From assembly GCA_027449865.1 (NCBI GenBank), contig DAIDKV010000266.1, positions 1 to 63,185 of the forward strand: DNA of 63,185 bases, read 5' to 3'. The DNA comes from Planctomycetales bacterium. Lineage in GTDB: Bacteria > Planctomycetota > Planctomycetia > Isosphaerales > Isosphaeraceae. The stretch's first letter is position 1; each line of letters begins with the position of its first letter. The position numbers were made by a program, and so were the translations under genes. Shown here one piece after another: positions 1 to 63,185 of the stretch. The notes beneath the pieces are model-generated. The model was not told the origin of the DNA. It made no database searches and worked only from the letters and a program-made list of their open reading frames with translations.

Positions 1-50
1 AGAGCGATTAACGGTTGCATGGACGATGCCGGTGGGAGCGGACTCTTCAT

Positions 51-112
51 ACCAACCCGACGCGCCAGCGAGGGTTCCGACTCGAAGACCCTCGCTGGCG
101 CGTCGGGTTGGT
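51..112. repeat. Long perfect hairpin repeat
   Basis: Two 24-base arms (51-74 and 89-112) are exact reverse complements around a 14-base loop. The arm begins ACCAACCCGACGCG and ends CAGCGAGGG. It sits in non-coding sequence beside transposon debris. Long, perfectly paired intergenic hairpins of this sort are a common dispersed repeat in planctomycete genomes; that is recalled knowledge, not shown by this window, where only one copy is seen. The rest of bases 1-320 holds no gene I can support. Confidence 0.8.
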
Positions 113-321
113 AGGAGACATCGGCCATCCAACGGTAACGCGCTCTAGCGAGGGGGGGCGGCCGGTTCGTACCGGTATCGAGTTTCGGGACACGGCCCAC
201 TGCGCGGCCCTGAGTTCGGGGTGCGCAGTCACAGGCCCCACCGAGCGTCAGGGAGACGATTCCGCATCTGTGGACTGCCCTCGACCGGTGGGCAACCGGG
301 TAACCAAATCCGGACTGCGCG

Positions 322-1000
322 GACGAGTGACAGGGACGTGCCGGGGCAGGCGTCCGCCATCCGGTCCAGCCCGAGGTTGATTGCGTCGGCCAGGATGGCG
401 GTCGGCAGGAGTGTGCGGTCGGTGGCGACGTCGCCGTTGCGGAAGTGCACGAAATGCTGGGTGAACTCCGTCCAGACATCGACCTCGAGCAGGAGGTCGG
501 TGAGCTTGATGTGCGACAGCACGGTGGATACTTTGCGCGCCAGGGTGTCAACTTCCGACGGCACCGCGTTGGTCAGTGCCCAGTCGCCGGGGATGCCGAG
601 ATTACGGAGGACGGCGAGCCGACCGATCCCCTTAAGGATGGGGCCAGGATGCGGCGACACCGAAGTTCCTCCAGAAGCGCCTTGAGCAACGCGAGGCCGC
701 GATCCGTGCCGCGCGCCAACGTGAGCAGACATGTGGATATCTCACGGTGTTCTGGCAGGCCGATCTTCCTCCATCCGAATACGGCGAGCAACTCTGTCAG
801 ATGCTCCTTGCGGGTCTCATCTCGAGCGGGATAGCCGGCCAGCCATTCCGGGCCGGCGCCGACCTGATCGGCGATGAACCGCAGCATGGGGGCTGGCACC
901 GATTCATCCGAGCCCCAGGAACGGCCGGGTAAACGGCGGACCGCGAAGCCCAGGCGGTTGGGTTCGCAGCGGCGTTTGGCGATCAGATCGAGGTCCGCCG
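322..1000 (-). pseudogene. Tn3-family transposase remnant (TnpA)
   Basis: Read on the minus strand, two frames carry pieces of a Tn3-type transposase. From about 1000 downward one frame gives the N-terminal DUF4158-like part (DLDLIAKRR, then NRLGFAV, ARDETRKEHL and VFGWRKIGL). From about 600 down to 322 a second frame gives part of the catalytic-half domain (VDTLARKVSTVL, KLTDLLLEVDVWTEF, DRTLLPTAILADAINLGL). A full TnpA is close to 1,000 residues; only about 220 remain, with a frameshift near 600-650 and most of the middle and C-terminal region missing. It cannot encode a working transposase. The 5' end abuts a resolvase fragment on the other strand, so the res site normally lying between tnpA and tnpR seems to be gone. 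Confidence 0.75.
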
Positions 1001-1011
1001 AGGAGAACGTG

Positions 1012-1208
1012 TTGCTCGCCGAGTTCGAGCGGAACATCCTTCGCGATCGCGTGAAGGCCGGGTTCGCCCAGGCCCGCAAGGAAGGCCGTCCTCACGGCAG
1101 GCCGCGGCCGAGGTGAAACGGCTCGTTCAGGAGGGTTTCAGCAAGCGAGAGATCTCCAGGAGACCCGGCATCAGCAGGACCTCCGTCCGCCGGTTCCTCG
1201 ATCAGCCG
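1012..1208 (+). pseudogene. Serine resolvase remnant (TnpR C-terminal part)
   Basis: One frame reads LLAEFERNILRDRVKAGFA then ARKEGRPHGRP up to about 1105, which is the C-terminal part of a serine recombinase catalytic domain and its linker. The reading then continues in another frame from 1101 (AAAEVKRLVQEGFSKREI, then GISRTSVRRFL), which is the helix-turn-helix DNA-binding domain typical of resolvases. The catalytic serine region is absent and a frameshift lies near 1100, so this is a broken relic. It points away from the transposase fragment, as tnpR and tnpA do in many Tn3 elements, and probably came from the same insertion. Confidence 0.7.
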
Positions 1209-1488
1209 TCACTCTCATGTCCTTACCGTACGATTTTGTCCGTTCCGAGGAGTAAACCCTCATGGAACCGGAGCGACGAGGGGACGGAGCGTTCCCGACG
1301 CGTAAATCGCCACCTCGGGATCCGGCGCAACGATGGATGGCTCCTGGAATTCACATCAAGAACGCGACCGCCCCATGGAGCACCCTCGACCGCGCGAGGA
1401 GACCGGCATAGGATGGTCGCGCGGGAGTTTTCTTTCGGTGATCGCGTCGGACCAGGGATTCCGAGGCCGCTCGGGAAAGGAATAGAGC

Positions 1489-1887
1489 ATGTCGGAAAGC
1501 AAGCGAACGGAGAAGCCCGGCGCCGCGCGCAAGAGTCCTCGGACCGACCACGCCGACGGCGAGGCCGCCGTGCTCGCGAAGATTGCCGAGATGTCGGAGC
1601 CGTATCGAGGGATCGGCGAGCGGCTCCACGCCCTGATCCGCGCCAGTGCCCCCGGACTGGTGCCGAAGGTCTGGTACGGGATGCCCGCCTACGCCCGCGA
1701 CGGGAAGGTCGTTTGCTTTTTCCGAGGCGTGATCCTGGGGAAGGCCGAACGCTACATGACAATCGGTTTCAGCGAGGAGGCACGGCTCGACGACGGCCGG
1801 ATGTGGCCGACCTCCTTCGCGCTGACCGACCTGACCCCCGCCGAGGAAGCCACGATCGGCTCGCTCGTGAAGCGAGCGGCCGGTTGA
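1489..1887 (+). CDS. DUF1801-family protein
   Basis: A 132-residue soluble protein with a charged N-terminal tail (residues 1-25), then a compact domain with the pattern [39 protein letters not shown] and an MTIGFSEEA segment. This matches the DUF1801/YdhG-like fold, small alpha-beta proteins resembling the iron-chaperone frataxin. The WYGMPAY core motif of the family is intact. The start is chosen at the ATG preceded by AAAGGA about 7-8 bases upstream. The biochemical role of the family is not well established, and the neighbours (a transposon relic upstream, a secreted hydrolase downstream) say little about it. Confidence 0.75.
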
Positions 1888-1961
1888 GAAAGACGTGAAA
1901 ACGGCCGGCACGATCGCCGCCGGTCGGAATCGGGAAGTCCCCGCAACGAAGGAGCATCGAC

Positions 1962-4064
1962 ATGAGACCCGCGATCCCGATCGGTCTGGCCGCCCTCCTG
2001 CTCGCCGCGGGAGCGGTCCGTTCTTCCGACGCCGCCTTCACGCCACAGACCCACGTTCATATGCGTGCCAACCAATGGTTCATCAATGAGGAAGTCGTCA
2101 ATCGAGGCGCGCCGGCCGAGGGCCGGTTGATGAACGTCCGGATGGTCAACGCGATCTTCGAGGATCGCCACCGGAACGACCTGAATCCCGACGCCATCAC
2201 CGACCGCTTCCTCGCGCACCTTGCTGAGTACGCATCGAACGGCGTCAACGCCATCACGATCAACCTTCAGGGCGGAATGCCCGGCTACGAGGGAGCACTC
2301 AACTCGGCGTTCGAGCCCGACGGTTCGCTCCGCCCCTCGTACCTCGCCCGAGCCGCCCGGGTGATCGAGGCATCCGACCGGTTGGGCCTCGTCGTCATCC
2401 TCGGCTGTTTCTACCAGCGGCAAGACCAGGTGCTCGCCGACGACACCGCCATCCGCGCCGGGGTGGTTCACGTGGCGCGCTGGGTCCGAGACCGGGGCTA
2501 CCGCAACGTCGTCCTCGAGATCGCCAACGAGTTCGACCACAGCGGCTTCAATCACCAGCTAATCCGGGGCGTCGCGGGCGAAATCGAGCTGATCAAGCTG
2601 GCGAAGAAAACGGCGCCCGAGCTGCTCGTCTCGACGAGCGGCCTGGGCCACGGTCGATATCCCGAGGCGCTCGCCGCCTCGGCCGATTTCCTTCTGATCC
2701 ACTTCAACGGAACCCCGCTGAAGGAGATTCCGGCCCGGATCGCAGCGCTGAAGCGATTCGGCAAGCCGGTCGTCTGCAACGAGGACGAAAAGATCGGCGA
2801 TCAGGGCGCGCAGGCCGCCGCGCTCAGCGTGAAAGCCGGTGGTTCCTGGGGGTTCATGTCCGAGAAGGTCAACCAGCACTTCCCCTTCCAATTCGAGGGC
2901 CGGCGCGATGATCCGGCCGTCTACGCGAAGTTGAAGGAGCTGACGACACCAGCCGCGAAGGCCGCCGCGCAGGAATACTTTCCCCCGCCCGAGTCACGCG
3001 GCGGCTGGCGCAAGCTCGACGACCCCGATTCGATCCGCCGCCTCGCCGGAATGGACCCGGAGAAGCTGGAATCGCTCCGCATGTGGCTCCGCGAGTCGGA
3101 TGGTCGGAACTTCGCCGCGGTCGTCATCCGTCGGGGATACATCGTCCTGCAAGAGGAGCGGGGCAACAGCGCGATCACCGATTCCCGACGCGTCGCCTCG
3201 TGCTCGAAGGCGGTCTGCGCGACGGTGCTCGCGATCGCCTCGGAGCAAAGCCAGCAGGGGAAGACCCCGCGCAAAATGAGCTTCGACGATCGAGCGTTCG
3301 ACTTCATCCCCTGGGCCCAGCCGCTGAGCGACCCGCGCAAGGCCAGGATCACCGTCAAGCAACTGCTCAACCACACCTCGGGCCTCTGCCCCGAGGCCAC
3401 TGGAGCCAATAACGACGGCACATGGGAATACATCCTCGGCCACTCGGGCGACCCACGGACGGAGAAGCTCGCGTTCGACCCCGGCACGGCCTGCGGCTAT
3501 TCGAGCCACGCCCTGACACACGCCTCACTGGTCTGCGAGAACGTCACCGGCAAGCCTTATGATGAGTTCGCGATCGAGTCGCTCTTCAAACCCCTCGGGA
3601 TCGAGCACTGGTGGTTCCAGTATTACGACGGAGGCCGGAAAATCGGCCGACATCCCTCGCACGGCCTGGGGATGCCGGCGCGCGACATGGCCCGGATCGC
3701 GTACTGCATGCTTCATAACGGCCAGTGGGAAGGCAGGCAAGTGATCCCGCGTTGGTTCGTCGAACAGACCGCCTTGCCGACGCACGACGTCCACGGCCCG
3801 GAGATGCGGTTCAAGATCAACGCTGAAACATTCTCGCACGGCTGGCAACTCCCCGCTCGGCTGACCGAGAAGGGAATCCGGGGCGGCCAGGACATCCCAG
3901 CCGACGCCCGCTACAAGCCCGGTTCGGGCGGCCAGTTGATCGCGTTCGTGCCGAGCCTCGATCTGGTCGTCACCCGACAAACGGGTAGCAGCGGCAACTG
4001 GGCCTTTGAAGAATACCTCCGGCGCGCCTGCGCGGCGGTGCTCGACGCCGATGGAGGGAAGTGA
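1962..4064 (+). CDS. Secreted GH5-like TIM barrel fused to a beta-lactamase-fold serine hydrolase
   Basis: A 700-residue exported protein of two enzyme-like halves. Residues 1-25 are a Sec signal peptide. Residues about 30-330 look like a glycoside-hydrolase clan-A barrel: EIANEFDHS places Asn189-Glu190 as the usual Asn-Glu acid/base pair, and VVCNEDEK places Glu274 as a possible nucleophile. Residues about 345-690 look like a class C beta-lactamase/penicillin-binding esterase: SCSK (Ser413-Lys416) is the SXXK motif, followed by QLLNHTSGL, a YSS element at Tyr513 in place of the usual YXN, and a GSGGQ strand near the C-terminus. AAGGAG lies 7 bases before the ATG. The two halves suggest one protein acting on a glycan and on an ester or amide, but the substrate is unknown. 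The downstream region is a repeat-rich convergent gap. Confidence 0.8.
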   Translation: MRPAIPIGLAALLLAAGAVRSSDAAFTPQTHVHMRANQWFINEEVVNRGAPAEGRLMNVRMVNAIFEDRHRNDLNPDAITDRFLAHLAEYASNGVNAITINLQGGMPGYEGALNSAFEPDGSLRPSYLARAARVIEASDRLGLVVILGCFYQRQDQVLADDTAIRAGVVHVARWVRDRGYRNVVLEIANEFDHSGFNHQLIRGVAGEIELIKLAKKTAPELLVSTSGLGHGRYPEALAASADFLLIHFNGTPLKEIPARIAALKRFGKPVVCNEDEKIGDQGAQAAALSVKAGGSWGFMSEKVNQHFPFQFEGRRDDPAVYAKLKELTTPAAKAAAQEYFPPPESRGGWRKLDDPDSIRRLAGMDPEKLESLRMWLRESDGRNFAAVVIRRGYIVLQEERGNSAITDSRRVASCSKAVCATVLAIASEQSQQGKTPRKMSFDDRAFDFIPWAQPLSDPRKARITVKQLLNHTSGLCPEATGANNDGTWEYILGHSGDPRTEKLAFDPGTACGYSSHALTHASLVCENVTGKPYDEFAIESLFKPLGIEHWWFQYYDGGRKIGRHPSHGLGMPARDMARIAYCMLHNGQWEGRQVIPRWFVEQTALPTHDVHGPEMRFKINAETFSHGWQLPARLTEKGIRGGQDIPADARYKPGSGGQLIAFVPSLDLVVTRQTGSSGNWAFEEYLRRACAAVLDADGGK

Positions 4065-4125
4065 ATCTGAAACAGGTTTGGACGTCTACATAAATCTATC
4101 CAGTACCGACGTAAGGACTGCCCCC

Positions 4126-4263
4126 TGTAGGAGGGAGCTCCAGCTCCCGACCCGCTCAAAGCCCAATCGCTCGCAATCCTCGCCGGCTGGAGCCGGCTCC
4201 TACAAAAAATCAACATGCCCACGCCTAAAGCCGACCCAATCCTCGCCGGCTGGAGCCGGCTTA
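4126..4263. repeat. Cluster of GCCGGCTGGAGCCGGC-type palindromes
   Basis: Three related short palindromes lie between two convergent genes. Copies at about 4175-4203 and 4238-4263 share CCTCGCCGGCTGGAGCCGG, whose GCCGGCT and AGCCGGC halves can pair. A diverged copy at 4126-4149 carries GGGAGCTCCAGCTCCC. The sequence beyond 4260 turns AT-rich. The position at the 3' ends of both neighbours would suit a bidirectional terminator, but no clear T-run follows either hairpin. A dispersed REP-like repeat is the other reading. Confidence 0.6.
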
Positions 4264-4325
4264 TATACAAATATTTATACATCCTCAATACAAACTATCT
4301 AAAACTGGTCGTCGCGGCGGTCCAA

Positions 4326-5264
4326 TCAAAGCTCGTCGAGAGGACTGGGCTTCTCGTCGGCGAAGTGCTCCGCCAGGCGGGTCCGGCAGGCATCAATTTC
4401 CTTCCGGAAGCGCGGCCTGTCGGCTTCCGGGATCGTCCCCCGGCCGAAGAGGACTTCGGCTGACCGGAGCTGATCCCAGGCCCGATCGATCAGGCCCAGT
4501 TCGATGAGCATCTCGCAGTAGGAGCAGATATCGACGATCCTCCCTCCCGCGCCCTGTCCGGCGGAGCCCTTGAAGAACTGCGCGGCCGCGACCTCCGGCC
4601 GACCCAGATGGCAAATCGCCAGGAACTTCCGGCGGCGATTGTCCTGGACGAGTGGAGAGCGGTCCTCGATTTCGAGCGAGACCTGCAAGGCTTCGGCCCA
4701 GCGTTCCCGATCCATCAGGCAGGCGGCCAGGACGTTCAGACGCTTGCTCGACGGGCCGTCGGCATCAATGGTCTGCCGCAAGATCGCGATGGCCTCATCA
4801 ACCTGACCAGCCTTCACCAGATCCGCCGCCCGCGAGACGGCGAGGTCCTCGAACCGCTTCTCGAGCCAGTCGAACACTCGAAGGACAAGGCAAGTGAGGA
4901 CCCATCCGAGAAAGGCGAGACCGGCGAGGATCAGCCACCAGGTCAGGGTCGTTCGCAGCGATTGCCGGAAGGTCGGGTTTCTCAGATCTTCCCAGGCTTC
5001 GGGAGGTGCGATCAGCCGGTAAAGAGCTGTGGACCCGGCCCACAGAACCACAGGAGCAAACGCCACGAGCACAAGGGCGGTCGCGATCAGGACGGGATTC
5101 GGCGGAACTGGCCGGATCGGCGACCGACGCGAGGGCAGTCGCCCCGTCCTCTTCTCCTGCTGGACGCGCCTTCGAGCCCGACGCTCGATCAGCCAGAGAC
5201 CTGCGAAGGCCGAGGCGAAAACCAGAACGATGGCGGCCAGCAACCCCAGCATGTCACTGCTCAT
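4326..5264 (-). CDS. Membrane protein with C-terminal TPR-like domain
   Basis: A 312-residue protein that I do not recognise as a named family. It has a hydrophobic N-terminal helix (residues about 6-26), an Arg-rich loop, two further helices (about 57-78 and 107-128), and then a helical region with TPR-like periodicity (AADLVKAGQVDEAIAILRQ, WAEALQVSLEI, LIELGLIDRAWDQL). This implies an inner-membrane anchor presenting a protein-interaction scaffold to the cytoplasm. The ATG at 5264 was chosen because it starts the first membrane helix and has GGAGG about 12 bases upstream; the open frame extends much further 5' but reads through low-quality coding sequence. It probably shares the divergent promoter at 5459-5504 with the DUF2239 gene. 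Confidence 0.65.
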   Translation of the reverse strand: MSSDMLGLLAAIVLVFASAFAGLWLIERRARRRVQQEKRTGRLPSRRSPIRPVPPNPVLIATALVLVAFAPVVLWAGSTALYRLIAPPEAWEDLRNPTFRQSLRTTLTWWLILAGLAFLGWVLTCLVLRVFDWLEKRFEDLAVSRAADLVKAGQVDEAIAILRQTIDADGPSSKRLNVLAACLMDRERWAEALQVSLEIEDRSPLVQDNRRRKFLAICHLGRPEVAAAQFFKGSAGQGAGGRIVDICSYCEMLIELGLIDRAWDQLRSAEVLFGRGTIPEADRPRFRKEIDACRTRLAEHFADEKPSPLDEL

Positions 5265-5458
5265 CACCCGAGAGCCTCCACGAACCCGCCCTCCGGCCGC
5301 CGCGGCGCATTTCGATACCTGGATCATTCTAGCCCCGCATCGCATCCTGGCCAATCGCATGCCTCCGTCCTTCCCCAACGTCGCTCCCATGGTGGTTTCC
5401 GGCCCGATGTCCGACCGGGCCCGACGACACTCCCCAGCGTACCGAGCGAAACGCCCGC

Positions 5459-5504
5459 ATTTTATCCGGGTGATATTGCCTTTCCAATTATACCCGGATA
5501 AAAT
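5459..5504. promoter_or_regulatory. Symmetric divergent promoter in a 13-bp inverted repeat
   Basis: ATTTTATCCGGGT (5459-5471) and ACCCGGATAAAAT (5492-5504) are a perfect inverted repeat with a 20-base spacer. Rightward, TTGCCT (5476-5481), 17 bases and TAAAAT (5499-5504) make a sigma70-type promoter that ends 36 bases before the DUF2239 start. Leftward on the minus strand, TTGGAA (5487-5482), 17 bases and TAAAAT (5464-5459) make a matching promoter towards the membrane TPR gene. The two -35 boxes overlap in the centre and each repeat arm includes a -10 box. The arms could therefore also be operator half-sites for a repressor. This is read from sequence only. Confidence 0.55.
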
Positions 5505-5540
5505 ACTGCCGAGGTTGAGCCCATGGTAAGGAGGACTCTG

Positions 5541-6149
5541 ATGGAGAACGGGAATTCGACGTCTTGCACGGCCTTCGAGGGCTCGCGGCGCATTGCCTCG
5601 GGCGAGCTGGCGGTGGTCGCTCGGACGATCAAGGAGGTCATCGATCGCGGAGAGCAGGCACCCATCCTGATCTTCGACGACGTGACCGGCGAGCAGTTCG
5701 ACATCGACTTTCGTGGGACCACCGAGGAGGTCCTGAAGCGGATCGCGAGATCCGGCGGCGACGCTCCCGCGGATCGGGAGGGAGAATCGCAGCGCGGGCC
5801 CGGGCGCCCGAGGCTCGGGGTCGTCGCCCGCGAGGTGACCCTGCTCCCACGGCACTGGGAATGGTTGAACAGTCAGCCCGGAGGTGCGTCGGTCGCGCTC
5901 CGCAAGCTCGTGGAGGAGGCCAGGCGGCGGAACCAGGGGAAGGATCGGGCCCGAGCCGCCCAGGAGGCGGCCTACCGGTTCCTGACCGCCATGGCCGGGA
6001 ACTTCCCCGATTTCGAGGAGGTCATGCGGGCCCTGTTCGCCGGAGATGGTGGGCGCTTCGACAAGCTGCTCGAACCCTGGCCCGCCGACGTCCGGGATCA
6101 CGCGAAGCAACTCGCGACGGCCGCCTTCCACAACGCCTCCGAGGCGTAA
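5541..6149 (+). CDS. DUF2239 family protein
   Basis: A 202-residue soluble protein. Residues 1-65 match the DUF2239 opening: TAFEGSRRIASGELAVVA, then PILIFDDVTGEQFDIDFRGT and EEVLKRIA. A Gly-Pro-Arg linker ([11 protein letters not shown]) leads to REVTLLPRHWEWLNSQPGGA, SVALRKLVEEAR and a helical C-terminus, also family hallmarks. The GRPRLG and helical part hint at nucleic-acid contact, but the function of the family is not known. The start is the ATG at 5541, because AAGGAGG (5528-5534) lies 6 bases upstream; an earlier in-frame ATG at 5523 lies before this ribosome binding site. It is transcribed from the divergent promoter just upstream. Confidence 0.85.
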   Translation: MENGNSTSCTAFEGSRRIASGELAVVARTIKEVIDRGEQAPILIFDDVTGEQFDIDFRGTTEEVLKRIARSGGDAPADREGESQRGPGRPRLGVVAREVTLLPRHWEWLNSQPGGASVALRKLVEEARRRNQGKDRARAAQEAAYRFLTAMAGNFPDFEEVMRALFAGDGGRFDKLLEPWPADVRDHAKQLATAAFHNASEA

Positions 6150-6199
6150 GCCTCGACAGGCCAGTGCGGGCCGCTTCAGGCTCGGCAGGAAGCACTCCC

Positions 6200-6229
6200 G
6201 AACCAACGCTCAGCGACGAGCGTTGGTTC
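6200..6229. terminator. Hairpin between convergent genes
   Basis: Bases 6200-6211 and 6218-6229 pair perfectly (GAACCAACGCTC with its reverse complement) around a 6-base loop AGCGAC. It lies between the ends of the rightward DUF2239 gene and the leftward gene at 6294. The strong stem and location suggest a bidirectional transcription end point. There is no T-run after the stem, so it may instead be a dispersed hairpin repeat. Confidence 0.5.
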
Positions 6230-6293
6230 CTGTCCGTCTGCGATCCCAGGGGCAGGTCGGCCGGATTGCGACCGGCTGGATCATCCTCCGGAC

Positions 6294-6821
6294 TCACATC
6301 GAGCCTTCGAGGTGAATCTCCCGCCCGACCAGCTCGATCTTCTTTCGGTTGAGCGCGGTCGCGGCGTCGAGGAACTCGCGGCGGAGGCGCGCGACCTCGG
6401 CCGACGGCGGCGCGGCGGTCGCCTTGTTGACCGCCTTCCAGATCGCGTCTCCCTTCTCTCGCATCGCCGAGTCAAACTCGGGCCCCTTGCCCACAACCTC
6501 GGCGCCGATCCTCATATAATCACGGGCAAGCTGACCGGCCGGACTGTCCTCGATCGATCCGGCCGACTCCTTCAGCGCGACCGAGAGCCGGTCGCGTGCC
6601 AGGTCGTGGTCAAGCTGCAAGAGCTCGACCTCGGCGCGAAGGCGGGCGACCTGGTCCCGGATTGCCTCGGAATCAGGACGCGCCTTCTCGGCCGCCTCGG
6701 CCGGTCTCCTCGACGCCGAGGCGACGGCATCGGCGACCTTGCCCTCGCCGGCCCTCGCCAGTGCGAACGAGATGGCACTCAGACCCAGGATGATCGTCCC
6801 GGCGATGATCGGTCCCCGCAT
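6294..6821 (-). CDS. Hypothetical membrane-anchored coiled-coil protein
   Basis: A 175-residue protein not assigned to a known family. Residues 5-25 (IIAGTIILGLSAISFALARA) form a signal peptide or anchor. Residues about 45-85 are a charged helical stretch with heptad-like spacing (EAIRDQVARLRAEVELLQLD), and a second helical section lies at 135-165. AAGGAGG sits 6-7 bases before the ATG at 6821, which fixes the start although the frame stays open upstream. It is followed upstream by another coiled-coil gene on the same strand at 6943-8682, so the two may be transcribed together. Its role is unknown. Confidence 0.6.
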   Translation of the reverse strand: MRGPIIAGTIILGLSAISFALARAGEGKVADAVASASRRPAEAAEKARPDSEAIRDQVARLRAEVELLQLDHDLARDRLSVALKESAGSIEDSPAGQLARDYMRIGAEVVGKGPEFDSAMREKGDAIWKAVNKATAAPPSAEVARLRREFLDAATALNRKKIELVGREIHLEGSM

Positions 6822-6942
6822 GGCCGCCTCCTTGCGACTTGATTGGAGACGGGCGCCTCGGGCTTCCCGCGAGTCTCCGGCGGGGAAGATATCCAGCGCC
6901 CGGATCGAGGGGAATCCCAATTTCGCTCCGGGCGCGGTCCGA

Positions 6943-8682
6943 TCATCGCTCGCGGAAGCGGATGCCGATTCCGGAGAGCAGGCCGCGCATTTCCCACTCC
7001 AGCCGGTGGAGATCGGCCAGCTCCTGTTCCAGCGACTGGATGCGGTCGTGCGCGGCCCGAAGGGCGTCATCCCGCGGGGGCAGCATGGCCGGGCTGGGGA
7101 AGCGGTCGACCCGGAGTCGGAGCGCCTGGTTCTCGGCCAGGAGGCGCTCGATCTCCGACCCGTCGCGCTCGCCCCGGTCGAGCTGGTCGCGCTCAAGCTC
7201 CTGGATCGCGATCCGGAGCCGCTCCGCCTGCACCTGGGCCGAGTCGCGCTCGGAGGCCAGGCGGTCGCGCTCGATGGTCAACGCGGCGGCGCGGCCCTGG
7301 GCCTCACCCAGGCTGGCCGCGAGCCGGTCCGCACGCTCCCGAAGCGTCTCGATCTCCTCAACGCGCCGACGATCCGCCTCGGCCATCGCCTCGTCACGCT
7401 CGCGCCCGGCGAAGATCAGCCGATCGACCTCGGCCCGAAGCGCCTCGACCTCGCTCAACGATCGACGCAAACCCTCGTCGACCTCGGCTCGCAGGCGATC
7501 GCGCTCGGCCATCGCCGCTTCACGCTCGGCAATCGCCTCTTCGCGCTCGGCAATCGTCGTTTCGAGCATGGACGCCGAAATGGTGAGCCGGTCGACCTCC
7601 GAGCGAAGCCCTTCGACCTCCGAGCGATGGCAACTCTCCAGCTCGGCGATCCTCGCGTCGCGCTCGCGGCCGACGATCGAGAGCCGGTCGACCTCCGAGC
7701 GAAGGGAATCGACCTCGCCGGAATGATGACGAGCGCGCTGGTCGGCCTCGGCCCGGTGGCGGGTCAGTTCGTTGTCGCGGTCGCCGATCTCGGACGCGAA
7801 CCGATCCCGCTCCGCGCGCAGGGAATCGAGGTCCGCCTGGTGCCGCCGCTCCGACTCCTCGCGATCGAGGCGCAGGTCGTCGATCGTCGCGCGAAGCCGA
7901 TCGACCTCGGCCGCGATCGAGTCGCGATCCGAGGCGTGCCGGGCACGTTCGACCTCGTGGGCTCGGATCGCCTCGGCGCGCTCCTCGGATTCCCTCCGGG
8001 CGGAGTCGCGGTCGCCACGCAGAGACTCGACCTCGCCTTCGAGCGCCGATCGCCCCTCGATCGCCGTTGAAAGCTCGGCGGTGAGCCGATCCACCTCCGC
8101 TCGAAGACGGCCCGACTCGTCGCGGACCGCGTCTCGATCGTCGCGCAGCGTCTCTCGCTCGATGGTCAACTGGTCGAGCCGGCTTCGCATCTCCGTCCCA
8201 GCACGATCGACCCACTTGCGATAGATCTTCGCCCGCTGGTACTTCTCGCGAAGCTTCGCGAGTTCGGCCGCCATCTGATCGCGCTCGGTCTGGATCGCGC
8301 CGAGATCCGCCCGAAGCCGATCGAACGACAGATGGGTGGCGTCGCCCGAATGGGACGGCGAGGGACTCTCCACCTCGGTTCCGGCGGGTGCCTCCACCAG
8401 GAACGACTGGCCACAGTGCTTGCACGAAACCGACTTGCCGATGTACGACCGTCGGACGTTCAGCGTGGCCTGGCAGTTCCGGCAATCGACCGAAATCCGG
8501 TCGGATTCCCTGGCGACGGTCGGCGCCTCGGTTTCCGAAAAGCTGTCCGGTCCTTCCTCGGCCTGAAACACCTGGGCACATTGCTTGCAACGAACCGATC
8601 GGCCGACGTAGATCCGCCGGATTTTGAGCCCGGCCGCGCACTGCGGGCATCGAGCGACGAAATGAGTCGAGGATTCACTCAT
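6943..8682 (-). CDS. Double zinc-ribbon protein with very long coiled coil
   Basis: A 579-residue protein with two copies of a small zinc-ribbon at the N-terminus: Cys12, Cys15, Cys32, Cys35 and then Cys67, Cys70, Cys87, Cys90. Both follow CX2C-X16-CX2C, so the domain is duplicated. From residue about 120 to 540 the sequence is a nearly unbroken, highly charged coiled coil with repeated motifs of the LRSEVDRL/LRAEVDRL type. No transmembrane helix or catalytic motif is visible. Similar ribbon-plus-helix proteins are frequent and unassigned in planctomycetes. The coil implies a filament or tether; the ribbons suggest binding of nucleic acid or protein. GAGGA lies about 9 bases upstream of the ATG. 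The internal repetition makes exact alignment of the coil unreliable. Confidence 0.75.
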   Translation of the reverse strand: MSESSTHFVARCPQCAAGLKIRRIYVGRSVRCKQCAQVFQAEEGPDSFSETEAPTVARESDRISVDCRNCQATLNVRRSYIGKSVSCKHCGQSFLVEAPAGTEVESPSPSHSGDATHLSFDRLRADLGAIQTERDQMAAELAKLREKYQRAKIYRKWVDRAGTEMRSRLDQLTIERETLRDDRDAVRDESGRLRAEVDRLTAELSTAIEGRSALEGEVESLRGDRDSARRESEERAEAIRAHEVERARHASDRDSIAAEVDRLRATIDDLRLDREESERRHQADLDSLRAERDRFASEIGDRDNELTRHRAEADQRARHHSGEVDSLRSEVDRLSIVGRERDARIAELESCHRSEVEGLRSEVDRLTISASMLETTIAEREEAIAEREAAMAERDRLRAEVDEGLRRSLSEVEALRAEVDRLIFAGRERDEAMAEADRRRVEEIETLRERADRLAASLGEAQGRAAALTIERDRLASERDSAQVQAERLRIAIQELERDQLDRGERDGSEIERLLAENQALRLRVDRFPSPAMLPPRDDALRAAHDRIQSLEQELADLHRLEWEMRGLLSGIGIRFRER

Positions 8683-8886
8683 GAGATTATCCTCAAGTTC
8701 GACCCACGCAAATCACGGCGCGAATGGGGCGAAGCATGGACCTCGCGCGAAGAATGGCGCTTGCCATGGATTCTGACCTGGGAAAGCTGAGAATTCAAGC
8801 GAGCGGGCGCGGGTTGCTTCGATTCGGCTCGGAGATTGCCGAGAGGCTCTCGCGTGAGGTTCCGGTCATTGGTGGAGGAGGACGTG

Positions 8887-9456
8887 ATGCGATCCGAGCG
8901 CGAGAAGATGCTGGCGGGCGAGCTTTACGACCCGATCGACGCGGAGCTGGTTTCGGCGCGTCAGCGGGCGCGTGATCTCTGCTGGGAACTCAACGCGACC
9001 CGGGACGCCGATGCGTCCAGGCGCCGAGAGATTCTTGTCGATCTCTTCGGCGCCGGGGGCGAGTCGGTCTGGATGCAGCCGCCGTTCTTCTGCGATTACG
9101 GCGCGAACATTCATCTCGGTGATCGCGTGTTTTTCAATTTCAATTGCGTGGTGCTCGACGTTTGCGAGGTTCGGATTGGCGACTTCACGCTGTTCGGCCC
9201 GGCGGTGCAGATTTACACGGCGACGCACCCGATGGACCCGGTCCTCCGCCGGTCCCAGGAATCGGGGCGGCCGATCGAGATTGGGTCGGACGTCTGGGTC
9301 GGCGGCGGCGCGATCCTCTGCCCGGGAGTGCGGATCGGGGCGCGATCGGTGATCGGCGCTGGGAGCGTGGTCACGCGGGAGATCCCCGAGGGCGTGTTCG
9401 CCGCCGGCAACCCCTGCCGCGTGATCCGCCCGATCGACGGCGCCCGACCGCTCTAG
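8887..9456 (+). CDS. maa: Sugar O-acetyltransferase (maltose O-acetyltransferase type)
   Basis: A 189-residue left-handed beta-helix acetyltransferase that would transfer acetyl from acetyl-CoA to a sugar hydroxyl in the cytoplasm. The N-terminal Mac domain is intact (MLAGELYDPIDAELVSARQR, residues 8-27). Hexapeptide repeats follow (GANIHLGDRVFFNFNCV, VWVGGGAILCPGVRIG, RSVIGAGSVVT), with the catalytic histidine in TATHPMD (His114) and the family ending AGNPCRVIR. The start at 8887 follows a GGAGGAGGA run and begins the conserved domain; an in-frame upstream ATG would add an unconserved tail. The length matches family members of 183-190 residues. The exact sugar cannot be read from sequence (maltose, glucose or a nodulation-type acceptor). 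Confidence 0.9.
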   Translation: MRSEREKMLAGELYDPIDAELVSARQRARDLCWELNATRDADASRRREILVDLFGAGGESVWMQPPFFCDYGANIHLGDRVFFNFNCVVLDVCEVRIGDFTLFGPAVQIYTATHPMDPVLRRSQESGRPIEIGSDVWVGGGAILCPGVRIGARSVIGAGSVVTREIPEGVFAAGNPCRVIRPIDGARPL

Positions 9457-9475
9457 CGAGGCCCCGCCTGGGCGG

Positions 9476-10612
9476 CTATTTCGAGGACGCGGTGGACTTC
9501 TCCCACTCGCGATGCGAGGCACTCTGAAGCGGGTTGGTTCCGTCGGGCATTCGGTCGCCGTGGATCTGCCAGAAGAAGACGCCGCGGAAGCCTTTTTTCC
9601 GGGCCCACTCGGTCTTGATCGCGACCGAGCGCGGATCGTCGTAGCCGATCACGGCCGGCTCTTTCTTCGAGATCAGCCAGGGGGTCCTGGTTTCGTCGTC
9701 CCACTTTCGAACCCAGTTCGGGTCGGACTCCAGGCGGGAGATCCGGACGTAATCGCCGCCGGGGGTCCGCTTCTTCGGCGCTCCTTTTGTCGAGGCGTAG
9801 GGTTCGGCCACGGCGAAGCCGCGGCCGTAGAGCGGGATGCCGACGGCCAGCCGGTCCGGGGGAAGGTCGCGATCGTGGATCAGGTAGTCCATCGTCGCCT
9901 CGATCGACCTCGGCCGGCCCTGGAGCCTGGACGAGGCGAAGAGCGGGGCGTTGTGTCCGGCGACGTCCGACCAGTCGCCGGCGAAGTCGTAGGTCATCAC
10001 GTTGATCCAGTCCATGGTCTCGAGCAGGAAATCCCGGTCGAGCCACTTCAGGGTGCCCGGGTTGGCCGAGGCGGCCATGGTGAGAGTCATGTGACGCCCC
10101 TTCCGCTCGCCGAGGTTGTCGAGGGCCTTGCGGAACCGGCGGGTGAGCCGCTCGAAACCGATGACCTCGTCCTTCGTGTCGGGATATTCCCAGTCGAGGT
10201 CGATGCCGTCGTAGTCGAAACGGTCGAGGATTTCCATGACGGAGTGGAAGTATCGGTCCTCGGCCTCGGGATGGGCGACGATCGCGGCGAATGCCTCGTC
10301 CCAACCCCATCCGCCGAGCGAGATCAAGACCTTGACGCCGGCCCCGTGGGCCTCGGTGGTGAGTTCTCGGCTGGGGACGTACCGGGCTTTTTCGAGGCGT
10401 CCCTCGCGGTCGGCGTCGAGAAAGGCGTGGCAGATGTGCGTATACAGTCGGAAGTCGATTTCGCGAGGCTCACGGAAGAGGTAGCCGACGAAGACCTTTT
10501 TCGGCGTGGCCTCTGGGGCACCGGCTCTCGCGGTGAACGGAGCGAGGAGTCCGGCCGCGATCGCGAGGGCGAGGGCGGCACCGGCGCGGCGGGTGGGGAA
10601 TCGGGTGGTCAT
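9476..10612 (-). CDS. GH18 chitinase-like glycoside hydrolase, secreted
   Basis: A 378-residue exported enzyme with a signal peptide at residues 1-30 (ALALAIAAGLLAPFTARA). The GH18 barrel is complete: KVLISLGGWGWDEAF is the second conserved block, and DGIDLDWE (residues 135-142) is the catalytic DXXDXDXE motif with Glu142 as acid. Later blocks include INVMTYDFAGDW, AVGIPLYGRGF and a barrel-closing VFFWQIHGD. GH18 enzymes cleave beta-1,4-GlcNAc linkages by substrate-assisted catalysis, so chitin or a related aminoglycan is the likely target. Its ATG overlaps the stop of the upstream gene (ATGA), implying translational coupling. The 3' end nearly meets the convergent maa gene. Confidence 0.9.
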   Translation of the reverse strand: MTTRFPTRRAGAALALAIAAGLLAPFTARAGAPEATPKKVFVGYLFREPREIDFRLYTHICHAFLDADREGRLEKARYVPSRELTTEAHGAGVKVLISLGGWGWDEAFAAIVAHPEAEDRYFHSVMEILDRFDYDGIDLDWEYPDTKDEVIGFERLTRRFRKALDNLGERKGRHMTLTMAASANPGTLKWLDRDFLLETMDWINVMTYDFAGDWSDVAGHNAPLFASSRLQGRPRSIEATMDYLIHDRDLPPDRLAVGIPLYGRGFAVAEPYASTKGAPKKRTPGGDYVRISRLESDPNWVRKWDDETRTPWLISKKEPAVIGYDDPRSVAIKTEWARKKGFRGVFFWQIHGDRMPDGTNPLQSASHREWEKSTASSK

Positions 10613-11196
10613 CGGGAAGTCTCCGGAGGGTTCTGGGGTTCCGGAATCGGGTCTTGCCCAACCGGGCCGGCGCCGACCTTTCCCTGGACCTGCCCGGCGA
10701 TGGTATCGAGCACGCGATGGATTTCCGCGCCGTCGCCGGAGTCTCGGGACCGGGCTTTTTCCATCATCTTGCCCCAGGCGAGCAGGTCGGCGGTGCTGAC
10801 CCGACGGACATCGTAATCCCTGGCCCATTCCGCCGCGATGGTGCGGCCGAGATGGTTCAGCCGGATCCAGAGCCGGTCGCGCTGGGACTCGGATCGGACC
10901 TCGGCGACCAGGGATTGGGCACGGTCGGTCCAGCCTCGGGCGAGGTGGGTTCCGTCGTAGAAGGTTCGGATCCATCCCCAGTATCCGTCCCAGGTCTGAC
11001 GGCCGAGGGCCGCCCGATGGCGCGCGAAGGCGGGGCGGAAGTCGTCGGGAGCTGGGTCGTACCAGGATCGGGCCGGGCCCCGCGCGGTCTCGGGATCGAC
11101 CCGAGCCGACGGAGATGGGTTCAACGCCGGCGCGGGAACCGGCCGGGTGAACAGGGCGAGGATGAGCGTGAATACGGGGCGGACAAATCTTGCCAT
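10609..11196 (-). CDS. Hypothetical secreted protein coupled to GH18 gene
   Basis: A 195-residue protein with a signal peptide at residues 1-24 (FVRPVFTLILALFTRPVPA). The mature part is mostly helical and Arg/Trp-rich (TWDGYWGWIRTFYDGTHLARGW, shown here as a motif around residues 68-88, then RDRLWIRLNHLGRTIAAEWARDY). It has no cysteines forming a visible site and no family I recognise. Its stop codon overlaps the start of the chitinase-like gene as ATGA, so both are probably produced together, and a role with the same substrate in the periplasm or outside the cell is reasonable inference. The Pro-rich C-terminus (PIPEPQNPPE) looks unstructured. Confidence 0.65.
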   Translation of the reverse strand: MARFVRPVFTLILALFTRPVPAPALNPSPSARVDPETARGPARSWYDPAPDDFRPAFARHRAALGRQTWDGYWGWIRTFYDGTHLARGWTDRAQSLVAEVRSESQRDRLWIRLNHLGRTIAAEWARDYDVRRVSTADLLAWGKMMEKARSRDSGDGAEIHRVLDTIAGQVQGKVGAGPVGQDPIPEPQNPPETSR

Positions 11197-11279
11197 GCCG
11201 GATCCCTCCCGCGTGGATGCGACCGGCGCCGAACCGGTCCAACCTCCTGGATCATCAACTTCCCGAGGCGCCGGGTCGG

Positions 11280-13760
11280 CTAACCGGCGCGCCCCGCGAT
11301 GGCGGCGACCGCCTTGTGAGCGGCCGAACCGATCTCGGGGATTTTTGATTTTTCCAGCTCGCGGAGCCGGGGCAAGGCGGGGGCGGCCTCGGCACCGAAC
11401 CGGGCGAGGGATTCCACCGCCGGCGCCGTGAACGGCGGCGGAGGGTCGCTGGCGAGGGCCTCCACGATGGCGGCGAGGGCGAGCGGGGCGTCCGGTCCGC
11501 CGGGGGCGATCCGGCTCAGGGCGCCGGCGACGCTCGCCAGTTCGGGGCCCGACCGCACATCCGGCCGGCGGGTCAGGTCGATCAGGGCGGGGATCGTCGG
11601 AGCGGCCGAGGGTCCGAAGTTCGCCAGGGCGCGCTGGGCGAAGAGGCGCGCCGGGACGTCGTCCGTGCGAAGGACCGCCTCAAGGAACCCAACCGCGAGC
11701 GCGGCCTCGGCGGCCTTCGGATCGATCCGGCCGATCGCGTCGGCGAGGAGACCGGCGCGGAGGAGATGGTTCTCCGACCGGGCGCGTTGAAAGGCCGACG
11801 CCAGCGGCGGGACCGCCCGCCGAGCCGAGGCACCGAAGGCGGTCAGCGCCTGCGCGACCACGCGTTCGATTTCATCGATCGGGTCGTCGAGCGCCACGAT
11901 CAGGGCGGAGATCGCCTCGTCGGCGGCGGGAGTACCCGGCGCCAGGATTCCCAGCGCCTGTGCGGCGTTCCGACGGAGCAGGACCCGTTCCTCGGCCGGG
12001 GTTCGCCGAAAGGGATATTCCAGGCTCAGGGGCTCGGGGACTCCGTGCAAGGGCCGGTCGGGCTCCTGTTCAGCCGCGACCAGGGCGCGGGCCATCGCGG
12101 GGACGGCGGAAGCGGCCTTCGATCCGAAGCTGGTCAGTGCCGCGATCAGGTGCTCGCGCAGGGCGATGGGAGTCCCGGCGCGGTCGATCGCCGCGGCGAA
12201 GGCCGGGATCACGGCCGACGAGACTTCGCCCGGGCGGATTCGGCCGAGGGCCAGCGCGCAGGCCTCGCGGACGCTTGGGTCGGGATCGTCCTGGCCGCGG
12301 CGAAGCAGGGCCGGCACGAGGGGCTCGATCCCGGCTCCGAAGCCTTGAATCGCCCGGGCCGCCGCGGCGCGGACCGTCGGCGACGGGTCGTCGAGCGCGG
12401 GCTCGACCACCGAGAGGAATCGTGGTCGTGAGAGGGCCTCGCGCGTGCGGAGGGCGCGTAATCCCTCGGCCCGGACCAGGGCGTTCGGGTCGCGAGTCGC
12501 GGCCAGCAGGACCTCGACAATCGGCTCGACGGCCTGGAATCCCTCCAGCGCCTCGACGGCCGCCAGCCGACGAAACGCGGAGGGCGAGGCCGCCAGCCGG
12601 AGCAGGGCCTCGGCGATCGGCGGATCGGCAATTGGTGGCGGGATCGGATTCCTCTCGGTTCGGCCAGCAATCTCTCGGATCGAACGCGCCGCCATCAGCG
12701 CGGGATCCTCAAAACTCCTCCGGGCTCGCGTGAAGTCTTCTGGCCGCGACGCGTCCGGAACCGGCGGGCCAGGGTCGCGCAGGATCGCCAGCAGCCCGGG
12801 GATCGCCGCCCGGGCGCCGTCGCGGAAATCACCGAGCAAGAGGGCGACGTGTCCGCGTAGCCAGGGATCCGTCGCTTCCAGCGCGGCGATCAGTGCCGGG
12901 AGAGCCTCGGGCGGCCAGTTCGGCGGATAGGGACCCCGCGTGTGGTTGAGCACCTCAAAATAGGCGGGTCGGCACTCGGAACGAGCCGCGGCCATCGCCT
13001 GGATCAAGTTGGGGATCCTCGCGATGACGGCCTCCTCGAACAGATTCAGTCCGCGAGCGGCGGCCATGCGAACGTCGTCCGAGGGATCGTTGAGCGCCTC
13101 GAACAGCCGGCTCGGCGGCGGCTCGTGCGTCCGGTGGGCGATTGCGGCGAGAGCCTGCAAGGCGGCGGTTCGCATCCGGTGATCGGGCGAGGAACACATC
13201 CGTCCGAGTTCCTCCTGAACGGCGCCGAAGCCCATGGCGCCTGGCGAGCCATGCCAGGCATCGACGACCGTGGTGAGGGCATACGAGGCGTGATCGCGGA
13301 CCGAGACATCCGGATCGCCGAGGAGGCGCATCAGCGCGAAGATGGCGTCGCGGACCTGGTTGGGGCCGGGGCCGGTGGTCCAGTGGCCCATGACGGTGAC
13401 GCCGAGATCCTCGGCCGCCCTGGCGCGGTTCGCCGGATCGGGATCGGAGAGGGCCTGCATCAGGGCGGGCACGGCCAGTTCGGGGTCGTGCGGGCCGAGG
13501 CTTCCCAGCTCCTGCAGGGCCTCCATCCGTCCGGCGACATCTTCCGATTCGAGTCGACGGATGGCCGAGGCCGCCGGGTGGCCGTGTTCCCAGATGATCC
13601 ACCAGGCCCCGTACAGAACGAGGCCGGCGATCGCCATCAGCAGTGGACCCATCAGGCGACGGACGATCGGGAACCCGCCGGAGGAACCGGGCTCGTGGCC
13701 TGGAATCTCGGGATGGTTCTCGAATCGGCCCTGTCCTACCCGGACCATGCGTTCGGCCAT
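11280..13760 (-). CDS. Membrane-anchored HEAT-repeat protein
   Basis: An 826-residue protein. Residues 38-57 (GPLLMAIAGLVLYGAWWIIW) are a single transmembrane helix. Everything after residue about 65 is a chain of roughly twenty HEAT/PBS-lyase-like repeats with the pattern VPALMQALSDPDPANRARAAEDLG and AIPALIAALEATD. Such solenoids bind other proteins; no catalytic motif is seen. The ATG at 13760 was chosen over one 7 codons upstream because TTGGAGGG lies about 10 bases before it. Its upstream neighbour on the same strand is recN, 107 bases away. HEAT solenoids are expanded in planctomycetes, often near sulfatases or dehydrogenases, but the partner here is not apparent. Confidence 0.85.
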   Translation of the reverse strand: MAERMVRVGQGRFENHPEIPGHEPGSSGGFPIVRRLMGPLLMAIAGLVLYGAWWIIWEHGHPAASAIRRLESEDVAGRMEALQELGSLGPHDPELAVPALMQALSDPDPANRARAAEDLGVTVMGHWTTGPGPNQVRDAIFALMRLLGDPDVSVRDHASYALTTVVDAWHGSPGAMGFGAVQEELGRMCSSPDHRMRTAALQALAAIAHRTHEPPPSRLFEALNDPSDDVRMAAARGLNLFEEAVIARIPNLIQAMAAARSECRPAYFEVLNHTRGPYPPNWPPEALPALIAALEATDPWLRGHVALLLGDFRDGARAAIPGLLAILRDPGPPVPDASRPEDFTRARRSFEDPALMAARSIREIAGRTERNPIPPPIADPPIAEALLRLAASPSAFRRLAAVEALEGFQAVEPIVEVLLAATRDPNALVRAEGLRALRTREALSRPRFLSVVEPALDDPSPTVRAAAARAIQGFGAGIEPLVPALLRRGQDDPDPSVREACALALGRIRPGEVSSAVIPAFAAAIDRAGTPIALREHLIAALTSFGSKAASAVPAMARALVAAEQEPDRPLHGVPEPLSLEYPFRRTPAEERVLLRRNAAQALGILAPGTPAADEAISALIVALDDPIDEIERVVAQALTAFGASARRAVPPLASAFQRARSENHLLRAGLLADAIGRIDPKAAEAALAVGFLEAVLRTDDVPARLFAQRALANFGPSAAPTIPALIDLTRRPDVRSGPELASVAGALSRIAPGGPDAPLALAAIVEALASDPPPPFTAPAVESLARFGAEAAPALPRLRELEKSKIPEIGSAAHKAVAAIAGRAG

Positions 13761-13867
13761 GGCACCGCCCTCCAAGGTCATCCCCCCGGCACGATTCTAA
13801 CGGATTGCCGATCGATCCACCCGAGGAATCTGGGCGTGGATGTCGGCCGGACGCGAACGGACGTAAG

Positions 13868-15571
13868 CTAGCGGCCTCCGTGGGCCTCGGCGAGCATGGC
13901 GATGGCCTCGTTTCGTGTTCCCTCGGCGGCCGAGTCGCCGCGGAGCATGGCGGCCAGCTCGGCGACGCGTTGATGGTCGTCGAGCGGTGCGATGGTGGTT
14001 CGCGACAGACCGCGCTCGACCTGCTTGCGAATGACCCATTGTCGACGGGCATAGCTGGCCATCTGCGGGAGATGCGTGACGCAAATGACCTGATGATGCC
14101 GGCCCAGCTCGGCGAGAGTTTTTCCGAGCGTCGAGCCGAGCCGGCCGCCGACTCCCGTATCGATCTCGTCGAAGACCAGCGTGGGAACACGGTCGACACC
14201 GGCGAGCACGGCCTTAGCGGCGAGGGTGACCCGCGAGAGCTCGCCGCCGGAGGCGACCTTGCGGAGCGGGCGCGGCTCCTGGCCGGGGTTCGCCGAGAAG
14301 AGCATTTCGACGCGATCGGAGCCGCCCTCGGGCGGAGGCGGCGCGGTTGGGTCGTCGCCGGGGTCGCGGGTTTCGACGTCGACCGAGAGGCGGGCGCCCT
14401 CCAGTCCGAGGGCCTTGAGCCGCCCCTGGATCGCCCGGCCGAAGTCCTTCGCGACCTTCCGGCGGCCGGCGGTCAGCGCGGCGGCGGCCTGCTTCATCGA
14501 GGCCCAGGCCGAGGCGAGCGGGGCGTCGAGGGCATTGAGGTCGGCCTCGTCCTTTTCGAGTGAGGCGAGCTTGGCCTCGGTGGCGGCCCATCGATCGGCC
14601 AACTCGTCGGGCGAGCATCGGAACCGTGCCGAGAGCCGTCGGTAGAGCGCCAGCCGGGTCTCGACGTCCTCCAGCCGGGAAGGGTCGTCGCCCCAGGACT
14701 CGCCGAGATCGCGAAGGCCGAAGGCGACCTCCTTTGCCTCGTCGGCCAGGCGTTCGAGTGTGGCCGACGCGTCGGCCAGCTCGGGGATGTCGCGCGCCAT
14801 GGGCTCCAGCGACCGAGCCACGCGCTTCAACAATCCCTGGGCGGAGCGGTCGGCCTCGTAGAGCAGGGCATAGCCTTCGGCCGCAGCGGATCGAAGCTGG
14901 TCGGCGCTGGAGAGCCGGTGGGCCTCTCGGGTAAGTTCGTCGTGCTCGCCCGGTTTCGGGTCGGCGACGGCCAGCTCGTCGCGCTCGAACTCCAGCAGGG
15001 CGCGCTCGCGACGTCGGGCCTCGGTCGCGTCGATCAGCTCCTGACGCTTCCGACGGAGCGCCTCGTGCGTCTCGCGGGCGGTTCGATAGGTCGCGACCCG
15101 ATCGCCCAGGCCGCCGTAGTCGTCGAGCAAGGCGCGCTGGCTCTCGGGATCCATCAGGGCGCGGCCCTCGTCCTGGCCGTGGATGTCGACCAGTCGATCG
15201 CCGAGCTTCTGGAGGGTGGAGACGGTGACGGGCAAGCCGTTGACCGAGGCGCCGCCGCGCCCCTGGGCCGAGACGCGCCGGGGGACGATCAGGGCGTTGT
15301 CCTCCAGGATCTCGCCGCCGCCGAGGATGGCTTCCAGCTCGGCGCGGAGCGAGGGATCGGCGACCTCGAAGACGGCCGAGGCCCGCGCCTCGGGCTTGCC
15401 CGATCGGACGAGGTCGGCCGAGGCCTTGCCGCCGAGGACCAGCCCCAGCGCGGTGAGGAGCAGGCTCTTGCCGGCTCCGGTCTCGCCGGTCCAGGCGATG
15501 TAGCCGTCCTCGAGGTCGACGTGGACGTCCTCGATGAGGGCGAGGTTCTGCACTGAGAGTTCGCGCAGCAC
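13868..15571 (-). CDS. recN: DNA repair protein RecN
   Basis: A 567-residue SMC-like ATPase acting at DNA double-strand breaks, in the nucleoid. The N-terminal ATP-binding half has Walker A GETGAGKS (residues 29-36) within LEDGYIAWTGETGAGKSLLL. A coiled-coil middle (residues about 155-370) follows. The C-terminal half has the ABC signature ASGGELSRV and Walker B TLVFDEIDTGVGG, then the HQVICVTHLPQMAS segment characteristic of RecN. Length matches the family (about 550-570). The opening MLRELSVQNLALIEDV is the canonical RecN start. It lies 57 bases from the methyltransferase gene on the same strand. No LexA-type operator was recognised upstream. Confidence 0.97.
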   Translation of the reverse strand: MLRELSVQNLALIEDVHVDLEDGYIAWTGETGAGKSLLLTALGLVLGGKASADLVRSGKPEARASAVFEVADPSLRAELEAILGGGEILEDNALIVPRRVSAQGRGGASVNGLPVTVSTLQKLGDRLVDIHGQDEGRALMDPESQRALLDDYGGLGDRVATYRTARETHEALRRKRQELIDATEARRRERALLEFERDELAVADPKPGEHDELTREAHRLSSADQLRSAAAEGYALLYEADRSAQGLLKRVARSLEPMARDIPELADASATLERLADEAKEVAFGLRDLGESWGDDPSRLEDVETRLALYRRLSARFRCSPDELADRWAATEAKLASLEKDEADLNALDAPLASAWASMKQAAAALTAGRRKVAKDFGRAIQGRLKALGLEGARLSVDVETRDPGDDPTAPPPPEGGSDRVEMLFSANPGQEPRPLRKVASGGELSRVTLAAKAVLAGVDRVPTLVFDEIDTGVGGRLGSTLGKTLAELGRHHQVICVTHLPQMASYARRQWVIRKQVERGLSRTTIAPLDDHQRVAELAAMLRGDSAAEGTRNEAIAMLAEAHGGR

Positions 15572-15628
15572 GGTCCGGTCATCTCCCCGCCGGGACCCTC
15601 CGGCCTCGGCGAACCAGGGGCGAGGCGA

Positions 15629-17212
15629 TCAGGCGGGCGCGGCCTCCGGCCGCTCCAGGCCCGCGTAATGGTGCTCGATTTCCTCCAGCCATTCGGTGGT
15701 CGGCTCTGCCTGAAGCTCGTCGGCGATGGTCGAGGCGGCGCGGTCGATCCGTTCGGCGCGGTGGGAGCGGCCGAGGACCGCGGCGAGGTTGAGGCGCTGG
15801 AGCAGCGCCTTGGTGATCGGCCGCTTGGCCTCGGCGAAGCTCGACGCCGCGAGGAACCCCAGCGCGGCCGGGTGGTTGGCCAGGCTCGCCAGCGCGACGG
15901 CCTCCACGGCCGAGTCGCAGGGGAGGAAATACGCGGTGTCGTCGAGCATCGTCGGCCGGCCGCGGCGCGGGCCGACGACGCGAAAGCGGGGCGTCTTGTG
16001 CAGTCCCGAGATCGCCAGCTTGTACGGGGCAAAGCTGTAGGAGCCGACGCCGAAGATCGCGAACCGCGGCTGGTTCCGGTAGATCGACGACCGACGCCCG
16101 TCGAGTTGTTCGCCGTTAGCCCCCAGGTAGGCCCAGAGCCGGGGCGCCTCGGCCTCGATCGGGTCGGTCTTCTCGCCAATCCTGCGCTGGGTGACGATCA
16201 GGCCGCGATCGGGCCACTCGCTCGCCGGCCGCTTCAGGTCGGCCCCCTTGACCATCGGGAAGACATATTCGGTCTCGACGTCGACCGTCTCGCCCCGGCC
16301 GTTTCGAAGCCGGCCGGTATCGGGCTCGACGGCCAGCTCCATGACGGCGGCGGCGTCGTGCTTGATCCCCTGCCGCCAGGGTCTTGGTCCGATTCCTTCC
16401 ACGAACGACCACTGACGATAAGCCGCGCAATCGGCGATCAGCCGGCCACTCGCGAATCCGATCATCGACGCGGGCACCTCGGCGGGCTCCAGACCCCGGT
16501 AGACGGGGATGGGGGCGCCCGAAGCGCCGGTCGCGATCGTGGCGCGGAAGAGGCAGGCGTCGACCGAGGCGCCGAACCATCGCGCGGCGTCGATCCGTCG
16601 GATCGAGGCATCGCGGAGCGGCAGGCTCTCGGCATGGGCGAATTGCAGCAGGGCGCGGGCCACCGAGGTCTTGCAGAGCATCGCGATCGTGGGCGATTCG
16701 TCGGCCAGCTCGATTGCCAGCTTCAACCAGATGGATTCGGCCAGGTCGAAGTTGGACGAGCCGGTTCGGGCCTCCAGGCCGCGAAGCCGCTTTACATTCG
16801 AGCGCGGGGCAATGGTTGAGGCTTTCAGCCGGGTCAAGGCGGCGGCCGTGACCCAGGGCGGGTTGCCGACGACCAGCAGCGGACCGCCGCCCCGCCAGTT
16901 GAGGTCTCGCGCCAGGTCGAGCCGGAAGACATCGGCGCAGACGACCGCGACCCGCGACCCGGTCTCGCCTTGCTCTTGGAGCATGGCTTCCGCGGCCCGG
17001 CAGTGCTCGGGCTGGATCTCAACCCCGCGGATCTCCCTCGGCGGCGACCCGAGGGCCAGCAGACCGGCAAGAAAGTGGCCCCGGCCGCAGGTCGGCTCGA
17101 GCACACGGGGCCACTGCTCGCCGATCGGGCCGAGGGTCTCCAGCACCGCGGCGACCAGCTCGGGCGGGGTCTGGAAATCGCCGAGGTCCCGGCGCACGCG
17201 ATCACCCCCCAC
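15629..17212 (-). CDS. N6-adenine-type DNA methyltransferase (solitary)
   Basis: A 527-residue SAM-dependent methyltransferase. GDFQTPPELV (residues 11-20) is the motif X-like segment, VLEPTCGRGHF (37-47) is the SAM-binding motif I, and NPPW (117-120) is the motif IV of N6-adenine or N4-cytosine DNA methyltransferases. The C-terminal 300 residues would hold the DNA target recognition region, with the FPMVKGADLK and YRNQPRFAIFGVGSYSFAPYK patterns found in Eco57I/TaqI-like enzymes. No restriction subunit or other defence gene flanks it: recN lies on one side and a tRNA-binding protein on the other. It may therefore be an orphan regulator or a remnant of a type II/BREX-like system. The recognition sequence cannot be read from the gene. 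Confidence 0.8.
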   Translation of the reverse strand: MGGDRVRRDLGDFQTPPELVAAVLETLGPIGEQWPRVLEPTCGRGHFLAGLLALGSPPREIRGVEIQPEHCRAAEAMLQEQGETGSRVAVVCADVFRLDLARDLNWRGGGPLLVVGNPPWVTAAALTRLKASTIAPRSNVKRLRGLEARTGSSNFDLAESIWLKLAIELADESPTIAMLCKTSVARALLQFAHAESLPLRDASIRRIDAARWFGASVDACLFRATIATGASGAPIPVYRGLEPAEVPASMIGFASGRLIADCAAYRQWSFVEGIGPRPWRQGIKHDAAAVMELAVEPDTGRLRNGRGETVDVETEYVFPMVKGADLKRPASEWPDRGLIVTQRRIGEKTDPIEAEAPRLWAYLGANGEQLDGRRSSIYRNQPRFAIFGVGSYSFAPYKLAISGLHKTPRFRVVGPRRGRPTMLDDTAYFLPCDSAVEAVALASLANHPAALGFLAASSFAEAKRPITKALLQRLNLAAVLGRSHRAERIDRAASTIADELQAEPTTEWLEEIEHHYAGLERPEAAPA

Positions 17213-17245
17213 GCGAACCGTCGGCGGAACTCCGCCGGCCCCGGT

Positions 17246-17578
17246 TTACTTGATCTTCGCGCCCGGGACACAATCCGGGTCGTCCACCGTCAAGAGAATC
17301 ACCTTCTCACCGGAGGTTGCCGCCAGCAGCATCCCGTTGGACACCTCGCCCCGCAGCATCGCCGGCTCCAGGTTGTTCACCACCACGATCGACTTGCCCA
17401 CAAGCTGCTCCGGCGTGTAATGCTGCCGGATTCCCGCCACGATCTGCTTCTGCGCGTCGCCCACGTCGACCTGCAAGAGCATCAGCTTGTCGGCGTTCGG
17501 ATGCGGGCGAGCCTCCAGCACCTTCGCCACCCGCAATTCCACCTTTGCAAACGTCTCGTACGTGATCGGATCCGCCAT
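17246..17578 (-). CDS. Stand-alone MetG C-terminal tRNA-binding domain protein
   Basis: A 110-residue OB-fold protein equal to the C-terminal dimerisation/tRNA-binding domain of methionyl-tRNA synthetase. It shows ITYETFAKVELRVAKVLEAR, HPNADKLMLLQVDVGD, QIVAGIRQHYTPEQLVGK and the NLEPAMLRGEVSNGMLLAA block. Such free domains act as a tRNA-binding subunit in trans (Arc1p/Trbp111 or CsaA type). In organisms whose MetRS lacks this domain it is annotated as the MetRS beta subunit; whether that holds here depends on the MetRS gene, which is outside the window. The start at 17578 precedes the conserved fold and has GGGGGAGA just upstream. Confidence 0.85.
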   Translation of the reverse strand: MADPITYETFAKVELRVAKVLEARPHPNADKLMLLQVDVGDAQKQIVAGIRQHYTPEQLVGKSIVVVNNLEPAMLRGEVSNGMLLAATSGEKVILLTVDDPDCVPGAKIK

Positions 17579-17707
17579 GTTTCTCCCCCAGCAGGCCACT
17601 TCTCAAGACGCATCCTATCCGCCGTCTCCGACCGCTGTCAATCGGGAAAATAGACGGATGTCCATCGAACTTTCATGGAGTGGGAATACCTCGATCGACC
17701 GGCCCGG

Positions 17708-18049
17708 CTACGCGGCCCGGCCGAGCCCGACGAGGCGGAGCATCCCGCCCGCGATTCTTCGGATGACGGCCCAGGCGACGACGAACGGCGTGGTCGGGTG
17801 GTCGAGGATCGTCGGCCGGTTGCGCTCGAACAGGAAATGGCCGGAGAACATGATCGCGTACGAGAGGAAAAAGAGCCCGAGCGACCAGAGCGGGCGGAAG
17901 GGCACCAGCACGACGGCCGCGGCCATGATCGGCCAGCCCACGCCCACGTGCAGAAAATGGTTGACCGGGTGCGAATGATCCTGGCGATACTTCGCCATCA
18001 GTCCCGTCGGACGCTCGATCGACGGGGCCGAGGAACGCTCGCTCATCAT
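17708..18049 (-). CDS. DUF962/Mpo1-like membrane protein
   Basis: A 113-residue integral membrane protein with two hydrophobic segments (residues about 35-55 and 58-78). The family signature is seen in YRQDHSHPVNHFLHVGVGWP and SGHFLFERNRPTI. In yeast the homologue Mpo1 (YGL010w) is an iron(II)-dependent dioxygenase that alpha-oxidises 2-hydroxy fatty acids in phytosphingosine breakdown, with histidines like those visible here (HSHPVNH, GHF) binding metal. Bacterial members are uncharacterised, so that activity is an inference. Two adjacent ATG codons can start it; AAAGGA lies about 6 bases before the first. It sits 36 bases from the cytochrome lipoprotein gene on the same strand. Confidence 0.85.
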   Translation of the reverse strand: MMSERSSAPSIERPTGLMAKYRQDHSHPVNHFLHVGVGWPIMAAAVVLVPFRPLWSLGLFFLSYAIMFSGHFLFERNRPTILDHPTTPFVVAWAVIRRIAGGMLRLVGLGRAA

Positions 18050-18085
18050 GGAAATCCTTTCCGAGAAACTGGGGCCGCGGTTCGT

Positions 18086-19681
18086 TCACTGCTTCGCGGA
18101 GGGGTTCCGGCCGCGATGGACTTTCGGATCGTCGTATTTGTCGAGGCCCTTGTGGGCGATCTGGGGGTAATAGCCGCCGAACTCGAATTTCGGCGAGTTG
18201 TCGCCGTCGTGGCAGCGCTGGCAAAGCTGGCCCCGGTCGGCCTTTTCCGGGGTCAGGGCCATCGCGGTCCGGTACTCAGGCCGGTCGGGCTCGGCGATGT
18301 GTTTTGAGCCGGGCCCGTGGCAGTTCTCGCACTGATTTCCCTGGAGATACGCCGTGGTTTCCGGAGACTTGTAGCCGGTCGTGTACTCGAAGCCGGTCGT
18401 GTGGCAGGTGATGCACTCGGCATCGTAGATGACGTTCGGCTTCTTGTCGTGAAGCAGCGACTCGAACGCCCGGGCGTGCTTCGTCGTCGACCATTTCATG
18501 TAGGTATTCGGGTGGCACGACTTGCAGGTCTCGGCCCCGACGAACGTCGCGCCTGGCGCCCCGCCGACGTAATCGTGCCGGACATAATCGGCGACCACGC
18601 CCATTTGCCGGAGGGCTTCGCGGTAGTCGTCGCGGATGAGCTGCCGCATCGGGGCGGCGGGGCCGTCGAACTGCGTGTTCAACGTCACGATCGCCGGCCG
18701 AATCCGCTCCGTCTCGCCTGGATACAGTCCGACGGCGCCCAGGTACTTCCCCTTCTGGCCGACCTGAATGAGGAGTGTTCGGCCGCCGTTGATCATCTCG
18801 GGGTCGTGCGTCAGGACGTCGACGTAGTCGGACGTGGAGACGACGACGTCGAATCCAGGATACGACTCGGCGAGCGTCCGGGCCATTCGGGGCGGACCCT
18901 GGACCATCAGGACCTGGTAGTCGGATTTGGGCTCGAGCTCCGCCAGGACGCGCGGAAGGACGTCGCCCGGGCGCTTCAGTCCGGCGACGAGGAGGTCCTT
19001 GTCGGGATCGGAGAGCTTCTCCAGGGCGTCGGGATCGACGATCGCGGTGATCCCGACCTTCACCGGACCCGCCTCGACGATCCGGCTCTTCTGGAAGATC
19101 GACTCGAACCCCGAGGGCGGCTCGATGTTCGCCGCGACGAGCCTGGTGCGCTCGCCGAGGCTGTTGAGGTTGAGCGCCAGGGCCTCGCCAACGCCGACCT
19201 TCATGTCTTCGGCCGCCAGCGCGACCGCGTCGTACTTCAGGAGCTTGAGCGCCTTGATCGCGTAATCGTACTTGATCTTCGCCTGTTCAAAACCGCCCCG
19301 GGCCGAGGCGGGCGACTTCGTCAGCCCGCCGAGATCCACCCGGACGGAGGGCCACCCCTTCTTTCCCAGCCACTCGAAGAAGTCGTATCGGCGGAGCAGG
19401 CCGCCGATCTGCCCCTCGGTGCAGCCGCAGGGCTCGGTGTAGCCGTTCATCTCGCCGGTGACGACGAGGACAGCCGCCGGCTTCCCCAGGCTCGCCAGGA
19501 ACCCGCTTCCTTCGCCGGCCGGAGCCGGCTTCTTCGCCTCGACCGCGGGACCACCGGCCTTTCCCGGCGCGGGCACGGACGGCTTCGACTCGGTCGGGCT
19601 CGACGAGGTGCATCCGACATAGGCCAGCGCCGCCGCGGAAAGGGCCACCGCGGCCCAGGGGCGGAGATCAGTTCTCGCCAT
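18086..19681 (-). CDS. Lipoprotein: phosphatase-like domain fused to tetrahaem cytochrome c
   Basis: A 531-residue exported protein. YVGC at residues 21-24 is a lipobox, so Cys24 would be lipidated. Residues about 65-330 resemble the metallophosphatase/5'-nucleotidase fold: GEMNGYTEPCGCTEGQIGGL, VRVDLGGL, YDAVALAAEDM and AANIEPPSGFESI. The canonical metal-binding HD pairs are poorly kept, so catalysis is doubtful. Residues 380-531 form a cytochrome c554-like domain with four CXXCH haem sites at 386 (CKSCH), 423 (CITCH), 451 (CENCH) and 487 (CQRCH), plus HAR and SKHI segments that could give distal histidines. It would sit at the outer face of a membrane and carry electrons. The natural electron partner is unknown. 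Confidence 0.85.
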   Translation of the reverse strand: MARTDLRPWAAVALSAAALAYVGCTSSSPTESKPSVPAPGKAGGPAVEAKKPAPAGEGSGFLASLGKPAAVLVVTGEMNGYTEPCGCTEGQIGGLLRRYDFFEWLGKKGWPSVRVDLGGLTKSPASARGGFEQAKIKYDYAIKALKLLKYDAVALAAEDMKVGVGEALALNLNSLGERTRLVAANIEPPSGFESIFQKSRIVEAGPVKVGITAIVDPDALEKLSDPDKDLLVAGLKRPGDVLPRVLAELEPKSDYQVLMVQGPPRMARTLAESYPGFDVVVSTSDYVDVLTHDPEMINGGRTLLIQVGQKGKYLGAVGLYPGETERIRPAIVTLNTQFDGPAAPMRQLIRDDYREALRQMGVVADYVRHDYVGGAPGATFVGAETCKSCHPNTYMKWSTTKHARAFESLLHDKKPNVIYDAECITCHTTGFEYTTGYKSPETTAYLQGNQCENCHGPGSKHIAEPDRPEYRTAMALTPEKADRGQLCQRCHDGDNSPKFEFGGYYPQIAHKGLDKYDDPKVHRGRNPSAKQ

Positions 19682-20105
19682 TGGTAAGACTCCTTCCTCT
19701 TCCGCAGGGTCCGGTCGAACGCCGAGTTATAGCCGGCGCCTTCCGTGGTGAACAGGCCAATCGTTCCATCCATCCGGGGACTGGGGAGGCTGATGGTTTG
19801 GGGAGAGGCGTTTGGATGCAGGATTCCAGATTCAATGCAATGATCTCTCACTCGAATTCTTCTCTGTGCTCTCGGTACTATTAACTTTAAGTATCTTGGA
19901 CACCTCCCAGAATCTCATCACTAAAGATCACACATTCATTTTTCACACAATCTTATATAAAAATTATTCCTCTCTGTGCCCTCTGTGACTCCGTGGTGAA
20001 TCCGAACTGATGGGATGCGACTCGGCCGCGCTGTGACTCCGTGGTAAATCCATTCCGGCTCGCTGACCGCGATGGGTCATCTGGCCGGGGACCGCAGGGT
20101 GGGGC
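19682..20105. other. AT-rich intergenic region with CTCTGTG-type repeats
   Basis: A 424-base gap with no supportable gene. Bases 19850-19975 are sharply AT-rich against the GC-rich surroundings. Within it are CTTCTCTGTGCTCTCGGTACT (around 19858-19878), CTCTGTGCCCTCTGTGACTC extending to CCGTGGTGAA (19971-20000) and a second CTGTGACTCCGTGGTAAATC (20031-20050). These match the core of the repeat units that flank the GxxExxY gene at 36.9-37.6 kb. It may be a decayed copy of that element. Confidence 0.6.
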
Positions 20106-21218
20106 TCAGCTCCCCTCCATCCGATTGGAGACGTAAATGGAGACCGGGATGCGGATTTCAGGGAGCTTGGGATGGTTGGTTTTCAGGAGAATCGGCCGGT
20201 CGATCGCGCCAACCGGAAGTCCGGGCGGGACCGTGACCGTCATCCGAAAACGACCCGAGGCGTCGGGCCCGGTCTCCGGGGTGATCTCGACCTTCAGAAT
20301 CTCGGGCTTCGAGGCGATCTCGAACCGGACCGCCTGTTCGCCTCGAACCACCAGCGCGAGCGAGACACTGGCACCCTTCGCCCGGGGAACGCTGGGCATG
20401 ACCACCCGGGCGGGAGTCAGCGTGATCGGACCGACCGTGTTGCCGCTCAGGTGTATCTTCAACGAGGGGCGCCTGGGATGGTTGGTCTCGATCGAGACCT
20501 CCTCCAGGAACCGGCCCGCCGGCATGCCGGGGCGAACCTCAATCGAAAGGGCATAGCCTGACTTTCCCTTCTCCTTCGCCAGTTCCTCGGGAGACATCGG
20601 CTTCGCCTGGGCCACGATCAGGCCAGGCTTCGAGGTCGAGACCTGGAGCAGTTTCACGTCGGGGAGGTCGTTGGAAACAATCTGGACCGAGGCGCTTCGC
20701 GATTGTTCGGGCGTCCCGTCGGGAAACGCGACCGAATCCGAGGGCCGGATCTCCAGCGGGTCGAGGACCGTCCCAATCAGCGTGAGGACGACCGACGGGT
20801 GGTCGGGATCGTTGGTCCCAATCGTGGCCGCCTGGTGGAATCGGCCCGCATGCCGGCCTTCCCAGCTCACCTCGAGCGGCGACGACTGGCCCGGAGCGAT
20901 GGTGATCGTCTTTTCCTCGCCCCTGGCAGCCTTGAGCGAGGCCACCGTGCAGGAACAGGTCGTATCCTCGAGCCAGATGTCCAGCGGCCCCTCGCCGGTA
21001 TTGCGGAAGGACCACGCATGAGTCCGCTTACCACCGACCGGGATCGTCCCGAACTGGTAAGAGCTTGCCTCGACCAGTTCCAGCTTCGGCGGCGGGCCGG
21101 CGGGCTTCGACGAAACGACGACCTCGGGTTCCGCGACGGACGGCCCGAGCACTCCGTAGAAGAAGGCCACTCCCGCCCCGGCAACGACGACGGCAATCCC
21201 GAGGATCCAGTTCTTCAT
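20106..21218 (-). CDS. DUF1573 protein, membrane-anchored (copy 1)
   Basis: A 370-residue protein with an N-terminal helix (residues 4-24) followed by exported beta-sandwich domains. Residues about 47-140 form a DUF1573 Ig-like domain with the hallmark FRNTGEGPLDIWLEDTTCSC, where Cys88 and Cys90 form the CXC motif, then GTNDPDHP. A second repeat lies at about 220-270 (IETNHPRRPSLKIHLSG), and a third at 340-370 (LKTNHPKLPEIRIPVSIYV). The start is the ATG at 21218 before the hydrophobic helix; the frame extends upstream without coding character. It is a paralogue of the next gene upstream. DUF1573 proteins are widespread in planctomycetes and bacteroidetes; the function is not known. Confidence 0.85.
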   Translation of the reverse strand: MKNWILGIAVVVAGAGVAFFYGVLGPSVAEPEVVVSSKPAGPPPKLELVEASSYQFGTIPVGGKRTHAWSFRNTGEGPLDIWLEDTTCSCTVASLKAARGEEKTITIAPGQSSPLEVSWEGRHAGRFHQAATIGTNDPDHPSVVLTLIGTVLDPLEIRPSDSVAFPDGTPEQSRSASVQIVSNDLPDVKLLQVSTSKPGLIVAQAKPMSPEELAKEKGKSGYALSIEVRPGMPAGRFLEEVSIETNHPRRPSLKIHLSGNTVGPITLTPARVVMPSVPRAKGASVSLALVVRGEQAVRFEIASKPEILKVEITPETGPDASGRFRMTVTVPPGLPVGAIDRPILLKTNHPKLPEIRIPVSIYVSNRMEGS

Positions 21219-21449
21219 GGCGCGGGTCGACTCCAGCAGACGTCCGTTCGTTCGGTTGGGGAGCGGGTCGCGAGGGAAGGCCAGGGCCCGATCGGTGGAC
21301 CTCAACTCGACGCGATCGGCGAGGATTTCGCGGCGGCCATCGACGGGGACCTTGGGTTGGAGCTTGAGCGGACATCCATTCCGGAGGGCGGATTTGTCAT
21401 TTCTGGGATCAGATCCCGATTCACGTTTCCAGAGACTTCAAATCCGGAG

Positions 21450-21507
21450 TCCGATTTCCGATCGAGCCCGATCCTGAGATTCCGGGAATCGAGAATCGGA
21501 AATCGGA
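21450..21507. repeat. Hairpin between the two DUF1573 genes
   Basis: TCCGATTTCCGAT (21450-21462) and ATCGGAAATCGGA (21495-21507) are perfect reverse complements with a 32-base spacer that holds a further GATTCCGGGAATC palindrome. It lies in the 326-base gap between the tandem DUF1573 genes, which otherwise holds no gene I can support. It could attenuate read-through or be a dispersed repeat. Confidence 0.55.
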
Positions 21508-21544
21508 GGGACCGACGAGCCGATCGTCCTTCCTGCACCGACGC

Positions 21545-22666
21545 TCAGCCGCCGGCCCCCGACCGGGTGACGAGCATCTTCACCGGAATCCGGACCTCGG
21601 CGGCACGCTGGTCATTCGTCTTCAGGACGATCTCACCCTCCACTTTACCGGAGGCCGTTCCCGGCGGGACCGTCACCGTCATCCGGTATCGGCCCTTGTG
21701 GCGGGCATCGTCGTTCGGAGCGATCGCGATCTCCAGCGGACTCGGCTTCTTCACCACCTCGAACCGGGTTCCCTTGTCGCCTCGAACCGTGACGACCAGT
21801 TCGCGAGAGAAGCCGCGCACCCCGTCGACGTCCATCTGCCGGATCCCTTCAGGCGTCACACTGATCGGCCCAAAGGAGTGGCCCAGGACCGAGACCTTGA
21901 TCTCCGGCTCCTTCGGATGGTCCGTGTGGATCACCATCTCCTCGTCGAACCGGCCAAGCGGCATCCCGGGCTTGATCGTCACCGTGATGACCTGCGCCTT
22001 CTCGGCCTTGAGCTGCTTGGCGTCCGACTCCGGCATCGGCTTGACGTCGGCGACAATCAGGCCCGGCTTCGAGGTGGAGATGTCGGTCACCTTCAAATCG
22101 GGACGGTCGCGAGAGAAAATCGCGATCCGGGCCGAATGCGCTTCCTCGTTCGATATCTGAGGAAACTGAAGGGCCTCCGGCGGGTAGATCGAGACGGCCG
22201 GATAAACCTTCCCCGTGACCGTCAGCGAGAAGGTCGGGTGGCGAGGGTCGTTGGTCAGGAACGTCCCGCCCTGCGAAATCTCCTCGCCGAGATCCTTGTT
22301 GGTGTGCCAGCTCAGGATGATCTGGTCCTTGCCGCCCGGCGGAATCACCAGCGCCTCGTTTTCGCCCGGCTTGGCGACGGTACACGAGCAGGTCGTCTTT
22401 CCCTGGAGGCGGATTTCCAGCGGGGCCTCGCCGGTGTTCTCGATCGGCCAGGCGTGGCTGGATTTGTCGTGCTTGGGCATCTTGCCGAAGTCGAAGATCG
22501 GGTTTTCCGTAAGGACGATCCGGGGTTGCGGACCCTTGATGTCGCCCGAGACGACCGCCACCTGCGACGTCGGCTCGGGGCTGGATTCCGGCAGGTACTG
22601 AACGATGAGGGTCGCGGCGCCGGTCAGGAAGACAACGGCGACGACCAGGATCACCCACCGTAACAT
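21545..22666 (-). CDS. DUF1573 protein, membrane-anchored (copy 2)
   Basis: A 373-residue paralogue of the preceding protein. A single N-terminal helix (residues 3-23, LRWVILVVAVVFLTGAATLIV) is followed by a DUF1573 domain with IENTGEAPLEIRLQGKTTC, giving the CXC pair at Cys93 and Cys95. The later TNDPRHPTFSLTVTG, HTDHPKEPEIKVSVLG and LKTNDQRAAEVRIPV repeats match the three-fold layout of copy 1. Both also share the internal phrase STSKPGLIVA. The ATG at 22666 is preceded by GGAGAGG. The duplication is old, since the two copies differ strongly outside these motifs. It lies divergent to the ubiquitin-like gene at 22914. Confidence 0.85.
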   Translation of the reverse strand: MLRWVILVVAVVFLTGAATLIVQYLPESSPEPTSQVAVVSGDIKGPQPRIVLTENPIFDFGKMPKHDKSSHAWPIENTGEAPLEIRLQGKTTCSCTVAKPGENEALVIPPGGKDQIILSWHTNKDLGEEISQGGTFLTNDPRHPTFSLTVTGKVYPAVSIYPPEALQFPQISNEEAHSARIAIFSRDRPDLKVTDISTSKPGLIVADVKPMPESDAKQLKAEKAQVITVTIKPGMPLGRFDEEMVIHTDHPKEPEIKVSVLGHSFGPISVTPEGIRQMDVDGVRGFSRELVVTVRGDKGTRFEVVKKPSPLEIAIAPNDDARHKGRYRMTVTVPPGTASGKVEGEIVLKTNDQRAAEVRIPVKMLVTRSGAGG

Positions 22667-22913
22667 GTGGCAGCCTCTCCCGAACCAGTGCGATGAACGT
22701 GAGATGAGGGCAATGCGCCCCAATCATGATCGGCGCTTTTGGGGCCCCAGGCCGAGAGGCGCGAAGCCTGACGACCCTTCGACCCCGATTTGATCTTAAG
22801 GTCGGCAACGGGCGGCGGGCAAGTCGTCTCTTGCCAGGGTTGATCGGCGCGGGCATCCTTGTCAGAATCCTTGCGGCGCGACGATCGAGGCCCCCCTGCA
22901 TCCGGCGAAGCCC

Positions 22914-23183
22914 ATGAATACGCTGACGATCGAGGTCTGGGACGCGACCGGGAACAAGAAGCAGCTTGTCGAACTGCCGGACGACGCCCCGGTGAACCGG
23001 GTGATCGCGGTGCTGGTCGATCGGATGAGTCTGCCTCGCTACAGCCCGGACGGGCAGTTGATGAGCTACAAATTCCACCACAAGGCCAGCGGCCGTCAGC
23101 TTCTGGACGACCAGACCCTCGCCTCGGCCGACGTTCAGAGCGGCGACGTTCTCCGGCTCCAGCCGGAGATCACCGCGGGATAA
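22914..23183 (+). CDS. Small ubiquitin-like (YukD/EsaB-type) protein
   Basis: An 89-residue beta-grasp protein: TLTIEVWDATGNKKQLVELP (strands 1-2), APVNRVIAVLVDRMSLP (helix), LMSYKFHHKASGRQLLDDQT (strands 3-4) and QSGDVLRLQPEITAG at the end. The order matches ubiquitin-like proteins of the YukD/EsaB group, which accompany type VII secretion in Firmicutes. Related folds occur as free genes in planctomycetes. It ends with Ala-Gly rather than a Gly-Gly tail, and no E1, E2 or JAB gene is nearby, so conjugation is not supported here. No type VII ATPase is in the window either. The gene converges on the metallophosphoesterase with only 9 bases between the stops. Confidence 0.7.
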   Translation: MNTLTIEVWDATGNKKQLVELPDDAPVNRVIAVLVDRMSLPRYSPDGQLMSYKFHHKASGRQLLDDQTLASADVQSGDVLRLQPEITAG

Positions 23184-23192
23184 GCCCGCCCA

Positions 23193-23882
23193 CTAGCGAC
23201 TGGTCCGCAGCCCGGCAAGCGGCCCGAAGTCGAGCAGCTCGTCGCCGGTGCTCGCCAGGCAACGGAGGCCGGATCGTGGCCAGTCGCGCGGGATCACCGC
23301 GGTCCGAACGTCGCAGCCGGCGGCATTGGCCGAAAACGCCGGCAGGATGATCCGGTCGGGACCGATCAGGAAACAGGGCGCCGAGATCCCCTCGACACGG
23401 AGGACCGGGTGAAAATGCCCGGAGATCGTCCGATCACCCACGATCGGACGGTGGCCGTGAGCGATCGTCCACCCGTCGACCACAAGACTCTCCGGCACCT
23501 CGGGCCTGGCGCGGTCGTGGTTGCCCCGAAGCAAAACCATCCGAACGCCCCGGACTCCCAGCCAGTCGGCCAGCCGACGGACATCCGCCTCGGTGCGCTG
23601 GCAGGGCCGGTGCGACTCAACAAGATCGCCCGCGACGATCAGGGTCGCGATCGGGGCACGCACCAGAAGTCTCTCCAGCCGCGCGACGGCCTCGGCGAGC
23701 GAGTGCGGCGGAACACAGTCACCAGCGGCCCCCCTCGCCCATTCGTAGCCAAGGTGCAAATCGGCCACCACCGCGACCCGCTCGGCCCGGTGGATCGCGG
23801 CGCCCTCGGGTGTCGGCTCCCAAAGGCCAGCCGTCGACGACGTATCCGCTCCTCGATCCACCCTCGCGTTCGCGTTCGCCAT
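23193..23882 (-). CDS. Calcineurin-like metallophosphoesterase (PdeM-like)
   Basis: A 229-residue phosphoesterase. Its motifs are in order: VAVVADLHLGYEWARG (Asp41, His43), TLIVAGDLVES, VLLRGNHDRARPE, VDGWTIAHGHRPI and ISGHFHPVL. These five blocks bind the dinuclear metal centre. The DLHLGYE pattern is that of PdeM, the nuclease or phosphodiesterase linked to bacterial DNA-repair ligase clusters, but no ligase or helicase gene lies beside it, so the label is only by similarity. The start at 23882 lies before the conserved part; the frame continues upstream for 56 more codons without coding character. Confidence 0.8.
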   Translation of the reverse strand: MANANARVDRGADTSSTAGLWEPTPEGAAIHRAERVAVVADLHLGYEWARGAAGDCVPPHSLAEAVARLERLLVRAPIATLIVAGDLVESHRPCQRTEADVRRLADWLGVRGVRMVLLRGNHDRARPEVPESLVVDGWTIAHGHRPIVGDRTISGHFHPVLRVEGISAPCFLIGPDRIILPAFSANAAGCDVRTAVIPRDWPRSGLRCLASTGDELLDFGPLAGLRTSR

Positions 23883-24388
23883 CCGTCCGGCCTCGATCCT
23901 TCCGAGTCGGAGCCGCTTTACACCCCATCCTTTCCCCAAGTGTACACCATCGCGTTGCGATCCGCTACGTCCACGACGTGCAAGTACCGACGCCATTACG
24001 CACGATTGCATCGTGTCAACATTAATTCCGTCCACATGGCCTTGCAACACCCCCAGGCCATCTTTATAGTTTGAACGGCGATCTTCACCGGAATGTCACA
24101 AAACTGAATACGAACATCCTGAATCTGGGCGACTCAGAAGGCGACATTCAATCACTCTCGACTTCCCTGGTCGGCCCGCAAATGTGCAACGCGGTCTACT
24201 CTGGCGAAGTTACGGGGCCTGGCCAGAGCGGTCGTCTGGCGGTCCGTTTCTGGATGCGGACCCTCTGCGTGAGGAGAGTGGGAAAGTCCCTGATTTTATC
24301 CACTCTTTGCGTCACGATTGCCCGTCAGCAGTCGTTTCCTTGTTGCTAGCGCTTCCGATCTCAAGTTTCCCACGAAGGAGGGATACTC
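23883..24388. other. Intergenic region before the first DUF1559 gene
   Basis: A 506-base gap between divergent genes. Its base composition is lower in GC than that of its neighbours. A short open frame at 24071-24349 has no recognisable protein and poor codon character, so I do not call it. A run TCTTTATAGTTTGAACG near 24061 is weakly promoter-like. The ribosome binding site AAGGAGG for the next gene lies near 24376. I see nothing else. Confidence 0.4.
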
Positions 24389-25534
24389 ATGAGCGGTCCA
24401 AAGACCACGCCTCGTTCGCGCGGCTTCACGTTGATTGAATTGCTGGTGGTGATCGCAATCATCGCGGTTTTGATCGCGCTTTTGTTGCCGGCGGTGCAGG
24501 CGGCGCGCGAGGCGGCCCGGCGTGCTCAGTGCACGAACAACCTCAAGCAACTCGGGCTCGCGTTCGCGAACTACGAGAGTGCCAATTCGATATGGTGCAT
24601 GGGCGCAATGACATGGGGAGCCGGCAATCCCTCGAACGCGGGCAACCCGATGGCCAGCCCGAGGGGTGTGAACGAGCCCATCAACGGATTGAACTGGGTC
24701 GCCTTGATTCTCCCGTACATGGAGCAAGGCACGATCTACAACGCGATCAACTACGCGACGGGCACCTCGACCAACATTCAGGCCTTCGCCACCGTCTGGT
24801 ATACACGGATCAACTGGCTTTCTTGCCCCTCCGACGGCGACCAGGAGGGCTTCCGGAACTCCGGATCGGGCAACGGGAACGGCCAGGACATCTCCGGCAG
24901 CCCCCCTCCCGCCAATCCGAACGGGGGTCCGATCCAGGTTCCGGTTTCTGACTACCTCGTCAGCTATGGTGACAACTATGCCAGCGGCTGCAACACCCCG
25001 GGCGTAATTTTCCCGACCGAGTCGGATTACCGGCTCTTCCCCCCGGCCCCGGGGCAGCAGTGGGTCGGCTGGCCCGGCGAACAGGGGACGATGCTCAACG
25101 TCATGTGCGGGGTTGGAGGCGCGAATGTCGGAGCTCTGCGCGGGATGTTCGATGTGAACGACGGCCAGACCGTGAGGCTCGCCGGTGTGACCGACGGAAC
25201 GAGCAACACGATTTCCGCCGGTGAGAGCCTGCCCGCGATGCGCGCTGACAACAACGTCTGGGAGTGGAACTCGGGCGCCAACGGCACCACAATCCCGATC
25301 AACTATTACTCCGGACAGAGCTGCACCCTGCCCAATAGCGGCTGGGGCGGGAGCAACTGGGCATCGCGCTGTGCGTACGCGAACGTCGGCTTCAAGAGCC
25401 ACCACCCAGGCGGCGCGAATTTCCTCTTCGTTGATGGCTCGGTCCACTTCCTGAAGCAGTCGATCAGCATCTTCACGTACTGCGCCCTCGGAAGCCGGGC
25501 GGCCGGAGAGGTCGTCAACTCCGATTCGTACTAG
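24389..25534 (+). CDS. DUF1559 (H-X9-DG) pseudopilin-like protein
   Basis: A 381-residue pseudopilin-type protein. The class III leader is cut after Gly12, before [20 protein letters not shown]; Glu17 is the +5 residue needed for assembly. [20 protein letters not shown] continues the N-terminal helix into the DUF1559 domain. Near the C-terminus, [15 protein letters not shown] is the H-X9-DG motif that defines the planctomycete family. Such proteins are processed by a prepilin peptidase and exported by a type II-like machine; genomes of this group carry dozens. AAGGAGG lies about 9 bases before the ATG. A lipoprotein gene follows, the usual pairing. The large size argues for a structural or surface role rather than a simple pilin. 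Confidence 0.95.
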
Positions 25535-25715
25535 GTCGAAGAGCGAGCGATTGTCTTCCTCCCGTTCGTCACCACGCCACGCACGAGCTGGCGGTCGAGC
25601 CCGATTTCGAGGTCGAGCCCGACCGCCGCATCCTCGCTCTGAGCGAGACGACTCGTCGAGATACCGCGGCTTCACGCCGCCTTTCGCAGGTCATGAAATA
25701 CAGGATTGCACGCCC

Positions 25716-26300
25716 ATGCTTTCCCACAAAAACCGATCGCCCGGGCCCCGTCGTACCGGCCGATGTCTCGCCGTGCTGGCCCTGCCCGCATGCTTCCTTC
25801 TGGCCTCCTGCGCGAACGAGGACGGTCTGGGAAAGCGATTCCCGGTTTCGGGGACTGTGAAGTACAACGGGAATCCGCTCGAGAAGGGCGAGATTAGTTT
25901 CATCTCCGAAGACATTTCGAAGAATTTCGGGGCCACGGGCACCATCGCAAACGGATCTTACACGCTCTCGACAGGGGGCGATGGCGACGGGGCTCAGGCC
26001 GGCAAATACAAGGTCACCATCACCGTCAAGGAAGATTACAGCGAGCGAGCTGAGGCCGACTTCAAGAAGGTGACGGGGAGCAGCAGTGCCAAGCCGCTGC
26101 CGAATTTTGTGGCGAAAGCCGCGGCCGAGGCCAAGAGCCTGATCCCCGCCGGGTACGGCGACGCGCGCACCACGACACTCAAGGCCGAGGTCGAGCCGAA
26201 GTCGAACACGATCGACTTCAATCTCTCGGACGCGGAAGCCCCGCCAGAGCCTCCGAAGGACTCTGCCAGGGGCAAGGGCGGGCGTCGCCGTGGTAGATGA
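25716..26300 (+). CDS. Lipoprotein following DUF1559, transthyretin-like fold
   Basis: A 194-residue lipoprotein. The lipobox LLAS precedes Cys32 after a hydrophobic helix. The mature part starts GKRFPVSGTVKYNGNPLEKG, followed by EISFISED, GSYTLSTGGDGDGAQAGKYK and VTITVKEDY, which is the carboxypeptidase-regulatory or transthyretin-like beta-sandwich seen in planctomycete lipoproteins directly downstream of DUF1559 genes. The C-terminus is basic (KGGRRRGR). The start is taken at 25716 because it opens the signal peptide, though no strong ribosome binding site is seen. It likely forms an outer-surface pair with the preceding protein. Confidence 0.8.
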   Translation: MLSHKNRSPGPRRTGRCLAVLALPACFLLASCANEDGLGKRFPVSGTVKYNGNPLEKGEISFISEDISKNFGATGTIANGSYTLSTGGDGDGAQAGKYKVTITVKEDYSERAEADFKKVTGSSSAKPLPNFVAKAAAEAKSLIPAGYGDARTTTLKAEVEPKSNTIDFNLSDAEAPPEPPKDSARGKGGRRRGR

Positions 26301-26319
26301 CTCGCCTCGCCACGGGACG

Positions 26320-26363
26320 GGCGATCCCTGGCTGCCGCCTCAACCTGGCGGCCAGGGATCGCC
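26320..26363. terminator. Strong stem-loop at a convergent gene junction
   Basis: GGCGATCCCTGGC (26320-26332) pairs exactly with GCCAGGGATCGCC (26351-26363), and GCCGCC near the loop pairs partly with GGCG. The stem overlaps the last codons of the leftward gene (stop at 26340) and lies 20 bases past the stop of the rightward lipoprotein gene. A bidirectional transcription end is likely, though no T-run is present. Confidence 0.6.
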
Positions 26364-28166
26364 GGGCGGGAGCCATTGCGGGCGCGGTTCGGGCTCGGCG
26401 ATCAGGTAGCGGGCCATCGCCGACCGGATCGCCGAGAGGTCCGTGACCCGGCCGCGATCGGGAAGGTCAAGAATCGCCGCGACGTCGTAATGGTCGCGCT
26501 GGAGGAGCAAGAGCCGCCCGGTCGATGCCGGGATGAAGAGGTGCCCGAAGGCCGCGCGGATCTCCTCGCGGCCGATCCCAAGCCGGCGCGCGACCGCCTC
26601 GGCCTGGTCGAGCCGGCGCAGGTATCTCCGTTGCCAGGCCACGCGCTCGATCCGAAGCAGGCTGGCGCGCATGGTCTGGAGCCGGTCGATCTTGAAGTAG
26701 TCGCGCTCCCAGGCCGACATCGAGGGGGCTGTCCCTCGGATCAGGACGTCGACTCTCGGGCGGTTCACCAGGACCAGGAGCAGGACCATCGCCGCGACCG
26801 CCATGGCCGCGCCCCGCGTCGGTGGCTTCGGGCGTCGGGCGATCGTCGCGCTGGGATGGTGTGGTCCCGACCACCATCCGACCGCGAAGAGCGAGGCGCC
26901 GACCATTGGCATCGCGTCGTACCAGGGGACGACGGCGTAGGGATTGATCGTCCGCATGTTGTGCAGGTCGAGGTAGCCGCGGAAGGTCCACTCCAGCAGG
27001 TAACATCCGACCACGATCGAGGCGCCCGCGCTCTCGATGGGGTTGATCGCGAAACCTGGCCGGGTGGTGGTTCCCGGCGCGGGCCGCCACCGCTGCCGGG
27101 CCCAGATCGCGAGGAATGCGAGGGTCAGCACGAGGCCCTGCGTCTGGGTGGGCTCGACGTCGAGGCCGAGGCTGCCCAGGAGAAGATTCGCCGGGATCGC
27201 CTGCGCGGTGGTGAGGGCGCCCTGAACGGGGTTGGCGGCCTCCTGCGCGGTCCGGCCGTGGAAGCTGACTCTGGCGTCGATGGGCTGGGCGGCGAGGGCG
27301 AGCATCAGGCCGGCCGCGGCGGCCGTCGCGACGATCGGGACAGCCGCGGCGAATCGAGAGCGTCGACGGCCGTCGAGCCAGAGATAGAGGGCCGTGACGG
27401 GTCCGGCGAGGTGCCCGGCCGACCAGAATCCGCCGGCGACCGCGCAGGCGATCGCCGAGGCGACGAGGTATCGCCATCGAGCGGTCCGCCGGTACGACTG
27501 GGCATACCCGAGCGAGGCCAGCACACCCAGCACCGCCCAGAGGGGTTGTCCGCCGGAGAACCACATGGCGGGTGTGAGCATCAGCGAGGTTGTGCCGACC
27601 AGCCCCATCGCCGCGAGTCCCGCGCTGGCTCGGCCGGTCTCGCGAGCAACCAGCCGGCCGGCCGTGAGCATCACGACGATCAAAACTCCGTACGAGGCGA
27701 CCGCGAGGACCTCCGGCAACCCGTGCAGGTCGCCGGCCGCGGCGACGAGCGCCCACGTTAGCAGCCGCCAGCTCGGAACGATGTGGGTGTTGTGCGGGAC
27801 GAGGAGGTTCGCGACGGTCCGGTCCCAGGTGCGCGAGGCCGCCACGTAGGCGACATCATCACTGTAAATCAGGTAAATGTCTCGGGGCGGGCGATCGATG
27901 TGTCCGTGCTTCCCGGGCGCGAAGGTGGCGGGGTCGAAGAACAGAACCGCCGGCGCCGCGACGATCCAGGCCCCAAGCGCGAGCCGCCCCGGCCATCCGA
28001 TCGGACGCGAAGGGTCGAAGCCGAACAGGGAGGCGGCCGTCGCGAGCCCGGCCGCGAGGACGATCCCCGCCCCGAGCGCGGGGCTGACCCGGGCGACGGC
28101 CAGGCTCACCGCCAGAACGGCGACGACGCCCGCCAGCAACGCGATCGCGAACTTCAAGCGGCTCAT
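26340..28166 (-). CDS. Polytopic membrane protein, GT-C-like (copy A)
   Basis: A 608-residue inner-membrane protein with about ten hydrophobic segments. It is a paralogue of the next gene: both have the early pattern YSDDVAYVAASRTWDR then PHNTHIVPSWRLLTW, placing an Asp pair and His residues in the first outside loop. That layout resembles GT-C glycosyltransferases, which use polyprenyl-phosphate sugars, but I find no definitive family match. Later LVARETGRASAGLAAMG and LGSLGLDVEPTQTQG are also shared. The C-terminal 120 residues are soluble and charged. Its start overlaps the upstream gene's stop as ATGA, so the pair is co-translated. The role is unknown. Confidence 0.65.
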   Translation of the reverse strand: MSRLKFAIALLAGVVAVLAVSLAVARVSPALGAGIVLAAGLATAASLFGFDPSRPIGWPGRLALGAWIVAAPAVLFFDPATFAPGKHGHIDRPPRDIYLIYSDDVAYVAASRTWDRTVANLLVPHNTHIVPSWRLLTWALVAAAGDLHGLPEVLAVASYGVLIVVMLTAGRLVARETGRASAGLAAMGLVGTTSLMLTPAMWFSGGQPLWAVLGVLASLGYAQSYRRTARWRYLVASAIACAVAGGFWSAGHLAGPVTALYLWLDGRRRSRFAAAVPIVATAAAAGLMLALAAQPIDARVSFHGRTAQEAANPVQGALTTAQAIPANLLLGSLGLDVEPTQTQGLVLTLAFLAIWARQRWRPAPGTTTRPGFAINPIESAGASIVVGCYLLEWTFRGYLDLHNMRTINPYAVVPWYDAMPMVGASLFAVGWWSGPHHPSATIARRPKPPTRGAAMAVAAMVLLLVLVNRPRVDVLIRGTAPSMSAWERDYFKIDRLQTMRASLLRIERVAWQRRYLRRLDQAEAVARRLGIGREEIRAAFGHLFIPASTGRLLLLQRDHYDVAAILDLPDRGRVTDLSAIRSAMARYLIAEPEPRPQWLPPGDPWPPG

Positions 28167-29614
28167 CGCCGGTCGGCTCCGGGGTCGTGCGGGCTTCGGC
28201 GATCGTCGGGGATCACCGGCAGCTCCGCGGGGTCGAATCCTGGCAGGTGGTTCGGCATCGCCGCGACCGCCGAGGCGGCCCGTCGAACCGCCTCGCGATC
28301 GTACGAGCCCCGCCGCGCCCGGGTCTCCAGGCGATCCAGCTCCGCCAGCGCCGCGCGCTGGGCGCGGGTCTGGTCGTCGAGGTCCGAGGCGCCCGAACGC
28401 GCGACCGAACCGGCCACCGGCCGGGCCATCGGCGCGGCCATCTCAGCATACTCGAAGACCACGCGATCGGCGCGAGGCATCTGGATTGTCAGCATCGCCA
28501 TCGCGAATCCGGAGACCGCCAGCCAATCGCGGCGGGTTGGCGTCGCGATGGTCGAGGCCGGCGATGGGGTCGGTCTGGCGGACCATGCGCAGGCGAACAG
28601 GATGGCGCCCAGGTCGGCCATCGCGTGATACCAGCCGAACGGGCGCAGCTCGCGAAAATCCTCGTCGACCCCGCGTGCCGCAAAGATCATCGCGAGCGTG
28701 CCGAGGGCCATCGTGGCGCCGGCCGCTTCGAGGGGTCGGATCGGCGAGCCGCGCCGAGACCAGCCCCACAGGGCCGCGAACCCGCCGACGAGCGCGATGG
28801 CCTGGGTCGGGGTGGTCCGGGCGTCGAGGCCGAGGTTGTTCAAAACGATCGCCTCGCTGAGGGCCTGCGATCCATGAGCCAGCGCGGCACCGATCGCCGA
28901 GAGACCGACACCCGACGTCCCCGCGCCCGCGAGCCAGGCCATCGCGACGATCGCGGCCGACGCTCCGAGCAGGATGAGGGCGAGGGCCCTCGATCGTGGT
29001 CGGCCGTCGGCCCAGAGGTAGGCGGCTCCGACGGGTCCGGCGGCGAAACCACCGGACCAGAGCAGGGGGGCGGTCGTCTGGGCAACGAGGGCCATCGCGA
29101 GCGCCCGGCGGCTCCCGCCGATCCGCCAGGCCTGGAGCGCGGCGAGCATCGCGAGGACCATCGCCCCGGCGGCCATCGCCTGGCCCGAGGCGTACCAGAG
29201 GAGCGTCGGCCCCGGGACGCTCGAGAGCCCGAGCCCCGACATCGCGACCAGCCCCATCGCCGCCCGGCCGGTCTCGCGGGCGACAACGAGCCCGATCAGG
29301 ATCATCGCCAGGAGGAGGGTCGCATACGAGGCCGCGCCCAGGACGGGCGGCGTCCCTTCAAGCGTCCCGGCGATCTGGGCCAGTGCGAACGTCTCGATCC
29401 GGAAAAGAGGGACGACATGCCCCTGATGCGGTCGGAAGAGGTTTTGCCAGAGCCGGTCAGGCGTCCGACTTCGAGCGAGGTAGACGAAGTCGTCGAACTT
29501 GAGGAAGTACGCCCGCATCGGGGCGAGCCAGAGCCAGAGCGGCCCGACGCCGATCGCCAGGGCGATCAGGATCGTCGGCCCCCATCCGCCAGCGCCCCGG
29601 ATGTGAAATCTCAT
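28163..29614 (-). CDS. Polytopic membrane protein, GT-C-like (copy B)
   Basis: A 483-residue paralogue of the protein encoded next. About nine membrane segments follow a short N-terminus. KFDDFVYLARSRTPDRLWQN and FRPHQGHVVPLFRIETFAL match the first-loop Asp/His pattern of copy A, and GLVVARETGRAAMGLVAM, NNLGLDARTTPTQA recur in both. The soluble C-terminus contains a helical Arg-rich section. The ATG at 29614 was chosen where the first hydrophobic helix begins; no good ribosome binding site precedes it, and the frame is open further upstream. The stop overlaps the start of copy A (ATGA), so they make one operon. Probably a GT-C-like transferase pair, by analogy only. Confidence 0.65.
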   Translation of the reverse strand: MRFHIRGAGGWGPTILIALAIGVGPLWLWLAPMRAYFLKFDDFVYLARSRTPDRLWQNLFRPHQGHVVPLFRIETFALAQIAGTLEGTPPVLGAASYATLLLAMILIGLVVARETGRAAMGLVAMSGLGLSSVPGPTLLWYASGQAMAAGAMVLAMLAALQAWRIGGSRRALAMALVAQTTAPLLWSGGFAAGPVGAAYLWADGRPRSRALALILLGASAAIVAMAWLAGAGTSGVGLSAIGAALAHGSQALSEAIVLNNLGLDARTTPTQAIALVGGFAALWGWSRRGSPIRPLEAAGATMALGTLAMIFAARGVDEDFRELRPFGWYHAMADLGAILFACAWSARPTPSPASTIATPTRRDWLAVSGFAMAMLTIQMPRADRVVFEYAEMAAPMARPVAGSVARSGASDLDDQTRAQRAALAELDRLETRARRGSYDREAVRRAASAVAAMPNHLPGFDPAELPVIPDDRRSPHDPGADRR

Positions 29615-29792
29615 GCCCGGATTCCCGAAGAAGGAGGCAAGAGCCCGCGCCCCGCGATCGATCCCGCCCGTTATACCCGAGACGCCCCACGTCTCGCATC
29701 TATTGATGTTGTCCGAATCTCGTGGTAGGAAGAGCCATCGATCCGCCCCGTCGCGGAGCGGAAGTCCCGGGGCACCGCCGAGGACCGCCGAG

Positions 29793-31754
29793 ATGACGAC
29801 CCTGCCGACGATCGCAATGTGGACCGTGCTGGCGATGGTGGGACAGGATCCCGGCGAGATCCTCCCCGGCTGGGGCGACAAACCGGCGAAGGCCCCCGAG
29901 ATCAAGGATCCCGACGCCGAGGCTGCCGAGGAAAACCGGCGACGCGTCGCCCTGGCCGCGGCCGAACGCCTCGGCGCCGACCGACTTCAGACCGCCGTCC
30001 CGCTCGCGGACCTCGGTCTCTTCTACCTTTCTCGGAAGCGATACGACCAGGCCGAGCCTCTGCTCCGCCGATCGCTGGCGATCCGCGAAGCTCACCTCCC
30101 GCCCGATCATCCCGACGTGGCCTCGTCGCTCTACCTCCTCGGGGTCTGCCGGGCACACAGAAAGCGGGACAAAACCGCCGAGCCGATACTCCGCCGCGCC
30201 CTTGAGATCCTCGATCGTCGGGGCCAAGACGATGCCGAATTGTCCAGGGCCCTCCGTGCGATGGCGCAATATCACCTGATGCGAGAGGAATTCGACCGGG
30301 CCGAGCCGTTCTTCGTGCGGGCGCTCGCGATCCGCCGGAAGGTCTACGGGCCGGAGAGTGTCGAGACCGCCGGTCTGCTCGACGACTTCGGAAATCTCAC
30401 GCTCGCCCGGTCCCAGACGCGTCGATCGGCGGCCCTCTCCTCACCGAAAGAACCGATCGATCCTCTGCACGGACTCCCGGCGATCGATCCCTACCTCAAG
30501 GCTGTGGAGGACTACCATCAAGCCATCGGCCGGGCCCGGGAATTCTACAAGCAGGCCCTCGTGATTCGCGAGAAGACGTTCGGGCCTACCGATCCCAGCC
30601 TCGCCGATTCGCTCCTCCAACTCGGGAAACTCGCGATCGAGCAGGAGCATCCGAAGGACTCGATCCCTTACCTGAAGCGCTGGCTCGCGATCGAGGAAAA
30701 GCGGAAGCCTCCCCCGAGCAAGGAACGGGCCGAAATCAGGGCCCATCTCGCCAGGACGCCCCAGGAGCAAAAGGATTGGCCCGCGGCCGAGGAACAGTTC
30801 TCGAAGGCGCAGGAGGAGTTGGAGGCTATCCAGGGCCCCGAGGGTTCCGACGTCGCCATGCTCCTCGCCTCGCGGGCCGATCTCGCGATCGAGACCGGGC
30901 GATTCGACGACGCCGAGCGTTTCCTCCACCGCGCCCTTCAGTTCCGATGGACACACGTCAATCAGGCCGACGGGGATCTCTACCTGGCCCGACAGTGGAC
31001 GTCGGAAAGTTACCGCGATCACCTCGGCGACCGCCGCGCGCCGGTCCTCTGGCACCGGTTGAAGGCCCTGAAGATCCGGGTCGATCGCCCACGTGAGAAA
31101 AAGGTGATCGAGGAGCTGCTCTGGGGATTTGCCGAGCTACTCCGGCGGAGTAACCGCGTCCTTCCCCCGCCGACCCGAGAGGATCTGGACGAACTCGTCA
31201 GGCTCTCCGACGGATTCGTCGTGCCCCGGACGATGGCCCCGGATTCTCAGACACTTAACTACTTCATCGAAGTCCGGCTCGACGACGCCGGCCTGGCGCA
31301 CGTCGCGCGGCTCTACGACCTCGAATCGCTGGAGATCCGCGGCCGGGGCGCCGGAGAAGACCAGAAGATCACCGGCGCCGGGATCACCCATCTTCGGAAT
31401 CTCATCAATTTGCGCAAGCTCTCGATCCGGGGCGCCGAGATCGACGACGCGAGCCTCGCCGCCCTCGCCGGGTTGGAGTACCTCGAAGAACTCGACATCT
31501 CGCTCACGCCGATCGGAGACGCTGGCCTGGCCCATCTGGAGGGCCTGAAATCACTCCAGACGCTTCACCTCTCGGCCACGAACGTCACCGATGCCGGGCT
31601 GGCGCACCTGGCGCGGCTACCCGCCCTCCGCCGCGTCCTGCTCAACTCCACCCGCGTGACCGACTTTGGGGTGGATCGGCTACGCGACGCCCGGCCCGGA
31701 ATCGATATCGACCATGGCCCCGGTCCGGGATACCGGCCGCTCGCCCGACGGTGA
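29793..31754 (+). CDS. TPR and leucine-rich-repeat protein
   Basis: A 653-residue protein with two repeat domains. Residues about 45-330 hold tetratricopeptide repeats of the kinesin-light-chain type (LADLGLFYLSRKRYDQAEPL, LRRSLAIREAHLPPDHPDVA, FKVRALAIRRK-like blocks). Residues about 480-640 hold leucine-rich repeats of the planctomycete kind: LDDAGLAHVARLYDLESLEI, LEYLEELDISLTPIGDAGLA, LHLSATNVTDAGLAHLARL. The N-terminal helix (TIAMWTVLAMVG) may be a signal peptide. Both repeats bind proteins, and no enzyme motif is visible. The ATG at 29793 follows a GAGGA element; an earlier in-frame ATG would add a basic, unconserved tail. Confidence 0.8.
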   Translation: MTTLPTIAMWTVLAMVGQDPGEILPGWGDKPAKAPEIKDPDAEAAEENRRRVALAAAERLGADRLQTAVPLADLGLFYLSRKRYDQAEPLLRRSLAIREAHLPPDHPDVASSLYLLGVCRAHRKRDKTAEPILRRALEILDRRGQDDAELSRALRAMAQYHLMREEFDRAEPFFVRALAIRRKVYGPESVETAGLLDDFGNLTLARSQTRRSAALSSPKEPIDPLHGLPAIDPYLKAVEDYHQAIGRAREFYKQALVIREKTFGPTDPSLADSLLQLGKLAIEQEHPKDSIPYLKRWLAIEEKRKPPPSKERAEIRAHLARTPQEQKDWPAAEEQFSKAQEELEAIQGPEGSDVAMLLASRADLAIETGRFDDAERFLHRALQFRWTHVNQADGDLYLARQWTSESYRDHLGDRRAPVLWHRLKALKIRVDRPREKKVIEELLWGFAELLRRSNRVLPPPTREDLDELVRLSDGFVVPRTMAPDSQTLNYFIEVRLDDAGLAHVARLYDLESLEIRGRGAGEDQKITGAGITHLRNLINLRKLSIRGAEIDDASLAALAGLEYLEELDISLTPIGDAGLAHLEGLKSLQTLHLSATNVTDAGLAHLARLPALRRVLLNSTRVTDFGVDRLRDARPGIDIDHGPGPGYRPLARR

Positions 31755-31775
31755 CGGCGCCCGAGTCGGCCGCGG

Positions 31776-32042
31776 TCACCACCAGGCATTCCATCGATAC
31801 ACCACATACAGGCAAGCGATCACGCCAACGACGATCCACAGGGGTTTGCGCTCCGGCGGACGGTCGTCCCTGGAAAGGTAATGCTCGCAGTACGGGCAAC
31901 GTTCGGCATCCTCGAGGATCTCGCGACGGCAGTACGGGCAGGGGGCGGTCGGTTCCTCGTCGTCGTCGTCCGACCCGTATTCTTCCTCTGGGTCATACTC
32001 GAGTTCGGGATCGTCGTCGTCCCCATCGTGTCCGCGGGGCAT
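31776..32042 (-). CDS. Small acidic zinc-ribbon protein with C-terminal membrane helix
   Basis: An 88-residue protein. The first 35 residues are extremely acidic (DDDDPELEYDPEEEYGSDDD). A zinc-ribbon follows: PCPYCRREILEDAERCPYC, giving two CPYC knuckles separated by 12 residues. The C-terminal stretch PLWIVVGVIACLYVVYRW is a single membrane helix, so the ribbon would face the cytoplasm as a tail-anchored protein. The ATG at 32042 has GAGGAG 8 bases upstream; a GTG three codons earlier is too close to that site. No function can be assigned. It converges with the TPR-LRR gene. Confidence 0.65.
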   Translation of the reverse strand: MPRGHDGDDDDPELEYDPEEEYGSDDDDEEPTAPCPYCRREILEDAERCPYCEHYLSRDDRPPERKPLWIVVGVIACLYVVYRWNAWW

Positions 32043-32219
32043 GAACGTCACTCCTCGTGGCTTCGGCGTCGGACCATCGATCCGATCTCGATGGATTGTA
32101 GGCTCGCCTCGGTGGGCGGCTCAAGGAACAGCGGTGCCTCGACCCGTTCCCTGGGGTGTCGTACAATCCAGGCCATCGAACGATTCCCGCCCCAAGGTCC
32201 GCCATCCAGGGAGCCCACG

Positions 32220-33395
32220 TTGAGAGCCTCCTTCGCCTGCCTGTTCGGGTTCCTGATCGCGATGGCGCCGACGATGGCCCTCGCCGGGTCAGACCCCTTC
32301 GAGCTGAAGAGCGGCGACCGGATCGTCCTCGTCGGCGATACGATGATCGAGCGCGACCAGCGCTACGGTTACCTCGAAACGCTGCTGACCCTGCTCCACC
32401 CCGACAAGGACCTGACCTTCCGTAATCTCGGCTGGAGCGGCGACACGGTCGCGGGGCTCTCGCGCGCTGGGTTCGACCCGCCCGAGGCCGGCCATCGCCG
32501 GCTGATCGAGCAGGTCCATGCCGCCCGGCCGACGGTTCTCATCGTCGGCTACGGCATGGCCGACTCGTTCGATGGCGAGCCCGGCCGCGCCCGGTTCATC
32601 TCCGGGCTGAACCGGTTCCTCGACGAGGTCGCCGACACCCGCGCCCGGGTCGTTCTGCTCTCGCCGATCGCCTGCGATCGACCCTCGCCCGCGCTACCCG
32701 ATCCTTCGCCCCACAACACGATGATCGAGCGTTACGCCCGATCGATTGCCGAGGTCGCCCAGAGCCGAGGCGCCCGGTTCATCGACCTCTTCGGCCCGAC
32801 CCGCGATCGCGAGGTCCGCGCACCGATCACCGATGACGGCGTCGTCCCGAACGAGGCCGGCCACCGCTTCCTCGCGGGCGTGATCGTCCGCGGGCTCGAT
32901 CCGTCAGCCGGTCGCGGTGGGCCCCACGTCGAGACGAAGGGCCCGCACTTCCGGATCAACCGCCCGACACTGGCCGTCCTCGGCGACGGGACAGCCCGCC
33001 CATTGATCGATACGTCGCTCGTCGTGAAGGCGACGGGACTTTCCCCCGGCCGGCACGAGCTGCGGATCGAGGGACGCCCGATCGTCTCGAAAACGGCCGA
33101 GGAATGGGCCGCGGGTGTCTCGGTCGACGACCTTCCCGACCGCGATCGAGTCGAGCGGCTTCGGGCGGCGATCCACGCGAAGAACCGGCTGTTCTTCCAT
33201 CGATGGCGTCCGCAAAATATCACGTATTTGTTCGGCTTCCGCAAGCACGAGCAGGGGAACAACGCGGTGGAGATCCCCCGCTTCGACCCGCTGGTCGAGG
33301 AGCAGGAGCGCGCGATCGCCCGCCTGCGAAGGCCAGTCGGCCGCGAATGCGAGCTGGTGCGCGTCGAGGGGCCGACGAAAACCACTGGCCGATGA
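32220..33395 (+). CDS. SGNH/GDSL-fold exported protein with altered catalytic residues
   Basis: A 391-residue exported protein beginning at a TTG codon (32220), chosen because GGGAG precedes it and it opens a clean signal peptide (FACLFGFLIAMAPTMALA). The SGNH hydrolase blocks are in order: VGDTMIERDQRYG (block I, residues 38-50), RNLGWSGDTV (block II, Gly71), GYGMADSF (block III) and TDDGVVPNEAGHRF (block V). The nucleophile serine of GDS is Thr41, and the DXXH histidine is replaced by Val208. Members of this family sit beside PVC-type dehydrogenases, as here (the next gene is 56 bases away). The altered residues suggest a changed or lost esterase activity, which is inference. Confidence 0.75.
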   Translation: MRASFACLFGFLIAMAPTMALAGSDPFELKSGDRIVLVGDTMIERDQRYGYLETLLTLLHPDKDLTFRNLGWSGDTVAGLSRAGFDPPEAGHRRLIEQVHAARPTVLIVGYGMADSFDGEPGRARFISGLNRFLDEVADTRARVVLLSPIACDRPSPALPDPSPHNTMIERYARSIAEVAQSRGARFIDLFGPTRDREVRAPITDDGVVPNEAGHRFLAGVIVRGLDPSAGRGGPHVETKGPHFRINRPTLAVLGDGTARPLIDTSLVVKATGLSPGRHELRIEGRPIVSKTAEEWAAGVSVDDLPDRDRVERLRAAIHAKNRLFFHRWRPQNITYLFGFRKHEQGNNAVEIPRFDPLVEEQERAIARLRRPVGRECELVRVEGPTKTTGR

Positions 33396-33451
33396 CCTGT
33401 CGGACGCCCCCGAGAGATGCGAAGCCAATAACCCGACCCATGAGGACCCCG

Positions 33452-36400
33452 ATGCGCATCCTGCTCGTCGCGATCATTCTACTGATCCCCGCCGCCGCCC
33501 GGGCACAGCGGGCGCCCTTCCCGATTCCTGATCCCGATCCCGAGATCGAGCGGAAGTCGTTCATCGTCGCTGATGGATTCGAGGTTAACCTGTTCGCGGC
33601 CGATCCGGCCATCGCCAAGCCGATCCAGATGAACTTCGACCCCGCCGGCCGGCTCTGGATCGCCAGCTCCGAGGTCTATCCACAGATCAAGCCCGGGCAG
33701 GTCGCCGACGACAAAATCCTCGTCCTCGAGGATCGCAACGGCGACGGCCGCTCCGACAAAACCTCGATCTTCGCCCGTGGATTGCTCATCCCCACGGGTG
33801 TCGAGCCGGGCGACGGCGGGGCCTATGTCGCGAATAGCACCGAGTTGCTCCACCTGGCCGACACCGATGGCGACGGCCAGGCCGACCGGACCCGCGTGGT
33901 TCTCTCGGGGTTCGGGACCGAGGATACCCATCACATCTTGCACACCCTTCGGTGGGGATATGACGGCGCCCTGTATTTCAATCAGTCGGTGTATATTCAT
34001 AGTCACATCGAGACACCGCACGGGGTCCGGCGGCTGGGTGGCGGCGGGATCTGGCAGTTCCGGCCCGAGACGATGCAACTGGAAGTTTTCATCCGTGGTT
34101 TGGTCAATCCCTGGGGCCATCACTTCGACCGGTGGGGTCAATCGTTCGCGACCGACGGAGCCGGCGGCGAGGGGATCAATTACTGCATCCCGGGTGCGTC
34201 GTTCTTCTGGGCGGTCGGAGCCGAGCGGATCTTTCCTGGGCTGAACCCGGGGAGCCCGAAGTATTGCGGGCTGGAGGTTGTCTCGGGCCGGGCGATGCCC
34301 GAGTCGTGGCAGGGGAACCTGCTCACCAACGATTTCCGGGGTAACCGCGTCTGCCGGTTCGTCCTCAGCGACGATGGCGCCGGCTTCGCGGCCCGCGAGC
34401 AGACCGAGCTGATCAAGACGAAGCACGTCGCCTTCCGGCCGATCGACATCAAGATGGGCCCCGACGGCGCCATCTACATCGCCGACTGGTACAACCCGAT
34501 CATCCAGCACGGCGAGGTCGACTTCCGCGACCCGCGCCGCGACCACACCCGAGGCCGGATCTGGCGCGTCTCCGCGAAGGGCCGCGCGCCGGTGGACCGG
34601 CCGAAGCTGGTCGGTGTCGAGACAGGCGCCTTGCTCGATGAACTGAAGTCGCCCGAACAGTGGACCCGCGACCGGGCCCGCCGCGCCCTCCAGGAACGGG
34701 GGTCCGCAAATGTCTCGGGGCCGCTGGCGGCCTGGGTCGCCGCGCTCGATCCCAAGAACCTGATGTACGACCACCATCGGCTCGAAGCCCTCTGGACCTC
34801 CGAGGCGGTTCGCCAGATCGACCCCGCACTGCTCGGGGAATTGCTCCGCTCGGCCGATCCGAGAGTCCGCGCGGCGGCGGTGCGAGTCGTGCCTGGCGCG
34901 CGGGAAAAGCTGGCCGATCCGGTGGAGATGCTGGGCGAGCGCGTTCTTGACGAGAACCCGAGGGTACGACTCGAAGCTGTTCGAGCGCTCTCCGCGTTCC
35001 CGGGCGTCCGATCGGCGGAACGGGCGATGTCGGCCCTCGATCGGCCGGTCGACCGGTTCCTGGAATACGGGCTCTGGCTGACGGCCCGGGATCTGGCGCC
35101 CGACTGGCTTCCGGCGATGCAGGCCGGTCGGTTCGACTTCGGCGGGCATCCCGAACGGGCGGTCTTCGCGCTGCTGGCGGTCGGGACGCCCGAGACCGTC
35201 AGACCGCTGCTGACCCTGCTCCGCGACGGGAAGGTCCCCAGAGACCAGGACCCGAAGGTGCAGGACTTCATCGCGACGAAGGGCGGCCCGGCTGAGCTGG
35301 GTGCGGTGCTCGACCTCGTCGTTCGCGGCGAAGCGATTCCGGCCTCGCGCCGGGTCGCGCTGCTGGATCTGCTCGCGCGCGCCTCCCGACAGCGAAAGCT
35401 CGTCCCGGCCGGTGATCTGGCACAAATTGTCTCGCTATTGACCGGACCCGACGAGGCGCTTCGAGCCTCGGCGCTCCGGGCTGCCGGGGCGTGGGATGTC
35501 CCCGCGATCGGCGGGCGGCTCGCCGAGCTGGCGACGGCCGCCGAGACGCCGCGAGCCGTCCGAGCCGCGGCCATCGAGGCGATCGCCCAGCGCCGAGAGG
35601 TTGCAGGCCGGCAAACGCTCGTCGAACTGGCGGGGCGCTCCGGCTCGACCGAGATCCCCTCGATGGCCCTCGCCGCGCTCGAGGGGATCGATCCGGCCGA
35701 CGCCTCACCCCGAATCGCCGCCTGGCTCGCCCGCCTGCCGGTCGACCGCGTCGACGACGGGCGCAGGGTGCTGGCCGCCGTACTCGGCCGGCGCGACGGA
35801 GCCTCGACACTGGCTCGCGCGATCACGATGGCCAATGTTGCAATCTCTCCCGACCTGGCGAAGCTCGCCATCCGACAGGTGCGCTCCTCCGGGCACGACG
35901 AGCCGGCGCTGGTCGCCGCGCTCTCGAAAGCGGCGAAGCTCGACGCCGCTCCGAAGGCCCTGAACGCCGCCGAGATGTCGGCACTGCTCACGGAGGTTGC
36001 CTCCCAGGGCAACCCATCGCGGGGCGAGCGGATCTTCCGTCGCAAGGATCTCGCCTGCCTCAAGTGCCACGCCATCGCGGGCGCCGGCGGCCAGGTCGGG
36101 CCTGGGCTGGAAAGCATCGGCGCGAGCGCTCCGCCCGATTACCTGGTTGACTCGATCTTGCAGCCGAACAAGCAGGTGAAGGAAGGCTACCACGCAACGG
36201 CGGTCGCCACCGACGACGGCCGGATCTTCACCGGTATCCCAATCCGAAAGACCGATTCCGAACTGGTCCTCCGCGATACCGAGGGGAACGAGGTGACCCT
36301 CCCCACGGGGTCGATCGTGGAACAAAAAATGGCCGGCTCGATCATGCCCGCGGGACTCGCCGACGAGTTGACCCGCCCCGAACTGGTCGACCTTGTCCGG

Positions 36401-36811
36401 TTCCTCACCGAGCTGGGGAAGGTCGGCGGATCGAGCGTCGGGACGAAGCGCGTGCTTCGACGGTGGGAGGTCGCCGAGGGCCCGTCATGGCGTCCCGCTT
36501 ATACCACGGTCGCGGGCCTGCTACCACCCGACGAATGGAAGGCACCCGGTCAGGCTCGGACCATGCTCCAGGCCAGCATTGGCGGGCCCGTCCAACTGGC
36601 CGTCGAGCCGGCCCACGCGTCGGGCCTGGCTTTCTCGATCGACGGCAAGCCCATCACACCCGAGGCTGACGGCAACCTGCGAGTCGATTTGAAACCCGGC
36701 ACGCATACGCTCAATGTCGCCATCCCGGCCGGCCTCCACGAGGGGATTCGGGTCGTCCTCGAAGAGATCCCCGGCTCACCAGCCCGAGTACAGGCCGTGC
36801 TGGGAAAATAG
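33452..36811 (+). CDS. PVC-type membrane-bound dehydrogenase with HEAT repeats and haem site
   Basis: A 1,119-residue exported protein of three parts. After a signal peptide (residues 1-18) comes a six-bladed propeller of the sugar-dehydrogenase/PQQ-like type (FEVNLFAADPAIAKPIQMNF, ILVLEDRNGDGRSDKTSIFA, GIWQFRPETMQLEVF, IYIADWYNPI). Residues about 390-800 are HEAT-like repeats. Residues about 850-990 are the PVC-type haem-binding domain: GERIFRRKDLACLKCHAIAG with CLKCH at 869-873, a GPGLESIG block and an FTELVD-like end. Such proteins are thought to oxidise a carbohydrate and pass electrons to a cytochrome in the periplasm. The ATG at 33452 has GAGGA five bases upstream; another ATG lies four codons earlier. 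Confidence 0.9.
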   Translation: MRILLVAIILLIPAAARAQRAPFPIPDPDPEIERKSFIVADGFEVNLFAADPAIAKPIQMNFDPAGRLWIASSEVYPQIKPGQVADDKILVLEDRNGDGRSDKTSIFARGLLIPTGVEPGDGGAYVANSTELLHLADTDGDGQADRTRVVLSGFGTEDTHHILHTLRWGYDGALYFNQSVYIHSHIETPHGVRRLGGGGIWQFRPETMQLEVFIRGLVNPWGHHFDRWGQSFATDGAGGEGINYCIPGASFFWAVGAERIFPGLNPGSPKYCGLEVVSGRAMPESWQGNLLTNDFRGNRVCRFVLSDDGAGFAAREQTELIKTKHVAFRPIDIKMGPDGAIYIADWYNPIIQHGEVDFRDPRRDHTRGRIWRVSAKGRAPVDRPKLVGVETGALLDELKSPEQWTRDRARRALQERGSANVSGPLAAWVAALDPKNLMYDHHRLEALWTSEAVRQIDPALLGELLRSADPRVRAAAVRVVPGAREKLADPVEMLGERVLDENPRVRLEAVRALSAFPGVRSAERAMSALDRPVDRFLEYGLWLTARDLAPDWLPAMQAGRFDFGGHPERAVFALLAVGTPETVRPLLTLLRDGKVPRDQDPKVQDFIATKGGPAELGAVLDLVVRGEAIPASRRVALLDLLARASRQRKLVPAGDLAQIVSLLTGPDEALRASALRAAGAWDVPAIGGRLAELATAAETPRAVRAAAIEAIAQRREVAGRQTLVELAGRSGSTEIPSMALAALEGIDPADASPRIAAWLARLPVDRVDDGRRVLAAVLGRRDGASTLARAITMANVAISPDLAKLAIRQVRSSGHDEPALVAALSKAAKLDAAPKALNAAEMSALLTEVASQGNPSRGERIFRRKDLACLKCHAIAGAGGQVGPGLESIGASAPPDYLVDSILQPNKQVKEGYHATAVATDDGRIFTGIPIRKTDSELVLRDTEGNEVTLPTGSIVEQKMAGSIMPAGLADELTRPELVDLVRFLTELGKVGGSSVGTKRVLRRWEVAEGPSWRPAYTTVAGLLPPDEWKAPGQARTMLQASIGGPVQLAVEPAHASGLAFSIDGKPITPEADGNLRVDLKPGTHTLNVAIPAGLHEGIRVVLEEIPGSPARVQAVLGK

Positions 36812-36867
36812 CACGAGTTCCATCGTCGCCCTCTCAGTGAGAGGATGACCTCGAATACCAAAGACGG

Positions 36868-37020
36868 TTCACCACAGAGTACACAGAATCAGTACCGAGG
36901 ACATATAGATGTAAACACAGACGAGAGGCACTCGGTGGGGCGAAAGCATCAAATACAAATACGAAGACGATTCACCACAGAGGACACAGAGAGCACAGAG
37001 GAAATACCGAGGAGACTTCG
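36868..37020 (+). repeat. Left repeat units of the GxxExxY element
   Basis: Two tandem units begin with TTCACCACAGAGTACACAGA (36868) and TTCACCACAGAGGACACAGA (36971), a period of 103 bases. The first also includes GACGAGAGGCACTCGGTGGG near 36920. In the second unit the matching stretch GATCGAGAGACGCTCGGTGG lies inside the coding start of the GxxExxY gene (about 37029-37048). So the boundary between repeat and gene is not at the start codon. Confidence 0.7.
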
Positions 37021-37425
37021 ATGAAGACGCGATCGAGAGACGCTCGGTGGGGTGAGGAAGATGATGCCGTGACACGACCGATCATCGGGGCGGCCATTGA
37101 GGTCCATCGACATCTCGGGCCAGGTCTGCTGGAGTCGGTCTACGAACGTTGCCTTTGCGACGAACTGGAACGACGAGGTATCCCGTTCGTCCGACAGGCG
37201 AGAGTTCCCGTCTTTTACAAGGACCGCAACCTTGATTGCGAACTCTTCATCGACATCCTCTTTCCAGGACTCGTCGTCGTGGAATTGAAGGCGGTCGAGA
37301 AAGTTTTACCGATCCACGAGGCACAGCTTCTGACCTACATGAAGCTGACCGGTCTTTCCCGGGGTCTTCTCCTCAATTTCAACGAGATCCTCTTGAAGGA
37401 CGGCATCACCCGACGACGATTGTGA
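37021..37425 (+). CDS. GxxExxY family protein (PD-(D/E)XK-like nuclease fold)
   Basis: A 134-residue protein. GLLESVYE carries the name-giving GxxExxY (Gly35, Glu38, Tyr41). FIDILFPGLVVVELKAVEKV supplies Asp78 and Glu88-X-Lys90, the PD-(D/E)XK nuclease pattern; HEAQLLTYM (Gln102, Tyr106) and GLLLNFNE close the family signature. Members are about 125-130 residues long and are common in planctomycetes, cyanobacteria and others, often in several copies per genome. No activity has been established, so nuclease action is inferred from the fold. The first 13 codons are inside a flanking repeat unit and are the least conserved part. The gene is bracketed by inverted repeats. Confidence 0.9.
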   Translation: MKTRSRDARWGEEDDAVTRPIIGAAIEVHRHLGPGLLESVYERCLCDELERRGIPFVRQARVPVFYKDRNLDCELFIDILFPGLVVVELKAVEKVLPIHEAQLLTYMKLTGLSRGLLLNFNEILLKDGITRRRL

Positions 37426-37433
37426 CCCGTCCT

Positions 37434-37640
37434 TTCCTCTGTGTCCTCTGTGGTGAATCGTATTCGTATTTGTATTCGATACCTTCACTCCACCAGGCGC
37501 ATCTCGGCCATTTGTCGATCCATCTTTCCTCGGTATTTCCTCTATGCTCTCTGTGTCCTCTGTGGTGAATGGTATTCATATTTGCATGCGTATTTGATAC
37601 CTTCACTCCACCAATCGCTTCTCGCGGGTGTTTACCTCGA
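37434..37640 (-). repeat. Right repeat units of the GxxExxY element
   Basis: Two tandem units in reverse orientation to the left pair. The core CTCTGTGTCCTCTGTGGTGA lies at 37437-37456 and again at 37549-37568, a period of 112 bases. Each is followed by GTATT-CGTATTTG-ATACC and then CTTCACTCCACCA. The second unit ends in TCGCGGGTGTTTACCTCGA near 37640, about 46 bases before the gspE start, so the promoter of the secretion operon may lie in or beyond this repeat. Confidence 0.7.
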
Positions 37641-37685
37641 TGTTCGCTCTGGTGAATCCTCCTCGGAAACCGACTTCACGATCCG

Positions 37686-38909
37686 ATGCCAAGTCATCCT
37701 GCGATTGATGCTCTCGATTCCGCCGGTCCTCGGTACGCCACCGAGGTCGTCGATCGTATCCTCAGCGAAGCTCGCCAGGCGGGCGTCAGCGACGTCCACT
37801 GGCAACCGGGCGGCGAGGGTCTGGAAATCCGGTGGCGGGTGGATGGCGTTCTTCAGCCGGTGGCGACGATTCCGGCGAAGGTCGCGGCGAACGTCGTCGC
37901 GCGGCTGAAGGTTCTCGCCGACTTGCTCACATATCGAACCGACGTCCCGCAGGAAGGCCGGATTCGGGTTGCGCCCGGGGCGCCCGAGATGCGGCTCTCG
38001 ACCTTCCCGACGGTCCTTGGCGAGAAGGCGGTCGTCCGGATGTTCGCCTCGGCCGAGCGGTTCCTTCGGCTCGGCGATCTCGGCCTGCCGGACGACGTGC
38101 GCGAGGGTCTTTCGCGCGGCCTTGATGAGACCTCGGGCGCGCTCGTGCTGGCTGGACCAGCCGGTGGCGGCAAGACCACCACGCTCTACGCGGCCCTTCG
38201 CGAGCTGGCCGCGCGTCGGCCCGGCGAGCGCAGTCTTGCCACGCTGGAAGACCCCGTCGAGGCGATCGTTCCGGGCGTCGCGCAATCGCAGGTCAACCCG
38301 GCCGCCGGGCTCACGCTCGAAGCGGGCCTTCGCTCGCTCCTCCGCCAGGATCCCGAGGTCCTCGCCATCGGCGAGGTTCGCGATCGCTCCACCGCCGAGA
38401 TCGCCCTTCAGGCCGCACTCACCGGCCACCTGACCCTCACCACGTTCCACGCCGGCGGAGCCTGCGAGGTGATCGGCCGGCTGCTCGACATGGGAATCGA
38501 ACCCTACGCCGTCCGCAGCGGCATCCGTGCCGTGATCGCCCAGCGCCTGGTGCGCCGGCCGTGCTCCTCCTGCTCCGAGAGGTCCGATCAACCCGCCGAC
38601 TTCCTCGGCCTTCCCGTCGCCCACGCCACGATCCCCCGAGGCTGCGACGCCTGCCGCGGCACCGGCTACCTCGGCCGCGCCGTCCTCGCCGAGATCCTGC
38701 CGACCGATCCCGCCCCAATCGGCCGCGCCATCCTCGATCGCGCGGACGTCCGCCGCCTCGAACAGGTCGCCGCCGAGTCGGGCATGATCCACCGATGGGA
38801 GCGCGCCTGCCGCGCCGTCGAAGCCGGCGCGACCACCCCCGCCGAGGTCCGCCGCGCCCTCGGAGTCTCCACGCCACCCACCCGGATTCCGATTCCATCG
38901 CCCGCTTGA
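37686..38909 (+). CDS. gspE: Type II secretion/pilus assembly ATPase GspE (PilB-like)
   Basis: A 407-residue hexameric ATPase that powers pseudopilus assembly from the cytoplasmic face. Walker A is GPAGGGKTT (residues 157-165), the Asp box is ATLEDPVE, Walker B is LAIGEVRD (226-233), and the His box is LTTFHAGG. A zinc knuckle follows: Cys293, Cys296 and Cys320, Cys323 (CSSC and CDAC). It lacks the usual N-terminal T2SSE_N domain, so it is shorter than the usual 500-560 residues and starts at the N2-like domain (DRILSEARQAGVSDVHWQP). No clear ribosome binding site precedes the ATG. It is followed by three gspF genes and pseudopilin genes. Confidence 0.95.
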   Translation: MPSHPAIDALDSAGPRYATEVVDRILSEARQAGVSDVHWQPGGEGLEIRWRVDGVLQPVATIPAKVAANVVARLKVLADLLTYRTDVPQEGRIRVAPGAPEMRLSTFPTVLGEKAVVRMFASAERFLRLGDLGLPDDVREGLSRGLDETSGALVLAGPAGGGKTTTLYAALRELAARRPGERSLATLEDPVEAIVPGVAQSQVNPAAGLTLEAGLRSLLRQDPEVLAIGEVRDRSTAEIALQAALTGHLTLTTFHAGGACEVIGRLLDMGIEPYAVRSGIRAVIAQRLVRRPCSSCSERSDQPADFLGLPVAHATIPRGCDACRGTGYLGRAVLAEILPTDPAPIGRAILDRADVRRLEQVAAESGMIHRWERACRAVEAGATTPAEVRRALGVSTPPTRIPIPSPA

Positions 38910-38952
38910 CGTCCTGGGACAATTGTTGTACGATCCAAGTATCACAATTGTC
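38906..38952 (+). promoter_or_regulatory. Promoter overlapped by a perfect inverted repeat
   Basis: TTGACG (38906-38911), 17 bases, TACGAT (38929-38934) forms a sigma70-type promoter that overlaps the gspE stop codon and ends 43 bases before the first gspF start. GACAATTGT (38918-38926) and ACAATTGTC (38944-38952) are exact reverse complements around a 17-base spacer that contains the -10 box. This looks like a repressor operator, allowing the gspF-pseudopilin block to be controlled apart from gspE. No regulator gene is near it. Confidence 0.55.
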
Positions 38953-38977
38953 GGAGGGCGAAAGGGGACGTCGGGCG

Positions 38978-40060
38978 ATGTCGGAAGCACGGCGGGAGAC
39001 TGGATCGTCGGGACCGATTGGGCTGGACCAGTTGCTGGCGCTCAACGAGGAGATCGCGGCGCTGGTGCGTGCGGGACTTCCGCTGGGCCGAGGTCTGCTG
39101 GAGGCGGGTCGAGACGTCCGCGGCCGACTGGGCCGGATCGCGGGGGTGCTTGGGGCGCGATTGGAACGGGGCGAGGGGCTGGCCGAGGCGCTCGAGGCCG
39201 AGCGGCGGACGATCCCTCCGCTGTATCGGGCGGTGGTTGAGGCCGGCGCGCGGGCGGGCCGGTTGTCGGCGGCGCTCGAGGGGCTGGCGAACTACATTCG
39301 AAGCGTCGCCGACGCCCGGCAGTCGATCGGCCTGGCCCTCTGGTATCCCGGGATCGTGGTTTCGATGGCGTACGTGCTCCTCGTCGGACTGGTGTCTTTT
39401 GTCCTGCCGAGATTCGCCCTTGCCTTTGAATCCCTGGGTTTGAAGACCCCAACACTGTTGCTCTGGCTGGATCCGATTCACGAGACGGTGCCTTACTGGT
39501 GGCCGGTCGGACCGATCTTCCTGCTGGTGATCCTGGTCGGCTGGTTTCGGACGGGGACGACGGCCGCACTGGCTCACGGGTCGTGGGGCGTGCTGCGATA
39601 CTTACCAGGAATGCCAGGGCTTTTGAGCGATTTCGAGGCCGCCAACTTCGCGGATTTGCTGGCGATTCTGGTTGAGAATGGTGTGCCGTATCCATCGGCC
39701 GTGGCACTGGCGGGCGAGGCGTCGGGCTCGCCGAGAATGGCCTCGGGTGCGGCGAAGGTTGCCGAGGCGATCGAGCGGGGCGAGTCGGGCAGCCGGGCCG
39801 TTGAGGCGGCGGGGCCATCGGCCTTTCCCCCGATGCTCCGATGGACCCTCGCCTCCGGTCCCGCCGGTGGGCCGATGGAAGATCCACTTCGCCATCTGGC
39901 CGACCTCTACCGCCGTCGGGCCCGGTTTCGGGCCGAGCGGATCGCCGTGCTTGTCCCGCTCCTCCTCACGCTCGGCGTGGGTGCGGCTGTTGCCACCGCC
40001 TACGCGCTGGCTGTCTTCCTGCCAGTGGTCGAGCTGCTCCGGGGGCTCTCCGGGACATGA
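38978..40060 (+). CDS. gspF: GspF-type platform protein (first of three)
   Basis: A 360-residue inner-membrane platform protein of type II secretion/type IV pilus machines. It contains two T2SSF domains: the first with LLALNEEIAALVRAGLPLGR and the helical GARAGRLSAALEGLANYI, the second with FADLLAILVENGVPYPSAVALAG. Three membrane helices lie at residues about 124-147, 175-194 and 325-347. GspF connects the GspE ATPase to the growing pseudopilus. Three such genes in a row are unusual: most systems have one. It starts at 38978 after a GGGG element, beyond the promoter at 38906. Confidence 0.9.
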   Translation: MSEARRETGSSGPIGLDQLLALNEEIAALVRAGLPLGRGLLEAGRDVRGRLGRIAGVLGARLERGEGLAEALEAERRTIPPLYRAVVEAGARAGRLSAALEGLANYIRSVADARQSIGLALWYPGIVVSMAYVLLVGLVSFVLPRFALAFESLGLKTPTLLLWLDPIHETVPYWWPVGPIFLLVILVGWFRTGTTAALAHGSWGVLRYLPGMPGLLSDFEAANFADLLAILVENGVPYPSAVALAGEASGSPRMASGAAKVAEAIERGESGSRAVEAAGPSAFPPMLRWTLASGPAGGPMEDPLRHLADLYRRRARFRAERIAVLVPLLLTLGVGAAVATAYALAVFLPVVELLRGLSGT

Positions 40061-40141
40061 TTGTCGATTCGATGGCTGAGCATTCCAGACGCCTGATTTT
40101 AGATTCCAGAGCACGAAGGAAGAGTGGGGGACTCGGCCGTT

Positions 40142-41218
40142 ATGGGCGAGATGCCGGGGAATAATGGCGACGGGCCGCGCGGCGGGCTCACTCCCGACGA
40201 GACGCTGGAGCTCTCAGCCCGGATGGGCGGGCTGGCACGCGCCGGGCTGCCCATGGGCTCGGGCCTGGCGGCGATGGCCGAGGAATTGCCGAGAGGTCGG
40301 CTTCGCTCGGCGATGCAGAGCCTGGCCCATGCGATGGACTCGGGGCGGACAGTCAGCGAGGCGATCGAGCACGAGGCCAACCGAATCCCGCCCCACCTGC
40401 GCGGGCTGGTCTCGGCGGGCGTCCGAAGCGGACGGCTCGGCGAGGTGCTGGACGGGTTCTCTCGGTATGCGACCACCGGCACCGAACTTCGGCGCCGGCT
40501 GGCGCTGGGGCTGGCCTACCCGGCCGCGAGCCTGCTGACGACCACCTTGATCTTCACGTTCGTCGGTCTCGCGGTTGTCCCCCAGTTCGAGGCGATTTTC
40601 AAAGACTTCGGCATCCCGCTCCCCGGCGTCACGATCCTCGTCCTGGAAGTGGCGAGGAGGACGGTCGATATCTGGCGGACGATCCTTTTCCTGGTGATCG
40701 CGACGATGGCGACGGTCGTGATCGCGCGGGTTTTCCTCCCCACCGCGATTTTGCGCGGGCTGGCGGGGCACCTGCCGGTTGTCGGCGGCGTCTGGCGGTG
40801 GACCGGTCTGGCCGACTTCTGCCACTGGCTGGCCCTGCTAATCGAGCAGGGGTTGCCGATGCCCGAGGCGCTCCGGCTGGCCGGTCAGGCGTCGCAGGAT
40901 TCGAGGGTCCAGGGCGGAGCCGATCGATTGGCGGCCGAGGTCGAGGAGGGCCGGTCGCTCGGCGACGCGGTTGCCGATGGCGAGGCACTGCCCGCTCGGC
41001 TCGCCCGGCTAATCCGTTGGGGAGAGAAGCGCGGCGGCCTTCCCGAGATCCTTCACATGGCCGGCGAAATGTTCGCCGCCCGAGCCGCGGCGCACTCGAG
41101 CTTCGCCTCGGCGGCGCTCAGCGTCGCCTGCTTCATTCTCGTCATCATCGGGGTGAGCCTGGTGATTCTCGGCCTGATGCTGCCGATGATCACTCTCATC
41201 AGCCGGCTATCTGGCTGA
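40142..41218 (+). CDS. gspF: GspF-type platform protein (second of three)
   Basis: A 358-residue paralogue. LELSARMGGLARAGLPMGSG and RSGRLGEVLDGFSRYATTG form the first T2SSF domain; WLALLIEQGLPMPEALRLAG and RWGEKRGGLPEILHMAGEMF form the second. The membrane-helix segment is AYPAASLLTTTLIFTFVGLA with VVPQFEAIFKDFGIPLPGVT, a segment nearly repeated in the third copy (VPKFEAIFKDFGVPLPSVT). The ATG at 40142 is preferred, though a GTG six codons earlier is nearly as good. The gap to the first copy (81 bases) and the lack of a stop-start overlap leave room for a separate start signal. Confidence 0.9.
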   Translation: MGEMPGNNGDGPRGGLTPDETLELSARMGGLARAGLPMGSGLAAMAEELPRGRLRSAMQSLAHAMDSGRTVSEAIEHEANRIPPHLRGLVSAGVRSGRLGEVLDGFSRYATTGTELRRRLALGLAYPAASLLTTTLIFTFVGLAVVPQFEAIFKDFGIPLPGVTILVLEVARRTVDIWRTILFLVIATMATVVIARVFLPTAILRGLAGHLPVVGGVWRWTGLADFCHWLALLIEQGLPMPEALRLAGQASQDSRVQGGADRLAAEVEEGRSLGDAVADGEALPARLARLIRWGEKRGGLPEILHMAGEMFAARAAAHSSFASAALSVACFILVIIGVSLVILGLMLPMITLISRLSG

Positions 41219-41242
41219 GCAGACCCAAGCCTGGAGACCCTC

Positions 41243-42634
41243 GTGAGCCCGGATCCGATCGAGCCAACGTCGAACGAGGAAGCGCCCCGCGTCGATGGCG
41301 AGTCCGCGCCGGTCGCCTGGTCGGCCGACGAAGCGCCCTCGGGCACCTGGTCGGCCGACGTCGATGTCCCGGTCGCGTCGAAGAAAGGGAGTGCGGATTC
41401 CCGCGAGGCGTTCGACGACGCGATCGAAGGCGACGAAGACCTTGCGGCGGCAGGGCGGGCCCAGCCGTGGCGTGTCAGCCACATCATGATCGCGGTCGCG
41501 GTTGTGGCGGTGGTCCTCTGGTTCGCGATGTTGCTGGGTTTTTTCGGCCTGGTGCTGGCCCCACTTGGTCTGGTGATTCTGGCGATCACGGCGGGTTTTG
41601 TGCTGGCCCGGCTCCGGGCGTCGCGGCAGGAGGCGCTGCTCGCGCTGCTGGCGATCGCCTCGGAGCGGGGGATGCCGCTCGACGCGGCGATCTCGGCATT
41701 CGCCGATCAGTTCGGCGGTCGAAGCCGGCGTCGGTTTCTCGGAGTCGCCGCCCAGCTTCACGCGGGTCGATCGCTGGGCCTCGCGCTCTCGCGGCCGAAG
41801 CGCGTTGTCTCCAGCGACGCGATCCTGATGGTCCGTGTCGGCGAGGCGGTCGACGCCCTGCCCGCCGCCCTTCGAATGACGGCCAGCAACCGAGCGGGCC
41901 GCGTCGGCAACTGGACCGGCTTCGCCTCGAAACTCGCTTATCTTCTCGCGCTATTGAGTGTCGCCGAGGCGCTCTCCAGCTTCCTGCTCTATTTCATCGT
42001 GCCGAAGTTCGAGGCGATCTTCAAGGATTTCGGAGTCCCACTGCCCAGCGTCACGATCTTCATGATCCAGGCCTCGCACCTCGTCATCCGGAACGGTGGG
42101 ATCGGCCTCCTGATCTTGCTCGGGCAGGTGATTCTGCTGCTCTACCTGCCGTTCTCGTACGGCGGCTGGATGAACTATCGGGTCCCGATCTTCGACCGGC
42201 TGATGGGCCGACGACACGCCGCGCTGGTGCTTCGAGCGATCTCACTGGCGATCGAGGCGAACCGGCCGATCGGAAAGGCGATGGAGATTCTCGCCGTCGA
42301 CTACCCAGCGCGCTGGTATCGCCGCCGCCTCGCGCGGGCCTCGGAAGACATCGACTCGGGCAGCGACTGGATCCAGGCTCTCTGGCGACGCGGCGCGATC
42401 CGGCGCGTTGATGCCGAGGTGCTGGGCTCGGCCGCCTCGGTCGGCAATCTCGCCTGGGCCTGCCGGGAGCTCGCCGCGACCACCGAGCGCCGGCAACAAC
42501 TTCGGTTGCAGATGATCTTGCAGGCGATCTTTCCGGTGGCCGTCCTGGCGGTCGGCCTGACGGTCGCGGTCCTCTGCCTCGGCTACTTCGTTCCGCTGGT
42601 GTTCCTGATTCAGAGGCTCTCGGAACTCCCATGA
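41243..42634 (+). CDS. gspF: GspF-type platform protein, extended N-terminus (third of three)
   Basis: A 463-residue paralogue beginning at a GTG codon with GGAG upstream. Residues 1-75 are an acidic disordered tail (SADEAPSGTWSADVDVP) not seen in the other copies, followed by two membrane helices (about 83-125). LALLAIASERGMPLDAAISA and LVLRAISLAIEANRPIGKAM mark the two T2SSF-like domains, while YFIVPKFEAIFKDFGVPLPS echoes copy two. The final helix (FPVAVLAVGLTVAVLCLGYF) closes the domain. The stop overlaps the next gene's ATG (ATGA). The extra helices may position this copy differently from the others. Confidence 0.85.
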   Translation: MSPDPIEPTSNEEAPRVDGESAPVAWSADEAPSGTWSADVDVPVASKKGSADSREAFDDAIEGDEDLAAAGRAQPWRVSHIMIAVAVVAVVLWFAMLLGFFGLVLAPLGLVILAITAGFVLARLRASRQEALLALLAIASERGMPLDAAISAFADQFGGRSRRRFLGVAAQLHAGRSLGLALSRPKRVVSSDAILMVRVGEAVDALPAALRMTASNRAGRVGNWTGFASKLAYLLALLSVAEALSSFLLYFIVPKFEAIFKDFGVPLPSVTIFMIQASHLVIRNGGIGLLILLGQVILLLYLPFSYGGWMNYRVPIFDRLMGRRHAALVLRAISLAIEANRPIGKAMEILAVDYPARWYRRRLARASEDIDSGSDWIQALWRRGAIRRVDAEVLGSAASVGNLAWACRELAATTERRQQLRLQMILQAIFPVAVLAVGLTVAVLCLGYFVPLVFLIQRLSELP

Positions 42635-43077
42635 TTCGAGCTCAAGTTTCGCAGACCGACTCGACCATCGCCCGGCCTCGTCGGGGCTCGCTGCTCCCCG
42701 AGATGGCGATCGCGACGATCCTTCTCGGCGCCGCGATGACCATGACCGTGCAGGTGCTCGGCCACGCCGCCCGCGTTCGCCGCGACGCCGACCACCGGCA
42801 GCGGGCCACCCTGGAGGTCGGCAACCTGATGGAACGGCTCGCCGCGATTCCGTTCGACGAGCTAACCGAAGCCCGGGCGCGCGGTCTCACGCTTTCGGAA
42901 GCGACGACCCGCCTGCTCCCGAACGCGGAGCTGGCGGTCTCGGTGAAGGACGAGAAGCCGGCGCCCGATCGGGCTTCGAAGCGGCTTGCGGTCAGGCTCC
43001 GGTGGCGGGGCCGATCGGGCGAGTGGGAGGCCCCGGTTCGCCTCGTCACCTGGATCGAGCGGAGGACTTCGCGATGA
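42631..43077 (+). CDS. Minor pseudopilin (GspI-like)
   Basis: A 148-residue type IV pilin-like protein. The class III leader ends RRG before SLLPEMAIATILLGAAMTMT, with Glu24 at +5, so a prepilin peptidase would cut after Gly19. LEVGNLMERLAAIPFDEL follows the N-terminal helix as in GspI/PulI minor pseudopilins. The mature domain is small and Arg-rich. Its ATG overlaps the stop of the upstream gspF as ATGA and its own stop overlaps the next gene, implying strict co-translation. The label GspI is by position and motif; exact subtype is uncertain. Confidence 0.75.
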   Translation: MIRAQVSQTDSTIARPRRGSLLPEMAIATILLGAAMTMTVQVLGHAARVRRDADHRQRATLEVGNLMERLAAIPFDELTEARARGLTLSEATTRLLPNAELAVSVKDEKPAPDRASKRLAVRLRWRGRSGEWEAPVRLVTWIERRTSR

Positions 43078-43601
43078 TCGAACGAAACCGAACCGCTCGC
43101 CGACGGCCCCGAGGCGTCACCCTGATCGAGATGATGGTGGTGATCTCGGTGCTCTCGGTTCTGATCGGCCTTTGCGCGGTGACGATCCAGTTGCTGATGA
43201 AGGTTGGTGCCGAGGCACACGTGCGCCGCGAATCGGCCTCGGCGCTCGGGCGGCTGGCGGAACAGTTCCGGGCCGACGCGCACGCCGCCGAATCGGCCGA
43301 GATCCGGCCGCCGTCGGGCCTCCGGTTGAAGGTCGATCGCGGGGCGGTGATCGAGTACGCGGCTCGCGACGGCCGGATCACCCGGACCAAAACCGGCGAT
43401 GGGCCAACGCCCCGGCACGAGACGTTCAACCTTGGCCCCGACGGCACCCTCGCCTTCGACCGCCGGGACGAGGACGGCCGGGCGTTCGTGTCGCTGATCG
43501 TCGGCAAGAAGTCGAGGGCTGGACGCCCCGCCCCGCCGAAACCCGAGGAGGTCCTGGCTCTGATCGGCAAGGACCGGACGCGAGGAGGGCCGGCTCGATG
43601 A
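43074..43601 (+). CDS. Minor pseudopilin (GspJ/GspH-like)
   Basis: A 175-residue pseudopilin. RPRG then VTLIEMMVVISVLSVLIGLC shows the cleavage site after Gly14 and Glu19 at +5. The globular part (LGRLAEQFRADAHAAESAEI, LRLKVDRGAVIEYAARDGRI) fits GspJ or GspH. It is joined to its neighbours on both sides by ATGA overlaps (start 43074, stop 43599-43601). It likely forms part of the tip complex that starts pseudopilus assembly. The C-terminal tail (KPEEVLALIGKDRTRGG) is charged and probably flexible. Confidence 0.75.
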   Translation: MIERNRTARRRPRGVTLIEMMVVISVLSVLIGLCAVTIQLLMKVGAEAHVRRESASALGRLAEQFRADAHAAESAEIRPPSGLRLKVDRGAVIEYAARDGRITRTKTGDGPTPRHETFNLGPDGTLAFDRRDEDGRAFVSLIVGKKSRAGRPAPPKPEEVLALIGKDRTRGGPAR

Positions 43602-43999
43602 TTCCGATCCGAAAAAATCACCACCGCCGGGGAATGCTGGCGGTCGCCCTGCTGGTTTGCCTGCTGATCGTGATCGCGATCGCCGGAACCCTGATCCGGG
43701 CGGCCACGGCCCAGCGCGACGAGGCGCGTGCCATCGAACGCCGGCTCCAGGCCGAATGGCTCGCCGAGGCCGGCCTGCATCGGGCGATCGCCCGGCTCGC
43801 CGCCGACCCCAAATATCCGGGCGAGACCTGGAATCTCGAACCCAGCGACCTCGACGCGCCCGACGGCGCCTCGGTGACCATCACCATCGATTCCGACGCG
43901 ACGCATCCAACGATCCGAGCCCAGGCCGATTACCCCCGCGACCCACCCCGCCGCGCCCGATGCACCCGCGAGATGCGCCTCGACCACCGGCCGGGATGA
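43598..43999 (+). CDS. PilX/GspK-like minor pseudopilin
   Basis: A 133-residue protein with RRGMLAVALLVCLLIVIAIA as an N-terminal membrane helix after a basic leader (IPIRKNHH). There is no Glu at +5, as in GspK and PilX relatives. LQAEWLAEAGLHRAIARLAA continues the helix in the manner of PilX/GspK. The remaining domain is short (TWNLEPSDLDAPDGASVTIT). At 133 residues it is much smaller than true GspK (about 320). The ATG overlaps the previous stop (ATGA). It ends the tightly packed part of the operon; the next DUF1559 gene starts 135 bases later. Confidence 0.7.
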   Translation: MIPIRKNHHRRGMLAVALLVCLLIVIAIAGTLIRAATAQRDEARAIERRLQAEWLAEAGLHRAIARLAADPKYPGETWNLEPSDLDAPDGASVTITIDSDATHPTIRAQADYPRDPPRRARCTREMRLDHRPG

Positions 44000-44134
44000 G
44001 TCACGATCGGGTTTCTGGAAAACCGTTTCTGGAATCTGGTCTATGGAATCCTCCCTTTTTCCGTCTCCCATTCATTCCAGGCAATACCCATGACGAGACG
44101 ACCCCCACCATTCCCCGGCCCCCGAGGTCTTGAG

Positions 44135-45061
44135 ATGAACCGCGCAAGGCAACGTCCCGCCCCCGGCCGGCGCCGGGGCTTCACACTCATCGAATTGCTG
44201 GTGGTGATCGCGATCATCGCCGTTTTGATCGCTCTTCTGCTCCCCGCCGTGCAGGCGGCGCGCGAGGCCGCACGCCGGGCCCAGTGCGTCAACAACCTGA
44301 TGCAACTGGCGATCGCCGTTCAGAACTACGAGACGGCCCACGAACTGTTCCCACCGGGCGTGGTCAGCGAGAAGGGCCCCGTGCTCGACCAGCCGACCGG
44401 CTACGGATACGGCTGGATCGTCCGCATCCTGCCTTATTGCGAGATGCGAAACACGTACAACCATTTCAACATGCAGATTAGCCTGTACGATGGGCGGAAC
44501 CTCACGACGCGAACCTCGCTGATCCGGACCTTGCTCTGTCCTTCGGACAACCGGCCGAACCGGAACCCGGCGAACGAGGTCGTGCTGAGCAACTACGTCG
44601 GCTGCCACAGTGGCGTGGAAACCCCGATCGACGCGACCAACAACGGCGCCTTCATCCTCAACAAGGCGATGCGCTACGAGGACATCCCCGATGGCCTCTC
44701 GAACACGGTCTTCATCGGCGAGAAGGTCAATGACGGTACCGGCGAGGGATGGGCCTCGGGAACACGGGCGACGCTCCGAAACCTGGGGACGCCGATCAAT
44801 GGGTCGATGGCCTTCGCCGGCGCCGGCAAACCGGTCCCGGGCGAGACCGACGAGGAGGGCGCCGTGGAATCGGATCCGAAGGCCGCCGCGCCGGGGACGC
44901 CGGGCTACGTCGGCGGCTTTTCCAGCCGGCACCCGGGCGGCTCCAACAACGCGTATGGCGACGGCTCGGTCCGGTTTCTGAAGAACACCGTTTCGGCCCG
45001 GACCGCCATGTGGCTGGGAAATCGCAAGGACGGCGAGATCCTCGACGCCGCCACGTACTGA
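44135..45061 (+). CDS. DUF1559 pseudopilin-like protein (operon copy 1)
   Basis: A 308-residue pseudopilin. Leader [11 protein letters not shown] is cut before [20 protein letters not shown] (Gly15, then Glu20 at +5). The DUF1559 domain has [20 protein letters not shown] and a [19 protein letters not shown] end that matches the H-X9-DG motif. The ATG at 44135 gives a leader of usual length; an ATG 15 codons upstream is possible. It is much closer to the pseudopilin genes than the first DUF1559 gene at 24.4 kb and may be the major subunit moved by this secretion machine. Confidence 0.9.
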
Positions 45062-45084
45062 CCGCCAACCGGAGAGCGATCGCC

Positions 45085-45978
45085 ATGCGACGGAAACGAG
45101 ACGACACCGGCTTTACGATGATCGAGCTTCTGGTGGTGGTCGCGATCATCGCCGTGCTGATCGCGCTGTTGCTCCCCGCGGTTCAGTCGTCCCGCGAGGC
45201 CGCGAGGAAGTTGCAGTGTACCAACAATCTCAACCAGCTCGGCGTGGCGCTCCGGCAATACGTTTCGACGCACAGGGTTTTGCCGCCGGGCACGGTCGAG
45301 CCGAAGGGCCCGATCGTGAGCGTGCCCCGCGGCTACCACATGGCCTGGACCGTGCAGATCCTCCCGTACCTCGAACAGCAGAACCGATACGCCAGGATCG
45401 ACTTCCGCCATGGGGCCTACGACGACGCCAATTCCACGGCCTTCGCGGGCGTCCTGCACGTCTTCCTCTGCCCGAGCAACCCGCGAGGCGGAGGCCGATC
45501 GACCGATTACGCCGGATGCCATCACGACGTCGAGGCGCCGATCGACGCGAACAACCACGGATTGCTTTATCTCAACAGCCAGATCGCCGACGATGAGATC
45601 ACCGACGGCCCGGCCTCCACGATCCTGCTCGGAGAAACCGCGAGCGGATCGATGCTGGGCTGGTTCTCCGGAACGCGCGACACGCTTCGCAACACCGGCT
45701 CGCCGATCAACGGTCCCGACCCAACGTTCCCGGTCGGGGCTCCGTCGTTTCGATCGTTTACGCCGGAGGAGACGCTCCAGAACTTCGGCCAGATGGTTGA
45801 AGACGGGCTGCTCCCCGTTGGATATGTCGGCGGATACCGGAGTCACCACACCTTCGGCGCGAATTTTCTATTCGCCGACGGCTCGGTCCGGTTCCTCCGC
45901 AATACGATCGACACGATGGTCTATCGCCGGCTCGGCCATCGGGCCGACGGAGAACTTGTCGGCGGCGATCAGTACTGA
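45085..45978 (+). CDS. DUF1559 pseudopilin-like protein (operon copy 2)
   Basis: A 297-residue pseudopilin, 23 bases after the previous gene. The short leader MRRKRDDTG precedes [20 protein letters not shown], with Glu14 at +5. The domain retains KLQCTNNLNQLGVALRQY and SHHTFGANFLFADGSVRFL near the C-terminus, an H-X9-DG-type ending. The two copies share [21 protein letters not shown] and PIDANNHGLLYLNSQIADDE-like phrases, so they arose by duplication. GGAG lies 8-9 bases before the ATG. The stop is only 7 bases from the convergent HIT gene. Confidence 0.9.
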   Translation: MRRKRDDTGFTMIELLVVVAIIAVLIALLLPAVQSSREAARKLQCTNNLNQLGVALRQYVSTHRVLPPGTVEPKGPIVSVPRGYHMAWTVQILPYLEQQNRYARIDFRHGAYDDANSTAFAGVLHVFLCPSNPRGGGRSTDYAGCHHDVEAPIDANNHGLLYLNSQIADDEITDGPASTILLGETASGSMLGWFSGTRDTLRNTGSPINGPDPTFPVGAPSFRSFTPEETLQNFGQMVEDGLLPVGYVGGYRSHHTFGANFLFADGSVRFLRNTIDTMVYRRLGHRADGELVGGDQY

Positions 45979-45985
45979 GCCGAGG

Positions 45986-46444
45986 TCAATCGGACTCGTC
46001 GGTGGGGGGCGCGAGTTCGCGCTCGATCCGGAACTGCATCTGGCCGAGCTCGTCGCCGACATACTCACCCTGGGGCCAGGGCCAGTCGACAGTGTCGTCG
46101 CGGAAGCGCGGAATGAGATGCCAGTGCAGGTGATCGATCGTCTGACCGGCGGCCGCGCCGTTGTTGACGATCAGGTTGAGCCCGTCGGCACCGGTCGCCG
46201 CGCGAACAGCCCGGCAGAGGCGCGGGAGGAGCGAGGCGAGGTGTGAGGAGAGCTCGTCGGGAAGGTCGGCCAGGTGGGGATGGTGGGCCTTCGGCAGGAT
46301 TAGCGTATGCCCGGGATTGACCGGGTGAATATCGAGGAAGGCGACCGCGTGGTACGTCTCGAGAATCTTCGCGGCCGGGATATGGCCGTGAACGATCTTG
46401 CAGAAGAGGCAGTGCGGGTCGTGGGCCGGGTCGGACTGGCTCAT
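45986..46444 (-). CDS. HIT-family protein (nucleotide hydrolase/transferase)
   Basis: A 152-residue histidine-triad protein. CLFCKIVHGHIPAAKILET opens the fold with Cys12 and Cys15 (a CX2C zinc knuckle with a later His), and HLHWH (His105, His107, His109) within DHLHWHLIPRF is the HIT motif whose central histidine forms a nucleotidyl intermediate. LDIHPVNPGHTLILPKAHH is also typical. Such enzymes hydrolyse nucleoside phosphoramidates or dinucleoside polyphosphates. The start at 46444 opens the conserved fold. It lies 70 bases after rplQ on the same strand and may be the last gene of the alpha operon. Confidence 0.9.
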   Translation of the reverse strand: MSQSDPAHDPHCLFCKIVHGHIPAAKILETYHAVAFLDIHPVNPGHTLILPKAHHPHLADLPDELSSHLASLLPRLCRAVRAATGADGLNLIVNNGAAAGQTIDHLHWHLIPRFRDDTVDWPWPQGEYVGDELGQMQFRIERELAPPTDESD

Positions 46445-46514
46445 CGCAAACGCTCTCCGGTTGGACCGACCCCGTCGCACGGCCTCTTCATCGGCTGGAA
46501 ACGAGGCGAGGCGA

Positions 46515-46931
46515 TTACTGGCCCGAGCCAACCACCGCGGGACGAGCGGCCGGCGTCCTGATGACCTCGTCTTCACCCAGTAGCGAGATCACCGCCATCG
46601 GGGCTGCGTCTCCCTGGCGAACCCGGGCAAGTTTGTAGATCCGGGTATACCCACCGGAGCGGCCCTGATACCGGGGGCCGATTTCGTGGAAGAGCTTGTA
46701 GGCGATGTCCTTGCGCGTCAAAACGGCGAGGCACCGGCGGAAACGGGTGGTATTCCAGCCGCCCCGGGCCATGGTGATCAGCTTTTCGGTATACGGCTGA
46801 ACTTCCTTGGCCTTCGCCAGGGTCGTCCGGATTCTGCCGTGCTCCAGCAGCGCGGTGGCCAGGTTCCGCAGGAGCATCCGGCGATGCGAGGGCGAGCGCT
46901 TGAATTTACGGCCGGCTTTTTGATGGCGCAT
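46515..46931 (-). CDS. rplQ: 50S ribosomal protein L17
   Basis: A 138-residue large-subunit protein near the peptide exit tunnel. MRHQKAGRKFKRSPSHRRML, LLRNLATALLEHGRIRTT, AKAKEVQPYTEKLITMAR and GGYTRIYKLARVRQGDAAPM are conserved blocks. The C-terminal 20 residues (EDEVIRTPAARPAVVGSGQ) are an extension beyond the short L17 core. It is last of the ribosomal genes in the alpha operon, 84 bases after rpoA, the usual order. Confidence 0.97.
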   Translation of the reverse strand: MRHQKAGRKFKRSPSHRRMLLRNLATALLEHGRIRTTLAKAKEVQPYTEKLITMARGGWNTTRFRRCLAVLTRKDIAYKLFHEIGPRYQGRSGGYTRIYKLARVRQGDAAPMAVISLLGEDEVIRTPAARPAVVGSGQ

Positions 46932-47015
46932 GGTTCGCGATTGGGCTCGAAGGTCGTCGATATTCGGTCGGGACGGCCGGGGGAATCCGATCCCATCCCG
47001 GCCGTGGATGTCCTG

Positions 47016-48011
47016 TCACGGCTTGGTCGGAACGTCCATTCCGAGATCGAGGCCGATCTCGAGGAGCTTGGCGCGGACCTCCTTGAGGGTCGTTTCGCCG
47101 AAGTTCCGAACGTTGAGAAGTTGCTCCTCGTTTTTGCTGACGAGGTGTCGGACGGTGGTGATCCCCTCGCTCTCCAGGCAGTTCGTGGCCCGGACGGAGA
47201 GTTCCAGCTCGGCCAGGCTCATATCGAGCTTGCGCTCGGTTTCGGCATCGACCGGCATGTGAGACAGACCGTCGCCGCCGCCGGCCTCGGACGGAAGTCC
47301 GGGACCCGGTTCGTTGTACTGAACGAATGGGTTGAGGTGCTTGCGGAGGATCTTGGCGGCCTCGACCAGGGCCATTTCGGGGCCGAGGACGCCGGTGGTC
47401 CAGATCCGGAGGATCAGCTTGTCGTAGTTGGTGCGCTGACCGACGCGGGTGTTCTCGACGTGGTACTCCACGCGATTGACCGGGCTGAAGCTGGCGTCGA
47501 TCGGGATGACACCGATCTCCAGGTCGTCGGTATGTCCCTCGGCGGCCGTTCGATAGCCCCGGCCATTCTCGACGGTCATTTCGAGGTGGAACGGGACGTC
47601 ATCGGTCAGCGTGCAGAGGATGTGGTCGGGGTTGATGACCTCGACCGACTCGTCGTGAAGGATGTCGGCCGCGGTGACCACGCCACGGCGGTCGCGGTCG
47701 ATCCGGAGGGTCTTGGGCGACTCGGAGTGATTTTTCACCACGAGGAGCTTGATATTGAGCACCAGGTCGGTGATATCGTCGACCATTCCGGGGATTGACG
47801 AGAACTCGTGCTGGACGCCGAGGATCTTGATTCGGGTGATCGCGCTGCCCTCGAGGCTGGAGAGCAGGATTCGGCGGAGGCTGTTGCCAACGGTATGTCC
47901 GAAGCCGCGTTCGAACGGCTCGACGTGAAACTCGCCGAACGTGTCGGTCAGGGTCTCGCGGTCGCAGATGACCCGGCTGGGCAGTTCGAGCCCTCGCCAT
48001 CGAATACGCAT
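47016..48011 (-). CDS. rpoA: RNA polymerase alpha subunit
   Basis: A 331-residue alpha subunit. The N-terminal domain (residues 1-235) holds [20 protein letters not shown] and [22 protein letters not shown], which dimerise and bind beta and beta'. The C-terminal domain (about 255-325) has [20 protein letters not shown] and [20 protein letters not shown], the part that touches promoter UP elements and activators. A short flexible linker separates them. It lies between rpsD and rplQ, the usual alpha-operon position. Confidence 0.98.
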
Positions 48012-48090
48012 CGAAATCTTCCCCCATCGCGGTCCCGGGACCGTCGGTAGCCAGGGCTCCGCCGGGCCGGGCGGCCGGGCCGTCCTGGAC

Positions 48091-48720
48091 TCAGCGGCTC
48101 AACAACTCGATGATCAACTGGGGACGAACCGGGAGGCCCACATCCCCGGCCGTCGGCAACCGGGAGACGCGTCCCTCGGGTGGCTCGGTGCTGAGGCGGT
48201 CGAGCCATTCGGGGACGGGAGGTCCGCCGCCGGTGGCGAGGTTCTCGGTCGGCATCCGACGCGAATGCTCTCGGTCCTTGACCGCGATCTGGTCGCCGGG
48301 TCGGACCAGGTAGCTCGGGATGTCCAGCTTACGCCCGTTGACCGTGATGTGGCCGTGGGTGATGAGCTGGCGGGCCTGCGGACGGCTCATGGCGAAGCCG
48401 AGCCGGGTCACCACGTTATCGAGCCGGCGCTCCAGCAGCGACATCAGGGCGTCGCCGGTGTTACCGGTTCGGCGCGAGGCCTCGTCGTAGTATTTGCGGA
48501 ACTGCCGCTCGAAGATCCCGTAATACCGCTTGACCTTCTGCTTCTCGCGGAGGCGGATGGCATACTCGCTGGCCTTCCCCCGGCGGAACTGGTGCATTCC
48601 CGGCACGCCTTCGCGACGGTCCACGGCGCACTTCGGGGTATCGCACCGCGTCCCCTTCAGAAACAGTTTCGTGCCTTCGCGACGGCACAATCGACAGACT
48701 GGTCCAACATGACGTCCCAT
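48091..48720 (-). CDS. rpsD: 30S ribosomal protein S4
   Basis: A 209-residue primary-binding 30S protein, also a likely translational regulator of the alpha operon. It is the zinc-binding form: CRLCRREG then CDTPKC supply four cysteines near the N-terminus. [40 protein letters not shown] and [20 protein letters not shown] (S4 RNA-binding domain) are intact. ATG at 48720. An inverted pair of repeats lies just upstream, in the gap to rpsK. Confidence 0.98.
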
Positions 48721-48761
48721 GGCGGTTCGAAAAATCCTCGGTCAGTGAAAAGGCAAGATCC

Positions 48762-48882
48762 CTCACCACGGAGAGACATGGACACAGAGGGTAAAGCCGA
48801 GAGAGTTTTCAAGGACGATCCGAAGGGTGTTGGGCTTCGGGTCGGGCTCGGAACTCTGAGTCTCTGTGCCTCTGTGGTTAAA
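48762..48882. repeat. Inverted repeat pair in the alpha operon
   Basis: Between rpsK and rpsD lies TCACCACGGAGAGACATGGA extending to CACAGAGG (48762-48789) and, inverted, GAACTCTGAGTCTCTGTGCC extending to TCTGTGGTTAAAT (48851-48882). The two arms share the core of the repeat around the GxxExxY gene and could fold into one large hairpin in the operon transcript. Neither neighbouring gene is disrupted. Confidence 0.65.
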
Positions 48883-48887
48883 TCGCT

Positions 48888-49268
48888 TCAGACGCGGCGC
48901 TTCTTGGGTGGGCGGCAGCCGTTGTGGGGCAGGGGGGTGACATCCTCGATCGCCTTGATCGAGAGGCCCGAGGCCTGGATCGCGGTGATGGCGCTTTCGC
49001 GGCCGGAGCCCGGGCCCTTCACCTTGACCTCGACCTCCTTCACGCCGTATTTCGAGGCGGTCGCCGCGGCGGTCTCGGCCGCCCGCTGCGCCGCGAACGG
49101 CGTGCTCTTGCGGCTTCCCTTGAAGCCGACCGTGCCGGACGAGGCCCAGCAGAGCGCATCGCCGTTGGGGTCGGTGATGGTCACCGTCGTGTTGTTGAAC
49201 GTCGCCTTGATGTGGACCACTGCCCGGCTGACGTTGCGTCGCGTCTTTCGCTTCTTGGCCTTCGCCAC
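48888..49268 (-). CDS. rpsK: 30S ribosomal protein S11
   Basis: A 126-residue 30S platform protein. [53 protein letters not shown] and [18 protein letters not shown] are the conserved blocks. Translation starts at a GTG codon (49268), since the conserved MAKAKKRK-like opening begins there and AGGAG lies upstream; the frame is open further 5'. The order rpsM-rpsK-rpsD-rpoA is the standard alpha operon. Confidence 0.97.
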
Positions 49269-49440
49269 GATACCCTCGCTCCTGATCGACCCGGACCCAT
49301 CCCGGGCCCCATCCGATAATCCGATCCCGATGACGCCCGCCCGCGTCGCCATCGATCGCCAGCGAGGCGGAACGAGCCGGCCCAACCGGACCGGCTCCCG
49401 AGCCCCCGCATCTTATCCACCTCGGCCCGACGGGACCGAA

Positions 49441-49830
49441 TTAGCGCAGCTCCTTGACGCCCTTCTTCCCGGCGACCGTCTTGCGGGGCCCCTTGCGGGT
49501 CCGCGCGTTGGTCCGGGTCCGCTGACCTCGGACCGGCAATCCCTTGCGGTGCCGGAGGCCTCGATAACATCCAATGTCGCGCAGCCGCGCGATGTTCTGC
49601 TGAATCTGGCGGCGGAGCTGCCCTTCCACCGTGAAATCATCGTCGTTGTCGAGGATCGTCGCCAGCTTCGCCAGCTCGTCTTCCGACAGTTCCCGCGCAC
49701 GCTTGTCGCGATCGATCCCCGTTCGCTCGCAGAGCAGCTCAGCCTTGTACGGGCCGATCCCGTAAAGATACTGCAGCGAGATGATCGTCCGCTTGTCGTT
49801 CGGGATATCCACGCCCAGGATACGAGGCAT
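49441..49830 (-). CDS. rpsM: 30S ribosomal protein S13
   Basis: A 129-residue protein of the 30S head that contacts the 50S and P-site t[62 protein letters not shown] and [20 protein letters not shown] are conserved. The ATG at 49830 begins the family consensus; 13 further in-frame codons upstream are not conserved. The basic C-terminal tail ([11 protein letters not shown]) is usual for S13. Confidence 0.97.
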
Positions 49831-49906
49831 TCCGTCCAATCTCCGTACATCGAAACAAGGCCAGGGCAAACCGGTCCGGGGCGTCCCCGGCTCGGATCTC
49901 CCTGTC

Positions 49907-50020
49907 TCAGCCTTGCCGCTGCTTGTGGCGGGGGTTCGTGCAGATCACGTAGACTTTGCCCTGGCGGCGGACGATCTTGCAGTGTTCGCAGATCCTCTTG
50001 ACGCTCGATCGTACTTTCAT
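49907..50020 (-). CDS. rpmJ: 50S ribosomal protein L36
   Basis: A 37-residue protein, too short for ordinary gene finding. Translation gives [20 protein letters not shown] then [17 protein letters not shown]. Cys11, Cys14, Cys27 and His32 form the zinc site of the C-plus type of L36, so the metal-binding form is present. It sits between map and rpsM, the usual place, 76 bases before rpsM. The ending is the standard KQRQG. Confidence 0.97.
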
Positions 50021-50213
50021 GATTCCACTTCACTTCAATAGTTCTGACGAGACCGGCCTCCCCCGTCGGGAGGCCGGCGAACTGCCTGCGTCCGTCCGCC
50101 GTGTCCCGGGACCTGTGCCGAATTTCGCTAATATACCCGGCGTCTCGCCGCAATACAAGAGAGAAACCTTGACAATCCGCGGTTCTTGTGTCGGACCCGG
50201 AATCGGATCGCGG

Positions 50214-51152
50214 TCAGTCCTCCAGGTAGGTCAGGACGAGGGGCCCCTCGGGCGTCATCGCCACGGTGTGTTCAAAATGAGCGCTGGGGCGACGGTCTCG
50301 CGTCTCGACGGTCCAGCCGTCGCCCAGGGTCCGGACGTCCTTGGTGCCCATGGCCACCATCGGCTCGATCGCCAGCACGAGTCCCGGCTCGAGTTTGATA
50401 TCGAATTTCCGGAGGGATCGGCTGATGAAATTCGGAACCTGCGGCTCTTCGTGCATGTCGCGACCGATACCGTGGCCGACGAACTGCTCGATCACGTAGA
50501 ATCCCTGGCTCTTGACGTACTGCTCCATCAGGCTCGCCACTTCCGACCAGTAGCGGCACCGAGACATCGCTCGGATCGCCAGGCCGAGGGTTTCTCGGGT
50601 GAGGTCCAGTAGTTTCTGGACATCCGGCGAGACCGGACCGATCGGGAGGGTGACGGCCGAGTCGCCGCACCATCCGTTGACCTTGCAGCCGGTGTCGATG
50701 GAGACGATGTCTCCTTCCTGGAGCGGGCGGCGGTTCGGGATGCCGTGAACCACATGCTCGTTCACGCTCGCGCAGATCACCGCGGGAAACGGGGGCTTTC
50801 CCTTGACTGAGCTGGGATAGCCGAGGAACAGCGGGGTGGCGTCGTGCTCGCGGAAGACGTCCGCGACGGCGTCGTTCATCTCGGCGGTGGTCGAGCCCGG
50901 GACGGCCATTTGCCGGACGCGATCGAGCGCCCTGGCGACGACCCGGCCGGCGTCGCGCATCTGCGCGATCTCGCGCGGGCTCTTCAGCTTGATGCTTGGC
51001 GGCGATCCCTCGACCCGGGGATTCGTCACCTTCGGCCGGCGGGCGAGCCCGGAAATCAACGGGCTGATGCCGGGCCGGGATGGGAGACCGTGATGCGACG
51101 ACACGACGATGCGCTCCTGGTTATGCCGGCTCCTCGATCGCTTCCGGCCCAT
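50214..51152 (-). CDS. map: Methionine aminopeptidase (type I)
   Basis: Up to 312 residues. The pita-bread fold begins at IKLKSPREIAQMRDAGRVVA. The metal ligands appear in order: IDTGCKVNGWCGDSAVTLPI (two Asp), FVGHGIGRDMHEEP (His), AIEPMVAMGTKD (Glu) and HFEHTVAMTPEGP (Glu). It removes the first methionine from new proteins. The start is unsure: the first 50 codons are not conserved, and no good ribosome binding site marks a later start (a GTG at 51029 is possible). It lies between secY and rpmJ; adk and infA are absent on either side. Confidence 0.93.
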   Translation of the reverse strand: MGRKRSRSRHNQERIVVSSHHGLPSRPGISPLISGLARRPKVTNPRVEGSPPSIKLKSPREIAQMRDAGRVVARALDRVRQMAVPGSTTAEMNDAVADVFREHDATPLFLGYPSSVKGKPPFPAVICASVNEHVVHGIPNRRPLQEGDIVSIDTGCKVNGWCGDSAVTLPIGPVSPDVQKLLDLTRETLGLAIRAMSRCRYWSEVASLMEQYVKSQGFYVIEQFVGHGIGRDMHEEPQVPNFISRSLRKFDIKLEPGLVLAIEPMVAMGTKDVRTLGDGWTVETRDRRPSAHFEHTVAMTPEGPLVLTYLED

Positions 51153-51363
51153 CGCCGGGGGATGGATCCTTCACAACAAGTATACCCGCCGGCGCTTCGA
51201 TGGGGCTTGGGCCTCCTCGAGGATTCTTCAATTTCGTCGAGGGGCCGATGTCTGGCTTGCCCCGGGTCGCCTGGAAACGCGGTCAAAAAGGGTGATCGGA
51301 CCGAACGGGGATCGTCGACCGCCTTCGCCAACGGGGTGCCCGTCTCGGTCCGGTCCGAGGCTG

Positions 51364-52734
<1,371 letters not shown>

Positions 52735-53190
52735 GCGATCGTCTCCTCTTCCTCGATGCCGACGCATGCCAGGAACCGCCTGGCCCTGGGATTGGTCGGT
52801 TTCGAATGCCTACCGCGGGAAGCCCGACGGACAAATCATCGGACGGACGATCCCGAGGGCCGGTTCCTGGTGATCCGGGGGCGTCCGAAGGGGTTTTCGG
52901 ACTCGTCCTGCTTCTGCATCTCTATAAGACGGCCACGGGGTGGGACTTCGCCCAGACCGTGGCGGGGGGATCTCGGAGACGTCGTGCCCGAGGAGGGGGG
53001 CCCGTGTACGGAGTCGCGGGTTCCACGTCCGAGGCGACGACCGGGGGAAGTCGTCGCCGACGGGCCTCAACAGCAAGCGCCCGCGTTCTCTGGACCCGGC
53101 GAGTCGTGACGGGTCCGGTCGGATTCTTCCGGGATCCGGTCTCCTCGCCCCCGTGGTGGCGCGGGCGGGAGTTCCGTCACCCGGGAGAGA
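52735..53190. other. Long gap between rplO and secY
   Basis: A 456-base non-coding stretch inside the spc operon. No gene with recognisable protein features is found in any frame, and no adk, rpmD or other ribosomal gene is hidden here. It contains no clear hairpin terminator or promoter. Its length suggests that secY might have its own promoter, which cannot be read from the sequence. Confidence 0.5.
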
Positions 53191-53685
53191 TCAGGCCTCG
53201 CCCGTGGGGACCGTGCGAACGGCGTGGGGCTTGTAGGGAACGACGACGGCCTTGCCGCCGGCCTTCGCGAGCTTTTCGGCGGCCGAGGCGCTGAACTTGG
53301 TGGCGTGGACCTCCAGGGCCCTGGTCGGGGTGCCGTCGCCGAGGATCTTGATCCCGTCGAACTCCTGTCCCTTGACCAGACCGTGAGCCCGGAGTGCGGC
53401 CTCGTCGACCACGGCGCCGGCGTCGAACCGATCTTCGAGGTCCTCGAGATTCACGATCACGTAGTGCTTCTTGAAGCGGCCGTTGAAGAATCCGCGCTTG
53501 GGGACGCGACGGGCCAGCGGCATCTGGCCGCCCTCGGAGAGCGGGCTCTGCTTGAAGCCCTGACGGGACGAGTGTCCCTTGTGCCCCTTGGAGGAGGTTT
53601 TGCCGTGGCCCGAGCCGGTGCCCCGGCCGACGCGCTTCCGCTTCTTGCGGCGATGAATCCCCTGATGGACGTCGTGCAATTGCAT
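53191..53685 (-). CDS. rplO: 50S ribosomal protein L15
   Basis: A 164-residue large-subunit protein. [60 protein letters not shown] and KRGFFNGRFKKHYVIVNLED are the expected RNA-binding blocks. The start at 53685 overlaps the rpsE stop by one base (TAATG), so rpmD (L30), which normally lies between rpsE and rplO, is not present. The order then goes to secY. Confidence 0.97.
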   Translation of the reverse strand: MQLHDVHQGIHRRKKRKRVGRGTGSGHGKTSSKGHKGHSSRQGFKQSPLSEGGQMPLARRVPKRGFFNGRFKKHYVIVNLEDLEDRFDAGAVVDEAALRAHGLVKGQEFDGIKILGDGTPTRALEVHATKFSASAAEKLAKAGGKAVVVPYKPHAVRTVPTGEA

Positions 53686-54182
53686 TAGATCGCTACTCCC
53701 CGAAGGCGAGCGATTTCGTCCTTCGTCCGAAGCTGCGTCAGGGCGTCGATGGTCGCCTTGACCAGGTTGAGCTTGTTATTGGAGCCGAAGCTCTTGGTCA
53801 GGATATCGCGGACGCCGGCCGATTCGACGACGGCGCGGACAGCCCCGCCGGCGATGACGCCCGTGCCGGGCGCCGCGGGCATCAGAATGACCCGGGCGGC
53901 GCCGAACCGACCGATGACCGTATGCGGGATGGTGCTCCCCTTGAGGTTCACCCGCTTCATTTGCTTGTGGGCGTCCTTGACGCCCTTTTCGACCGCGGGG
54001 GGGACCTCGTTCGCCTTGCCGTAGCCCCAGGCGACCTGTCCTCGGCCGTTGCCGACGACGACAAGTGCGTTGAAGCTAAAGCGCCGGCCACCCTTGACGA
54101 CCGCGGCGCATCGGCGGATCGAGACCACGCTTTCGGTCCAATCCCCGCGGTCGCGATCGCGGTCACGTGCGTCGCTGGACAC
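53685..54182 (-). CDS. rpsE: 30S ribosomal protein S5
   Basis: A 165-residue 30S protein that helps keep decoding accurate. [20 protein letters not shown] begins the double-stranded-RNA-binding-like domain, and [60 protein letters not shown] are the core. The very acidic N-terminus ([14 protein letters not shown]) is longer than usual. The rplO start overlaps its stop. Confidence 0.97.
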
Positions 54183-54249
54183 GGACGAATTCCTCCATTA
54201 CGACAGTCGAGTACGGAATGATGGCTTGCAGGGCCCCGCGTGGGGCTGG

Positions 54250-54627
54250 TTAGAACTGAAGCCCGGCGTCGCGGGCGGCCTGGGCCAGCGCGGCGACCCG
54301 GCCATGATACTTGTAGCTTCGGCGGTCGAAGCAAACCTTGTCAATACCGGCCTGTCTGGCTCGCTCGGCGACGATACGCCCGACGATCTCGGCGGCGGCC
54401 TTGTTGCCGCCGTATTTGACCTGGGACCGGATCTCCGGTTCCATGGTGCTGGCGGCGACGAGGGTTGTGCCGGACTGATCGTTGATCATCTGGGCGTAAA
54501 TATGCTTGGAGCTGCGGAAGACGGCGAGCCGGGGACGTTCGGGAGAGCCCGACATCCGGTTGCGGACGTGCCGCTGGCGACGGAGCCGGCGCGTCTGCAC
54601 GAGCCGGTGGTGATTCGCGGTGTTCAC
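54250..54627 (-). CDS. rplR: 50S ribosomal protein L18
   Basis: A 125-residue 5S rRNA-binding protein. [60 protein letters not shown] and [20 protein letters not shown] are the family blocks. ATG at 54627. It lies 39 bases after rplF and 67 bases before rpsE, the normal spc-operon position. Confidence 0.97.
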
Positions 54628-54666
54628 GGGACGATCCCTTACCTCTCTCGGACGGTCCAGACGACC

Positions 54667-55218
54667 TTACTTCGATCCGAACGCCTTGCCGGCCTTGCGG
54701 CGGACGACCTCGCCCTCGTAGCGGATGCCCTTGCCCTTGTAGGGTTCGGGCCGGCGGACATCGCGGACAACGGCGGCAAACTGGCCGACGGCCTGTTTAT
54801 CCGGGCCGGTGATCACGACGTGGGTGGCGTCCGGGACGGTCACGCTGACGCCGGCCGGTGCCTCCAGCACGATCTGGTTGGCGTAACCGACCTGCAGGGC
54901 CACGGTGTTGGCCTTCTTCAACTGGGCCTGGTAACCGACGCCGACGATTTCCAGGCGCTTGGTGTAGCCGTTGGTCACGCCCTCGACCATGTTGGCGACG
55001 AGGCTCCGGGTGAGGCCGTGCAGCGCCCGGTTCTGGCGTTCGTCGTTCGAGCGGGTGACGCTGATCTCGCGGCTCCCCTGATCGAAGGAGACGCCGATCT
55101 CGGGGCGATGCTGATAGCTGAGTTTCCCCTTCGGACCCTCGACCTCGACCATCGAATCGGCGATCGAGACCTTGACCGACGGTGGCACGGGGATGGGCTT
55201 TCGTCCGATCCTCGACAT
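54667..55218 (-). CDS. rplF: 50S ribosomal protein L6
   Basis: A 183-residue large-subunit protein near the factor-binding centre. MSRIGRKPIPVPPSVKVSIA is the canonical opening and fixes the start at 55218; the frame continues upstream without conservation. The two similar L6 folds follow (ALHGLTRSLVANMVEGVTNG and KRLEIVGVGYQAQLKKANTV), then PEPYKGKGIRYEGEVVRRKA near the C-terminus. Confidence 0.98.
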   Translation of the reverse strand: MSRIGRKPIPVPPSVKVSIADSMVEVEGPKGKLSYQHRPEIGVSFDQGSREISVTRSNDERQNRALHGLTRSLVANMVEGVTNGYTKRLEIVGVGYQAQLKKANTVALQVGYANQIVLEAPAGVSVTVPDATHVVITGPDKQAVGQFAAVVRDVRRPEPYKGKGIRYEGEVVRRKAGKAFGSK

Positions 55219-55286
55219 GATGACTGGCTCTCCGCTACTCAAAATCCTGTGCGACGCGGCCCGAAGCGGGCGGCGGGGATCGGACG

Positions 55287-55682
55287 TCAATGAATCAGGG
55301 CCAGGACCTCGCCACCGACCTTTTCGGCTCGGGCGCGTCGGTCGCTGATGACACCGCGGGGCGTACTGAGAATCTGGATTCCCATGCCGCCGAGGATGGG
55401 TTTCAGGTCGCGATAGCCCTTGTAGACACGACGGCCGGGCTTGCTCACCCGGTCGATCCGGGTGATCAGCCGCTCGCCGTTCGGGCCGTACTTCATGTGC
55501 AGCCGGAGCGTGCGCGCCGGCTCGGTCTCGATCTCCTCGTAGTCCCAGATATAGCCTTCGTCCTTGAGGACCTGAGCAATGCCTCGTCTCATGTTCGAGG
55601 CGGGCATGTCGAGGACCGTCCGTTCGATGCGGACGGCGTTCCGAATCCGGGTCAACATGTCGGCGATCGGGTCGGTCATCAT
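55287..55682 (-). CDS. rpsH: 30S ribosomal protein S8
   Basis: A 131-residue primary-binding protein, in many bacteria the translational regulator of the spc operon. TDPIADMLTRIRNAVRIERT, YGPNGERLITRIDRVSKPGR, RRVYKGYRDLKPILGGMGIQ and STPRGVISDRRARAEKVGGE are intact. Two neighbouring ATG codons can start it. It follows rpsN after a 245-base gap, larger than usual in this operon, in which I see no gene. Confidence 0.97.
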   Translation of the reverse strand: MMTDPIADMLTRIRNAVRIERTVLDMPASNMRRGIAQVLKDEGYIWDYEEIETEPARTLRLHMKYGPNGERLITRIDRVSKPGRRVYKGYRDLKPILGGMGIQILSTPRGVISDRRARAEKVGGEVLALIH

Positions 55683-55927
55683 GGCGAACGGGCCTTCATC
55701 AGCCGCCGCGGGTAACGCCGGGGCCGGTCACTCTCCCAGACGCATCGGGTCCAGGGGGCGCCAGCGTCGGTGCGGTGGGTCTGCGCTGTGCGAGTCGGGG
55801 ACGATCCGGGGATATCGGGGGGCCACCGGGCCCACCCGCCTGCCTTCTTCGTGGTCGCCGCGACGGATGGTCGCGGACAAAACGGGTCACCGGCCTCGGG
55901 ACCGGACGGCGAGGCCGGCGAGTGGCA

Positions 55928-56113
55928 CTACCAGCTCGCCTTCTTCACGCCGGGAATCAGTCCGCGGCTGGCCAGGTTTCGGAAGCAGATCCGGCAGATC
56001 CCAAACTTCCGGTAGTAGGCCCGGGGACGCCCGCAGAGCCGGCATCGGTTCCGATGCTGCACCGCGAATTTCCGGGGCGTCTCCGACTTGATCTTCTGCG
56101 CCTTGGTCGACAT
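55928..56113 (-). CDS. rpsN: 30S ribosomal protein S14, zinc-binding type
   Basis: A 61-residue short S14 with a zinc finger: [20 protein letters not shown], giving Cys24, Cys27, Cys40 and Cys43, followed by [18 protein letters not shown]. This zinc form is the ancestral type and is a member of the small 30S-head proteins. It sits between rplE and rpsH, the usual position, 43 bases from rplE. Confidence 0.97.
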
Positions 56114-56156
56114 TCGTCTCGCGCCTCGTTTGCGTGCGTGGGGTCGATTCGCTCGA

Positions 56157-56726
56157 TCACGAAGCCTTCGCCGCCCCGGTTCCGCCCGGCCGGCGGAACG
56201 GGAGTCCGAAGGCGAGGAGGAGTTCGCGGGCCTGGTCGTCGTTGACGGCGGAGGTCACGATCGTGATGTCCATGCCGTGGGTGTGCTGAATCCGGTCGGC
56301 GTCGATCTCGGGGAAGACGACCTGCTCGGCGAGACCCAGGCTGTAATTTCCGTGTCCGTCGAAGCTGTTCGGGTTGAGTCCGCGGAAGTCGCGAATACGA
56401 GGAAGGGCGACCGAGATCAGTCGGTCGAGAAACTCGTACATCCGGCGCCCGCGGAGGGTCACCTTGCAGCCGATATCGTTCCCCTCGCGGAGACGGAAAC
56501 CGGAGACCGAGGTTCGGGCCTTGGTCACCAGCGGCTTCTGTCCGGTGATCTTGGCGAGGTTGTCGACGGCCGAGTCCAGGAGCGTCTTGTCCTGGGTCGC
56601 GCGACCCACGCCCATGTTCACGACAATCTTCAGCAACCTGGGGATCGCCATCGGATTCTCGTGCTGGAACTTCGCCGCGATGTTCCCAGAGATCTCGTTC
56701 TTGTAAAGGTCCTGCAGACGAGCCAT
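56157..56726 (-). CDS. rplE: 50S ribosomal protein L5
   Basis: A 189-residue 5S rRNA-binding protein. [14 protein letters not shown]-like ([20 protein letters not shown]), [40 protein letters not shown] and [20 protein letters not shown] are conserved, and the C-terminal [20 protein letters not shown] is typical. The ATG at 56726 is chosen because AAGGA lies 9 bases upstream; another start two codons earlier is possible. Confidence 0.97.
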
Positions 56727-56838
56727 GCCCATCGTCCTTCCGCATCCCCGCGGGAATCCGGCCCTATGCCGGCCTCGCGGGCTTCGCCTTCGATCCCGGT
56801 CAGGGTCGATCCAGACCCCGTCGATTGACTCTTACGAC

Positions 56839-57213
56839 TCAGGAGGGATTCGCCGATTTCGCCCGGGCCGGTTTGGCCGGGCCGAGGTTGCCGAGCGACG
56901 CCCCGCACGACTTGCAGTACCGCTGCTTCTGCCCTTCATCGGTGTAGCGGCGACCGATCCGAACGCCTCGGGTGCACTTCGGGCAGTAGAGCATCACGTT
57001 CGAGACGTCGATCGGCATCTCCTTGGAGAGCCGTCCGCCCTGGGGATTTTTCTGGGTCGGCCGCATGTGCTTGAAGACGCGGTTGACCCCTTCGACCACG
57101 ACCTTGTTCCGCTCGGGGATCACCCGGAGAACCTTGGCGATCCGGCGGTCGTCCGCGGATCCCTTGTCGTCGCCGGCGATCACCTCGACCTGGTCATCTT
57201 TTCGAATATGCAT
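56839..57213 (-). CDS. rplX: 50S ribosomal protein L24, zinc-ribbon form
   Basis: A 124-residue protein. MHIRKDDQVEVIAGDDKGSA is the KOW-motif opening; ERNKVVVEGVNRVFKHMRPT follows. The C-terminus has Cys77-X2-Cys80 and Cys100-X2-Cys103 (YCPKCTRGVRIGRRY, KQRYCKSCG), a zinc ribbon that many L24 proteins have lost. An Ala/Pro tail (PAKPARAKSANPS) extends it. L24 starts 50S assembly. It lies 38 bases after rplN. Confidence 0.96.
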   Translation of the reverse strand: MHIRKDDQVEVIAGDDKGSADDRRIAKVLRVIPERNKVVVEGVNRVFKHMRPTQKNPQGGRLSKEMPIDVSNVMLYCPKCTRGVRIGRRYTDEGQKQRYCKSCGASLGNLGPAKPARAKSANPS

Positions 57214-57251
57214 GGCTCGTGCACTCGCTCCCGGTTCGGCACGCGGTCCGG

Positions 57252-57632
57252 TCAAACGACCTCGGCCGCCAGGCTAATGATCTTCATGAACTGGCGGTCG
57301 CGCAGCTCGCGGGCAATCGCCCCGAAGATGCGGGTCCCGCGGGGGTTCTTCTCGTTGTCGATGAGGACCACGGCGTTCCGGTCAAACTTGACGTAGGAGC
57401 CGTCGGTCCGTCTCGTCTGGTTGCGGGTGCGGACGATCACGCAACGGACAACATCGCCCGCCTTGACATCGCCGCCCGCCGACGCCTTCTTGACGCTGGC
57501 AATGATCGTGTCGCCGAGCCCGGCCGCGCGTCGCTTGTATCGCGAGGCGCTACCGCCGAGCACCTTGATGCACATCACTTCCTTGGCGCCCGTGTTGTCG
57601 GCCACGTCGAGCCGCGTCTGCATCTGGATCAT
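57252..57632 (-). CDS. rplN: 50S ribosomal protein L14
   Basis: A 126-residue 50S protein at the subunit interface. [60 protein letters not shown] and [20 protein letters not shown] are the expected blocks. It follows rpsQ and precedes rplX, 38 bases away. It is four residues longer than the usual 122. Confidence 0.97.
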
Positions 57633-57738
57633 GGGACGAGGATCCTCGCTGCGGGGCGGTCACCGACAGGATCTGCCGGTCCGGTCCCCCTGCCTACTTA
57701 CTCGACTCGACCGTGCGATCGGTCCGGTCCAATCCACT

Positions 57739-58077
57739 TCATCTCTTCGTGCGATCGGCCTCGCTCTCGCCACCGAGGGCCTGCTGGGCCCCGGGACGAA
57801 CGATCCGGACGATCCGCCAACGCTTGAGCTTGGAGAGCGGGCGGGTCTCCATGATCTCGACCAGGTCGCCCACGTGCGAGCTGTTCAGCTCGTCGTGTGC
57901 GTGGCAGATGGTCCGCCGCTTCATCATCTTGCCGTACTTCGGGTGCGGGACGAGCCGCTCGACCACGACCCGCCGCGTCTTGTTCATCTTGTCCGACGCC
58001 ACCATCCCGATCTCCGTCTTGCGACGGCCTCGGATCGTCGGCGTCGTCGGGCTTTGCGCTGGACTTGCTGGGCTCAT
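57739..58077 (-). CDS. rpsQ: 30S ribosomal protein S17, extended ends
   Basis: A 112-residue S17, about 25-30 residues longer than usual. The OB-fold core is RKTEIGMVASDKMNKTRRVV, ERLVPHPKYGKMMKRRTICH, HDELNSSHVGDLVEIMETRP and SKLKRWRIVRIVRPG. Residues 1-17 (SPASPAQSPTTPTIRG) and the last 15 (QQALGGESEADRTKR) are low-complexity additions. It binds 16S rRNA early in assembly. Confidence 0.96.
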   Translation of the reverse strand: MSPASPAQSPTTPTIRGRRKTEIGMVASDKMNKTRRVVVERLVPHPKYGKMMKRRTICHAHDELNSSHVGDLVEIMETRPLSKLKRWRIVRIVRPGAQQALGGESEADRTKR

Positions 58078-58111
58078 CGGTTACAGGTTTCCTCGTCGGG
58101 CGGATGGCGAC

Positions 58112-58354
58112 TTATCGCGAGGGAGCCGGCGCCGGGGCCACCCCGGCCAGCTCCCGCTCGCGGCCAAGGGACCGCTCGCGGAGGATCGTCTTGATGCGGG
58201 CGATCTCGCGCTTCGCACGGACGATCTCGCTCGGGGCCTCCAGCCGTTCGGTCTCGCTCTGGAGCCGGAGCCGGAACAGGTTGTTCTGCACCTCGCGCAG
58301 GGTCAGTTCGAGCTGTTCGTCGGTCTGCTCGCGGAGTTCGGCCGGCTTGCTCAT
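58112..58354 (-). CDS. rpmC: 50S ribosomal protein L29
   Basis: An 80-residue two-helix protein at the exit tunnel. SKPAELREQTDEQLELTLRE, VQNNLFRLRLQSETERLEAP and REIARIKTILRERSLGRERE are the helices. The Ala/Pro tail (LAGVAPAPAPSR) is extra. Position between rplP and rpsQ is standard. L29 helps recruit trigger factor and the signal recognition particle. Confidence 0.95.
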   Translation of the reverse strand: MSKPAELREQTDEQLELTLREVQNNLFRLRLQSETERLEAPSEIVRAKREIARIKTILRERSLGRERELAGVAPAPAPSR

Positions 58355-58411
58355 GATCAGGGTTTCCTTCTCGACAACGCCCTCGAAGCGGCTCGCCGCC
58401 GAGGGCTCGGC

Positions 58412-58831
58412 TCAGATCGTCGGCCGACGGGCGACGAACCGACAGGCAACAGGCATCTTGTGGGCGACCCGGGCGAAAACCGTTCGCGCGGCCTCCTCGG
58501 AGAGCCCGCTGACCTCGTACAGGATGGTTCCGGGCTTCACGACGGCGGCCCAGAACTCCACCTCACCCTTTCCCTTACCCATTCGCGTCTCGGCCGGGAT
58601 GGCCGTGACGCTCTTGTGCGGGAAAACGCGGATGTAAACCTTGCCGCCCCCCTTGACCGCCTGGCTGGCGACAATTCGACCGGCCTCGATGGTCTGGGCA
58701 CTGATTCGCCCCGACTCCAGACACTGGATGCCGAACTCGCCGAAGGCGACGTAGTTGCCGCGGGTCGCATTACCTCTTACGCGGCCTTTTTGGCTTTTTC
58801 GGTACTTGACCCGCTTGGGCATCAGAGCCAT
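58412..58831 (-). CDS. rplP: 50S ribosomal protein L16
   Basis: A 139-residue protein near the A-site tRNA. PKRVKYRKSQKGRVRGNATR, GEFGIQCLESGRISAQTIEA, VKGGGKVYIRVFPHKSVTAI and GKGKGEVEFWAAVVKPGTIL are conserved. The start at 58831 has GGAGG about 7 bases upstream and lies inside the end of rpsC, so the two genes overlap by 62 bases in different frames. That is long for this operon. Confidence 0.97.
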   Translation of the reverse strand: MALMPKRVKYRKSQKGRVRGNATRGNYVAFGEFGIQCLESGRISAQTIEAGRIVASQAVKGGGKVYIRVFPHKSVTAIPAETRMGKGKGEVEFWAAVVKPGTILYEVSGLSEEAARTVFARVAHKMPVACRFVARRPTI

Positions 58832-59501
58832 CGCCGGCCTCCATCTTCAAATAGTCGCCCTGGTTGACCCATACCTTGATCCCGATGTGGCCCTGCGCCG
58901 TCTTGGCCTCGGAGAAGCCATAGTCGACCTTGGCCCGGAGAGTGGAGAGCGGAACCGAGCCTGCCGCCGCGGCCTCCGTCCTGGACATCTCGGCCCCGCC
59001 GAGCCGGCCCGAGAGCTGGATCTTGACGCCCCGGGCGCCGCCATCCATCGTCTGCTCGATCGCTCGCTTCATCGTTCGGCGGAAGCTCGAACGCTTCTGC
59101 AACTGCTCGGCGATGTCTTCGCTGATGAGCTGGGCGTCGATCTCCGGCCGAGCCACCTCGACGATCTTGATTTCGATGCGGCGGCCGGTCATGGTCTGAA
59201 GCTCCTCCTGAAGCTTCTCGACCTCAGCCCCCTTCCGGCCGATGATCACACCCGGCCGGGCCGTTGACAAAAGCACGGTGACCGCGTCGCGGGTCCGCTC
59301 GATCTCGATCTTCGGGATTCCGGCGAAGCCATACCGTTTCTTGACGAACGCCCGGATCTTGAAGTCCTCGACCAGGAGGTCGCTGAACTCGGTGGTCCGG
59401 CGGTGGCCGTCGGTGTATTCGTGTTTCGACGCGTACCATCGGCTCCGCCAGTCTTCCATGACGCCCACGCGGAAGCCGGTCGGTCGGATCTTTTGCCCCA
59501 T
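58770..59501 (-). CDS. rpsC: 30S ribosomal protein S3
   Basis: A 243-residue protein at the mRNA entrance. GQKIRPTGFRVGVMEDWRSR, RPGVIIGRKGAEVEKLQEEL (KH domain), RRTMKRAIEQTMDGGARGVK and KVDYGFSEAKTAQGHIGIKV are family blocks. The C-terminal tail (GDGSDAQAGQVPKKPKRPRK) is charged and extends over the start of rplP, making the overlap. The tail may be an added region not needed for the core fold. Confidence 0.97.
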   Translation of the reverse strand: MGQKIRPTGFRVGVMEDWRSRWYASKHEYTDGHRRTTEFSDLLVEDFKIRAFVKKRYGFAGIPKIEIERTRDAVTVLLSTARPGVIIGRKGAEVEKLQEELQTMTGRRIEIKIVEVARPEIDAQLISEDIAEQLQKRSSFRRTMKRAIEQTMDGGARGVKIQLSGRLGGAEMSRTEAAAAGSVPLSTLRAKVDYGFSEAKTAQGHIGIKVWVNQGDYLKMEAGDGSDAQAGQVPKKPKRPRKR

Positions 59502-59568
59502 GGTTCACTCTTTCCCCGGTCGTGCCGTGATTCGGTCCATTTGTCCTCGCCTCGATCTCCTCGACACG

Positions 59569-59949
59569 TCACGAACTCGAAGGACCATCCGAGTCCGTCC
59601 AGTTGGCCGGGTCGGAAAGGCCAATCCCGATGTGGCACGACCGGCGGCGGATCAGATACGCCATCCCTCGGGCCCGGGGCATCAACCGCTTGAACATCGG
59701 CCCGCCGTCACCGTGGGCGTCGACCACGATCAGCTCGCCGACATTGCGGATCCCCTTGTCCTCGGCGTTGGCCATGGCGCTTTTGAGCACCTGCTCGATC
59801 AGCCGGGCGCCTCGGTGCGGCATGTACTTCAACATGTCGAGCGCATCGTCGGCATAGTGGCCGCGGATCAGGTCCAGTAGCGGGCGGACCTTCCGCACCG
59901 AGATCCGGGCGAAACGGTGCGTCGCTCGATAGTCGGGGGTCATCAACAT
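59569..59949 (-). CDS. rplV: 50S ribosomal protein L22
   Basis: A 126-residue protein whose loop lines the exit tunnel. YRATHRFARISVRKVRPLLD, IRGHYADDALDMLKYMPHRG, LIEQVLKSAMANAEDKGIRN and GPMFKRLMPRARGMAYLIRR (tunnel loop and last helix) are present. A Ser/Asp-rich tail follows. The ATG at 59949 has GGAGG about 9 bases before it. Confidence 0.96.
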   Translation of the reverse strand: MLMTPDYRATHRFARISVRKVRPLLDLIRGHYADDALDMLKYMPHRGARLIEQVLKSAMANAEDKGIRNVGELIVVDAHGDGGPMFKRLMPRARGMAYLIRRRSCHIGIGLSDPANWTDSDGPSSS

Positions 59950-60031
59950 CGCCGGTATTCCTCCAGGAATCGGGGCCCAGCTCGGTCCGCGACCGCCGGC
60001 CTCCCGTCACTGGCTCCTCTGTCGAAGGGAC

Positions 60032-60313
60032 TTATCTCTTGCCGCTCTTGCCACCCTTGCCGCCGTGTCCCTTGAACGTTCGCGTCGGCGCGAACTCGCC
60101 GAGCTTGTGCCCGACCATGTCCTCGGTCACGTAAAGCTTCAGGAACGTCCGCCCGTTGTGGATCGCGAAGTTCTTGCCGACGAACTCCGGAACGATCGTG
60201 CAGGCCCGCGCCCAGGTCTTGATCGGCTCGCGATTTCCCGACGACTCGGAGCGAGCCACCTTGTCCAGTAGCCGCTCGACGACGTACGGACCTTTCTTCA
60301 GTGAGCGTCCCAT
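60032..60313 (-). CDS. rpsS: 30S ribosomal protein S19
   Basis: A 93-residue 30S head protein. [40 protein letters not shown]-like ([20 protein letters not shown]), [20 protein letters not shown] and [12 protein letters not shown] are the family blocks. The start is at 60313, because MGRSLKKGP is the canonical opening; the open frame beyond it is not conserved. It lies between rplB and rplV. Confidence 0.97.
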
Positions 60314-60400
60314 GTCTTCCCCACTTGCTCCTGGATTCCGGCCTCTGGCCCCAACCTCGTGTGCGCGGAACACCAAAACCGAAACCCGAAAACGCAATGA

Positions 60401-61261
60401 TCAGAGCTTCAACTGTCCGTACCGGACGCTCCGGCGGCGGCGGATGATGGCCTTGTTCGACGGCTTCCGGCGACGCCTGGTCTTCCCGCCCTTGGCGAGC
60501 TTCCCGGTGGGCGAGCACGGATGGCGACCGCCCGAGGTCCTTCCCTCGCCACCACCCATCGGGTGATCGACCGGGTTCATGGCGACGCCTCGGACGTGCG
60601 GCCTTCGGCCGAGCCATCGCTTCCGGCCCGCCTTGCCCAGCCGGACGTTCATGTGATCGGGGTTGCCGACCATGCCGATCGAGGCCCGGCAGGCCGCTGG
60701 AATCCGGCGAACCTCGCCCGAGGGAAGGGTCAACTGGGCCCAGGTCCCTTCGCGGGCGGTCAGGGTCGCTCCCACGCCGGCCGACCGGCAGAGCTTGCCG
60801 CCGCCACCCGGCTGCATCTCGATATTGTGGATCGTCATACCGGTCGGAATTCGGGACAGCGGCAGGCAGTTCCCAAGCTTCGGCTCGGCGTCCGGGCCAC
60901 TGTTGACCGTCATCCCGGCCTTCAGACCGTCCGGCGCGAGGATGTACCGCTTCGTCCCGTCCTCGTACTGAATCAGCGCGATCCGGGCCGACCGGTTCGG
61001 GTCGTACTCGATGTGCGTGACCGTGGCGACCTGGCCGTCCCGGTCGTTGCGCTTCCAGTCGATGACTCGATACTTCCGCTTGTGGCCGCCGCCGCGATGC
61101 CGGGACGTGATGAAGCCCTGATTATTTCGACCACCCGTTTTCTTGAGCGGCTCGGTCAGGCTCTTCTCGGGCTTCTTGTTCTTGTCCGTCAGCTCGGCGA
61201 AATCGCTGACCGACGCATTCCGCCGCCCAGGACTCGTCGGCTTGTAGACGCGGATACCCAT
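60401..61261 (-). CDS. rplB: 50S ribosomal protein L2
   Basis: A 286-residue protein near the peptidyl-transferase centre. [60 protein letters not shown] and [20 protein letters not shown] carry the expected residues; the conserved histidine (His in VDHP) is present, while the second position is Met rather than His. The C-terminal [20 protein letters not shown] is normal. A 96-base gap separates it from rplW. Confidence 0.98.
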
Positions 61262-61357
61262 CGTTCCACCCCTTCCGCTTTCCGCCTTCGGCGCCCCGCA
61301 CGAGAAGCCGGTTTCGACTCTCGGCGGAGAATGCAGATCCGAAAACGGAAAACACGA

Positions 61358-61687
61358 TCAATAAAAATCGATCCGATAATCTTCCGACAGCGTAACGATG
61401 GCCTTCTTCCAGCGCCTCATGTAGCCGATCTGCTGGCGGTATCGGCGGGGCTTGCCCCGGCGGTTCTGAGTTCGGACGCCGGAGACCCGGACGTTGAAGA
61501 GCGCCTCGATCGCTTCCTTGATCTCTGTCTTCGTGGCCAGGAGGTTGACCTCGAAGGTATAGGCGTTGTACCTCTCCGAGAGGTTGGTCGCCTTTTCGGT
61601 GATCAGCGGCCGGAGGACAACCTGGTACGGCTCGAGGACCGGCCCGCTCCGGGTGACGCCGACGGGGGGACGTCGCAGGGTGACCAT
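61358..61687 (-). CDS. rplW: 50S ribosomal protein L23
   Basis: A 109-residue exit-tunnel protein that docks trigger factor. LEPYQVVLRPLITEKATNLS, NAYTFEVNLLATKTEIKEAI, EALFNVRVSGVRTQNRRGKP and YRQQIGYMRRWKKAIVTLSE match the family. Its first 18 residues are an extra tail. It starts 3 bases after rplD ends, so the two are probably coupled. Confidence 0.97.
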   Translation of the reverse strand: MVTLRRPPVGVTRSGPVLEPYQVVLRPLITEKATNLSERYNAYTFEVNLLATKTEIKEAIEALFNVRVSGVRTQNRRGKPRRYRQQIGYMRRWKKAIVTLSEDYRIDFY

Positions 61688-61690
61688 GGA

Positions 61691-62431
61691 TCAGCTCTCC
61701 GTGTCGGCCGCCCCGGCACGGCGGGCGGGTTTCTGCTTGACCTGCTCCTTGAGGCGGGCCAGCGCCTCGCGGGTCAGCACCAGGTAGCGCTGCTTGAGCA
61801 CGTCGTAGGTATTAAATTCGGTGACCGGGGCCACCATGACCCCCTCGATGTTGCGGGCGCTCCGGTGGATCACCGGGTCGTGCGTCGGGATTCCGAGGAG
61901 GATCGACCGGCGATCGAGGGTCCGGGCCAGGGCCTGGGCCTTGGTCTCGCCGACCGACTCGACCGCCTCGTCCTCGCGGAGGTCGGGGCGACGGATCGAC
62001 CGAAGGGCCTGGGCGACTTCCCTCGTTTTTGGCTGGTTGAGGGCCAGTCCGTCGAGAACGATCACCTGGCCGTCCTGGAACTTCGAGAGCAGGGCCATCC
62101 GGACGGCGGCGCGAACCGCCTTCTTCGGCATGGTGTAACGATAATCGCGGTTGCGGCGGGCGAAGGCGACGCCGCCGCCCTTCCGCTTGTTCGTTCGCTT
62201 CGAGCCGGCCCGGGCGTTGCCCGTTCCCTTCTGGCGGAAGAGCTTCTTGCCAGAACCGGCGACGTCGGCGCGACCGCGGGTGTTGACGGTTCCCACTCGA
62301 CGGGCTGCCAGATGCATCAGCACGACGTCGTGGAGTAGTTGCTTGTTGATCTCACCGCCGAAGTCGGCCGGGTCGATCGTCTCCTCACCGACCTTTTCGC
62401 CGGCGGGATTGAAGACCGGTATCGTCAGCAT
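61691..62431 (-). CDS. rplD: 50S ribosomal protein L4
   Basis: A 246-residue protein whose loop reaches the exit tunnel. LTIPVFNPAGEKVGEETIDP, VVLMHLAARRVGTVNTRGRA, KLFRQKGTGNARAGSKRTNK and RKGGGVAFARRNRDYRYTMP form the rRNA-binding loop; LALNQPKTREVAQALRSIRR and NTYDVLKQRYLVLTREALAR follow. A long charged tail (EQVKQKPARRAGAADTES) ends it. In many bacteria it also autoregulates the S10 operon. Confidence 0.97.
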   Translation of the reverse strand: MLTIPVFNPAGEKVGEETIDPADFGGEINKQLLHDVVLMHLAARRVGTVNTRGRADVAGSGKKLFRQKGTGNARAGSKRTNKRKGGGVAFARRNRDYRYTMPKKAVRAAVRMALLSKFQDGQVIVLDGLALNQPKTREVAQALRSIRRPDLREDEAVESVGETKAQALARTLDRRSILLGIPTHDPVIHRSARNIEGVMVAPVTEFNTYDVLKQRYLVLTREALARLKEQVKQKPARRAGAADTES

Positions 62432-62443
62432 GGGTTCCGTCCG

Positions 62444-63076
62444 TCACACTTTATTGGTCTGTCGGATGGTCAGGTAACCGCCGTTGGGGCCGGGCACCGC
62501 GCCCTTGAGCAGGAGCAGGTTATTGCTCGGGTCGACCCGAACGACCTCGAGATTACGGACGGTGACACGATCGTGGCCGTAGTGACCCGGCTTGCGAATC
62601 CCCTTCTGGGTGCGTGCCGGGTCGGCGCTGGGACCGGACGAACCGGGGTGACGGTGCATCCGCTTGACGCCGTGCGTCGCCCGAAGGCCGCGGAAGCCGT
62701 GCCGCTTGATGACGCCGGCATAGCCGCGTCCCTTGCTGGTCCCGGTCACGTCGACCCGTTTGATCTCGTTGAAGAGCTCGACGGTCAGCGTCTGCCCGGC
62801 GGCGACGTCGGCCGGCAGTTCCTGGCGGACCTCGCGGATGTACCGCTTCGGCTCGGCGTCGACCTGCTTGGCGTGCCCGCGCTCGGCCTGACTGGCGCTC
62901 TTTCGTTTCTTGTCGTCGAAGCCGAGTTGCACCGCGTCGTAACCGTCGCGGTCTCGGGTCCGGACCTGAAGCACCACGCAGGGTCCGCATTCCAGGACAG
63001 TCACGGGGACAACGACCCCGTTCTCCTGGTAGATCTGCGTCATGCCGACTTTGCGGCCGAGGAGTCCCACTCGCAT
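62444..63076 (-). CDS. rplC: 50S ribosomal protein L3
   Basis: A 210-residue protein that organises the peptidyl-transferase region. VGLLGRKVGMTQIYQENGVV, VPVTVLECGPCVVLQVRTRD, VTGTSKGRGYAGVIKRHGFR and HRHPGSSGPSADPARTQKGI are conserved, including the loop that reaches the catalytic site. It is the first complete gene of the S10 operon in the window; rpsJ would be expected just beyond 63,185. The remaining 109 bases hold no gene I can call. Confidence 0.97.
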   Translation of the reverse strand: MRVGLLGRKVGMTQIYQENGVVVPVTVLECGPCVVLQVRTRDRDGYDAVQLGFDDKKRKSASQAERGHAKQVDAEPKRYIREVRQELPADVAAGQTLTVELFNEIKRVDVTGTSKGRGYAGVIKRHGFRGLRATHGVKRMHRHPGSSGPSADPARTQKGIRKPGHYGHDRVTVRNLEVVRVDPSNNLLLLKGAVPGPNGGYLTIRQTNKV

Positions 63077-63185
63077 GATTCAATCCGCTCCCGGGGTATC
63101 GATCCGCCCCGGGGCCACCCGGGGCGGTCGGTCGGCCGACGTCGATGCGCCGGCGAGGGCACCGCCGGCCCTGGGAGGGGCCGCC

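Follow-up and report, generated by a model that had tools for sequence, protein, structure and literature searches.

A hairpin element with 8-nt tandem-unit arms between rpsK and rpsD of a planctomycete, probably a decayed copy of a dispersed family

What are two facing, related arms in the gap between rpsK and rpsD, and do they act on the operon around them? The question arises from a stretch of 63,185 bp of a Planctomycetales bacterium (contig DAIDKV010000266.1), here referred to as the window. The original prediction described a MITE-like derivative of a GxxExxY element, inserted cleanly between two genes of the ribosomal alpha operon and able to form a transcript hairpin that changes the ratio of S4 and the alpha subunit to S11 and S13. 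The identity of rpsD, rpsK, rpsM, rpoA, rplQ and secY was confirmed with NCBIfam models. The features of the gap are:

48721..48887, minus strand: rpsK-rpsD intergenic gap with the element, 167 bp (gene names from NCBIfam models)
48888-48890 and 48720, minus strand: borders of the gap, rpsK stop and rpsD ATG respectively, from reading of the sequence
48765..48789, plus strand: arm 1, 25 nt, three 8-nt units ACCACGGAG AGACATGG ACACAGAG
48790..48853, no strand: interior, 64 bp, without significant match to the interior of the 37-kb element
48854..48878, minus strand: arm 2, 25 nt, its reverse complement made of the 8-nt units ACCACAGAG GCACAGAG ACTCAGAG
48721..48764, minus strand: rpsD-proximal leader

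The facing arms, predicted at about 60 bases apart and free of a protein gene, are real. They are 25 nt each, lie 64 bp apart and consist of CACAGAG-type units, and the whole element measures 114 bp. Pairing between the arms is possible at 20 of the 25 positions (5 mismatches) in the genome of the window, here named G000. A repeat search with default settings failed to report the pair because the arms are imperfect. The ORF list holds no frame of the element's own of at least 60 aa; a 686-aa antisense frame passes through it.

By its arms the element belongs to a family recognised by facing ACCAC(A/G)GAG and CACAGAG-type units of 8-9 nt. The heptamer CACAGAG occurred 14 times in the window versus 4.84 expected, a number reached in 0 of 100 shuffles, and a more permissive 14-base pattern, allowing at most 3 mismatches, was not enriched there (29 versus 23.2 expected). 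In the whole genome (8.48 Mb, 278 contigs) the pattern ACCACRGAG-N(0-12)-CACAGAG gave 105 matches, overlapping ones inside one arm counted separately, versus 0 for the reversed control. The arms therefore represent a dispersed family and not chance. CACAGAG was present in 40 of 42 fetched loci (all except L134 and L135), which by eye comprised clean hairpins, doubled-arm copies, a subfamily with shared interior and half copies. By a rough codon test, the neighbouring genes were co-directional at 27 of 37 copies, convergent at 6 and divergent at 4; these 37 include three window copies and remained from 43 places after five short of flank and one ambiguous place were left out. When the element was compared with its own genome by BLAST, the five best non-self matches (E 5e-4 to 0.08) all fell on arm 2, and weaker matches covered both arms and the interior.

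A further member of the family lies in the window:

19859..20045, minus strand: non-coding CACAGAG copy at 20 kb, resembling by eye the subfamily with interior GTGCGCGGCGTACAAGATTCTC

No inverted pair of at least 14 nt was found in this copy by the repeat search. By eye it groups with L112, L114, L120 and L130, which have a common interior like GTGCGCGGCGTACAAGATTCTCAAAGTTAGTAGTACAGAG, and several copies of this shared-interior subfamily carry 48-bp end units like GAATCCGTTCTGATGGGATACGGCTCGGCCGCGCTGTGACTC.

The same type of arm surrounds a protein gene elsewhere in the window:

36871..37566, plus strand: 37-kb element, nested CACAGAG arms, mostly at 9-nt spacing, around the GxxExxY gene
37021..37425, plus strand: GxxExxY gene, 134 aa, TIGR04256/PF13366

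Each of the genome's four PF13366 genes is flanked by inverted tandem-unit arms (by eye), spelled CACAGAG at 37 kb and on contig C20, CGCAGAG on C151 and CACGAAA/CACGGAG on C101. The spelling at the C20 copy is by eye the commonest among the 100 listed of the 105 genome matches. When the 48.8-kb element was aligned to the 37-kb unit, the arms were related and no significant match was found for the interior: its 14 comparisons, which covered L238 and the C90 copies besides the 37-kb element, gave p 0.03 once and p >0.1 otherwise. Of the predicted MITE-like derivative of the GxxExxY element, two points hold, that the arms are akin and that the element looks like a MITE; derivation by deletion from the 37-kb element is unsupported, because the 64-bp interior has no significant match.

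At the level of whole genomes the arm pattern and the gene family occurred together. A PF13366 match was found in 21 of the 22 pattern-bearing genomes and in 15 of the 37 others (Fisher p 1.9e-5; 59 genomes, own included, confounded by kinship). Those 15 genomes have PF13366 but not this spelling of the arms, and in G041 the pattern stands without any match to PF13366. In G051, a relative of the same class, 182 pattern matches were found, the commonest spelling among the matches listed being ACCACAGAGGCACAGGGACACAGAG, often in facing pairs; the fetched GxxExxY gene of that genome (L259) has arms spelled differently from it.

The structure model of the GxxExxY protein (pLDDT 91.9) had SSO0001 as its best Foldseek match (probability 0.99, E 0.012), followed more weakly by lambda exonuclease (E 0.24); no Foldseek match reached E 0.001, and no match to the sequence profile was found among solved structures up to E 1. 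In 34 GxxExxY sequences, with four loci left out, D78, K90 and Q102 were invariant and E88 and Y106 conserved in at least 90%. We take SSO0001 to be a Cas4-family nuclease, and the conserved D, ExK and QxxxY residues are presumably RecB-family motifs. On the model, GxxExxY may be a RecB/Cas4-like nuclease that acts on folded arms. It is not a known transposase, and since the arms at 37 kb and C20 are of the same kind as those of the 48.8-kb element, it is a putative mover or copier of such elements. In the parts of the open-access literature available to us GxxExxY is mentioned in passing.

The gap between rpsK and rpsD was compared across 30 of the 56 genomes with an rpsD match, own included; G004 yielded no rpsD match. 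The element was present in the gaps of G000, G001 and G003, all of one genus, and absent from the other 27, including that of G002 of the same genus. The comparison among related genomes suggested with the original prediction hence revealed that presence varies, and the element is not fixed in the group because 27 of 30 gaps lack it. The gaps of G002 and G000 have little in common, so that an exact empty site cannot be drawn. MITEs are accompanied by a target-site duplication; neither such a duplication nor an exact empty site was seen in the gaps and copy sites of relatives, where the flanks are too diverged. The supposed insertion into a clean site between the genes is unsupported, as the gaps that lack the element have diverged too far to delimit an empty site or to reveal a target duplication.

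The three occupied gaps differ in the state of the hairpin. G001 and G000 share 94% nucleotide identity in rpsD. Between them 0 of 44 columns differed in the leader, which is identical in G003 as well, 5 of 45 in the arms (one flanking column counted) and 15 of 62 in the interior. The arms differ less than the interior, not significantly (p 0.13), and there may be some constraint on them. Paired positions amount to 14 of 25 in both G001 and G003; six pairs are missing there because of a gap, one pair is better and others are worse than in G000. Compensated changes were found at 0 of 25 pairs among the three orthologues. We read the hairpin as a relic that appears decayed and would be drifting without selection for pairing.

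An inverted repeat above all 40 shuffles was found in 5 of the 30 gaps (G000, G028, G021, L066 and L079), and those of G001 and G003 were not above all shuffles (p 0.075 and 0.1). Since five gaps hold such a repeat, the rpsK-rpsD gap seems to tolerate hairpins of this kind, though the numbers are small. The same gap holds hairpins with 7-nt arm units in G028 (L067, AGCGGTC-like) and G021 (L081, AGTTCGC-like).

Other copies of the family were compared between species as well. For 16 copies, counterparts of the flanks were sought in four relatives, and 30 stretches were fetched; orthologous flanks may be missed, because 40 of the 140-344 first-look candidates per relative were scored. L245 was left out of the comparison and the sites of L106 and L108 yielded no call. 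The CACAGAG element was absent in 9 of 9 site-genome comparisons (L109, L125, L120, L116, L132 and L099 versus G002 and/or G004). Within the genus, G003 has a counterpart of the window's 20-kb copy and G001 has none; the L112 copy of G000 is likewise missing from G001. At the L109 site the interior is by eye clearly orthologous in G000, G001 and G003. Here both arms changed in concert: their spelling is genome-specific, the two arms of a genome largely agree, and the spacing switches between 8 and 9 nt. The change at the L125 site was far less concerted, and at the L097 site one arm is present in an extra copy in G003. In G002, the sites of L132 and L099 carry a hairpin with 7-nt TCATTGG arms instead of the CACAGAG element (L234, L236).

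Our preferred reading is that the 48.8-kb element is probably a decayed non-coding copy of a dispersed hairpin element with 8-9-nt tandem-unit arms as found at GxxExxY genes. It would have entered the gap between rpsK and rpsD before G000, G001 and G003 split from their shared ancestor, probably as a copy made in trans by GxxExxY, the putative RecB/Cas4-like nuclease acting on folded arms. Since then it would have drifted, with little effect on the operon.

Whether arms of this kind accompany GxxExxY genes in general was addressed in a wider survey. The best 80 of more than 583 loci from several phyla were taken, chosen by closeness to the protein of the window, and 78 had enough flank. Inverted flanking arms above all 20 shuffles (by single base) were present in 57 of the 78 loci, with a score of at least 30 in 44, versus 0 of 54 for control pairs further out, which were drawn for 54 loci; above-shuffle repeats such as those at L141, L174, L185 and L196 are not tandem-unit arms. 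Among the relatives, flanking arms were found in 22 of 27 GxxExxY loci (two of 29 without motif match left out). The spelling of the arms differs element by element.

A second gene family had arms of its own. S23/23S-IVP (PF05635), which we take to be a four-helix bundle, was flanked by element-specific inverted arms above shuffles at 48 of 60 loci (L216-L218, L278-L306, L313-L342). These divide into 24 of 30 in the own genome and relatives (two of 32 loci not located) and 24 of 30 among the best 30 S23 matches from other groups, where the named genomes had been picked for holding GxxExxY. A best arm period of 7 was found for 38 of 48 S23 and 2 of 64 GxxExxY elements (p 3e-18), whereas for a best period of 8 or 9 the figures were 6 of 48 S23 and 46 of 64 GxxExxY elements (p 2e-10); in random arms each period was about equally frequent, and the period and arm tests ignore kinship among loci. 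S23 elements in relatives showed a strong signal, with a mean identity of 0.71 at lag 7; that of GxxExxY elements was modest, 0.36 at lags 8 and 9 versus 0.24-0.32 at the other lags. Arms below 18 nt or not above shuffles were dropped, which kept 64 of 111 GxxExxY elements and 24 of 30 S23 elements of the own genome and relatives.

From these results it is conceivable, and we propose it only tentatively, that the two unrelated families each have their own class of tandem-unit hairpin (8-9-nt for GxxExxY, 7-nt for S23), and that in each class the protein determines how long the units are, maintains the symmetry of the arms and acts in trans to copy hairpins without a gene. One such copy would be the element between rpsK and rpsD, and the STRR and GGGAATC hairpins compared below would belong to the 7-nt class as its non-coding copies. 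In the open-access literature, most subscription journals being outside its scope, no link of GxxExxY or S23 genes to tandem-unit arms, no established role for either protein and no mention of the string CACAGAGACACAGAG were found; matches for ACCACAGAG together with 'repeat' look unrelated among those listed. We consider this wider pattern the more interesting result, which calls for an independent check. Taken alone, the rpsK-rpsD element is of modest importance, an intergenic repeat that a core operon tolerates.

Replication could produce similar structures with no mobility protein, slippage making the units and template switching keeping the arms symmetrical, so that GxxExxY and S23 genes would be passengers. 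The concerted arms at L109 in three genomes and the extra arm at L097 in G003 speak for this. Furthermore, own arms match better than those of other elements in the 21 hairpins of G000 (score 20.05 versus 18.43; maximum of 10,000 permutations 20.00), the 48.8-kb element having the lowest own-arm score, tied with L108. However, the inner 17 nt alone were not above all permutations (own 11.43, others 10.40, largest permutation 12.43), and replication leaves unexplained both the spelling shared by tens of copies over the contigs and the link of unit length with gene family. We regard it as unlikely.

Still less probable in our view is a functional RNA hairpin that separates the expression of rpsD-rpoA-rplQ from that of rpsM-rpsK by RNA processing, stability or partial termination. 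The element does lie between co-directional genes, and in G000 its single strand folds mildly better than shuffles (RNA z -1.97, DNA z -1.93). The stretch 48600-49400 has six terminator-like matches where 0.6 would be expected, and two of the six lie on the coding strand within the gap (48777-48758 and 48767-48752). In cyanobacteria hupS-hupL hairpins with 7-bp units were suggested, in the sections available to us, to affect transcript stability or coupling (PMC2670836). Against this stand the absence from 27 gaps, RNA folding near shuffles in the G001 gap (z -1.20), the lack of compensated pairs, the six pairs lost in two orthologues and the window's 0 Rfam matches at gathering score, hence no match to a known ribosomal-protein leader RNA. 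With 14 of 25 positions paired in G001 and G003, the case for the predicted effect on the ratio of S4 and the alpha subunit to S11 and S13 is weak, and a regulatory role of the hairpin is unsupported, though the two terminator-like matches on the coding strand would be compatible with one. At this site the element probably does little.

Mobilisation by a Y1 (RAYT) transposase, in the manner of REPINs, is disfavoured as very improbable: the hairpins are small, extragenic and present in many copies, and the genome has six PF01797 matches, but CACAGAG occurred in 0 of 6 fetched Y1 loci (1.7-3.4 kb), which leaves the Y1 transposases unsupported as movers, and the arm ends carry no GTAG/CGTC tags, GACG being seen by eye only in the interior.

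Taken as a decayed copy of a dispersed hairpin, the element can be compared with several known systems, each cited paper being used for the sections available to us. MITEs are defined as 70-300 bp without coding capacity and with 15-30 bp terminal inverted repeats (PMC3733652), and the element, gene-free at 114 bp with 25-nt arms and 5 mismatches, falls within this range. The hupL MITE of Thiomargarita was linked to a PD-(D/E)XK_2 protein (PMC4853749) and is likewise a short non-coding inverted-repeat element possibly tied to a PD-(D/E)XK protein; here the PD-(D/E)XK family is another one, the arms consist of tandem units and no target duplication was seen at the diverged sites. REPINs and REPs are extragenic inverted pairs with predicted hairpins (PMC3116915), REPs bearing GTAG/CGTC tags (PMC3733652); the rpsK-rpsD family shares the extragenic inverted pairs and differs in that neither a RAYT link, in the six Y1 loci fetched, nor such a tag at its arm ends was found. 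The 23S rRNA intervening sequence of Coxiella encloses a small protein gene (S23p) within a stem that its terminal inverted repeats form (PMC4990558). That sequence is inserted in rRNA, whereas the rpsK-rpsD element is non-coding and intergenic.

Closest in build are two systems of heptamers. In Xanthomonas the GGGAATC heptamer forms inverted pairs in 70 and 75 cases in two genomes; whether a given site has the single or the paired type is usually conserved from one species to the other in a comparison of two, and in general no association with mobile elements was found in the parts of that study at hand (PMC4692102). The tandem-unit arms in inverted pairs are alike, but the Xanthomonas units are 7-nt and G-rich. 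STRR are hairpins of 7-bp tandem units between genes of filamentous cyanobacteria, for example hupS-hupL, described as of unknown function (PMC2670836). Like the rpsK-rpsD element they consist of short tandem units able to form an intergenic hairpin; their units are usually 7 bp, versus 8 nt by eye here, and the accessible sections of that paper draw no link to GxxExxY. Tandem-unit hairpins have thus been reported from cyanobacteria and xanthomonads without a known function, and the link of unit length with protein family, if it holds, would give one testable answer both to what these hairpins are and to what the S23 and GxxExxY proteins do.
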